Source of the DNA: Effrenium voratum
Lineage: Eukaryota > Sar > Dinophyceae > Suessiales > Symbiodiniaceae
DNA: 64,000 nucleotides
Assembly (NCBI GenBank): GCA_963377175.1
Contig: CAUJNA010000169.1
Coordinates: 1,290,616 to 1,354,615, forward strand
Reading direction: 5' to 3'
Shown here: positions 1 through 64,000 of the stretch, one piece after another
Layout of the letters: each line of letters begins with the position of its first letter
How positions within the stretch are numbered: position 1 is the stretch's first letter
Translations under genes and position numbers: made by a program
Notes under the pieces: generated by a model
What the model saw: only the letters and a program-made list of their open reading frames with translations
Told to the model about the DNA's origin: nothing
The model's database searches: none

Positions 1-1091
1 GCTGTTGGTTGCCTTTCAAAGCCCCAAAAGTGGGTAGCCTGAAAAACAACAGCGCTCGCGGAACCCCAAATTCATTGAGAGTAGAGGTATATGGTGAGCA
101 ATCAAGCTTCACACTGTGTTGTTTCTCTATGGTGGGCACAGCTCTTTTTTGGCCGCACACGCAACCCTCCCCCCTAGCATGGCAGAGTTTCTGGGGATCG
201 GATGGGCCCCTGAAGTCAGTGACTCTTCTGTCCCAGTCGAGGGAAGTTCATTTGGGTGTGTTCTTGATGGTACCCTTTTTGTGGTGGTGTCAAGGGCAAC
301 CAGAATGAAAACCACAGTTTGTGTGCGGGTCCTGTTTTCTCACACATCTATTTTAGTGGAAAAGCAATCAGTTGTTTGGCCTTTGGGTGAGTGCAGGGAA
401 TGCATTCCTCCACTCACCCCTCGGTTTGGATGGGTATGTTTGCGGGTGTCAAAATGGGCAAGGGGGTTGACCCTTCAGGCCATGTGCCCATTGGGTTTGC
501 GAGGACTGTGGGCTTAGTCCAAACCAAATCGGCAGATTTGGACCTCTTCTGGGCCCCAAAAAGGTCTTGTGAGAAGAAATCGTATGCTCTCACCATCACG
601 GAAGTCTATTGGTTTGTCCAACAGGGTAGTGGTTCTTCAAAGGGCCATGTGTGTTGGGTTCGGCATGGCTACTGAAAGGATATATAGTGGCCATGTCGAA
701 CGTCTAAGTACCAGGACCTGAAAGGATAGTCGTTGGCCATGTCGAACATCACAATGAATTACCAGCATCCCTGGTGAACAAGGTGATCTTTGAATCTGGG
801 CGGGTGCCCTTTTCGGCTCGGTAGAGGAAAGGAAAGAGAAGGCCACCCCTGGCCCCCACCCATGCTTGTTGTTGGGAAACATTTCACATGTTGGTTCTTG
901 TGGTTTAGAGGTTGAAACCCAAATCCACTCTGCTAACATTTACGATACTTTTTTACTTATTCTGATTTAGTAGTTGAACCCCAAATCCACTGAACTGCCA
1001 ACATTTACATCGTTTTACTTGTAATGTCAAATCTGAAAATGTTTGCCCCCCAAACCCAACGTCCACCACGCACCAAAAAAAAACACGCGAG
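1..1091. other. Intron or upstream sequence, no gene recognised
   Basis: Open frames on both strands are short and resemble nothing known. Two imperfect duplications are visible: a roughly 30-base one around 668-750 (shared ggccatgtcgaac) and a roughly 50-base tandem one at 911-960 and 973-1021 (shared ccaaatccact and acatttac). The preceding exon of the module gene, which should end in VWT-R, was not found here and is probably to the left. Confidence 0.5.
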
Positions 1092-1239
1092 CCGCGGATT
1101 GCGCCGGGCCCTTCGTCGGGCCCAGGCGCGGTGTGCCTGCGGAAGGGCGCGCGGGACGTGGTGGCGGAAAGCGCCGCCTTTCGGGTGGCAGGAAGGGACC
1201 AGGCGTGCCGCGGGGCCAGCGCGGCGGACAACCACCCCA
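1092..1239 (+). CDS. Module-gene exon 1 (end of partial module 1)
   Basis: Reads PGAVCLR, then AGRDQACRG and DNHP, matching the P-G-x-x-C, D-R-x-C-R-G and D-N-x-x-x-S landmarks; the stretch between the two cysteines is longer than usual. The start follows CGCGAG, by analogy with exon 17, and is the least certain of the set. Donor read as GC (gcgact); the last A completes Ser with exon 2. The 284-nt intron that follows carries TIR family I copy 1. Confidence 0.6.
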
Positions 1240-4200
1240 GCGACTTGCCGGACCTCTCCAGCTGTTTTTTAGTTGATTTTTGTTGGGTTTTCTTTTTCAT
1301 ATCTCATCTTGACATGAATTCCGGATCTCTTTTGATATGAATTGGGTTTTTTGGGGGGATCTCTTTTGACATTAGTTAGCTAGGTCCCCCAGGATCGTGC
1401 CCTCCTCTACCGTTTCTTTTTTGGGTGGGAGTGTTCCCCTACTAAAACAGACTACAGAACAACAAATCGGGTACTTTAATTCTAGGCTCTCTACTGGAGC
1501 ACCTAGCCAAAGTCATCGGTGAGGCTACTACTTCCTCTGGGGCCCCGCGCTGGTGGGCAGCGAGGAGCTGTGCCTTCTGCGGTGCCTGGCGACCCCAAAC
1601 TGCCGCGGCACCGACTGGGGCCCTGAGGGTTGCAAGGCGCGGAGCGCGGAGGATCGATCCATATCGATCCACCAGCGGCGAGCGGATCCGGGAAGGGTCG
1701 TTCATGGCACACGGCTGGCGCGCGTTTTTTGTTTGTTTTTGTTTTTTGAGATGGTACGGCTTGTTTGTGTGGAACAGAGGGACGACACAACGAAAGCCAT
1801 TGCGCCATCATATATTTGTTTGCGTATACATATATATATATATATACAATATTATATATATATTATATTTTGGGGGGAGGGGTCGAAAAACAACCACACC
1901 AACATGCGACTCATGCGAATCTGAAGTGCGGGGAACGTGTTGTTTCGATGGTGCCTTTTTTGTGGTTGGTTGAAGGGAAGGAGGAGAACCACTTCTATTT
2001 TTTTATTATTATGTTTTTACTTATTTATTCATTTATGTATTTGTTAGTTATCTTTATTTTTGTTTTGGGGGGGGTGCGGTCCAAATTCGAATTTCCCTTG
2101 TTGACGCGTACCCATTTGTTTGGACGAAACAAGGAAGCCGGGTTAAACCGTTTCAACGTCCCAGCACCCGAGAAATGAGTTGCAAGGCGTTGTTCCTTCC
2201 TGTTGTGACTCGGTCTTTATCCCGTCCTGGACTTTTGACTTTTGACTTTTTTCAAGCCAACTCGATCGGAAGTGAACGGCTTTCACTCTGAAGGGTTCTT
2301 CCTGTTGTCCTCTCTTTTGGTGTGCACGACGGGCCGACCTGTTCTTTTGCGAAAAGGACGGGGGCTGGCTTTGAACAACACGTGTTTCCCTTGGTGCAAG
2401 CCATAGTCAGGGCAAGGAAGCGGGGATGGAAGGCCTTCATGGGATAGAATTGGAACAGACCACGCCCAGCCACCATTTGTTTGTTTGCCCAAATCTACGG
2501 CTTCCGCGTGGTTTAAATCCCGTTGTTTGTTGATTTGTTTTCCTGCCCGACATTACCTTCGAACTTTTGCCAAAGCGTCTATGTCCAACCACCCACTAGG
2601 AAGCACACTGTAGATGTCTTGGTGTCGAAGTTTAGAAGTGATGTGTGAAAAGCCCAACTCTTAGCTCCTTCGACACCAGACTCTCAAACTTTTCAAGTTG
2701 GAACGCGAAGCTTTGATTAGGCCCAAAAGTTTCAACTTGTCCCAGAGATTTGAGGAGACTGTTTACAAGCATCTAAATGAGTTCAAAGCAGGACGCTGGA
2801 AGCCTCTTTTTCTGGGCGGGATGGGAGAACCATTTTGAGACGAATCCAGATTCGATGATTTTTTCAGGGGGTCTGAGATGCCAGTTTAGCTGGTCACCAG
2901 CCGGATCCCCTTAAAAGGAAGTCACAAGGGATATCAAGGGATGGATAACTCGGGGAAACCTCGCACCCCATCCCAACACCCCAGGACCGCAAACCCCACC
3001 AAAATTGAGCAGCCATGAATTCGTTTCTCGTTTCAAGCCGCGGGAACATAGATGTTCATAGGTGTGCTTTTTGGTTGTTTTGCTCGAAACATAGATGGCC
3101 CTGGTTCACCTGGTGGTTTAATCATCCACCAGGGAAACCCATCTATCTCCCCTAAAAGGAGACCAATGTAGATGTTCCTTTTCCGACATAGGAAAATCGC
3201 CCAACTCCAAGCTTGGCCTTGTAGCAAGTGAAGCCGAAGCGGTGGATCCGGCCACTGGCCACGTTTTGCGCAGGTGTGGACGCGAGACATCGAGGCCACC
3301 GTGCACTACTCGGGGACAACGTGCCGGCGGTATCTCAGCTGAATGCGGGAGGGGGACGCTTCATTGGCCTGTAAGGCGGTTTTTTGGATAGGAACTTACT
3401 AGTTGTTCCTTAACTAGGTCCCCCAGTGGTGCCCTTCTCTCCCCTGTTTTGGTTGGGAGGGTTCCCCTACTAAAATAGACTACAGAAAAAAGGGTACCCT
3501 TATTCTAACCTCTCTACTGGAGGACCTAGTAAACCTCGAAATTCCTCCTCAAAATTGGGGAACTGAGCGGGTTCTGGGTGCCAAGCTGGGATATGTTTAG
3601 GTTTGTTCAGCCACTGAACTCGGCATGGCTTTACAACCAACCCCAAGAGCCGTATCCCGCACATCGCCTCCTTCCAAATGGTTTCCGGGGCCAGGGGTCC
3701 CAACGAACGAATACCTCCAATGCCTTTTGGTGCCACAAACCAACTGAGGCTGGCTGCAGCCCAATGCGTGCAGGTTTTTGAAGGGCTCGTTTGCCTGATT
3801 TGTAGGGGTCCTGATTTGGGCTTGTCTCAAAGGGTACCCTAAAATGGGTGGGTTTCCCTTGGTTCCCCTTTAAATCCACCCCAAAAATCGGTGCCATCCA
3901 AGAAGACACCCATTTATCCTCTTGGCAGCTTTAGTGAGCGTGGGGGGAGCAAAAAGTTGGCTCACCCATGACAAAGGTCCTTACTTGCCAGCACTCCCCA
4001 GCTTGATCAAAACCATGTCCCAACTCCCAACTGGCCACAAAAGCCTTGGTTAACGGACCCGGGCGGCGAGATGATCAGTTCATATGGGCGTGGGTCAAAA
4101 TTAAACCACCAGGAAGTGGACCGCAGGTTTTGGTCCATGGTTCCACTTACCAGGGTAACCCATTTTGGGTACCTATGTTTGACCCACAGTCATATTCCGG

Positions 4201-7200
4201 TTCCTGAGTTATACTTTGAAAGACACCAGGATTTTTTTCAGCCGCCCCGCTCAGCGAGGTATGAGCCGTTCGAGCCAGTGGACGGCGGAGAAGGCGGTGA
4301 AACGGGACTTGTGACATGGGGACTAAAAACCAACGACTCTTTCCGCTTGGTTCTTTGAAAGGGTTCCTTCCTTCCCGGATTCCCCCGTTTTGGTGAAAGC
4401 GATGCCTTTCAGGAAACAACAGTGGGCTTCCTTTGGGTTGACTGGCGTGCAAGGGGACCGACCACATCAGGAGATGGAGCCCAACACACCTCCCTGAAAT
4501 GCCTCCAACCGCTAAAAGGACACGTACGGCACTTGTCGGTTTGGAACACAAAGCCATTCCCTTGGAAAAAGCAAATAAAAACGGGGAAACAATAAAAGAA
4601 GAAAAAAAGGCATGTAAGTTGATCCGGCAGGTATGGCCGGGATGCGCCCACCTTCGTCCATTTAGGGCCTTAGAATGGTGGGCCCTCAAGCATAAATAGG
4701 TTCCATGTATATATATATATATACACACCTGTGTGTGTGTGTGTGTGCATGTATATATATATATACACCCATAGATTGATACCCCCCACCAGGGTTCATG
4801 TCACGCACCTGCCAGGTCGAGCTTGCAATGTGCCCTTCCACAGCAAGGACGTGTGGCTCAGTGCTTCATTGGTTCCATCCCTACGCCAGTGCAAGTTGGA
4901 GTGTGCCAGTCGGAACTTCTGCAGCTTGCAGGGAATGAAGCAGCGGATTTGGGAGGTCGGGGATGGTTGCGAATCCGTCCGCACGAAATGAATCCACGGT
5001 TGAAACAGAACAAAGAGTTTGCTCCGCTATTTACAGGCCAAGCGAATCATTGGTTTCCGAATGGTGGTGCGAATGATTTTGTCCATCCACAGAAGGGGTG
5101 GGGTTTTTCGGGGTACCCTGCGTGGCAATCTACGGGAACTTGTTTCTGAGGGCACCTGCCATGCCTCTTCGGGGTTCTTGAACAGCAGAAACCATTGCAG
5201 CCGCCAATTTCTGTGGCAGGTTTCCCCCGAGTTTGAGACAGCCGAGGACACCAACCACTGGGAAGCCCATTGTAACCCTTAGTTGACTCCAGTGCAAGAG
5301 ACAACATGCAGGCTGTCTCGAATTGTTTGGAGCCCCCCTGCCATGAATGGGTTTCTTTGGGATTCCCATTGAAACAAGCCCAGGACGGGGCAGCAGCTCC
5401 AAAAACGAGGGTGCTGAACCTCCCAAAAAAAAGCCTCTTTCCCTGTTGTACAGTTGTCCCCAGCCTGGAGATATATATATATATACATGAGAATCGGGTT
5501 GCTGCGAACGAGACAACCAAACTTCGGACAAATTTGGACTCCCCGGACCACTCTTTTCGTTTGCCTTGGTTCCCGCCCTTCATAAAAGAACGGGTGTGTC
5601 TTTAGGAATCGGACCTCCCCAAAAAACAACATGGTGGGTTGGGGGAGCACCGAGCCTCAAAGAAGACACGCAAAAGTGCCCTCTGGTTCCCCCAAGGGAC
5701 CAACTTCCTTTGGTGCTCGATTTGGACGCATGGGAGCAACCCACCTGGTGAAGATCCTAGCCTTTGAAGAGAATCCTAATGGGGCCAAGCTTATCTTTCT
5801 AAGTCGGCCAGGAGGCTGATGTTTTCTCCTGGGCCTGTTTTTTCCTTTCGGGGGGGGGGGTCCTTTTGTGAGGTTCGGGTAAGATGTCCAGTCTGTGGCA
5901 GATGGTTCATTTAGGAGGGGCATAGGAAAACTGACCAAGTGTGAACTGCCAACTTGTGGGCACCAAAGTGAAGCCAAGAGGGTTCCATATCTTACTTTGT
6001 GGCAAACCCACGTCACTCTTGGCTGCGAACTTAATGTGGGAAGCCACTGAAAGTGAACACTAATCCCAACCTAAATCCACCTGAAAGTTCCCGGTGGTTT
6101 CTCAAAATAGTGGTCGCTAAAAATTGTGGGTGTCCTTTTTTCCCCCAAAAAAAACTAAAGGGGGATCCACTATCTAAAGAAACATACACCCACATACTCC
6201 TTGTATCAGCTTCCCCCCAAGTGGTGGTTAGAATTTGTACTTTGGCGGTCTTCCGGGGGTAGTTTCCCATTTCCCTTCAAATCCAAATCCACCCCCTCCC
6301 CCAAAGGGGGAACCACTCTTACGAATTCAACTACAGACCCTGAAAGTAGTTGGACAGAAATCCCCACCTAAATCCACCTCAGGCAGGAGACAAGTTGTTT
6401 TGGCTAGGTCCCCCAGGATCGTGCCCTTCTCTCCCCTGTTTTGTTTGTGGCCAGGGTTGCCCTACAGGAAAAAAGAAACGGTACCAGCTTATTCTAAGCT
6501 CAAACTACTGGAGGACCGAATTCGTTGGGAAGCCGCAAGCTTCGAAGCTTCGAAGCCTGAGGCAAGGGCCTGTCCTTCAACACCACGGGCTGCCAGCTTT
6601 GGAGCCATCCTCAGGGGATCCAGGCGACCACCTCTCGATCCACGGCGGGGATTTGCGTCGGTTTTTTGGGGTTTTTCCCCAGCCGACAGGAAGGGGTTGT
6701 TAGATTCTATGTTGCAATCCGCGTTTGCGATGCTTCTACACCACGCCCCCACCCAGTATCCCGCCAGAGCAGCTCGCCAGTGGATCCCGCCGAGTATCCC
6801 GCCAGAGCGGCTCGCCAGTGGATCCCGCCGAGTATCCCGCCAGAGCGGCTCGCCAGTGGATCCCGCCAGAGCTCGCCAGTGGATCCCGCCGAGTATCCCG
6901 CCAGAGCGGCTCGCCAGTGGATCCCGCCGATCCCGTCGCCAGTGGATCCCGCCGAGTATCCCGCCAGAGCGGCTCGCCAGTGCATCCCGCCGAGTATCCC
7001 GCCAGAGCGGCTCGCCAGTGGATCCCGCCGAGTATCCCGCCAGAGCGGCTCGCCAGTGGATCCCGCCGAGTATCCCGCCAGAGCGGCTCGCCAGTGGATC
7101 CCGCCGAGTATCCCGCCAGAGCGGCTCGCCAGTGGATCCCGCCGAGTATCCCCGCCAGAGCGGCTCGCCAGTGGATCCCGCCCCCGCAGTCGCCAGTGGA

Positions 7201-10200
7201 TCCCGCCGAGTATCCCGCCAGAGCGGCTCGCCAGTGGATCCCGCCGAGTATCCCGCCAGAGCGGCTCGCCAGTGGATCCCGCCGAGTATCCCGCCAGAGC
7301 GGCTCGCCAGTGGATCCCGCCGAGTATCCCGCCAGAGCGGCTCGCCAGTGGATCCCGCCGAGTATCCCGCCAGAGCGGCTCGCCCCGCCAGAGCGGCTCG
7401 CCAGTGGATCCCGCCGCCGAGTATCCCGCCAGAGCGGCTCGCCAGTGGATCCCGCCGAGTATCCCGCCAGAGCGGCTCGCCAGTGGATCCCGCCGAGTAT
7501 CCCGCCAGAGCGGCTCGCCAGTGCATCCCGCCGAGCATCCCGCCAGAGCGGCTCGCCAGTGGATCCCGCCGAGCTCGCCAGTGCATCCCGCCGAGTATCC
7601 CGCCAGAGCGGCTCGCCAGTGGATCCCGCCGAGTATCCCGCCAGAGCGGCTCGCCAGTGGATCCCGCTGAGTATCCCAGAGCATCCCGCCGAGTATCTTG
7701 CTGAGCATCCTTTGCCGGTGGCTCCTGCCGAGTATCCGGCCAGCATCGAGCCGGAGCGGCTCGCCAGTATCTGCCAGTGGATCCCTCCAGTATCCCGCCA
7801 GAGCAGCTCGCCAGTCTGGTTTTGCTAAATGTCCCGCCCGGCGCACAGTTGGGTTTACATTTCATGTTGGCGCCTTCGTGTTTTGAGTGCACCCTGAGGC
7901 TCGGAAAGGGTGATGCTTTTGTGTTCCTTTGGGTTGTGAATAAGCAACTTCGTTTAATCCCCCGTCGGGTTTCTTTTTGGAAGGGGCTTGGCTTTTGTTA
8001 ACGGAACCGATGTTTGAGTTCTCGAGATCGGCTCGCTGACAAGTGGCGTTTGACACACAGACAGGTGGATAAGGCTCTCAATGCAAAGCTTGTTGAGCAG
8101 TCATAGGCCCCAAGCCACTCGAAAACCATGCTTGAATTCAAACAACCGTGTTCACGGTCGTAGGCTCGTGAGTGTGGAGGGTGGGGATTGCTCGATGCGA
8201 AGATTTGTTTTCGTTGGCCGTCCCTTTTGCGCTTTTGCTCTTCTTGCGGGTTTGTTTTTGCTGTCACCTAACCCTTAAAGCTGTTTGTGTTTCTGTTGGG
8301 TTTTTTTGTTTGGTGCTTTGGCGCCTTGCCTGGGGCCCGAAACTGTTGGGAGGATGCAACTCCATTCGCACCGAGGCAGGACTCGAAGCTTCCGGACTTC
8401 GGGGGGTTGTTCCACGTTTTCAAGTTTCGTGGCAACCTGTTTGCTGTTACCCTGCAAGGGCTTCATGTTCTGGAAACAACCGCAGGGGTTGAGATTAAGA
8501 AGCTGATCCTTTTTTTCGCGCTCCGCCTTGGGGTAGACTTAGGGCCACTGGGTACGGCGCGCGCGAGAATATGGGGGTCTTTGCAGGTAACTTGGGCATA
8601 GCGCACAGAGGTTGGTTGCGGGTTTTGGGAACTCAGGCCCCAACAGAGAGGAGTTGGTTCAAAGGAAAAGCGCTTTGCACGACGGGGTTGAGTCGACTGC
8701 AACTTGAGTTCCTGCTTCTCGGAACCCGGAACACATGTGGCGGCACACGCTCGATCCCTGGAAGATGCCAAGCGCAACCTGACAGCTGTCCTGTGTTCCC
8801 CACGTTTGCTTTGGGTTTGCTCCAAAACCATCGACTTATCGGTTTTCGATTGGAGGTCCTTTGGCCTTCTCGGTCTCTGGTCATGCAGGGTGTTTGTTGT
8901 TCCTTTGTTTTTGAAACATGTACGTCTCAACACGTCGTCAACCACCAGAGGGCCGATGGCACTAATTATGTGTGTCACCATGTTATTCTTTGGAGGAGTC
9001 CGTTTGGGTGCCACCATACTGCGAACACCCACTCACATGTCCTCTTTGTGGACATGAATGCACAGACTACATGTTGGCAGAGGATCCTTCAGGCATTGTC
9101 TCTCAGATTCCGCTCTTGTGTTTGTTCCTTCCAGTCGATATGATATGATGCTTACGCCCTCCGGCGGCGAGTCTTCATGCCCTTGGACCATGCTTTCCTA
9201 TAGTAGAGAACCCTTCGCCAGTTTCCTTTTGTTTTTTTTCAGGCGGGAAACCACTGAAGTTTCTCACTAAAGGTGGCAACCAAAAAGAGATCTCTCTCTT
9301 TTTGTACGCTGCCAGACTTTAAAAATTTACCTTGTTAGCTGTTTGCCGTTCAGGTTTTCCTCAATCGTCCGTTTCAGCCAGCAAAAGCGAAGTCTTTGCA
9401 GGGGGGCCGAGTCGGATCACTCTGGCAGACTTTTGGATCACTCAATTCAACTGGGAGGGTGGCATGTAAGGATCCGGCAGCACCTGCCTTCGGCATATGC
9501 CCTTCACCCTGGTGAACGGTAGCAAGGATCGAGCATGTCGTGGACTCAGCAGCAGCGACATCGACCCCAGCTACTATGCGGCCCGGCGTCAAAGACGTGG
9601 ATTTCTCGCCGCCGTTTCTTCGCTCGGCTTTGATTTTTTGATGGGTCTGCCTATTTTATAGCGAGCTTGTTTGGGGGTGAAAACGAGCTTGGGGATCCCT
9701 TAAATCAGCTTGTGGACCTGCAGTCGATTTGCGTATGGGTGCAAGAAATAGGTTTAGTTCCGACTTTTTGGAACTTGGCGCGCTCGGGGACACTCCTTGG
9801 GCTCATCTACTTGGGGAAACGACCACACACCGTTTAATCTAGCAGAGTTCTATCTGGACAGAGTTCTATCCGGAAACGGACCGGCATGGGGGGGCCCAGT
9901 TGAAGGTAGAGGTCGACTATTCGGGTGACACAGTGACCTTTAGTGGCGAATTTCCAAAAACATGTCGGTCGGCACTTCTGAAACCATGGCTTGATTGGAT
10001 TCTCCTCCATTTGCTTAAGATGTTTACTTCATTTTTCCTTGTTGGTCTTAACTGGAATTCATCACTACTGGACATATTTTCTCATTTTTTCCTGGGGCCT
10101 TAACCAAATGGAAGTTCTGGTAAAGGACAAACGACCTAGCTTGTGTTTCCGGCCATGTCCGGACTCTCCAGACGAATCATGCAAGCAACGTACGCATCGT

Positions 10201-13200
10201 GAGGGGGCAGCATGCACAAATCGATGCGTGTGTGTGTGTTGTTTGAGGGTACCCTTGTAAGGTTCTGTTAAAGGGACACCCAAGGGAAATCCGCCATTTT
10301 TGAGATCCCCCCCATTTTGACACAACCCCTGATGGCTCTGGAAAACATGAGAACCAAGACTGAAACCAGAGCAACTCACGCATGTTCAACCAAACAGACT
10401 AGGACAGCCAACGCCAGTAAACCAAGATTGAATCTCAGACTCAGATGGAACTGACCATGTGTGCTCTTGTTTTCCCATTTGTCCCAAACATCGATGGCTG
10501 GTCTCAAGGGCGTAAAGGCCCCTTCGACGTGGTTCAATTGGCTTTTTCCTTTAAGCCAGAAGGTCGGTCTCGTGACCGTTGCGGGCAGCCCAGGTGCCCC
10601 GTGGTGGAACCAACCCTGAAACCAATCCAACCCTCCGATCGGTTTGGGAAGCCAGTTGTTTCATCTTTCGGGGGGCGCCCATTTAAGGCAACCATGGAAC
10701 TTGGGTCCCGACCCTCCTACCGCCTGAGGAAGCCACCGAGGTGTGGCGCAAAATGAAACCGCTGGGGTCTATGCAGGTCTTAATCCACTTGTCCATTTTC
10801 CAGGCTTCCACGTTGGGCCGATTCCTTCCTATTTTTGAGCCCTACCCGCCTCTCCAAACCAATCACTTCGAGAGCTGCTGATCGGGGCTAACTAAACCCT
10901 AAACCCCCGTAGGTCCCGCAGCCCTTCCGCCGCTTCGAGCGGCGCTGAGGTGGCGTTTCCTCTGTCGGAGGTTCCCTCCCTGGAGCTCTGCCGCCAGCGC
11001 TGCGCCTTCTTCGCGTCCGCACGCTGCACCGGGGTGGAGTTCAGTGCGTTGGGCTGCAAGGCGCGGTCGAAACGCACGAGGGGAGGTGAGTCCAGAAATG
11101 TGTTTTTTTGGTTTCCGGCGGATTGAAGTCTTGAAATGGGCATGGTTACCAACTTGTTTTGCGGGCGCCAAATTTTTGCGGTTGGGGATGGTTCAACTTT
11201 CTTTGAGGGCGCAAGATGTGTGCGGCATGTTTGCGGCTTGGTTGGTTTAGAGGCAAAGCAAAACCCGAAGCCATTTGAGAGGGGCCCCAACTTGTAAGAC
11301 ACATTTCAATAGAGCTACCAGCTCTAGGTGTCCTTTTGGCTGGGTTGATTCTCTATTGACGGCCAGGATTTGGCCAAATGTTTTTTTTGGAAGCGGGCGT
11401 CGCTGAATGAAATCTCCGGGCTTCCCGCTCGAAAAGTGTCCCGTTTCGGACTGGAGCAACATTCGAGTTGTTTGGTTTGGACCGTGGCAAATGGGTGTGG
11501 CTCAAAATTAAACGATCGGAGGGGCAGACCGCAGGTTTTGGTACCCATGTTTCCACTTACCAGGGTAACCCATTTTGGAATTCCGGTTTTTTGAGCCACA
11601 GCCAAATCAAAGGCTTGGTTGTTAAACATTGGACCTGGGAATCAAAGACGGGGTTCCCGAGCCAGATCTTCATGCTGGGATGAAATGATAAGCTGGTTGC
11701 TAGGATTCCATGGGGTTATCAACCCATGGGCTCATACCAGGTCTTCATTTTCCGCAGAGTTTGGCAACACGGGAGCTCAGGGCTGGTACCTGGAAGACCG
11801 ATTCCCCCCCCCCTCACCGGTTGTTCCATGTTGGGATGGATTCCGCCTAGCCGGCGTGAGAAAGGTCTGGTGTAGTGCTGGCTGGGAACCAACCAACAAG
11901 TCAAACCTTTATAAAACCTGTCCTATGGTTGCCCCTCAAGCATGGCCCAAGTATGATCTCATGGCGTAGGCCGTCTGTACCGTTGCGGGGTCTCACCCCA
12001 CAACATGGTCTCAATAACCTGAGTTCGAAGCACGCCCGAGAAAAATATGGGACTCTATATACTGCACCCTTCCTATTTAGGGTATAGACTCATGACACCA
12101 AGGAGCCCTTTTTCTGACAGTCTAACAGAATCAGACGAGTGCAAGTCTCTGTGCGGGTGTGTTTTTTTTGGGGGAGGAACCCTTTTCTGCTTGAGTTGGG
12201 ACCAAAAGGAATACCGATGCCTTTTTGAGGGGGTCCGAATCCTAAAAAAGACGCACCCATATGGAACCCCCAGAATCTGCGGTATTTCATTTCCCGATGG
12301 ATTCCTCCAAAAACCAACCCCACAAGAGCTACAACAACACCCCAAAAAAAACAACCCTCAAAAGCAACACACACACACACCAAAAAAAAAAAAAACAGAA
12401 GAAGCCAACATGTTGTACCCACCTTTTTTTAGCTCCATGTTCACCCCCCCCCCCAAAAAAAAAAACATAAATAAATAAGAAAAAAGAAGCCAAAAAAAGA
12501 AAAAGAAAAAGAAAAAGAAGCCAACACGTTGGACGCGCCCGTTTCTAGCTCCATGTGGGACACGCCGTTCACGGCTCAGGTCTGGACCCGGCCCCAGGGC
12601 ATCCAAGCCACGGAGAACGTCCCGGGGGCCATCTGCCTGCGCCACGGGCCTTTGGATCTGGCGCTGACGCCCGGAAGCCGAAGCAGTGAGCGGGTTGCGG
12701 AAGCAGTGGGCGTCTCCCTTGACGGCGATTGGGTGGGACTTGTTTTTTGACCTTAGCTTGGGAAATGAAGGCGTTTTCTACTCGACCCCCCGAAAAGTCG
12801 AGCTTTTTGCGGGGTCCACAGCAACCAAGATCCGACCACTTTTTTTTTCTCAGATGCAATCACTTGGAGTGTATCCGTCACATGTGGTTGATCACTTGGT
12901 TGATATCTTCGGGAATCTCCCCCCAAAAATTATGGGCGGAAATGTCTTTGGGAAGCCCTTTTGTTGTATCACGGAAGTGGAGTCCATCTCCCACAACCCT
13001 GGCTGTGCTCGTTGGTTTTTGGTGTTTTTTTTTGCGTTTTGCGGGGTTCCGAGCCATTTCCTTCTTTGGAACCACCAAAGTCGGGGTTTCCCAGCCATGT
13101 CCTCAGGGAACCACCCAAAATGCTTTACAAGTTGGGCTTCGGTGTGCAAAGTTCTTGGGTTTAAACTGCCGTGGCCCTTCCCCGCGATCGTTTCAAGGGA

Positions 13201-16200
13201 AGCCACCCGTGAATTGATCAACTTCTGAAGGGAAAATCCAGTGACCCTTCTCGTTTTGTCTCACTAGCCGACGTTCAGTGTATGTTCAGTCAACTTCATT
13301 TTAGCTGATTTGCCGTGAATAGAGCTTTTGTAAACCTATATGTTAGTTTCCTTGTTTAGTTTCCGTGTTTGTTGCCGTAAATGCCTTCAAATGTCCAGTG
13401 CTATACCTTGGGTTCTCCGAATGATTTTTGGAGGATCAAACCTTGTGCCACTATTTGAAGAGTAAGTTTGCGAGCGTCGCTAAAGAATGGACTCGGCCAC
13501 TGAATGGAGGGAATCCAAAAAGAGGCTCAGCAGGAAACTCCTCCCCACATGGGTGTTTTACCGGTGCCGTGCAACTTCTCAGGAGGGTCCTGCTATTTTG
13601 TTGGTTCGCCTCATTTTACCCTACCAGCAATGGTGGAAGTGCACAGGCGCCATTTGTCAAAAAGACAACAAGTCTTGCAAAACGGGCTTGTGCACTTCCA
13701 TGTTTGTTGGTGGGAGGTTACATGATATAATGTGTTGGCCCAGCTCAGCAATCCAAGGATTCTTTTAGATTATTTTTGAAAAGGGATACAAAGGAAACCA
13801 ATCCAATTCCATGTTCTGGCCAACTCCTATCATTCACAAACTGGAAAGAAGGAATGTCCCCAAAACAACAAAAAGAAAACTGGGGGGGGCCCGCTTTCAG
13901 GGCTTTCGCTGGTTTGGCCAGAGCTTGTTTTGAAAACGGGTTCAAATTGCTGGGATGGTTCAAAGTCACTCCTTCCCTTCTGCCAGGTGGTTCCTAAATC
14001 CGATCCCCCGGTCAGCCCGCATTGAACGATGTCCACTTCGATGGAGGGGTGACTGTCATGTAATCCTATGCTTAGCACAGGCTGATTCAGGGACAGACCC
14101 AACCTCCGAGGTTCTTGGCAGGCCACTGGGGCCATTGAATATCACCATGGGGCGGTCTGGTCGTTCTCTTGCACAAATATGATGCTCGCAGGAACTGTGT
14201 GCGGGATGCTCCATCTCTAAAGGTGCTCGCATCACTGTCTGACAACAATCTACCCAGGTCAAGCTCATGTGAAAATGGATCAGTGAAGGAATCAACAAAC
14301 GTCCAAATCAAAGTTTGAGGTGTCCAAGATCCAAAGGAAACCAACTCCTGCTGTACCCTTTTGGGGTTCCAAGACACACCCATATGGCCGTGGGTCAACA
14401 CCAATGGTACCATTTTGGTTGGTAGGTGAATTCACCACCCATTTTAGGACCTATTTTAGTGGTTGGATTGGGATGTTCACTGGGGGGTGACCGGGGTTTT
14501 GACCCATAGCCATATCCTATGAGACAACCTCTGCTTTGCAACCAGACGCCTGGAGCCATGAGGAACGCAGCGGCCTTCAAGCCCGCGGACGGGGGCGTGG
14601 GCCGCGCCTGCCGGGGCGACAATGAGACGGACAACTCCGCGAGTGCTTGGCCTCTCATGGTTCCGGCGGAACGAATGTGGGGGTGGGTGGGGGTGGGTGG
14701 GTGCGGGTGGGTGTGGGTGGGGGTGGGTGCGGGTGTGGGTGTGGGTGGGGGTGGGTGGGTGTGCGTGGGTGGGTGTGGGTGGGTGTGGGGGTGGGGGTGG
14801 GTGGGGGTGGGTGGGTGTGGGTGGCACCCGAGGGGACAAACGTCGACAAGTTTCTGCGACACTTCAGCACAGGCCTAGCGCATCACGTGAGTCGCAGATT
14901 TTCTGCCCACACAGCATGAACCGTTGCCTTTTCAATGCAGGAGCCGTTGCTTGATGCGCACGCTTTCCGGCCAGGAAACACGGGACACTAGGTGCGGAAA
15001 CCACCCTTGATGGATTCATCATGGACGCACCTTTGATGCAATCTTGTTTGTCACGGGCCTCATTGATCGACCGTGTCGCCAGCATAGACGAGTTCGTTTG
15101 CGGGAGCAGCATTTGAGGGGGAACACGAGTACACGAACCCATCGCCCCTGCGTGGGGTTGGGTGAGTGTGTGGGGTTGGGTTGGGGTGGGGTGGGGCAAG
15201 CAGAAGTAGGGACATGTGCCTTGAACTTCCAAGCTGCTGTGATGGCTTCTCTCCTGAATGTGTGTCGGTACATAGCTATACTTGTATATGATGTACTCAT
15301 GTCTTATCGAAATATAGACAGGTATTGATGTCTGGGAAGGGGGACATGGGCCGAGACAGGCGCAAGAGCGGCTTGAGGCACATCCAGCAAGCAAGTTGTG
15401 GCATTTGGCAGTTGCGGAGTGTGGTGGGGGGGTGGGTTGGGTGGGGGATTGGGTAAAGTTGGGCTAGGGAACTGTCCAAGCCAACCTAAACTATTCCTGT
15501 TGCCCAGTGGGCTCCACTCTTTCAACTTCTTTGGCGGGCGTTTCCCAACAAAACAGCTACCCAACAAACGGGAACCTTTTCTCCACCACCAATGGGCCGG
15601 GTTTCCTTCCTAGTTTCACTCTGGATAAACAAAAGTAACTTCGCACCAGCTGGCAGGGCAGGATTCATAAGGTTGCTTCCGCGCGAACTGGTGCGAAGCA
15701 GATGTTTCATATCTGCAGCAGCTAACTGTTATTGGTTCGCTTTAAATCCAGCTACTAGGAACGGTGCCCTTCTGCACGGCCACTGGGTGCTCTTTTCTGA
15801 GAGATGGTCGGTTCATGAAAAATAGTGCCCTTGTTGAACCGACAACGGGGGGAGTCATCTCCCCAAACTAAACAATGGAGGGTCAAGACTGAGTTCTACA
15901 AGCTTGTATGATTGTTCAATACTCGTACAGAAGGCTGATTTCAAAAACACGGGCCCCATGGCGGGCCGCTCCCTAATGATGTGGGCAGGGTTTTCCAACT
16001 TCAGACTCCGTAGGCGCCCGTCGTTGCACTCCATGCACTGGAGTCAACCTGCATCATTGTGGGCCTGCCGTGGTGGAACCCTTTTTTTTGGTTGTTGCGA
16101 GGAAATCGAAAGGAAGCAACCCATGTTGGTGGAGAAACACCCATATACCTAAATTATGTTTCCACAAAAATGTTTATAACCAATGCGTGCAGAACTGCTT

Positions 16201-19200
16201 TATCAATTTCCGTAGAACCACGCCCGGCGATGGCTAAAAGAGGGGCACGGGAAATCGTGAGGTCACTACACCCTCTTTTGGGCGGCGCCGGAGAATGAGT
16301 CCATGAGCGCGTGCCAGGAGCGATGTGCCGGACACCCAGGTTGATGTGCCGCACGGGATAAGGGCAAGGGCGTGGCTCGTACCCCTTTGCCAGTGGATCC
16401 TAAAGAAAGGAAACTAAAGTTTTGTTAAGCTCAGTGAACAGTTGCAAGTTCCGAGCCGCAGCTGTTAAAATGCACTTCGTTTACAACCTTCAAGTAGGCG
16501 AACAGTGAGTCATTGATTTTGGAATAGCCTTACTGAATGTTTGGGCCAGATGACTTAAAGTCATGTCTTGTCATCCGTGCAGCAAATAGGTCAATCAGAA
16601 CTAGACTTCCTCATGGCTGCATGTCAAGATTGCACACCTAAAGACTATTCCTGGTTTATCTTTGAGAGTAGCACCTTCATGGAAACGATTGTTCCACAAG
16701 CCGTTCTGGCCGCATCGTTCTTCTGAGCCTTTTTGGGGGCAGCTTGTTTGACCACAGGCTTCTTATTGTGGGTGGTGGGCGTGTCTCAAAATCTAGGGGC
16801 AGGCAACTGGCGATTTGAACCCCGTTGAAAGAGTAGTGTTGTTTTTGGAGCAATAAGCCTGTCCTACTAATCTTGGAATGTTCCCTCCAAGAGTGACGAA
16901 TCCCAAGAAATTGGAACGCGCCAATCAAAATCAACCAGGGTTTATTGTTCATCCGGGGTTCCCATCCATTGAGGAGTGGCAACAGCTATGGTGGAATGCG
17001 CAGAGATGGGCTGAAGGGTTGGCTCAACTTGGGGGGGGCTTGGCCCACAAAACGGAGCGCCGAAAAACAAAAGCAGCAAAAGTGAACCGATTCTTCTGGG
17101 GATAGTCTCAAAGCTTCAGATGGAATGAGGGAAACAAAAAGTATCAGCTCGATTTTGCGCCCCCCCCCCCCCCCATCCCTACCCCCCTCCCTACCCCCCT
17201 CTCTACCCCCCTCTCTACCCCCCTCCCTACCCCCTTCCCTACCCCCCTCTCTACCCACCCCCCTTTGTTCAAAGATAGTACCACAGCTGGTGCCGGGTGG
17301 CGGGTAAGATATGCTCAGGTCCGCACGCCTGGGTGCAAGGGCATCGAGTACCGCTTCGGCGGCTGCGAGGTGTGGACGCCTTCGAACGGCATCCAAGCCA
17401 CGGTCTTCGGGGGAGACAGGACCCATCGGGGACCAAATGAGGTGCTCGGTTTGGAGGTTTGTCTCGACTATGCCCTTTTACCCTTTTTTGGGGGAGGGTT
17501 CCCCTACTGAAATAGACTACAGAAAAAAGGGTACCCTTATTCTAACCTCTCTGCTGGAGGACCTAGTCAAAGTCGGGACCCACCAAAAGGCGCGGCTTGG
17601 TGTCCTGGTGGTGTCTTTGAAAACATGTTGAAATCAGTTTTTGTTTGTAAGGGCGCCCTCAAAAACGACAAAATGGTGTTGGTGAAAGGGAAACCAACAG
17701 GGCTCCATTTTTCATGCCTCAAAGTAAACCCCCACAACACCCGAAACCCCAAGCTTTATCGGAAAGGCAGAGAATGAGACTTGCTTCGTGTTTGCTATGG
17801 GCCCAGAGTTCTTCCGCTTAAAAAAGTCTTGGGCGCCTTGCAGTTGAAATCCGGGATCTGTTTCTTGACCCGGCAGACAGCCAAGGAAGTTCCCTGGAAA
17901 CTCACCTTTTGGGTTTAAGTCCACCTTCGTCAAAACATGGAATGGTTGAATCGCCCTTTCATGGACGCCAGAAAACAACTTCCCTTAAAGGGACCGAAGC
18001 GACATGGTAGGATTTCCAACTTGATGTTCAACCAAGGGTCTCCGTAGGCGACAAGGATGCCAGGTCGTCCCCAAGCTGTTCCAGGGGACCTTGCCCTACT
18101 GAGTAGGCCAACGTTCGACTGTCCATTCTGTAGATGTTCCTTATCATTCTCGAGGATCTCAAACAAAGCATCTTGGGACCTCAAAAAGGCACATTTTGAG
18201 GTCCCAAGCCTTTCATTGGATCTCCAGACGTCCAATGGAGGGTCCAAGGCTGCTTAGGCCAAACATGGGGACCAGAACATGATCGGTGGGCAAATGTATG
18301 AGAAAGCCTCGTAGAAGTCTCGAACGGTTTTGTTCGTATGGAGGAACAAAACATGGGCTTCTGCGTGCTTGAAGTGGAAAGGCAACATCACCCAGGGTTT
18401 GCCTCTTGACACCCCTTGTAGGCAACAGGGGACTCTATGGATTGACGAGGGGCAGCTTTGCCAAGGTTTTGTGGTTGAGACTCATCCCGAGTGGGACTAC
18501 AGTAGGTTCCTTGACCTTTGAGCGATGGGGGGGTCAAGTCAAGAGGCAAACCACGACCTCGAATCACGTCCAGTTTGCATTTGGACTTGTGGCTTTGGGA
18601 AATCATCTTGGCGCGAAACAGAAAGTTCTGACTTGCTTGGGACTTGCATTAAGGAAGGGAATCAAATATGACGCGAGACCCCAGACATGTCACTTAAACC
18701 CACACACACACACACATACACACACACACGCAAATGGAAGAGCCTGGAAGATTGCTGCCCATTTGGGCCATTTGGTTGGAAGTAAGAGTTGCAAAAATTG
18801 AGTTGGGCAACCAGTTGCCCTTGGCTTGCCGGAAAAGCTTGCTGGTGCTCAGTAGGGAATGTGGCAATGAACCCAGGGATTCCCTTAAAGGAAACCACAG
18901 GGGATGGTTTAGATCGGTCATTCCCGCATTCCCTGCTGAGCACCAGCAAGAGAAAGGGAAAGCTACTGGAGTTTGTATGTGCCGTGCGGCTCAACCGTGG
19001 AACCAGCCCCTGAGGACATGCCTGCACTACCAGCCCTTTCAGACCCTAGATGGCTGCTTCAGCTGAATGATTGCTGTGCGGTGGTGTGTTGTCATGTGGC
19101 CATTTTTTAGTATTGGGGACCCCCAAAACTGATGTGTTCCTTTGGGGGGTTCCTTGAAAACCAACCAAAGGGGGGGAGTACCCACAACAAAACACGACAC

Positions 19201-22200
19201 CTCCATTTGTTTGGTTTTGCTGTTGTGGCTCGTTTTTGTGGCTGTGACATAAAGGAGTCCAAAACCACGCGACAAGAGGTTCTCAGCAATCACTCCGCCA
19301 ACTTTCAGATGCCCCTGCTCCCATCTCTTTTGGCTTTCGGCCAACTTGTTCTGGACCATGTTGCCAAGGGCTCCGTGTATCTTTTAGGGCGGTTGGGATG
19401 CCAACAACAAGCGAGGATGCGATCGACCAAGGGGCTGGTGGTTGGCCTCGAATGGAACCCATCAGTTGGATAGCTCGGGGCGTCCCCCACTGAGTTTGTG
19501 ACATGTCATCTGCATGTGTTTTGTATCATGTTGACATGTTGTCGTAAAAAATATGTGGTCTAGGTCCCCCAGTAGTGCCCTATCTCACCCCTTTTTGGTT
19601 GGGAGGGTTCCCCTACTAAAATAGACTCCAGAAGAAAAAAAATCGGGTACCCTTATGCTAACCTCTCTGCTGGAGAACCTAGTGGCGCAATTCTTCCGTA
19701 TCGACCTGTTCACAGCGGCAGCGGCGCCTGTGACGTGTTTTTTGTTACCGTTGTTTGGTACAGGTGGCACCTGTACCAGGACACGTCGCCAAGAAACTGA
19801 GTGAGTATGTCTAGCGAAAAACGGACCAAGCTGCGCCTAAGTTTCTTGGTTCCCAGCCATCCGCCTAGGCGTTTAGGCTTTTAGTTGGTTGAGAGCGGCT
19901 TTCCTTTTAGACCCACTAAAGGTTCAGATTTTAGCAAAGGATCAAGGTTCGTCCGCTTTCCTCCTTCTCCTTGTTTGTCTCTTGGGCGTGCCCGGAATGC
20001 TGTCGGCGTTGTTTTTTGTTTGTTTGTTGTTTTTTTTCGTGTTTTTTTTCTCCACGTGAGAGGTGTTGACCCTCCGTGTTGATCGTTGTTGTTTGGTCTT
20101 TTACATCAGCTTGTGATGGTGCCATGCCTTTGGTGTAGCGGCTGCTTTTCAAGCTTTTCAAGCTTTTCGCTGGCAAGCTGTGCTCGCCGATGTGGTGCGT
20201 TCGCCTGCGAGTGGCTCCAACTCTGATTCGAAGCAAGCCATGAAGCCCCATCTGGGCCGTGGCCGGTTTCCCCCCCCCCCAAAAAAAAACATGATGATTG
20301 TTGGGTACTTAATGAGTGTTCATGGTGTAGGGGTTCGGAACAGGAGCTCCTGGGCAACATGTCGCAACCTCGCAAAGGGGGTTGCGACCTGTTTCAATGT
20401 GGGGAGTTATACCTCAGATATGTGCGGAACGACTCGGGATTGGGGCTGTTCATGGACAGTCAAAAAGGGTTCCTACTACTGGGCACCCCTGAAGAAACAC
20501 ACCTGGTCGATTTTCATCGGGAAGTGTCTTCTTTTTGGTGGGGGTTCTTCACTTTTGGAGGGAAGAACCCTATCCATCCACCCATCCACCCATCCCATCA
20601 TCCAACCCCATCGATCCCAATGGCACGGGCTCGATCTTCTTATCCGGGTCAACAGTAAGGGTGCAAGAAATGCTCGAGATCGAGAACTTGTTTGGACATC
20701 TCATCTCAAAACTAAACGACTGTGGCGTTTGGAGATCGGAGGCTTCGACGATCGGGTCTGCCGCGGAGCCAACATCTCGGACAGCGACTTGGCATCGGTT
20801 GCTGTAGGAGCCACATGCCTTGGTTGCTGTTGGGTTGGATCTTTAGACTGTAGCTTTTTAAATTGAAATATTTTGAGTTTTCCTTCGACCCCAGAAAGCG
20901 TCGAACTTTTAACGGGGTCGAGGGCAACCAAGCATGGTTGTGGAAATCGGGTTTCGGGGCCGGCTTTCTTTTGATACCAAGGGAAGTGCCTTTAAGTTGA
21001 CAAAGTAGTCATGGAATGAACCATGTTGGTATCACAAAGAAGGCAAAAACACAAAACCATGGCCAAATGCGAGCAGCGTCAAATTCCAGAGAATAGTGCA
21101 GGATAGATATTGGAGGTATGGAGCTTATGTACCTCTTACATAAGTTGAGTGTATTGCCTGACAAGCTTGTCTGGGGTGTGTACAAGTATCCATACCTCCA
21201 AACACCATACCTGAACATGTTGAACAAGTTGTGGCTTGTCTTTGGTTGGTATGTCATTGAGAAAAGTCAGGAAACCAAACCAAGCGCTAGGAATTGAAGC
21301 CGGCGAAAACCTTTCGAGCAGAGCTTTGGCTCGCTCGCTCCCTGAAAAGAGAAGGTGCCCAAGTTCAATTGCGTTGGCCTGTTTTAACAGGGAATCCCGT
21401 TTCGTTCAGGCTTTTCAAGGGAAAACCAAAAGGAAACCACTCCCTTGTAGGGACGAGTCCCTTCTGAGTCACACACTCTCTTCTTGAGTGGATTAGCCAG
21501 ACAAAGTCCCCAACTTTTGGTTTACCACTAACATGGTCCCAACTGGACCCCACTTGAGCAGCGACATCCCTAAACTGGCTTTTGCTTTTGGGTTGTCCCA
21601 GGACTGCTCCAGGGCGAACCCAAAGATTGGCGAGCATCGCCGATTATTGTTTGGTGTGTTGGTTCTAATTGTGAGATGTTGTGTTTGTGCAAAGTCAAAA
21701 TGTTAGGTTCTTTTCTCACCTACCATTTGATTGAACACGTTGGTCATATCATTGGGAGGGGATTGCGTGTTCCCTTTGTCAGTTCTCCAAAACCTTGTAT
21801 TTCTGGATCCCTTCAATTTTTCTGGATTCCTTTTGGCTTCTGTTTGGGTTGCCTTTCAAGTTTCTGTTCAGTCCTGTTAGTTTTCCTTTACATTTCCTAC
21901 CAGCTTTGCTTTTGGGCTTTCGTTCCCTTTCCTCCAAAGGGCGTCGTCCTTTTGGGTTTGGAAGGTTTCCGTTCGGGCTTCCGGAAAAGGGTTGCCTTCA
22001 AGTGTCTTTTCAGGTGTCCATTTGGGTGTTCTTTTAGGTTTCCTAGCATGTTTGCTTTTTTAGGATTCCTCTCGGGGGTCCTTGTGTTGTGGGCTTCTGT
22101 GGGCTTCTGTGGGCTTGCTAATCAAGTTTTTTTTTTCCGTTTGGATTTTTTCTCAGGTTTCCTTTTGGGTTTCCTCTCGGGCTGTCTTATGGGTTTGCTT

Positions 22201-25200
22201 TTGGGCTTCCTCTTGGAATATCTTTCGGCTTGCCTTTGATACATCCTTCTGGGTGTTCTTTTCGGTTTCCTCCCGGGCTTCCTTTTGGGGTTTCTTTTGT
22301 CGACCTCAAGCCCCCCAGTCCTGTCAACCCCGGCTTCCTTCTGGCCGCGCGCTAGGCGTTAGAAACAGCGAATCGATGCACAGGGCAGGAAGCTTGAACA
22401 TGGCCCCATGAATGTGGCAACCGAGCACGCGTCTTACATCGAACGCCATGAGTGGCTTTCCAAAGCTGGGAATCGCGTCGTTATACATTTCCAAGGCTTA
22501 AGCGCAAGCAGTGCTGGTTGATGCAGGGCAACGCTCCCAGCCCAGACAGGCAGCTGACGCTCAACGTGGGAAAGCCAGGGAAGAATAGAGTGGTAAGCAC
22601 GCAGGGCTCGCAGCTTCGAACGATCGCTCTTGTCAAGCGCGTTGCTGGAATACGTCAGAGCATAAAATCTAGTTGCGAAAACTCGCCGGCCATCCGGCCG
22701 ATCGTCCCAAGGACAGCGCTACTTGACAAGACTTGAGCATGTCCACCAAGCTGAAGCAAGTTCTTGCCGCAAAAAGTTGCCATTATCCTCCAAGCCCTAA
22801 ACCCACCCTGCACCAGCCAGAAACCCACCCAAGCCCACCTGAACCAATCCTTAAGCCAACCAAAAGCACACTCTGAACCTGCCCTCCTCCCCACCTTAAA
22901 CCACCACCAACGCCACACCGAACCCGCCATAACAAACCTCAAGCCAACCTTAGGCCCGCCCCAACACCCTACACCCACCCTAAGCCCACCCACACACCAA
23001 CCAACCTTAAACCAACCTTAAGCCGGCCAAAAACCAACCCGAAACCAACCCTCGCACTACAGTATTCGCACCACAGACCCTCGAAGCCATCATAACAATC
23101 AACCAACCAACCATAAACCCATTCTTGTCTCCCTTTCGGCGCCCAGGTTCCTTTGGGGGTCCTTTCTCAGGCTCCCTCTTGGCTTCTTGCGGGCTTCATG
23201 GTAGGTTTCCCTTTTGGGCAGCTTTCTTTTGAGTTTCCTTTCAAGTGTCCTTTTGCTTCTTCTTTTCTTTTTTGGCGGGGGGGGGGGTGTCCTTTTGAGC
23301 CTCCCTTCGCGTGTCCTTTCGGATTTCCTTTCAAGTTTCATGTGGGTTTCCTTTCGTGCTTCCTTTTGTGCTTCCTTTTTCTCTTCCGGGTTCCTTTGTG
23401 ATGGAGAGTGATCAAACGCACGGCGTTTTACGTTTTGTTTTTTTGTGACGAAAACTCGGGTTTCCCTGACGGCTTTCTCAGCTTCAAGGCGAGAGCTCCT
23501 ACTTCCTGCTCAAGCCTCCGAGCGAGACCCCTACGCTGGAGGCCTGTCAGCGGGCCTGCATGGGCACCCCCGGCTGCAAGGCGGGTCGAACTGAGTCGCG
23601 TTGTTTTTTTTCTTTGCGGGTTCGGACGCGGAAGGACCTGAACATGGAACGGCAGGTGAGGAGGAAGAGGGGTTTTCTACAAGAAAATACTAGCAACCAA
23701 ATGGGGACGGTGGTTGAATTAACCCCATCAGCCTGCCGGTTTTGTCATCTCCTGTGCTTGTCGGCATGAAGGGATTTGTGCCATCTACTCTTACCTTGGT
23801 GGGCGGGTTGGGTTGCCACTTGGTTTGTTTATCTACAGCAAATTTTGACTTTCAGGGACCCCCCCCTCGTCTGGTTTCAAGTTTGTGTGAGGCCCCAAAA
23901 AAAGTGCTCTTTTCCAAACTAGACTGAGGCATTCATGGCATTCATGTCTGCACATGGGCCTTTCATAAAGTGGAAACCCCAAGACAGATTCCATCTCCGC
24001 CGGCAAACGGGGCTGTAATTCCTCGAAGCCTCAGTTGACGACTCCGTGTTTGCCGGTATAGGCTCACACGTGCCTAGAAATTCACTCGGCAAAAGCCATA
24101 AATCCGACAAAGGGAGAGACCACAAAGACACGAGAGGTATATGTGTGTGTGTGTGTTGTTTTGTGGCGCGTGTGATTTTCATGTTTTATGGGGTGGCGGA
24201 ATCCAAAGGAGAACGATTTTTCAGCCCAAGGCGTAACCCTGCAGACAAACTCCAATATTTTGTTAGCTGCCTGGAGCATGGAGCTTTGAAATGACATCAT
24301 CGATGAACTTAGATCAGTTGTCATTCAAAGTATCTCCCAAATCTCGCTCCAAACGACAATCCCACTCCAACAAATACGTGTTCTGAAAGGTTTGAAGGCT
24401 AGTGAAAAGGTGGTGCTGCCTTACACTGAAGCACAAGCTCATGTGAGAACGCTTCGCTTATCCCGAAATGAGTTGATGTTGCAGGGGCCTCAATCTTTTT
24501 TTAATGTGACAGTGTGTCTTTCCTGGGCACCCAACCCCAAATTATGGTTTTCCTTTTCAGCTTTCACCGAGAGTTCCTCTGAATGCGATCGTTGGGCCCT
24601 GCCATGTCGCCGGCCCAGGGCATCGAATTCCGCTCCGGCTGGTGCGAAGTCTGGACCCGGCACCTCGACCCCGGCCCGGTTTTGGCGCCCGGAGACGGGT
24701 GGAAGTTCCACATCCTGTTTGGGTGAACCCGCCAACTGGAGAGACATTGGAGTCAAGTTGTATCACACATGACGACCGAGTCAGCTTAGGAAAACAAGGT
24801 TCTCGCGACCTAGCGCCATTTCGGCCGCAACCTGCCGATCTTCGGAAAGGACCTCCTTCGGGCAGGAAGCCGACGCGATTGAGGTGACCAAGGGCAAGAT
24901 CACCCCTTGGAGTTCCGCAAGGAAGTTCCCCCAGGATGGGGACCAGGCCTGGACAAGTACCCCCTCAAGCTCTACTTCGCTAAGCTGAAGCTCTGGCACC
25001 GGATCTGCGACTGTCCCGAGGTTGTTGGGCCAATGATGGCAGGCCGGTTGGTCGTTCGAGCGCAACGTATAGCCCTTGGAGCTGAAGCTCCCCAGACCCG
25101 AGGGCAGCGTCGATTCGGGCGACGCAAAGCGCATATCATACAGCACCAGCCACGGAGAAACCTTGGCGGCCATCAGCGCCCTGGAGCGTGCTACCCTCAT

Positions 25201-28200
25201 CAGTACGCGCGTGACCGAGATCACCTACGGCGACCGCAAGCCCACGCTGCAGCAGTTACTTCGTGTTCAAGAACAAGGAAGCAGGACCTTCCCAGTAGAT
25301 GTGCACACAGACTGCCGAGATTTCTTCGAGCTCAGCACCGGCATTCGCACGCTTCCGCAGGACAAGAGCCAGGGACTTTACGTGCTAGCGCATCGTGAAG
25401 CACGAGCACATGGGCGAATTCGTTGGATGATTCTCACACCCACGAAGTGCATGACCGCGGACGCGCTCACCAAGACCATGCGAAGCGACTGCTTGCTGCA
25501 TTGGCTGAGCGCAGGCAGGCCATCAAGCTCGAGATGAAGCGATTGCCAGACATCAACATCGAGGAGGTCGATGAAGAGGACCTTCTGCAGGGCGACAAGG
25601 CGCTTGGAAAAAAGGTGAAGACCATTGCACATCCTGTGCCCTGGGCCCTTGCCGGAATATCCAGGAGCATGCTCCTTCTGAGCATGGCGTCAATGTGATG
25701 ACCACCAGCATCGCCATCTTGATGGACAGGAAATGTTGCCGGAAGCAGAAAGAGAACACCACAACGTGGACTGTACATAACGCCACATGGCAACTGCTAC
25801 CAGAAGCAGCAGTGCAAGCATATCAAGAATAGGAAACATGTACAGGCGTATCCGCCATGTAAAGATTGCTCAACATCCAGAGCATGAAGCGGAGTCAAAT
25901 TGTATCACACATGACGACCGCCGTAGCCGGCTTGAGTCAGCTTAGGAAAACAAGGTTCTCGCAACTTTGGGGGCTTTATACAAAGAAGTTTGTTCAAAGA
26001 CCGTTGTTTTTGCTGGCGTCCGGAACGGCCCCACTCGATCTACAAATATTATTGTTTTATTGCTTGGGGTCGGGCGGGTCATGTTTCCCGTCCGCAGCCG
26101 CATTGTGTTCGGGGGGGGGGGTAATTTTCAACCCCGCTGCAACTGCGTGCATGCTTGCAGGCTGTCCTTTTGCGAATTGACCTCCCCGTCCCAGCCTGGC
26201 GCTGTGGTTGCAGATGCACCGGGAGCACTGCAACCAATTGGTGTCTGCTGGTTGGTTGGGCGAGCCTGCGCTGAACTTGCTCTTTAGGTGTCTCTGTCCA
26301 TTGTGGTGGATCAGCGCCGGTGACCCTGTCATTCGACGTCTTGTCTTTGTCTTCGCCGTGGCCGCGTTGGCGCTCTGCTTTGCATGGCGTCGTGGAAGCG
26401 GGCTTGCGATCTGTCTGGGTGTCTTTGGCGGGCACGCTGCTTGCGTTGTCTCGACATTTGCTTGCGGCCCGCTATAACGCGTGGAGGACATCTTCTCAGA
26501 GGCCACGCGCAACTTGCGTGGCTTCTGCCAGGACAACGACAGAATACTTTCTTGGCAGCGTCGCCAAAGGTTATACTGGTTCTTGAGAGCTCCGCGCTTC
26601 ACCGGTGCCTTTACGGAAGTTTCTGCGCCGGCCGAGACGCCCTCTCAGCACGGGAGCATGCTTAAGGCAATGTCTCCTCCCATCTGTCTTGGGAACATCA
26701 AAGTCTGCTGCGCTGATCTATCTTCCACACTTGCCGACTCAGTCAGCACAGCATGCTTCCACGGAAACACCGCCGGCGCTCAGGCGAACCTCCCTCGGCA
26801 TGTCCACGTAAAAAGAGGCGGAGATCGGTGGTGCTTCCCCGACACCGAAAAACGCAAGGGCGAGGCTTTGTCTTTTCCCAAGTTGGACCAGGACGGTTTC
26901 TGAGTGAAGCCCCGGCGGCGCGAGCAGTGTAGGCGTGGCTGCTTGCTTGGCCCTTTCGATACCTACAACGTTTCGGCGCCTAGTGCCCGCCATTCGCAGT
27001 GTTGATTTGTTGGTGCATTCGCGCGGCGGCGTGCGAAAGATTGTGATCGCATGATGTAGTTTCTTGCTTCAGGCAACGTTCTTCTTGCCGACAAAGGATG
27101 AAATCCGTGGTTGCTTTCAAGCTCCTGCGTGTGCCGGTGACTATTTTGCGTCCAAGCCCCAGGACGGACACAGGATTATAATCTCACTCGGCCAATCAAA
27201 CCTCGTTACTCTGTGTAGAAAGGACCGCCCCAAACAATATCTGCGTGTTCAGCGCAAGACAACATGTTTCTTTCAACCCTTGACAGCACGAGCTCTTCGA
27301 CAATTTCAGCCGCCGTGTGTGAAGCAGAAGCCACTTGCGCTGACATCCGTCGCGTGTGCCTGTTACTAGGCCTCGATGGCTGTGTGAAAGTGACCGTTGC
27401 GCACACTGGCAGCGCACTTGCGGATGCCGGAGGCATTGGCTTCCACATTCCGCATAGTCAAAGCGTCTGCCGCTGCCTTTGGCCCCGGACGGCCTGGCCG
27501 GGAAAGGCGACGGTGGCGCTGCGCTCTCCAGCTTTTGCAGCAAAATGTGCTGCTCAGGTGCGGCTGTGAAGTCTTTCCAAAAGGAAAAGACCACACGCTG
27601 CACACAGATGGCTGCAAAGCTGGGCTGCGCCGCGCGAGAGCAGAAAGTTGTCTCACAAGTCAGTGAAGCACTCTCGCATGAAGTTTGTCAAATGAGACAC
27701 GCATCCTTGCAGAGCGGTTTCATTTGGACCCAGCAAATAGATCGCCTTTCTTTGGAGTCCTTGAAGGCCTGGCTGGGCGCTTCCTTGCGCGCAAAGAAAG
27801 AACAGAGCCTGTAATGAACGCCTTGAAACTTACGAAGTTCCAGTTTTGCTTCAACGCATTCTAAAAGCACAAAGTAGCGCAAACAACACGCTTTTTGGTG
27901 AACCTCCGACAACGTCGGTGCACCGTTTCCTTCGTTTCGGCCCAGATTGTCCATGAGAAACCACAGAAAACAGCGGGGCAACTAACATGGATGCCTGTTT
28001 ATTTCCTTAAGCCCTATACTTCGACGTCACCACCCCTGACTGGTTTTGCAAGGTAGTTCGGAAGGACCTTTGCATATCCTGTTCAAGTTTTTCGTCCAAA
28101 CGCCATCCAAACTTTGGCGTCCAGGGACCCAAAAATGTATCACACCACCGCAAAGCACACCAGTTACCCATAATAAGTTCAGGGCATTTCTGGAAACGTG

Positions 28201-31200
28201 CCAAACTTTCACTTGGTTGGATTGGTCAAGAGTTCAAATGGTTTCTTCAGTTGTTTGCTGGTTCGATAGGCAGACAATGAGGAAACGAAACTGAACCCCC
28301 CCTTTATGGGTCTGTCGTTATTAAGGTTGGACCCACCCAGATCCCAATCGGTTCATTCCTACCCCGGAAGTTGATTCCCTCGCAGCAAAATGTGCTTTGA
28401 TTTTTAGGCCCCCATCATCATTCCCACCCCGAAGGTGGATTTAGACCCCGAAGAAGTTCGAGTCAGAGACTCTTTTGGTTCGTCAAAGACTTCACAGTAC
28501 TGCAAGGGGGTCGCATGTTTGCGCCATACTTGTCCCGATGGTTTAGCACTTGTGGGTTCAGTCCATTTTTGTTGGTCGGCGTGACCTGGTTGATTCAGAC
28601 ACTATTGTTGATGGACACCAACCAATTTTTGGGCATCATTGAATGGACCTTCTAAGATAACCCTCCGATTTGTTCCAACCCGTTCAATTTTCAACGCCTC
28701 TTCAGCTTAGCGAACCAACCCATGTTCCGATGTCCAGTTGGTTTATATGATGCTCCTGCCAGCTTTCCTGTTGATCAATCTGCAGTTCCCTTGAACCCAA
28801 TAAAAGTCTACAGGAACCGCCCGACCGACCTCTGACCTCCCCAGATTTTCCCCAATTCCTTCCATCTGTTGAAGTTGCCCCGGTTGATCAACCCAACGGA
28901 AACACCTCTTGGGCATTTGGAGCACAGTTCTCGCCACTGTTCCATTTCCGTGCTGGATGCAGGAAAACTGGTCAACTGGTTGTTGTGGTCTGGAATGGAC
29001 ACACCCACCCCTCCCACCCTGGGAACAGTCGCCAGGTTTCCCATTCCCCTTGCATTTGTTGGTGAACTGGCTGGCCCAGTGGTCACCCTTTGACCTAGAA
29101 AAATGGCAGGTGACCTCCTACACCCGGCTTGCGCGTAAAAACCACCCCGCTCGTTCTTTTGTTGTTTTTTATGGCCTCATGATTTTACCATGATCAAAGT
29201 CACCCTCTAAGTGGTGGGTTAAAGGGAAACAACCGATTCCATTTGCTGACTTTAACCCCCAGAGACCCTCAAAAATAATGACCCCAGTTTCTCCAAGGCC
29301 GCACCCCGCTCGGTTTTTGATTGTTTTTCTCCAAGGGCTTACCTCCTACACGGCTGCGCGGGGCTTGCCACCCCGCTCGTTCCCCCGAGGCCGCAGGGCA
29401 TCCAGGCCGTGGCCCCCTCGGCCAACGCGCTGTGCCAGCGCTACGAGCCCTTCCTCGCGGTGGACGGGGGCTCCGACCGCGCCTGCCGCGGCGCACATAG
29501 CGCAGACACCTGGAGCAGCGGCTAGGCTGTTGCAGAGGTGTCCTTTTGATCCGCGCACTCCCTGAGCACTTTGTGGATGGTTTTAGTGGCAAGCGAAAGC
29601 CAAGGGGGGACTTCCTTTCCGCCATCTCCTTTTGAGTCGGGCTGGCACAATGGGGAAACCCGCTGGTTGAGGTTTAGACTGGTTGTAATACTCATTTACA
29701 ATGAAAAAAATAACTTCATTTTTTCCAAAAGGTCAGCTATGTTCTGGGGTTCATAGTTGAAGCTCCACCTGGGCTTGTTGTTGCTTTCTTTTGATGACCC
29801 CCAAAAATGGCTTCGGCTCTCCTTACTTTCCCCGGGTCCCATGTTGATAGGTCCCAAAAGGTGATCACCTGTATTTCCGGTGGATTTCCCCTCGAAAAGT
29901 GCTCGGTGAGTGCCAAAAGCACGCGAGAATTGGTGGAATTCAGAGCATCTAAAATGTAAAGAGATGAGGGGAGAGAGATGGCCTGGGTGTTTTGCTTTTC
30001 CTCGACTTCCAGTGGGTTCGAAGACCTTTCTCATTTTGCTTTTGGCCCTTTAAAGACAACTACCCAAAATGAGAGTGGCCTTTTTAGCCCATGGCTACTA
30101 GGGTCTGGGTGTTGACACTTTTGAGTCTCTGCTGTTTTTGAGGTGTTGTGTTTGTTGTCAGCCTGTTCTAGAAAGAAGCTCACCGGCATAGAAGGCAACC
30201 ATGTACCTTTTAACATGTTTTTTGTTGAAGCATGACGTCATGAAAGTGTTTGTTGATGTGGTGATGCTCAATTTAATATAGTTTGGAGGCATTGGGTACA
30301 TGCTCAGGGTCCAGGGCAACATTCCTTTTCACTTCCGTTCCCGTTTGGCTGTTGGGGTTTTGTTTGAGGCAACATTGTTTGGTCCTGCTTTTGGGGGATG
30401 CTATGTCTTCTTCTTGGGCACTTGTTGGGAAGCAAGGAGAGCCTTTGCTTGCTATCCCTTACTATCCCATTAATAGCCTTGTCCAAAGATCGGCCCCCCC
30501 CATTAGCCCGCTAGACAAGTCCGTTTCATGCAAAGCCCGGAGACTGCCCTGAGTTTCCTGTCCCTTTGTTACCTCTGCAGTACTCCCCTGCAAATTGACG
30601 GAAGGAACCCAAAGCCCAAAAAGGATCCCCCTCTAAAAAGATTGGTTTTGTGGGTTCCACGTTATTATACGAAACCTTCGCTCCGCTGAGGCTACTACAC
30701 GGTGCACAACGTGCCCTTCAACGAGTGCACCTCAGCAGTTTGGAATCGTTGAAGTAGCGCTCGCCTTTTGTTGGTGCTTTGTTGTATGAGGTTGTCAGAA
30801 AATGTTGAGACCTGGACAAATGATGGGTTTTCTTTGAATTTGGCTTGAATCAAGGAATCCAACAGGAGGTCTCCCCCAAACAAATACTCATTTGGGGCAA
30901 CAGGACCACCCCCAAAATCCAAGTGGAATTATTGAACGACCCGAGTCAGCCGTGACAAATACAGGTCTTGGGAGCAGCCCCGCGGCTAGCCGAAGCCATC
31001 CGCCCAAAGCAAATCGACCTTTTGGCCTTTTGAGAAGTTTCCCTTGGTCCATTTCCTGTCATGGACGCCCAAAAAGGTGAGATCACCTCTTATTTTCTGA
31101 CTTTTTTCGTGTGAAATCTGCAGCTCAATCCGAAGCCCCCGAAGCCAGTCGAGACCCGCGTCGAGTTCTGAGCTGAGGCAAAGACCTCTGCCTCAGCACC

Positions 31201-34200
31201 TGGCGCTGCCGGGGGATCCAGTTCCAGGAGGACCGCTGCGAGGCGCGGCGGAAAACGCGCGCCGTGGGAGGTGTCGGTGGGGAAAAAAGGGAAGCCGAGT
31301 CGACGACCGCCTCGCTGGAAGATGAGGCGATTTTTTCGAAAGCTCGGAGTGGTGGTGTGTTTTTTGGTGAAGTCGCAAGGTTTCAGAGAGGGAAACCCTT
31401 GAACAGGCGTCCAGGGCCGCTGGTGCTTCCGCAACTTTTAGCCGCCATGAAGCTTCAAAGGTGACTCGAAGGACTGGCTTTCCCGATTTGCAGCAAGAGC
31501 CAAAAAGCCGTGATTGGCAGAAAACTACTTGGGATCATTTCGCTCCGGAAAGAGCTGAGTGGTGCCAATGGGAAGCCTTTGAAAAGTGGCGAACAAAGGG
31601 CCCCCAGGGCTTCACCCAAGACTTGGTGGCTCCCAGCCATTCGGTTCCGCAGCTCGTTGGTTTATTTGAGTTGACTTTGTGGTAGTTGTGTGGTAGTTCC
31701 CATTTAACCCACTACAAAGTTATTCACTTTTAGCACCACCCGTTCTTTGAACAACATTTGTTAGGATTGCTTTGGAGAGCAGCCAATGTTGGAAGCCCGT
31801 TCGCGAAGCCCCCTTTCCCACCCACCGGGCGCCGGAGACCTCCAGGTCTGGACCCGGGCGTTGGGCATCCAAAGCTCCGCGGCGCTGGCGGGGTCCTTGT
31901 GCCTCCGCCTGGGGACGCTGGAAATCACCGCGCCCCGGCGCAACCGGAGAAAAACTGTTCTCGGCCGCGGCGAGCGGCTTTGACGTGCAACACGAGCGGC
32001 GGGCGCAGTTGGTTCCGGTGGCGTGGAAAAGCGCGCGGAAAATCCGGGTGAAAGGAAGTTGGGTGGCGTTTTTGCAGGGACCAGGAGCGGCGATTCTGAT
32101 TCGGGCGGTGGGTCTGGTGTTCGTTGAAACACCCGGTTGGGTGAAAGGTGGTCGTACGGGGACTTCGAATGAAAACCGACCAGTTTTGGGGGATCTGTCC
32201 TAGTTCTCGGGGATGTTGGTGGAAGGACGGAATGACCCCAAACTGAACCATCCAAAAGCTTGAAGGGGATCTCTAGGTCCATTCGCGGCCTTGAAAGTTG
32301 GAGTCTTTGGGATCCCAAACGGGTCATTGCCACCTTGAACTTGCCAACTGAGCACTCCCAAGATGGGTTCTCTAAGCAAGGCACAGGCAGGCCACAACCC
32401 CCTGGAGAAAATGGAAGAAGCTGCAGAAGTTTACAAAGAGGCCGTACTGAAGTGTTCCTCCAAGCAACACATTATCAGCTTTGCAAATTATTTTGCATGT
32501 CTATTCAGGTGCATATATTTGCAAATGTGTGTTAAACCAGTTGCCTGACCCGTTCGACACTTTTAGCATGTGTGTGTCTCTTTACTCATCCTCGGGCCGC
32601 AAAGTGCAAAGTGGCTTTCCTAATTCAGCATTCTGGGACTGGTTCGAGGGTTGCAATAATGGCATTTGTGTTCACCCGCCCAAACAAATATCGGACATCT
32701 GCGCAAGCAAACTCAATTTCACTTGGCGCTGACCCAGCCCAGACTGCAACCGAGACTCCCCCAACGACCCCCCCCCGTTCCACTAAAGAGGCCCCACATG
32801 TGGCACTGTTGAAGGGGGGCTATTGAAGCAGGTCCCACATGAGAGGGGGCCAAGAAGCGGTTTGGCAAAGGTTTTTTCCATGTGGGTCACTGCGATTTGA
32901 GGCCTTGGTCACGGTGAGCCAAGAAATTGTCCATTTTTGTCCGGTCCAAGAAGGGCAACTCTCCAGAAAGGGCGCTCCATGCCAAAGATCCCATGTCCAA
33001 GCTGCGTTCTATTCTCCAAAACGCCAAGCCACACAAGTAGGTGGGTTTGAAACCCCTTTTGCCTTGGTTGAGCCCACCTAGGTTGGACTCAAATCTCAAG
33101 AAATATGTTAAGGATACCGAGCCTTAAAAAGGATTGCCGCGCCCGTATTTCATTTTCTTGTGCACCCCAGAGTTGGTTGCACTCAATCGTGCCAACGGAC
33201 GCATACCCCAAATGGAAATACCCCCAACTTCGTGGTAACATGGGCCTGAGGCCTCTAGATGGGGAATATTCCCAACTTAGTGGTACACCATGGCCCTATA
33301 TCAGGCCTATAGGTGGGGAATGGGGGTGTGTCCAGTAGGGTTGTCGGTATCTCAGTTGAGCAGACCCCAGACCCCAGACCCCTCTCGCCGCTTCAGAGGA
33401 CTCCTTCATTCCCTTCCACGGCGGCGAGAACCGGTCCTGTCGCGGAGCGCATGTTGAAGATGACGACCCCAGCCACTACATGGTCTATGGCCCAGACGCT
33501 TGGCCCAGGGCCAGAAAACTGAACGGCCAGCTGGTGCTCAGTAGGGAACGACCTTCCAGGTCCGGTTGGTGGTTGAATGTACCCGGCGTATCGCTCCAAG
33601 GGGAGTTAATGGGTAGCCTTCTTCGTTCGAGTGGCTAGAAAGTGGCCAGGGACCGGGCAGAACCTATGGCTCTGAATCTACGAAGGTGACCCTTTCAGCC
33701 CAAAAGCACTCTTCCTGTGATTGGGTCGTCTTTTTTGAGGGGAAGCCTCCATTCTTCTGTGTGTTTGTTCGGTTTTTTTTCTTTCCTTTTTTTTTTGGGG
33801 GGGGGGGGGGGGGAAGTGGGGGAGGTTGAACGGGACACTGGGACACCCACCTTTGGAGACAAGCCCAGTTCAAGCTTTTGCTACATGGCCAGCTTCAACT
33901 CAATCACCTTCCTCCCAGGTGCATGCTTCTGAACCGCCTGTTTTGAGGTGATTGAGGTTTTGAGGTGCTTCCATCCTTTAGCCGGCCTTTGTGAAACCCC
34001 TCACGTCTCAAATGCCGGAGCCAGACTTCTGAAGCCACGGGTCCAGACTCCCTTTGAAACGAGAAGCGCGCGATGGCACCGACCCAGTGCTTTTAGAGGG
34101 GAATATCTGTTGGTTTAAAGAGAAGCCAAAAGGAGAACCAGCAAACGTGTCCATTTTGACGTATATGATTTGGGGGCTGTGAGTCAATTTTCGGAATTGC

Positions 34201-34606
34201 ATGGCATTAGACTTTCGGGTCCCAACTGCCCCCTTTACTGTGCTTCAGTCTCCCAGGTTAGGTGTGAAACAAAATCGTTCGGGTTAGGGGGAGTAATTTC
34301 TGGAAAGCAGAGTACCCCTATTTAAAGTGTGGTCTTGCCATGGTCGCTTTGCATCCTTTCACTTCCGCTGACCATGGACCCAACCGGGAGTTTCAATACT
34401 GCAAGGGTTCCCACGCAAAATGTGTTTCCAGTGTGGAAAATATGCAGAGCCATCGTTTCCTCAGCACACAGAAGGCTGTTTAAACTCTAGTGGTTAAACA
34501 TGTTTCAAGGGGGTGGCCCCTTTTCCTGGTGACCATGACTCACCCATGTTTCATTTTGTCCACAGAAGGAAAAAGAGGAAGAAAAAAGAAGAAACAAAAG
34601 AGAGCC

Positions 34607-34638
<32 letters not shown>

Positions 34639-37600
34639 AGGGAGGGAGGGAGGGAGGGAGGGAGGGAGAGAGAGAAGGAGAAGAAAAAAGAAAGGAAAAA
34701 GCAAAACGAGTTTTGGTTCGCTTCGGCTGGCAAGGATTGGGTGAGCAGCATCGAAGACTGCAAGCTCTTGTGCACCTCCGTGTCCTCTTGCCAAGGAGAC
34801 GCCGCCGAAAGCCGCCCAGTCGAGGGGGTGCTTGGCTTGGGGTTGGTTTACGCTCAGACCAACAGCCGGAAGCTCCCAGAAGGCCTCTGTAAATGGAACC
34901 CGGTCCTGGGAGCTTCCATGTTAGCCTGGGGGAGGGTAGGGTTGGTTTGTGGTTGGTTTGCGGGTTTAGGGTTGGTTTATCGTTGGTTTGTGGTTGGTTT
35001 GTGGTTGGTTTGTGGGTTTGGGGTTGGTTTAGGGGTAGTTTATGCTTGGCTTATGGGTTTAGGGTTGGTTTAGGGTTGGTTGCAAAATATGTTAGAAGAG
35101 CCAAGGTTTCGCGTTTAAGGGGAACAAAAAAAAAGATGCTGTTTAAACAATGATGAAACAGCCTGAGTCCTTACATTGCTTGTGTTGGCCAATCCTGGAA
35201 GTGGGCGTCACAAAGAAACACCCTTTGAAACCGCGGAAGCACGGGGGAGTTGATCCGCGTGTGCTAGAAACCACCACCTCTGAAGGAAATGAAAACTATG
35301 ATATGCCCTTCTGATAGGGTGTTTGTGGTTGTTTCTACTTCTTGTTGGGCGGAACCAACACCGAATCTGGTGGAGTCCCCATGTTTTGGTGGTTGAAGGT
35401 TACCATAATATGTTGCCATGGTTTGGTGGAGTGGCCATATGGCCAAGTTTGGCTGCACCAATTTACTAAGTTACCATGTGGCCCGGAAAATGAAAATAGG
35501 ACCTGGAAGCCCCCAAAGTGGCTGGACCTCTCTTAACACCAACCCAAAAAGCATACCGAGCCTCCACAAAAGCGACACGCCTTCTGTGGAGGACTGGACT
35601 TCAGCCCTGCGGGCTGCAAGCTCTGGACGCGCGCGCTGGGCATCGGCGCCAGCGCCCCTGTGCCCGGCAGCACCTGCCTGGCCTACGAACCCTTCCGCGC
35701 GGTGGACGGAGGAGCGGCGGCGGGCTCTGGTGGACCCGTTGAGGCGGTTTTTGAAGACCTCACTTCCTGAGTTCAGGAACTTTAAACTTTTTGGGTTTGG
35801 ACCATTTTAGTGGCAAATATAAAGTTTGAACTTTTTTGGGCCATCCACTCAGCAAGTGAGGGCGTTTCTGTTGGAGGTGGTTTTTGGGTTTTGGAAGCGG
35901 TTTGTGCAAGCAGTTGTTTTTAGATGGTCTTGAGTTTGGCGCAGTTTGTTCACCACTTTGTTGGGTATTTGGAGTGGTTGTTGCTTTAATCCTCGTGTTT
36001 GGTTTTGGGCAGTGTGGGCAAGTCAATGTTTCAGTGGTCAAAGTGGAAACCAAGCTTTTTAGTTTCCCTCGCTCCCTCTTGGCCACATAGTGATCCTTGT
36101 GGTTTCCCCTCGCTTGAAGAAATCCTCGCGGGATCTTTTTCTGGGATCAAAGGACAACCGCAGCCCGTAAAGCTGATCTTGAGAACGCACCGCAAGCTTC
36201 TGACGGGCAAGCCTCACATCATGAACCCAGCGGTGTGCTTTTGGTTTCCGTTTCAAGCAACCCGAAGGGTACCTCCCTCCCACGTTGCCATGGCACCTGA
36301 CAGGGGGTCATTGAAGACTGATCTTTAAGGCACCCTGCCATAGATGCTATGTTAGTGGAGGAAGGTTGCTCCATAAAAGACACGCACCCTGGCTTTGTCG
36401 ACTTTAGGAAAGTATGTCGGACGCTTCTAGAGATTCGGGCAGCCCTGGTTGGTTGACCCTTGCCGGTTGGTGTGTCGCTCTCAGCTTTCATTTTTACTTC
36501 GAATTAATTCGGGCCCCAGTTGTCAAAGGAACCCCCTGAAACAGATAAAATTCCCTATAGGAGAAGAAGTTAGTGCGGCCGGATGAATCCGAATTTAACA
36601 TTTTGTTGTTTGAATCAGGATGTTTTTCCCGCTGACTTGCATGCGGACAACTTGTTGCCAAGCTGGGTCGGCTTGACCAGCCGGCTTGTTGATGCTTGTT
36701 GTTTCCTTTGGGATTTGTACTTCGAGGATTTCAGCTAAAGGCTATTGATGGATCCAACGGAAGGAAAAGCCAAGCCACAAAGGCAAAGCACCACAAAAGG
36801 TACCCTGACCTTACTCCAGTTGTTCAGCGGCACTCTTAAAATCCCTTTTTGTTTGGGTTCCCCTCTAAACATGGTCAACAAGCCTAAAAGTCCCAGTTCC
36901 AATGAATTGTCTGCTTTCCTGGTCTCTGGTTGCAACACATGGGTCGTTCTTGTTTGGTTTTGCCGGTGCAGGAGACGACCGCGAGTGTCGAGGACAGCAT
37001 GCAGCAGATCTGGCAGTGGACTACTACACCTTCCACGACGCCGCGGCTGCTCCAACTTTGCGCAGCTGCCAAATGCTGCGCCCTCGCCCAGTCGAAAAGT
37101 TGGGTTGAGGAATGGGACCCCCAGCAATGGCCAACCGTTTTTTTGTTTGTTGTTTTCCATTTAAACCCACAAAAAGAGAGGTATACCCTCAACAAGACAC
37201 CCAAAATGTGTCTTTTTCAGGAATCGGACCCCCCACAATGGATTCGGTGTTCCTCTTGGTTTCCCTTTACAGCCGCACAAAGGAGGTACCCTCAGCAAAA
37301 ACACACCAAAAGCAAATCGAAGGCCGCAGCTCAGCCTTGAAAGTCCGAGTGCATTCAATCTGCATTCACCGTTCCCTTGACACTTTGGCAGTGGCCCCCA
37401 GGTGCATGGGGGGGGGGGGGGGGGGGGGGGGGGGGCGGGATCTCGGGACTATCACCGGGGTTTAAAAGGGAATCCGACACCATTTTGGGAGGTCTCGCTA
37501 GTTTACCCATTCAGGTCTGTGCTGCACAGACTCCAACAAAAATACAAGTTAGCTTTACCAAACACATTCCCTCGTCCAGGCCAAAACGAAACTATTGTTG

Positions 37601-40600
37601 TGTTGTTTTTTGTCGCGGCGTAATGTTCATTTGGAGAAAGTAGGATTCCTGGGTTGCACGTTTAGATCTGAGTGCTGCTCCTCTTTGTGTTCAGAGTAGT
37701 AGCCAACCTGCTTCTCTCTCGCCAGTTTTGTGGGGTTGTCTCGTTCGGCAGCACCCGAAATGGATGTTGCTGCTTTCTAAGGAGGTCAAAACCTCAATTT
37801 GAGGAGGCGCCCATTCGTTTCGAACCAAGTTGTTTCTTTTCGATCCGGCGACTTCAGGATGCGACGCACTCAATCCGCCACTCAACTCAAGGGCCTTTCC
37901 CAAAATGGGGGCAGGCCTCAAGGTTGGTCTCTTTTGTCTTCCCCGTACGGTGGTTCTTAGGCCAGAATTGTTTGAGCGCCATATCTACATCAACAACCAT
38001 CCAACCAGTTTGTGAATTCACAGCAGTTTAGAGTCTACCACGGGGTATCAACGCACAGAGGTTCCGACGCGGGTTCTTTCAGGTTTTTTCTGGGGGAAAA
38101 AACACATCCAAACATAATGCCCTCAGGCACACCCAAATGAGCAGCGTTGAGTTTCCTCCCCAGCAGTGTATAAGCCCTGAGCCTCTAAAAAAATCAATGC
38201 TCAAATGTGTACGTAAGTTTTCTTGTTTCGTCTCCTTTCGGCCCGCATGCAAGAGTTGCCTTAGAGCAGCCTTTGAGGTGTGCAGACACCGCGGATTGCA
38301 AGGCCATTTCCTTCGAGGAGAGGGCATCCATTGAAGTCACCGTGATTTTCCTGTGGTTTGGTGCGTGTCAAAATTAGGGGGTCCCCAAAAGCCGTGGGTT
38401 TTCGGGTTGGTTTCCCTTTCACCCAAGGGTCCGACGGGTCCCTTTTCTTCAAAACCTGGCGACTTCTTTTTTTGGGCCGGGGGCTACATGCCAGGGAGTA
38501 CATGGCTTACATAGCCCCGGAATCATGTCTTTGGGCTTTTGAGATGGCTCCCCAGTGATGTTTCTTGAGGATAAACATGTGTGCGTTGTTCATGTCCACC
38601 TGATGTAGCTGGAAAAGCCGTAGCTTTTGGTTGACAATGTCAAAAGTCAGCTAGTTTTGTTGGCAGATTACGTTTCCGGGTTGCACACGGGAGAACAGTG
38701 GAAAGATTCATAGATTGATAAATTCTAGGCAGTGGAAACCTCCGGAGCCCCTCCTGAAAGCCGGTCAACCAACCCGCCTGACCGACATAGCTTGGGGCAA
38801 ACAGGACGGTGTGGCTCCTTTTTTTGAGGGCCCCTCTCTTGGGTCGTAAAGAAAAACCAGGAGGAAAACCCGCTACTTACAGGCAAGCAGTGAAACTGTC
38901 GAGCCTCTGGTTGATTTGAACCTCCCAGACCTCAGTTCATGGTTCCTCAATTTTGAGTCAACCACATCTCTGGTCACAAAACCGCCACAACCCATCTCTG
39001 GTCCCAAAAGCGCCCACTCTTTTTGTTGAAGCCAAAAGTCAAACCCATCTTTCGTCACAAAGACCCACCCATCATCATAGCCCATCTCCGGCAGGGTTCC
39101 GTTGTTTCACTACCCCAAGGCAGACTAAAACTCGGTGATTGACTCCTCCAAAAGGCAAACCCCTGGGTTTAAGTCTGACAGTCAAAAAACGGAACCCTGA
39201 TCTCAAGAAAGGCGGCGGCTTTCCTACCCTTCAGCCAGGACAACGCGGGGTGCCGTGTCTGGACCACTGCTGTGGAGGCCTCCGTGTCCAAAGTGGGCTC
39301 CGCCTGCTGGCGCTACGAGCCCTTCACCAACGTGGACAGCGGCCGGATCCCATCGGAGCCGAGCCGGGGGGACGGAATGTGGGGAGGGGCCCTGTGTGGT
39401 TTGTTTTGTTTTGTGTGTGTTGAGGGCGTACCTGTTTTCTGTGTGGGTGCTTGTTCTGCTTTTGTTAACATGCCCCAAGGTTGGTGTTTGGAGATGTTCC
39501 TGAGAAAGAAAAAAAAAGTATGATTGTGCTTCGCGCTATTGTTGGTTGAGAGTACCCATTTTGGGGTGGTGTTCAAGGTAAACCAAGACGAACACCAACG
39601 TCCACTACGCGGGTCCCCATCTCATTGGATGGAAACACCGAGTGTCGAGAGCAATTGCTAGCATGATTGTATCCAAGCATGTATCAACGGCAAATTTTAT
39701 GGTTGCTTTGTGGTTTTATATGGCCCTTTAGCCCTTGAACTGAACATGACCGGTTTGCACCTCGCGAGCAACGTTTCGCAGGGGGGCAAACCCCTACAAC
39801 TGAGGGGTTCCTCAACTTTCTTGTTGGCCCTGCAAAAGTGGTTCAGTTCAACTGAAAGCCACCAGTCAGTTGCAACGCGACCATGCTCAAGGGGGGGGGC
39901 CACATTCTAGGGGAAGCCATGTTCAAAGGAGATCAAGTTCCTTGTTTTTTCTCTGGTTCAGTTTCCTCAGAACCAGCACCCGCAAGAAGTGCCGCGAGCG
40001 CTAGGCGTGGACCGATCCTGCCGTGGCGCGCACATCTACGACAACTCCGCCGCGTACTACTTGTCGTATAGTGACTGGGCCCCGCGGTTTGTGCAGTCCG
40101 GCATAGATTTGGCAATTCTGGGCGTGGTGTGGTACATGATTACAGTGACTGGGCCCATGTTTGTTGTTGTGTTTGCTTGTTTCATGAACCCGTTTGTTTT
40201 GTTGCGGCTGTTTCATGCAGCCATGGAGGGATATGGAGCATATCAATTGTAAGATGTAGATGTCGAATAGATTGCGGTGCAACTAAGAGGCGCGCCCAAG
40301 ACCCGTCGCTAGTGGATTGGTTTTCGCTTGATGCAACTATGCCATGGTTGATTCGTGAGCTCAGGTTCGCAGGTGGCATAGCCTCCAGTTTCCCATTGCA
40401 TGGCGCCATAACTTTGAGCACGGTAATGCGTCCATGTTTCACGGTTGCAGCCATGCGGCCATGTTTCTGTAGCAATGGGTCCTGTATTCCGAATCCTTTT
40501 CGAGCTAAGCATGCCATCAAAAAGAGACTTACTAGTGCGATAGGTAGGGAATGACCTTCCGGGTGTTGGGAATGAGCCGAAAGAAGCCCGGAAAAAGGAA

Positions 40601-43600
40601 ACCGAATCGGGGACAGTTTGCTCGGGGTCATTCCAACTCATTCCCTGCCTATCGAACCAGCCAGGAGATTTGAGATTCGGCTGTCCAGGCTAGATTCAAG
40701 GTGGGCGGATGGGTTTCGGAGTGTCCCCAGCCCTTTCCGCGAAAACAACAAATAACTGTGGGTCAAACATAGGTAGGCATGTTAAGAAATGTTAACCCAG
40801 GCAATGGGAAGGACTACAACCTGCGGTCCATATATCCCACCCTGCGGTCCATATCCTGGTGGTTTCATTTTGACCCATACCCAAAATTCTAAGGGGTTTC
40901 TACATACCCCGAAATCACATACCCAACAAAAGTTGACTATATAGTGGTTATATAGGGATTATGCACTGTTGCCAAGGCGGCGTGCCCCATTTTCACGTGC
41001 ACCTGCGTTTCTTGGCACCGGATTTCCTTCTTCCCATTCCCCGAAGCCCCTGGCTGCCCCAAACCTCTCCCGAAATCACCCGGCATCTCTCTCCCAAATT
41101 CCCCGCCAACCCCCGGTTCCCCACCCAATCACCAAAAAGCAATCCCAAGACCCACAACCGCCCGCATACCCCAAAAAAGGAGCCCCAGAACAAAGGATGC
41201 ACCCAGAATCAACTATTTTGGGGTATGTATTTTTCTTCCCACGGTATGGTGTGTTTTGCCGGCCCGGGAGATATTGAAGAAATTTGGGGTATGTACTCTT
41301 CGGCCCCGGTGGGCTTTTGTCCGGGGTTCCTCACCACCGGTCTTAAAATGAAATCTGGAGCATCACCTGGGCGTTGTTCTGCCCACACTGCTCTTGTCAT
41401 CCCGCAAACCATCACGAGTAGTGCCTGGCATAGGCTAACAGTGACAGTGGCAAGCACACATTCCTACCCCGAGAAGGTGTTTCCATTCTTTTGGGGTGTG
41501 TGTTTTTACTCTTGGGAAAATCCCCCAGGAAAATCCAACATCCCAGGCGAGGTGACCTCGCTGGAGGGCTGTCGCGCCAAGTGCTCGGGCACCAAAGGCT
41601 GCCAGGCGACGGGGGCCGGGGGCCTTTGGATCAGCGGCGCTGGGATTTTCCATCCGCTTGGGAACCCCAAACTTTTTCTTCGGAGGTCCCCCAGCGTTGG
41701 CCTTTTACCTCGTTTTTGGGGGAGGGTTCCCCTACTAAATAAGCCACGGAAGAAGGGTACCCTTATTCTAGCCTCTTGACTGGAGAACCTAGTTGGTGCA
41801 TTTTCCCAAGGGATGTTAGGACTTTCACTTTTTGCCAACTCATGGGTTTGCCATCAAACCACTAAAAGTCAAACTTTTAGCAGGGGAGCAGAAAGCAACC
41901 GAGTTTTGATTGGTGGACATAGGTGGATGTCAGGGCAAACACCAGAAAGAATCATACCCAGAAATGTTTCTATGTGTTGTTTGGGGCGGGGACATGAATC
42001 GACAGAAATCTCCCCAGCTAAAGTATGTCCAGAGGGGAAAGGGCCCACTGTCTAAACTCTTACTCAGATGTATCTGCTTTTGTTTGTGTGTGTGTGTGTG
42101 CGGAGTGACAGAATGCCCTGTCACCACCATTTCGGTTTATCAGCAGGGGGACCAGGCGTCTTGCTGCTGACCTGGTCTAACAAAGCTAGGCAGCAAGACG
42201 GGATACCGGAGTTGGCCACTCCGGCGTACCTGCGACCGTTCCCACACCTGTTGTGCAATGTCCATTTGGCCCGTTGTTTTCTCGCTGTGTGTGCTTCATG
42301 TTGAATCTCGTAACGGTTTCGACACTAAAGGGAAACCGAGTGCATTGCGAGCAGAGCCTACACCTACTCGAGACTCACCAGTTGTACTCGAGACTCATCA
42401 GTTGTACTCGAAAGATTAGCACTCTCCATTTGGAGTTCAAGTGTGTACACCCCATTCGTGGGGAATCCTCGGGTGTACCCATTGTGTGACCCCGGGCCGG
42501 CTCTGTCGGAAAATTTGACCTCAACCTGCTTATCATAGAACAGCGGAATTTCACAGTTAACCAGGAACGAGGTCTCACTAAAGGGAAGACAGCGGTCAGA
42601 TCATAGTGACGTCTCACCTTTGCTTATTGCTTTATATTGGTTGAAGTGGTTGATATCTTGCCGTTGATTCCTTGCCGTTTCATGAATTTGCTTGTTGACT
42701 GATGCGTGTTTCTCAAGATGACAGCGTGACGATTGAGGGTCGATTTTGTGACCATGTCTCGACGTGATGATCGTGATAGATCCAGGACTCGGCGCAGACG
42801 TGATCGGAGTACTTCTCCTCAAGCTCGGAAAGCACACCGACGTGAACACAATGAACACCACGTCCCGGATGGCATGGATTGGAACAATCTGGTATCTTGG
42901 CAACACAATTCCGGCTACAATTCTGCCAACAACTTCCCGATGATGCCCACCAATTTTCAATCGACTCACAGTCCCACACAGCAATTTCAACATCCATCGA
43001 TCAACTACATGATGCCGATCCCTCCGGACCCCACGCCAACGAAGTTCATGCCGCCCGTGATGCCTCCACCGGTCACTACTCAGCAACCTACAGCGCCACC
43101 TGGACCTCCTGCGGCTCTACCGGTTCGCCCTCAGAAAGCCTGGCTTACACCTTCGCCTGACTGGACACCTGGAGATGGCATGTTTGATGTCAATCAGCTC
43201 TACAACTTTAGCTTGCCCATGACCGTTGCCAACACTCCGCATGGCAACCTGCGCGACATGTCAGGCATGGATATTCGTGACGTTCGCCTGGTTCAGGTCA
43301 TTCATGGGGGCCTCACCAACTGGCTCCTCCGACCGTTCGCTCACGGCAGATTCGTGACGTGGGAAGGCTTTCGCACCCGCACCGAGGCCTTACTTTGGAG
43401 TACCTGTTCCAAATTACTACGACGATCACAGTCGATCAATCTGCTCACCCTGGAAAAGGACCTTGCCAACTCGCTGGGTCTCAACATCGATGACTTCAAT
43501 CAGCGGATCAAGGTCCATGAGCATTTGGCCAACTCGGTACTTCAATTTCTTCAGCAACAACATGCTTCTCTCACGCCTTCTACACAGACAGATGACATGG

Positions 43601-46600
43601 TCAAGAAGTACAATGATCTCAACCGTGCGCATGAACTGCTCCAGGCTCAGTATTCAGCATCACTGCGCGCTTCGACCTCTCCCACGATGGCAAGCCAGAA
43701 AGATGATGCAGAGTTGGTTACACCTCCACCGGTCAACCACACGCAATCCTCTTCACCTGCCAGCTCCCTTCCTACCGCCAGTGCAGCGGCCCTTGATGGC
43801 AAGTCGTTTGATGGCGCGGTGCAACCCCGGATCATTCAGTCTCTTCACGGAGTGTCTTCACCGCCGTCCAAGCCGGCGGCGTCACAATTGCTCACCATGC
43901 ACAGCACGCCGGAAGAAGTTGTCAAGTACTACACATGGACCAGTGACCAGCCACGTCTTTATCTCAAGCAATCGCCCACAACCACGACTTTGACGTCACT
44001 AGTCAAATGGGCTAATCACCCGTCCCGACTCAACGGCAACAAGTCATTGGATTCCATGGCGACGCAGCTCCTTCAGGCGCGTCAACGCATGCCGAAAGGT
44101 GACGCACCCACTCTCGGGGCGATGGCGGCTTCGTGGGGACTGGAGCCTGGCTATCTCACCAAGCTCACTGAGAAGGCATTGAGTCACCTCATCGTGACCG
44201 CTCGACTACTCAGCTGATGAGCAGACATTTTGACGATCTTCGTTATCTTATGAGCCCGGAGCGGCACCCGTGTCACGGATGAGTCAAGGTTAAAACTTGT
44301 CCGTCATCTTTTTGCGTGACATCAGTTTGATCTTGTGCTTGGTTGTGCTTGCATTGCCTTGTACGTGATTTTCTGAGCAGCTTGTAACCATGTCGCCGCC
44401 TCATAGTCGATTTCATTGGTTGCAATTGCACCATGTTGGATGAGCTTCGCCGCTGTGGAATCTATGATGATGTTGCACAATGGCAGTCTCTCGACAATTT
44501 TCTACACTCGTTGACCATGTTCTCTACGTGCTGGCAATACTGCTTCCCTGGATTACCACCACCGTCGATACCAGCTGAGGAGTACGAATCAATCACACAG
44601 CTACCGTGGTTGGGCCTCATTCTGGAAGTATTAGTCGTGGTCCGGATTGCCCTTCAAATTCCGCATCACGCTATGTCACAATCTCAACACACTGTGGCCA
44701 ACAGGTATGAGCTTCATCGATGCCGGTGCACTGCCTATTTATTGATCAGTTTCCTACAACGTCTCATTTCCCAAGATCATGGCTACTTTCCGCCATTCTT
44801 TGAAGTCCTTCACTTCTACAAGGCATCTCTCTTGTGTGAAATCATGCACTCCACCTTTGCCGATACGCGGCATCTTCGCTCATTGCGGGCGCGATTTCCG
44901 GACCTCTATGACTTCATCCACGATCCAGGTCATCATCAACAACCGTGCGTTTACATCCGACTTTCCCCATGGCACACACCTTACTACGTTGGTGCGACTG
45001 ATCAGGATGTTCTACGACGTGAACACTCACGCAGTCGCAAATTTCTACAACTACTTCGGGGACGTCATGCATTCTTTGAACCCGCGCTGCACTACTAGAA
45101 GCGATCCAACACTTACTGGCTCTTTTGTGCTGTTCCAGTTGAGATCAAACTTCCCGTTTCCTCGGTTTGGGTTCAGGAAAGCAAATGGCAATACCTGCTA
45201 CGCCCGCATTTGAATGCACCCTGGGTACACAGGCTTTTGCGAAAGGTGGGCTTCCGGGAACACCTCGTTGATTTTCGACGTCATTCGTTGTCGTCTCCCA
45301 CTTCCCTCGGCTTGCACAAGCGGTTTCGACGACGACTACATCCGGATCTTCAACGGCAACTACGTCCCGACATGCTGGATGACATTCAGGCCCATTATTC
45401 CATTCTCTATCAACTGGGATCCAATACAGGTGCATCGTTCCAAGTCATGCGTGACCTTCTATCGGCGGCTTTCCCTCCTACTCAGCTTTACTACTTTCTG
45501 CGACTCTCCGTCTTTGTCAACGAGCCCTTCCGATCCAAGGCGCAGAAGCTTCTCGCCCAGGTGTTACGCAAACGACAGCTACAATCACCCACCACTTTGA
45601 CACAACTACTCCTACCACCTCTACATGTCCGGAATTGGAAAGCTCTACTTGGCACATGGTTACAAAGCTGGATTGCTTCTCATCGTGATTTGTTTCCTTC
45701 CCTTTTCCTCCCAAAGATCCGGGTGGTGGAGACTCGCAGCGCCACATTGGGCGACAAAATCTACAACTACCGCAAATGGCAGCGCAGATGGACTCCTGAA
45801 ACATCCTTTCCGTGTTGTTGTTTGGACATCGAAGATCACCATGTACACCGTGCACATGGACATGTTGTAATGGTTGATGAGTTCTCACGCATCAATGCAG
45901 ACATTGACATGGAAATCATGGCCGCATCAATGAAGGATCAGTACTTTGGTGATGTCGATTTGTTACATCAACGTTTCACCACACAGCTTCGCAAACTTGC
46001 TCGTCGTTGGCATGTGCATGGGTCCAGTCTTCTTGTTGACTTGCAGCCGGTTTTGACTCAGTTGATGAACAATCATCGTGCTAACCTTCAAGACCGTGTT
46101 CATTGGTCATCGACATCGTTGCAGCGCACCGTGGCTTCTTTGTCATCATGGGTGGTAATCCCCGCGGATCATTTTCCCTCACGTGCACATGTGATTTGTC
46201 CGTCTCTGTTTGCTATACTGATGCGGAAGACTTTTTGCTCGGGAGATGTCTTTTCACTTTGCCGTGAATCCGCAGCATCGTTTCGCTCTGAAGTGGTAAC
46301 TACGGTACCTTCCCTTCTACGTCAGCGATATACATGGGGACTTCGACTTCAAGCACCGTTGCCCACAGCTCGCATCCTTCCAAAGCCGACCAAGGACTGG
46401 CAGAAAGCACGACCCATCATCTCGTTCTTTCGCACGTGGGCAGCTCCCTTCCTCACGGTCTTCGGCGCCCTCATATTTGAACTCACCAAAGCTACTTTTC
46501 CTGACATTGCAGGTCAACTTTCAGTACAAGAACTTGTCCAGCAGCTGTGGGAGTCGCTGTCACAGGCAGATCCCGATGAGTACATCCACCTGGTGTCACA

Positions 46601-49600
46601 AGACCTGTCAGGCTTCTTCACGTCCATTCCTACGGAACGATTCCACCAGGCACTACAAGTGCTTCTTCATCGGTACGATCAAGTTGTTGGCCTTCGTAGA
46701 TCCTCTCAATGGTCAGTGTTCGAAGTAAAGTCTGACCATAGACGCCGCATGTTCAAAGGAAAATGGCGCCGTCAGACCAAGATCCCTAGAACTTTTCATG
46801 AACAAGATCTCCGACACCTTCTGGACTTTGTCATTGACAACAGTCACTTCGAGATCAACGGATATCTGTTCCGCCAAGAACGGGGAGTCGCTATGGGATC
46901 ACCAGCCGCACCGCCGCTCTGCAATTTGGTTGCCACGGTTGAAGATTTCTTCTGGCATCAGACAATGTGTTCTTTGCGTTTTCGCATGCCCGATATCGGT
47001 GTGATCTGGCATGAGCGCTACGTTGACAATCGTTTCATTCTGCTACGTGATTCTGCCCCTCACTCGCCCGTGCTCATGAATTTTCTTTCCCTTGAATTTT
47101 ATCGCCCACCAGTGATGCTTGAGGTTCAGCATGATGACAAAGTGCTGGGCTATCGATGTGATTCTTCTTCCAGGACTATTACACCACAGCTACCTGATCA
47201 TCCCTCCCAAATCAAAGGAATTCGGAGTGCTAATGACCAGATGTTTACTTATTCTTCCTGGTCTTCTCGCTCATGGCTCATCATACGTGGTGCACAACCT
47301 GCGGTGCAGCAACAGCAAGGACTTAACGCTCTTAAGCGCCTTTATGAGGACAAAGGCTTTGACCCCCGCCTTCTCCGTGACGTTCGGCGTCGGCTCGAGA
47401 CAAAATCTGCATGTGAGCTTGTCATGTTGTACCTTCTTGTGCCCCCTTGTGATTGGTGTTGATGTATTGCGTTGTGTCTGCATTTAGCTGGCTCAGAACC
47501 ATGGCGGAGTACACGGTCACCAGTCTCTTGCGCTCAGACGGATCAGTGCAAACTACGAGCCGCGTGACGTTGGAGCACCTTCCCAACTTCATCAACGGCA
47601 ATGAGATACAAATGTTCATCCGGACACACGGGCTAGCACATCAGCAAAGTGTACAATCCCACGGCCCATCCCGTGATTCTTTGGCACTTGGACCCGGAAG
47701 GTCACGTTCACGATCGCCCAGGGCACATCAGTCCCGGATACAGCTCACACCGGGCCCGCAGGGAAAGTCAGATGAGGAGGAGGACTGGGGTGAATGGAAA
47801 AGTGATGGGAGGCGTGCTCATGGTGATCAAAGGAGGCCACGATCGCCTTCGTTCCCTCCCGCTCGAATCAGTCCATCCGAGAACCGCATCGGGCTGATAC
47901 CTCTCTCAGTTCGACAGCATGTACCCGATTTTGGCAGTCATCGCTTCAAGCTGCGCACTGGTAGCCGGGTCGAGGAGATTGCCATCGTCCTGAATGATGT
48001 CCTTTACTACACCTTGCCCTCGATTGCCGCCTTAGAATTTCCTGATCCTGAACAGTGGAAGAAATCGTGGGAGACGGTCTACAGGAGCCTCATGCCGCAT
48101 CGCCGCAGCATCATCGAAGATGAGCAGCGGGTCAAGTCCATTTCGGAGTTTCCGTTTTCTCCACCACCTCATGGCGTCCCGGGACGCTGGACGCATCGAG
48201 TGGTTCAAGACATTTCTGACTACTTCCAGATCTCCCCGAAGTCGCTGCCACAGCAGCTCGTCATACAGCTTGGCATCTGCGAAGAGAAATGGCCATATAT
48301 CAGCAGGACTGCGCGGACGTATCACCACTTCTCCACGGACAAAAAGAACTTTGAGCCACGCCGATTGTTGCCGGACAAGCATCGCACTCAGTCACAGTCG
48401 ACATTTTTCTGGTCCCATAATACGAATATGCAGGCGGCCATGAACATCCTGCGTGATGAGGAGCTGATCAGACCCTCAAAGTGGCAAGAGCATCCTTCCC
48501 CCAACCGCGAGTGCTCAAACTGGAACCAAGTCTGGTTGCCTCCGATGGGATTTTACTGCAGGGGCAGCCTTCAATCTCAGGAAGCGGCAATCCAATCAGC
48601 CGCGCAGTTCGCGGGAATTCGCACGGATCGCCCCGTGTGCATTGGTGGGACTGCGCGTCTCCGGCAACAGCATGCCACTATACCCCGTGGCGGAGTGTAC
48701 GCTGACATTGCTGCTTCCCATTACTATGACTGCATTCACGCCAAAGATGGCAGGTGGAAACTGCGATCGTCAATTGCGGTGCCCAGCTACATGGGCATGT
48801 TCTGGTGAACGACCATGGCATTGCAGGCTCAGGGCCCCCCCTTTGTTTTTCATGGTGTCCACCATGACGCTCCTCTTCCGGAAAAAGCGCATAGGGTTGT
48901 CTGCGGCTTAAGTCTTGATGGAGTGTGTTGCATGCTTGTTGCGTTTCTTGCCGTTGCTGCCTTTTGAGTAGATTGCTGATTGCTTTGGCCCCTCTCTGTC
49001 GCATCTTCACCTGCATTGTGATGGACCACGGGGATCTTCTACGTGAATGTCGGCACATGTTGGTCGCCATTTCGTCACAAATCAGTCTTCTTCTGGCCGG
49101 ACTGCAGCGTCTTGAAGGCCAGCAGCGGCATCCACAGCCGCCACCACCGCCACCGGTTCCTGACGGCCACCTACCGCCGCTATGACGCCACCGCCTTTGC
49201 CGGCAACATCAGGCCGCCCGGACTACATGACTGCACCGGTCACTCTTGTGGCCACCTCAGACAACCGTACGGAGCACCCGGCTCACGTACGCACGGTGAG
49301 TGTCAGCACTTCCTGGGAGCACAGACGGAGGAGAAGGTCCAGACATCGGGAGCCTCATCGGCGCCGATCTCGCAGTCAACATCGACGGCTTCCTGGCCGA
49401 CCTGATGACGCGGTTCCCACGTCCCGCCGCCATGCCTACAATCCAAAGTACCCGCCGGCAGTCAAAGCCATGCCGGCGTGTCGACCATCTGGTCTGTCGT
49501 ATGACCGTTGACGGAACACCAGCGGCAAAAGGACCTCAGTATTTCGGCGCATGCATGTGTGCAAGCATCATGTCTTCACAGTTCCGCAGCCTTACTTGCT

Positions 49601-52600
49601 TGATTTGTACTTGCTGTGTGTTCATTTGCCATGCAGTTGTCAGTCGAGTTTGTGAACAACCTGGTGGCGGTACTCAATGTCCTTGCATCCCAAGTTGCGA
49701 CAGCGCTGGACACTCTGAACTTTGCCCTGATGTCTGAACGAAGCCACCCGTCAGATGCTAGAGTGTCTGCCAGGGCACCACGGAACTCCAGGCACGGCCT
49801 GCGCCCTCGCATCATCACAGAGCGCCTTTCGTCTGACCGATCCCGCTCTCCTACTCGACTTCGAGCCCGCCCTCTGGACACTTCCTCAACCTGGTATATA
49901 CCGGCCTTATCCCCGCCCCGTGCGGCACATCGAGATGCCGCCGACAACAATTCTGGTCGTCGGCCTGAATCGATGTTGGATCACTTGCCATCACCACGGC
50001 CACTTGCCCCCTCAGCCCCACACGGCGGACGAGTCCGTGCGTCCCCATCCAGATGCCTCGTCGTTCAGACCGTCTCCTACGGTGGTTCATGGACCTCGTG
50101 AACTTCTACAAGAATTCACCATCGCACTTCGCAATGCACACCGTGAACCTTTCACGGCATGGACACAGGGTGAGCTGGATGAGATGGTGCGACGGAAGAA
50201 AGACAAGGATTCCAGGCCCACATACAAAACCATCGCTCGGTTCCTTCTGAAGCCCATTGAGGAAGTCAAGCAGGCATGGAAGGTCTATCAGCAACTTGAG
50301 GCCCGCGGGTAGGAACCCGGTCATCAAATGCAGCAGCGACCACGGGAGGACTAAATGGTCGGCCGAGGCGGTGTATTTGGCTAGTGTTGCAGGTTGCTTT
50401 CACTTGAGTGCCATTGTATCAGGGTAATTTTGCATGCTGTTGTGGGTGTTGCCGCTTACGTGAATTGCATTCATGACTGAGTTGCTCAAAACATGTCGGA
50501 ACAAGTCGTACAGACGTACATTACTTGGACCCATGGAGCGCAGCCGACGTGGTTACAGTTTCACGGACCTGGAGCCCTGCTGGACAGACCCATTCGGCAG
50601 ACTACGTCGCCTCCGCCCCCGCCAAGTTTCCCACTGCTTCTGCCACCCCCGCCTCCTCCACCACCACCACCACCGGTGATTCTACACCCGCAGTTTATGC
50701 CCTCAGTACGGAGCCCCTCGATCTCAGCTCCTCGTGGACAATCATGCCCTGCTACATCGAAATCGCAGCGCACACGCCGCTCGGTCCACAGCACTGACCA
50801 TTCCCGTGATGAAGAGCTACACAGTCCAGGGCGTTCATTCAAACGATCTCGGACAGCATCCGCTTCAGCACCGAGGCGATCTCGGCGGCCGTTTACCGTG
50901 TTTCCCTCCAAACGAGCTGGCCGTCAATCGCTGTCCCCATCGGCAAATTGCAAGCATTACTGTCATGCCTTCCTGCACAATGGGCGGAAATGTCTTTCCC
51001 CTTGTGTTCGTAGACGACCAGGACATTATCATTGCAGGTGTGCACGGCATCAATGGCGATGAAGCTTAGGGGCCGTATATTACAAACCTCGCTGCTGTGT
51101 CTCACCTTGAGTTTGAAAAGTTGCCTTGCATTCCGTCAGCTGAGCACGGTTGTCATGGCATGTGTGTTTTAACCGCTGATTTTCGCTTGCTTGAAGCGGC
51201 CGCGCGATAGCTTGTCTTGCCGCTATGAACCCTCACTATTTCGAGTACCAGATCGACAGAGGAGTGGAATGGATTAGAATCTACTCACCGGGCACGTGGC
51301 GACCCGTTCCTGATGATGCTCCAGTGCTCGCACCGACCTACGCTTCTACGTATCGGGAGTGGCGCAAGTCATATCGCTTCCAAGTGTACTGGTCCGAAGA
51401 CAGCACCGGAGGAACAACAACGGATCCCATTGTCACGCCTAGTTCGTATGTGTCCTACCACGTGTGGGAGTACCGAGACTGGCAAACACGAGGGTATCAA
51501 CGACTTGGAGCTCCTGTACCAGCCATTGGTCTCGCGATGCTCGTGAATGCAGACGACAATTCCTCGGCGGACTCATCGGTTCCGGATGGGGCATGGCGTG
51601 AACCGTCACCACCACCATTCTATGATCCTTGGAACGAGTCGGGGTGATACTGGAGCAACATGTCGGATAAATTGACACGGTAGTGCTTGCTTTGCATGCG
51701 ATTCCATGTTGGGTTGTCTTGCTTGTTGTTGTGTGTCCCGCCTTCAGCTGTTTGCCGCTCTCATTTGACCCTGAGCGGTTTGCCTGGTTGATATGTTCAA
51801 TTGTACAATGTATGGCGCAGCACGTTGGGTCCTACCTCGCTACTTTGACTACGACATCGTCAAGTGCCCCGCGAATACGAGAGTGGAATGGATTCGGATC
51901 TATGTTCCCGGTCCGTGGCATCCAGTCGCCGAGAACACCTTGGGACCAGCCCCGGATGACACAACCACCTATCGGGAATGGCGTAAGGTTTTCCACTTCG
52001 AGGTGTATTGGCCGAGGGATAGCACAGGCGGCACCAATACAGGTGCTGTTTCGCAGCCGGTGTCTTATGCATCCTTCTATACTTGGTATTATAGAGACTG
52101 GGTCACCAGGGGATACCAACGGCTGGGTCGCCCACATCCTAGCATTGCGCGGCCAGTTTTCGCTTCGGGCGCACCGGACCTCATGTACGCTGGTTTGACC
52201 TCTTCATCGGCATCCTCCAACTCGGATGGTGGCTGATGCTCGTTTTCGCAATCCTGGGGAGTCTGTTCAGTTCAATTAAATGCGGGAGATTGACTTCGAT
52301 TTCGGAGCCGTGCATTGCTGCAAAAGTGATTTCTTGCACTGCGGCAGTTGTGTTTCTTTCAGCAATTGTTGTCTGAAGCCGTACGCATATCAAGTTGTCT
52401 TTCCGGGTTTGCGGTGTCATGGCATGGCTAGAATGGTGTCCGGATCCTCAACAACCAAATGCCCAGTGGGTCAAGATCTTTCATCCGGGATCATGGACTC
52501 CACATGAAGAACATGATGCTCCACCTCCTCCGCACACGTATCGAGAGTGGAAGGAGTTCTATGATCACAGCCCGCACCAAGACGGTGGACAGCTCAATGT

Positions 52601-55600
52601 CACCAAGTGGTACAAAAGAGACTGGGCCACAGAGGGCTATCGGAGAGTCGCCGCCCCTCAAGCAGGTCATGACTTTGATTCTATGTCTTTTCCTGATCAA
52701 CACAGCGTGGCCACGCAATCCACACCATTGAGTATGTCACCGCAGTTGTTGGACGCGATCCTTAGATCCTCGGATGCGGCGGATTTCTCTACCGAAGAGC
52801 TCACTCGCCTCCAAGAAGGGATTTCTCAGCAGCTGACGACTCGTGCGCATCACGCTTCCCAACTTCATCAACCTGTACGTGCATCACGGGGAGTTGCACC
52901 ACCAGAGACGGTGGGGATCTCTGAACCATACCGGCCTGTTAACTCCTCCGACAGCTGCAAAGCCAAGGCGAAACCTATCTTCGAGCTAAATGAGGACTAG
53001 ATGCACGCGAGTGGGGTAGCGGACAAAATAAGGGTGGTTTTGACGCTTGCGTGACCTTGCTTGGTTGTTGCTTGTACATGGTTGTGCATCGTGCATGTTC
53101 CTTTATCAGCTGGATCGGAGCCCGCGATACGCTTTGCCTCTCACTTCGACATGACATCGAGGATTCGAAGCAGCGCCCATGGCTCGAATACTCGGTCTGG
53201 CAGGATCAGGAGTGGGTGCGGATCTACACTCCAGGACAGACTCAGCTATGGCAACCCGGTGAGACCGTACCTGATCTACCAGACAACTCTTTTCGGGAGT
53301 GGAAGCGGGAAACTGATCCCAGTGGTGGGTTTGGTGAACACGGTCAGGCCTGGACGATTCGCGACTGGCAGCATCAAGGATACCAACGCATTCTGTCTCG
53401 AAGGGAGTCCTTCACTACACATCATGCCCGAGATCCAGCACTTGGAAATGTGCGGAATTCCGATGCAATTCCAGTTGAGGAGACGTTCACCTATGCCACT
53501 CCGCTTTCTCATGGTGATCGCTCGACTGCTGCACAACTCACTTCAGACCTCTATGGCGACACTCGTAATGCTCAACGTGGTGACTTTTCGTTCCCGTCTT
53601 CTGAGCGGTTAAGGGCTGTTTCTCGTTCCCCTCGCCGCGGTGGAATTTTTGGTCAACGATAGGGACACGGAGTTGAGCATGTGATCTTCCTTCGGAAAAA
53701 GTGACTCCTCGCCCCTCATTGAGGGGCGTGTGTGTGCGGAGTGACAGAATGCCCTGTCACCACCATTTCGGTTTATCAGCAGGGGGACCAGGCGTCTTGC
53801 TGCTGACCTGGTCTAACAAAGCTAGGCAGCAAGACGGGATACCGGAGTTGGCCACTCCGGCGTACCTGCGACCGTTCCCACACCTGTTGTGCAATGTCCA
53901 TTTGGCCCGTTGTTTTCTCGCTGTGTGTGCTTCATGTTGAATCTCGTAACGGTTTCGACACTAAAGGGAAACCGAGTGCATTGCGAGCAGAGCCTACACC
54001 TACTCGAGACTCACCAGTTGTACTCGAGACTCATCAGTTGTACTCGAAAGATTAGCACTCTCCATTTGGAGTTCAAGTGTGTCTGTGTCGGTTTTGTTGA
54101 GGTGTGGTCCCCGTTTCACCATGTTCGAAAGGGAAACCAAAAGGAAACCCACAACCCACTTGACTTGACACGTCCCATGTAGTAGCATGGAATGTACCCC
54201 CTGAATGTCGTTAGCTAGCTGAGTGGCATCCTGGCATTTTCGGTTGGAATATCATGTCCCCCATGCGAATCAACATAGTTGTTCCACCATTTTGACCTTC
54301 CTGAAAAGAAACCAAGAACTCTGGAAATCCCACCAAGGGTGGGTGGGGGTGTTTGGCCCTCTTCGAGATTCCTGGCAGCGCTCCCGCATTAGAAAGCCTT
54401 CCAGCTTAGTTCCCTTTCCCCCCTGTACCACCAAAAACCCCAAAAAGGTTGGCCTTTTTTGGGGGGGCCAAGACACCTCAAAACCCCCAAAAAAAAAAAC
54501 AATCCTAGTGTCCCCCTTCCCCTGCAATTGAACTTCGGCCCCGAGAAAAGCCCGAGAAAATTTTGTCCCCCGGCTCGCCCCGAAGTTCCATCGATCCCAT
54601 CGACGGCGACGCGAGTCTCGGCTCGAGGGCCTGGAGCTTACGGCCAGCCACTGCCACGTGTGGCTCCGCGCCGCCGGCATCGGCGCCACGGTGCCGCAGC
54701 CGGGCTCCCTCTGCCGCTCGTGGCACGAGGGTTTTTTGGCTTTCACGGCGGTGTTTTTTTGACACGGCGCTCGAAAAAGACGCGCAAAGGTCAAATTGGA
54801 GACGCCCCGGTTTTTTTTTTTTGGGCCCAGATTTGGGCCAAGTGTTGAGAGATGTTGAGAGTGAGTCCAGTTGGTGTTAACCAAAGAAATGAAAGGCCGA
54901 CAGGACCCCTTTTGAGGGATTCCCATTCGAACACGCTTGATTTTGGTCCACCCCTAGGGGATCTCTGTTGACTTTAATCGAAGTGATTGTGTGTCTTATC
55001 AACACATGTATGGTTAGTAACCAGTTATGAACCTACATTGGCGTTTGGACTCTAAAATATTTGCGCAGTTTACAGGCAGCATGTTCAACATCCTGAAAGA
55101 GGGAACATGTTGAGAGGGGCAGGTTCAACTCGGATATTCATGGTGGGTGGCGATGCAGCGTAGCACCTGAAGGATTCCTGGCCCCCCTTTAGTCTTTGGG
55201 TCGACTCACCGCCTTCCTGTTACGCGGATCACTGTGCTGGGAAAAGCTTGAGCTATGCCATAGTCCTTAAAATTATCATGGATTGTTGCATCGAAATTGC
55301 CCGGAAGAAGGATCCCTAGAAGGCAGGGCGAGAAGTACCGCTGGAATCTTCGGGGCTTCAACTGCTCAGGTTTGCCAACATTTTAGCCGCGACATGTTCG
55401 TCGATTTTCGGGTTTTGTTTCATTGCTGCCCATTTGGGGGAAACAGTCCCTTGAACACTGGCACATGCTCAGGTTTGACCGGTTGGTACGGGACGCAGCA
55501 TTGGCTTCAATTGTTGGTTTAGGCCTAGGTCTTACACACAACCTGGATCTCCAGGTTGTTCAGTTGAACTGTGGTTTATATTGGGCGGAAAACACCCTAT

Positions 55601-58600
55601 TCCACAATTTGGGCTGTACGTCGAACCACGTTTTCCCCAAAATTAGGGGGTGTGGTTCTTCCGCCACACCCAAGAGAAAAAGGCGGCACAAGAAGGGCGG
55701 TCCCTTTAAAGCTGAACCGGCCATATCTTGGTCACCGGTTCCGACGCTTGGGATTGGTGATTGTCATTCCGAGGCATGCACTTCGGAAGCCCGAACCCCT
55801 TTCGGGAGGCGCACGGAAGCGGCGGATCTGGGAGCTCGGGGTGGTCTGGTTTTGTATTGTTGAGGGGTACTTGGGTTTGGGGAAGCCAAGAGAACAATTA
55901 ACCACCCAAGAATTGTGAGATATTTTTTTGCCAGTCGCCAACCCGGGAAAGGAGACAGAAGTTGAGAGTCTGTCTCTTGGGTACCTTTTCAGGTTTGTTG
56001 AGGGAGGCCAAAAAGGGACGCCGAGGCCGTTTCGGGATCCCGATCCTTGTGGCATACGCATGGGGTCAGGAATTAAGCCATTCTCATAACCGGTTTTCGG
56101 GTAGAAGGGCGGTAGGGACGGTCCAAACCATATTCAGGTTCGGATTTCTGCCGTTTTGAATCGTTCCGAGTTTCAAGCCACTTGGCATTGTGTCATGGGA
56201 ACTTCCGACTTGATTGTGACCGTACTAATCAGGGTCCCCCGCATAAAGTAGGTAAATGATCTACAGGGCATTCCTGTGGCGTGAATTGATCGCGCATTCT
56301 GGGGGTGTTGTGAGGGAAAAAAACAAGGAAGCAAGCTATTTGCAGGGCCCCTGTGGCACAAACCCTGCAGGAATACCCTTTGGCCCCTAATTTTCACAGA
56401 CACACCACACACCTCCACTATACACACACTTCTCCACTGTACCCATAAACCCAAGTGCAGCTGTCAGCCATCCTTCGGCGCCCTCCCCAAAACAAGCAAA
56501 ACGCCGCCTGTGCGAATCAATGGCTCAAGCCGGTTTTTTTCCGCACGGCCGCCGCAGTTCGGCGGATCCCGCGATTTTTTCGGCGATCCGTTTCCCACGG
56601 CATATGCCCTTGGTGCTGGAGGTGACTTGCGGGCGACACTTCTTTGTGGAGCGGCCCAACTGCTATGCCACCCGTTGCAGAGTCGGCTCACCACCCGCCC
56701 CCTCGTTTTCGGTCGGTCCTACGTCGAATGTCGTCTTTTCTTCAGAAGCCGAAGCCGAAGTGATCGAAAAGCAAGGAGCGCAGCGACTGCGACTCAACAC
56801 TCCAAAAGTCCGCAGAGGGTTCACCAAGCAAAAGTTTTCGGAATTCGCATGGCACCACAGCGAGGGCGCACTGACACCAACTTCGTCCAAGCACTTTGCG
56901 CGAGCCTGCGCAGCCGAAGTGCATTTCAAGATTTTGCAAGTCACGATTGTGCGTAAATACCATAAAAATGCACAGACCAAATCAGGCGCCCCAACCTAAC
57001 CTACTCTTCCCGTAAGAACTCCCTAAGTGTAGACACACGGCAAAGAAAGGTTAACCCACCAGTTTGGGGGTCCCCCGACTTTGACACCTCTAGGCGGATG
57101 CGTTCCCTCCAGTGGACGGCGGCCTGCACCGCGCGTGTCGGGGAGAGCTCAGCGACGCGGAGACGCAGAACTTCATCTTTCATGTCAGCAGCGACTTGGG
57201 GTAGGTTCATTCCGAGCACCTGGGTCATTCCCCACATCCATAAAATGGCGCAACGGTTTTCCGTGTGGTGTCGCTGTAAAGCCACAATGAATGGGCACCC
57301 TAGAAAGTCACACCCATATTCCCACCTCCAGCGGGTTGTGAGCCCTCTGTTCAAGCTCTTTTTTGGGGAAGGACGTACTGCATGCATGGGTTCAAGACTT
57401 GTCGACATTTCGAAGGCATTTGTGAAGCGATTGGCCAGTCGTCACATGTTGACTGGTTCAATCATCACATTAGCAATCCCATCATCAAGCTCGCATTGTG
57501 TGCCATCAGGGTTCAGCCTCACATTGCTTCAACCAAAAAAGGTGCGTTTTGATCCCCATGGCCGCCTCGGGTCTTGTAATGTTGTTCTCAAAATAGGGAT
57601 ACCCCATGGTCGGTTTCCTTCAGGTGTCCCTGTACTTACCAACCACAAGGGTTCACCATTTTTGTGTCAATGGTGGGTGTCTCTTTTGTTGAATTATTTT
57701 TTATACGGGGCCTGCAAGAAACCAAACCCTTTTTCGGTGGTCCTTGCTTGAAATCCCGCCCATATCAATATCTTGATTGATAGTTGGTCGGATGCTTAAA
57801 CCTAGAATGTGTTGAGAAGTCGTGTGTTTCCCACTAGCCAGACCTAGAGCGTGTTGAGAAGCTGTGTGTGTTTCCCAGTCGCCAACATGCTTAAAACACG
57901 CTTGCAGTGGTGGGGCAACTGTCGCCAAGGGAGGAGCTACTCCTTGATCGTACCTAAATTTGGTTTGCAGCACCCCACAACGCCATTCAAATTATTAATA
58001 AGGGCCTATAGTACAAAGACTCCCCATGTTCTGGTTGGGGGAGCTCTTCTTGATACAGGGGTCCTTCTTGCCGATTTCCCTCCCTTCCAAAAGAGGGGAG
58101 TCCCCAAAATCAACCAGTCGGGTTTGCAAGATGTCCCTTAATCGCCGATCTAGGGAGCATATAGTCGAACCCCCTCAAGGGGTGCTTTGTTTGCAAAAAG
58201 GGGTTAGTATCCAAGACAGACTCCATCCAGAGGGGTGCAAGCGCATTCCTTCTGCCTGTGTCTTGTTCAAGTCTGAACTCTTGTTGGACGGGGGGTTCCC
58301 AAATTGGTGAACCCTGCTGGTCGATGTTTGGTATTTGTTAGTCCTCAATTTTAGGATGCTAGATGTTTGCAGGGCCCATTTTACAGGTCATCTCCTGATA
58401 TGTACCACCAAAGTTGCTTGGGTGCTTCTGAAGCGCAGCTGAAAATACCCCGCTCGAAGATAGGTTGGATCCTTGTGTGCTGAACAAGTCGATTATGATA
58501 AGTGCAAACCGATTCGATTTGGCGGAACACTCAAGTAGAGGCTAGGAATGCTGTTTGAACTGCAAAGGAGTAGCGATGAGTATAGTTTGCACAAATGACT

Positions 58601-61158: not shown

Positions 61159-63059
61159 GCCATGCCCATGGGGCTCTACGATGGAGCCTTGGACAGCACA
61201 TCTCTCTTGGTCCATTTTTGGTCAATCCCCAAAACGTTAACCTTTTATTTCTGGGTCCTTTGGGCAACTGAGAAACACCTCTCCGCAAAAAGCAAGTCCA
61301 GCTCCATGTCCAGTGCTTCAAACATCACCCTTGGCTTTCAAACATCACTCATGGGGTCTGTCTCAAAATAGAGATGGGGCCGCAAAATGAGTGTTGTCGT
61401 TTTGGTATTTAAAACAAAAAAACTAAAAAGACTTGAAGCAGGAAAAGAAGCTCCACCAAAATAAGGTGTTTTGTTTCAGGCAGTGGGCGGGGCAACCCGT
61501 GAAGAAGGGAACTTGGGCCTCTCTAGCTAGCTGGTGGGGTTTGCAGTGGGGCTGCCTTGTCATCGTGGTTTGTCGCTCAGGTTGGAAATCCCTAATACAT
61601 TCAGGATGTTCCCTAAGGATTTCAAGAAACCGATGAACTATTCTAGGAAGCTCAACATCTCAAGCACACTCCCGAGTTTTGACCGCCTACTTTGGATTCA
61701 TGCCAACCTCTTAACAAGGAAACCCTGGAATCCTGCGAACTTTCCTTTGGAAACTAGTGGGCATGTTTCTTGTCGAGTTGCCACTGTTCCAAGTGAAGTC
61801 GGCCATTGGATGTGGTTCTTGGACACTTTCTGGTGGATTCGAATAGCGGAAGGGCAGTACCTGATACCTTGACCTTTAGAACTTTGAGCCGAAAGGCAGT
61901 ATGCAAAGGATCTGAGATGTTCAGCACTGCCCAAGACGAGGGATCTTAGCTCAGTTTGCAAAGGCCACATGTTTGCCAACTTGACAAGGTCCTTGGCAAG
62001 TATTGATTGCTGTTTGTGCATTGCTGCATATCCCCTGGTTTTTTGTCCGATCGGACTTGGAATAGGGAATCCCATTCCCTGTGTTGGTCTCGCAATGTTG
62101 GACCTGCTTCAATATGACCCTCCCCCCTGAATGCCAACGGTCATTTGGAGCCTCTTTACTGGAAAATTGGGGTGGGTGGATGGGTGGGTGGGTGGGTGGG
62201 TGGGTGGGTGGGTGGGTGGGTGGGTGGGTGTGGAGGGATTTTCAGGTTGAGTTGGGCTTGGACTTGCCAGTAGCCCATTCCAAGTTGCCAACTCGAAGTT
62301 CAGTGTTGCCAAAACGCAGTCACAGATTCCCAGGTCGAGGAATCATCCTGTAAATGTGAAGGCCAAGGCTTTGAACTATATAGAAATGTCAACCCCACAA
62401 ATCATGTTGCTTGTAAAGAGGACCCCGAAACAGCTCGATTGAAGCGGGTCAGCGGCTGTTGTGGGGCATTTGCTGCGAGTGACTCGTTGGCCATGCTTGT
62501 CTGGGCCACAAAATCATGGTTTGGTGGCCGTGTTTAAACCGGAGTTCCTAGATCTAAGGTGAGTAGCTAAGCGGCGTAGATACGCCTCCAATCGAACGTA
62601 CAGACTAAGTCTTTAGTTTTGGAATCTCCACCCAAAGAAAAGCTTGCCATGAAGGAGGACCTCAAGAACGGTCAGATTAAACAGGATCGGGCGCTCCTAT
62701 GGGCAACCCCTCTTTGTTTGACTGTTTGTTTGGCCTTATTGATTGAAGACAAAGAACTATGATAGTTTGGGGGCCACTTCAAAAACTGGAATTCCTAGAT
62801 TTCAGACCTTCAGTCTTGGAGCTGGGAAGGACTTAGTTGTTTGTCGTTGTTTGCCCGGATGAAAACAACTTTCTATGATAGAGACCCACACAACAGCCCC
62901 AGCGGTTGACAAAGCGGGTCCAAGAGTTATCGCGGCAGGCCAAAAACTGGAGTCTCCTGCATACTAAATGAATGGAAGCGACCTGGGGTGGTCGGCGTTC
63001 CCTTCCATTGTCGCAGTCGCACAGGAAGCAAAAACACAGCAACCCACCAACCATAAAGA
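61159..63059. other. Intron or flank, no gene recognised
   Basis: Short frames only, none matching a module segment. A (GGGT)n run lies at 62172-62232. If the module gene continues, this is part of its next intron. Confidence 0.5.
62172..62232. repeat. (GGGT)n microsatellite
   Basis: About 15 GGGT units with one GGAT near the start. Confidence 0.95.
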
Positions 63060-63245
63060 AACCCAACTAAACTAAATTAAACTAAACTGAACCAACAAAG
63101 CAAAAAGCATAAGTATAGAAGCAGGCATGCCAGTAAACATACTAACAAGCCAACACACCAAGCAAACAAAACGAAGAAAGAGAGAGAATAAAGAAAAGAC
63201 ACAAAGAAAGCAAGAAAAGACACAAAGAAAACAAGAAAAGAAGGA

Positions 63246-63285
<40 letters not shown>

Positions 63286-63908
63286 AACACAGAAACACAG
63301 AAACACGGAAAACAAAAAGACAGGAAGCAAGCAAGCAAGCAAGCAAGCAAGCAAACAAAAAATACAATAACTAAACACGCACGCACGCACGCACGCCAAC
63401 CAGCCAGCCAGCCCGAAAACAAACACGGAAGCAGGCAAGCAACTCAAAGCAGCAAAGCAGCAAACAAGCAATCAGATACTCAAACAAGCAGACAGGCAGA
63501 CAGACGGACAGACAGCCAGAGGCAGAGACAGAGGCAGAAGCAGACAGAGACAGATAGATAGGTTAGGTTAGGTTAGGTTCGGTTAGGTTAGTCAGATAGA
63601 TAGATAGATAGATAGAGAGATCGAGAGATAGAGAGAGGGACCCAGAGAACCAGATAGAGACAGATTGAGACAGTTTCCCACAACATTGGCGAGGTTGATC
63701 CAGCAAGCAGGCAAGCAAGCAGGCAAGAAAGCAGGCAAGCAGGCAAGCAAGCAGGCACGCAAGCAAGCAACCAGCCCGCCAGCCAAGCAACCACCCAACC
63801 AGCCAAGCAAGCAAGCAAGCAAGCAACCAATCAAGTCAGTCAGTCTGGCAGCCAGGCAAACAGTCAATCAGCCAGTCAGGCAGTCAGTCAATCAATCAAA
63901 CAGCTAAG

Positions 63909-63984
<76 letters not shown>

Positions 63985-64000
63985 CAAACAAGCAAACAAG
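63060..64000. repeat. Compound tetranucleotide tract
   Basis: In order: loose AAAC/AACT tracts, (GAAA)n at 63241-63284, (GCAA)n near 63327-63356, (GCAC)n near 63379, (GACA) variants, (GGTTA)n at 63561-63590, (GATA)n near 63593-63616, (GCAA)/(GCAG) mixtures to about 63850 and (ATCA)n to the end. It continues past the window. Frames here are rich in Lys/Gln/Thr or Leu/Ala/Cys and are not genes. Confidence 0.95.

What the first reader, a model, noticed from the sequence alone, without database searches (positions are those of the whole stretch)
42092..54082. A giant multi-ORF Penelope-like element with identical terminal repeats
Penelope-like elements usually carry one ORF and are a few kb long. 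This one is 12 kb, has perfect 355-bp direct repeats, a gag-like ORF, an N-terminal GIY-YIG fused to the reverse transcriptase, and at least seven further ORFs of unknown type. Identical repeats suggest a recent insertion. N-terminal nucleases occur in Naiad/Chlamys clades and giant cargo-bearing forms in rotifers, but I know of no description of this combination in a dinoflagellate.
Basis: partly seen in the sequence, partly recalled or inferred. Interest (0 to 1): 0.9.

Follow-up and report, generated by a model that had tools for sequence, protein, structure and literature searches.

The report
Ten-gene Penelope-type retrotransposon in a dinoflagellate
A 12-kb jumping gene of a dinoflagellate alga copies itself through RNA with a telomerase-related enzyme and carries ten genes where its known relatives usually carry one or two; all ten look preserved by selection, and what nine of them do is unknown.

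Summary
The element is real: 11,991 bp at 42092-54082 with identical 355-bp direct repeats. The host is a dinoflagellate (251 spliced-leader 21-mers, 0 in the reversed control). It belongs to a large family: 60 reverse-transcriptase copies, 94-100% identical, were scored of 1886 candidates; 37 of 60 have the last ORF downstream, 35 of them at 8.4-9.5 kb. Six long copies are collinear with ten ORFs, and each ORF's coding frame shows purifying selection (dN/dS 0.06-0.38, one value 0.54). None of the six keeps all ten frames open (6-9 each). ORF2 is GIY-YIG-like segment + CxC linker + reverse transcriptase. Outside its own clade its profile found only canonical Penelope-like proteins (hhalign 98.8%, four other reverse transcriptases of this genome at most 43.9%). 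It has an IFD-size insertion, no hammerhead match and, in 6 of 8 sites, a strongly GT-rich flank. This is the Naiad/Chlamys architecture (recalled) enlarged by eight unknown ORFs, four of them paralogs. The window copy is broken in ORF2, ORF4 and ORF5. Spliced-leader processing of its RNA is plausible but unproven. A tree with Naiad/Chlamys references and structure predictions were not possible.

The parts
42092..42446 (+). left pseudo-LTR (355 bp); starts GTGTGTGTGCGGAG, ends AAGTGTGT
42447..42480 (+). conserved junction just inside the left pLTR (ACACCCC...GGGTGTACCC, inverted-repeat like); identical in all 10 copies that cover it; its predicted fold is not better than shuffles (z -0.32)
42754..44217 (+). 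ORF1, 487 aa, RS-rich N-terminus; homologous to the ORF upstream of the GIY-YIG-RT ORF in sister family L059/L060; dN/dS 0.09-0.12
44433..47462 (+). ORF2, GIY-YIG-like segment + CxC linker + Penelope-type RT, dN/dS 0.06-0.07; in the window split by an in-frame TAG at 45096-45098
44946..45215 (+). GIY-YIG-like nuclease segment of ORF2 (VYI...YYVG...R...E...LN), with the TAG inside
45813..45821 (+). CxC motif of the linker (C202 and C204 of the 750-aa RT ORF)
46164..47400 (+). RT core: DKG-like 'ADHFP' region (46164-46178), motif A '[10 protein letters not shown]', IFD-size insertion, motif B '[10 protein letters not shown]', motif C 'RYVDNR' (47016-47033), thumb (3' limit approximate)
47501..48808 (+). 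ORF3, 435 aa, unknown; dN/dS 0.23-0.26
49021..49511 (+). ORF4 (167 aa in copy C79); frame broken in the window; dN/dS 0.11-0.17
49631..50312 (+). ORF5 (242 aa in copy C79); frame broken in the window; dN/dS 0.12-0.14
50493..51062 (+). ORF6, 189 aa, proline/RS-rich with a C/H-rich C-terminus; dN/dS 0.10-0.20
51225..51647 (+). ORF7, 140 aa, first of four paralogs (W..I..PG..W.P...REW...W..RDW..GY.R); dN/dS 0.16-0.38
51793..52236 (+). ORF8, 147 aa, paralog; dN/dS 0.09-0.30 (0.54 against C48, where the region is disrupted)
52419..53000 (+). ORF9, 193 aa, paralog; dN/dS 0.23-0.31
53078..53662 (+). ORF10, paralog (194 aa in the window from an upstream ATG; 170 aa from the ATG at about 53151 in copy C79); dN/dS 0.26-0.34
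53710..53728 (+). hairpin CGCCCCTCATTGAGGGGCG at the 3' end of the internal region, identical in all 10 copies that cover it (fold z -2.93)
53728..54082 (+). right pseudo-LTR, identical to the left one

Best explanation
A giant Penelope-like retrotransposon with the Naiad/Chlamys-type architecture (N-terminal GIY-YIG nuclease, CxC linker, RT with an IFD-size insertion). In a dinoflagellate it has grown from a two-ORF core (ORF1 + nuclease-RT) to ten ORFs. Shown: structure, recurrence, conserved ends, coding conservation, homology to Penelope-like proteins, mostly GT-rich insertion sites. Inferred mechanism: one long sense RNA is made from the pLTR; T-rich, YAG-bearing spacers let the host's spliced leader cut it into separate mRNAs; ORF2 binds the full-length RNA, nicks a GT/CA microsatellite, the RNA's terminal GUGUGU pairs with the CA strand, and reverse transcription starts there, beside the conserved ACACCCC junction. 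The opposite GTGTGTG end is joined through the same microhomology, giving a new pLTR-internal-pLTR copy. ORF1 and ORF3-10 are most likely element-serving proteins (RNP or particle formation, RNA binding by the C/H-rich ORF6, host interaction), because selection on them is seen across copies of the element. Copies with broken ORFs may move in trans.
For: constant ends, near-identical pLTR pairs; GT-rich flanks; copy number, co-mobility; ten ORFs, same order, low dN/dS; domain order, CxC, GIY-YIG residues; Penelope-like identity, with controls; phage-RT family phrog_1423 in 3 of 15 members, best E 0.00064; motif A-B spacing 86-96 aa in 13 of 15 members, 2 not measurable; 58 aa in 2 of 4 canonical proteins, 2 not measurable; no hammerhead match; 70 (spliced leader in this genome); 73, 75 (T-rich YAG spacers: 1 of 2000 coding resamples, 58 of 3000 and 6 of 3000 host-flank resamples on + and - strand reach the observed mean).
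Against: No Pfam GIY-YIG match in the window protein; only 1 of 8 family segments matches, weakly (E 0.036); GIY-to-GIY hhalign is weak (2.5%); Pfam RVT_1 matches 2 of 10 members of A1 and not the window protein, whose best Pfam match is SnoaL_3 at E 0.0016, below cut-off. RT motif C is YVDN, not YVDD, and the DKG motif reads D-H. None of the six long copies keeps all ten frames open, so no complete copy was seen. Leader-joined retrocopies of ORF10: 0 of 40 scored matches (357 candidates) reach into the leader beyond its last two bases. The spacer test is weak against same-strand host DNA (58 of 3000), and a review says polycistronic transcription in dinoflagellates 'now seems limited' (PMC5029490, passage). 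No empty site was found. Two of eight sites (window, C733) have no strongly GT-rich flank.
Confidence: 0.82

Rival explanations
1. A virus-like retroelement: a Penelope-type RT that now replicates with its own structural and host-interaction genes (ten ORFs, terminal redundancy), i.e. an endogenised or semi-autonomous virus rather than a plain transposon.
For: Ten conserved ORFs, nine without a recognised cellular function, four paralogous small proteins, RS/proline-rich ORFs, a C/H-rich ORF6, with low dN/dS in each.
Against: No capsid, envelope, protease or movement protein recognised by Pfam, PHROGs or NCBIfam in the ORFs given to them (window ORF4 and ORF5 and their intact forms were not scanned); no relatives of ORF2 confirmed in IMG/VR contigs.
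Confidence: 0.08
2. A composite: a compact Penelope-like element (ORF1-ORF2) nested in, or fused with, a second mobile unit or captured host gene cluster (ORF3-ORF10).
For: The sister family L059 shows ORF1 + GIY-YIG-RT; none of ORF3-ORF10 matches its 1.5 kb of gap-free downstream sequence (tblastn), so the cargo was probably added later.
Against: The cargo is collinear and lies between the same pLTRs in the compared copies, the last ORF follows in 37 of 60 RT copies, and ORF2-ORF3 linkage holds in a subfamily with 77% identical ORF3.
Confidence: 0.04
3. An LTR retrotransposon (or DIRS-like element) with an unusual RT.
For: Near-identical, fixed-end terminal direct repeats and an ORF1 before the RT ORF.
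Against: RT profile matches Penelope-like proteins; no integrase, protease, RNase H or recombinase match; the ends are GT-microsatellite-like; N-terminal GIY-YIG residues.
Confidence: 0.03

Closest known systems
N-terminal endonuclease-positive Penelope-like elements (Naiad/Chlamys; Craig et al. 2021, seen only as a citation in PMC11167929; features recalled)
   Same: GIY-YIG before the RT, CxC linker, insertion between RT motifs A and B, pseudo-LTRs, microsatellite-type sites, no hammerhead match; like Chlamys (recalled) it lacks the C..C pair just before YIG (0 of 8 segments).
   Different: Ten ORFs and an 11.6-kb unit instead of (as recalled) one main ORF of a few kb; motif C YVDN; pLTRs of equal length in 6 of 8 copies; host is a dinoflagellate.
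Terminons (giant telomeric Penelope-like elements of bdelloid rotifers; PMC6431247, section 8 read)
   Same: Giant Penelope-like elements with many accessory ORFs.
   Different: Terminons are endonuclease-deficient, attach to telomeres, have hammerhead and telomeric-repeat 3' ends, and carry cargo such as DEDDy exonuclease, GDSL lipase and Rep; none of these was seen here.
Canonical C-terminal EN+ Penelope/Poseidon elements (P0044-P0047 here; PAc of Anolis, PMC11167929, passages read)
   Same: RT core, GIY-YIG nuclease, pLTRs (PAc). PAc starts reverse transcription at an internal AC-rich stem-loop; here the insertion end abuts an ACACCCC junction.
   Different: Nuclease at the other end, no hammerhead match here, GT-rich rather than AT-rich targets, terminal homology to the target, many ORFs.

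Membership tests
Penelope-like elements | RT of the Penelope type | tested here: met
   hhalign of the RT part 98.8%, E 1.4e-16 against four canonical proteins; eight control loci of this genome's RVT_1 hits 0.0-43.9%, of which only L001, L003, L006 and L007 showed an RT motif in the frame used. No tree with telomerase and Naiad/Chlamys references could be made.
Penelope-like elements | DKG motif upstream of the RT (recalled) | tested here: inconclusive
   The region aligns, but the family reads D-H instead of D-K-G.
Penelope-like elements | GIY-YIG endonuclease | tested here: inconclusive
   Hallmark residues Y, Y-x-G, R, E, N invariant in 8 of 8 segments; profile matches weak or absent; structure prediction not available.
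Penelope-like elements | pseudo-LTRs | tested here: met
N-terminal EN+ Penelope-like elements (Naiad/Chlamys) | nuclease N-terminal to the RT | tested here: met
   One frame in P0005 and in copies C79, C1890, C2724, C48, C3400, 5 of the 6 long copies; rests on the GIY-YIG call above.
N-terminal EN+ Penelope-like elements (Naiad/Chlamys) | CxC motif in the linker (recalled) | tested here: met
   Both cysteines are invariant columns of alignment A2 (11 rows).
N-terminal EN+ Penelope-like elements (Naiad/Chlamys) | insertion in the fingers domain (recalled) | tested here: met
   Motif A-B spacing 86-96 aa in 13 of 15 members (2 not measurable) against 58 in 2 of 4 canonical proteins (2 not measurable). 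Length only, no structure.
N-terminal EN+ Penelope-like elements (Naiad/Chlamys) | microsatellite insertion bias (recalled) | tested here: met
   6 of 8 copies have at least one 40-nt flank with 10-20 GT dinucleotides; 0.56% of 5000 random 40-mers of this window have 9 or more. The window copy (5 and 8) and C733 (8 and 4) do not. Eight sites only.
N-terminal EN+ Penelope-like elements (Naiad/Chlamys) | groups with Naiad/Chlamys in an RT tree | not testable with these tools
Terminons | no endonuclease in the RT protein, telomeric ends, hammerhead | tested here: not met
LTR retrotransposons | integrase, protease, RNase H | tested here: not met
   no matches in the ORFs scanned

The most novel reading that the evidence does not exclude
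A retrotransposon that behaves as a polycistronic, virus-sized genome: it borrows the host's spliced-leader trans-splicing to express ten genes from one retrotransposing RNA, using an RT clade whose catalytic motif has changed to YVDN throughout. This would be a Penelope-derived lineage on the way to, or coming from, virus-like life in dinoflagellates.
Probability: 0.18. Interest if true: 0.9.

Novelty: new variant of a known kind. Interest (0 to 1): 0.72.

Why it matters
Penelope-like elements share a common ancestor with telomerase RTs and were long regarded as compact (PMC6431247). A nuclease-bearing form with ten selected genes, in many near-identical copies in a dinoflagellate, extends what this class can carry outside rotifer telomeres. 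It gives a set of eight dark cargo proteins whose role in retrotransposition can be tested, makes it testable whether a retroelement exploits spliced-leader splicing as an operon system, and adds an RT clade with a YVDN active site. It may account for some of the 'dark' genes and unclassified repeats reported in dinoflagellate genomes (an inference).

Tried and rejected
Pfam, PHROGs, NCBIfam and PDB sequence searches gave no function for the ORFs other than ORF2 that were submitted: ORF1, ORF3, ORF6-ORF10 to Pfam and PHROGs, ORF3 family to Pfam and PDB, ORF1, ORF3, ORF6-ORF10 to NCBIfam; ORF4 and ORF5 were not scanned. My impression that the ORF3 C-terminus looks ADP-ribosyltransferase-like found no support and is dropped. 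Relatives in IMG/VR: none confirmed in three scans (with this family, 93 with canonical elements). Empty sites for two insertions: flanks single-copy, none found. Leader-joined retrocopies of ORF10: none among 40 scored of 357 candidates. A spliced-leader relic in the window (15-mer, up to 2 mismatches): 0 matches. The extent of the sister element could not be set, because the second copy runs into an assembly gap. An RT tree was not built: without Naiad/Chlamys and telomerase references it would have been uninformative. Hammerhead ribozyme: no match in the window element or in five further loci at permissive thresholds; the other matches there are below their families' cut-offs and look like chance. 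Literature: searches (listings seen) showed no description of such an element; 'Penelope' occurs 0 times in the main text of two dinoflagellate genome papers (PMC11453091, PMC8045281). The nine papers listed were not opened. Craig et al. 2021 was not held, so its features are recalled.
Full report
Observation. The window holds an 11,991-bp unit, 42092-54082, bounded by two identical 355-bp direct repeats. The repeat starts GTGTGTGTGCGGAG and ends AAGTGTGT. ORFs crowd one strand. The window is part of a 1.156-Gb genome in 3699 contigs. The exact spliced-leader 21-mer (recalled sequence) occurs 251 times there and its reversed control 0 times, so the host is a dinoflagellate; the species was not identified.

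Family and co-mobility. The RT ORF found 60 scored copies among 1886 first-look candidates, at 94-100% identity. By the frame lengths that the tool gives, 37 of 60 have an uninterrupted frame of 1006-1100 aa with no stop in the matched part; 4 more have frames over 1100 aa that I did not check for assembly gaps (recount). The last ORF found 150 scored of 1921 candidates. In 37 of 60 RT copies (the window's included) a last-ORF match lies downstream on the same strand: 35 at 8.4-9.5 kb, one at 7.7 kb and one at 15.3 kb. Both lists are capped, so this is a lower bound.

Same gene order, same ends. The six long copies are 86-99% identical and collinear. Counting a frame as open if it runs from the start to within 60 bp of the shared stop, ORF1 is open in 4 of 6 (C3400 has an assembly gap there), ORF2 in 5, ORF3 in 3, ORF4 in 5, ORF5 in 4, ORF6 in 5, ORF7 in 6 (C2724 shifts near its end), ORF8 in 3, ORF9 in 4, ORF10 in 6; per copy 6-9 of ten, and no copy has all ten. 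With C79 as codon reference and C1890, C3400 and C48 as partners, dN/dS in the coding frame is 0.09-0.12 (ORF1), 0.06-0.07 (ORF2), 0.23-0.26 (ORF3), 0.11-0.17 (ORF4), 0.12-0.14 (ORF5), 0.10-0.20 (ORF6), 0.16-0.38 (ORF7), 0.09-0.54 (ORF8; the 0.54 is against C48, where the region is disrupted), 0.23-0.31 (ORF9) and 0.26-0.34 (ORF10). The other two frames are near or above 1, except ORF7 frame 2 (0.42-0.72, so one ORF7 pair, 0.38 against 0.42, hardly discriminates) and a second frame of ORF3 (0.78-1.24) and of ORF9 (0.74-1.03).

Ends and targets. In eight copies with both ends, left and right pLTR differ by 0 substitutions in four, by 1 in three (C79 also by a 19-bp gap), and by 15 plus 32 gap columns in C3597. 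The junctions just inside the pLTRs are identical in every copy that covers them, 10 of 10 each: CTCGCCCCTCATTGAGGGGC before the right pLTR and ACACCCCATTCGTGGGGAATCCTCGGGTGTACCC after the left one, while the pLTRs of window and C1890 are only about 82% alike. The first is a strong predicted hairpin (z -2.93); the second is not better than shuffles (z -0.32). Six of eight copies have at least one 40-nt flank with 10-20 GT dinucleotides, against 0.56% of random window 40-mers with 9 or more; the window (5 left, 8 right) and C733 (8, 4) do not. C48 (left) and C3400 (right) also abut GT repeats, the latter a short one.

What ORF2 is. Homolog P0005 reads GIY-YIG segment, linker and RT in one frame; P0012 does too, apart from a disturbed stretch in its RT. 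Distant relatives at 22-33% identity share the order where they reach that far (10 of 15 rows of A5 cover the nuclease). Eight nuclease segments share invariant Y, Y-x-G, T, R, E, L-N residues, as in GIY-YIG enzymes (recalled), but Pfam GIY-YIG matches only 1 of 8 and weakly, and a PDB profile search finds none. A profile search of the family returned its own relatives and, beyond them, only four proteins (P0044-P0047) at E 1.3e-7 to 5.7e-5 (only the 8000 candidates sharing most words were scored). These four carry a C-terminal C..C...YIG.T nuclease and YVDD, i.e. they look like canonical Penelope-like proteins. hhalign of the RT part against the four gives 98.8%, E 1.4e-16; singly they give 94.6-97.6%; eight control loci give 0.0-43.9%. 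Of those controls only L001, L003, L006 and L007 showed an RT motif in the frame used, so the control is four real RTs, best 43.9%. The spacing of motifs A and B is 86-96 aa in 13 of 15 members and 58 in 2 of 4 canonical proteins, the rest not measurable: the place of the insertion-in-fingers domain recalled for N-terminal EN+ elements and telomerase. Motif C ends D-N in 14 of 14 members that cover it and D-D in 4 of 4 canonical proteins. The C..C pair just before YIG is present in 4 of 4 canonical proteins and absent there in 8 of 8 family segments (two of the eight have a C-x-C-like pair elsewhere).

How the ten-gene form arose. A sister family in the same genome (L059/L060, 28% identical RT) has an ORF upstream of its GIY-YIG-RT ORF that is homologous to ORF1 (score 207 against 41 +/- 6 for shuffles; tblastn E 2.7e-17). 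None of ORF3-ORF10 matches L059, including its 1.5 kb of gap-free sequence after the RT (tblastn at E 0.01). Its full extent is unknown, and L061 has gaps. A divergent subfamily of the giant element keeps ORF3 directly after the RT (77% identity over 255 aa). So a two-ORF core is probably ancestral and ORF3-ORF10 were added. ORF7-ORF10 share a W..I..PG..W.P...REW...W..RDW..GY.R domain. The ORF3 search gave 47 proteins, 5 of which (P0003, P0009, P0010, P0017, P0018) had also come up with the RT; the context of the others is unknown.

How it is expressed. Spacers are 38-215 nt, T 33% against 24% in the ORFs; of the 300 most T-rich 60-nt windows, 82% are centred in spacers (5' leader included) that make up 14% of the element. 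The best T-rich YAG per spacer scores 8.7 on average; resamples reach this in 1 of 2000 from the ORFs, 58 of 3000 from the host flanks on the same strand and 6 of 3000 on the other. This fits trans-splice acceptors but does not prove them: several of the AGs are not kept in all copies, and no leader-joined retrocopy of ORF10 turned up. Separate promoters or reinitiation remain possible.

Comparison. Terminons (PMC6431247, section 8 read) are the only giant Penelope-like elements I found described; they are endonuclease-deficient and use telomeric ends. PAc (PMC11167929, passages read) shows that a canonical element starts reverse transcription at an internal AC-rich stem-loop. Features of Naiad/Chlamys are recalled from Craig et al. 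2021, which was not held. Within the searches named in Tried and rejected I found no description of such an element in a dinoflagellate.

Verdict. A real, recently mobile family and a strongly enlarged variant of N-terminal-nuclease Penelope-like elements. Whether any copy is complete and active now is open. The copy in the window is broken.

Noticed in passing
6748-7677: A ~0.9-kb GC-rich tandem array (38/114-bp units) open in several frames on both strands; the large ORFs listed there are artefacts of the repeat.
   Followed up: no
G000 contig C722, about 109-123 kb: Dense array of spliced-leader 21-mers, often about 120-140 bp apart, presumably the host's spliced-leader gene cluster.
   Followed up: no
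L059/L060 and L061: Other N-terminal GIY-YIG-like RT families (909-951 aa frames) in the same genome; L059 also reads YVDN.
   Followed up: partly
L026 (G000:C7:271158-273407): The frame holding the RT is reported as 5984 aa long; possibly a run through an assembly gap, not checked.
   Followed up: no
63884-63999: A (TCAA)n microsatellite runs to the end of the window.
   Followed up: no
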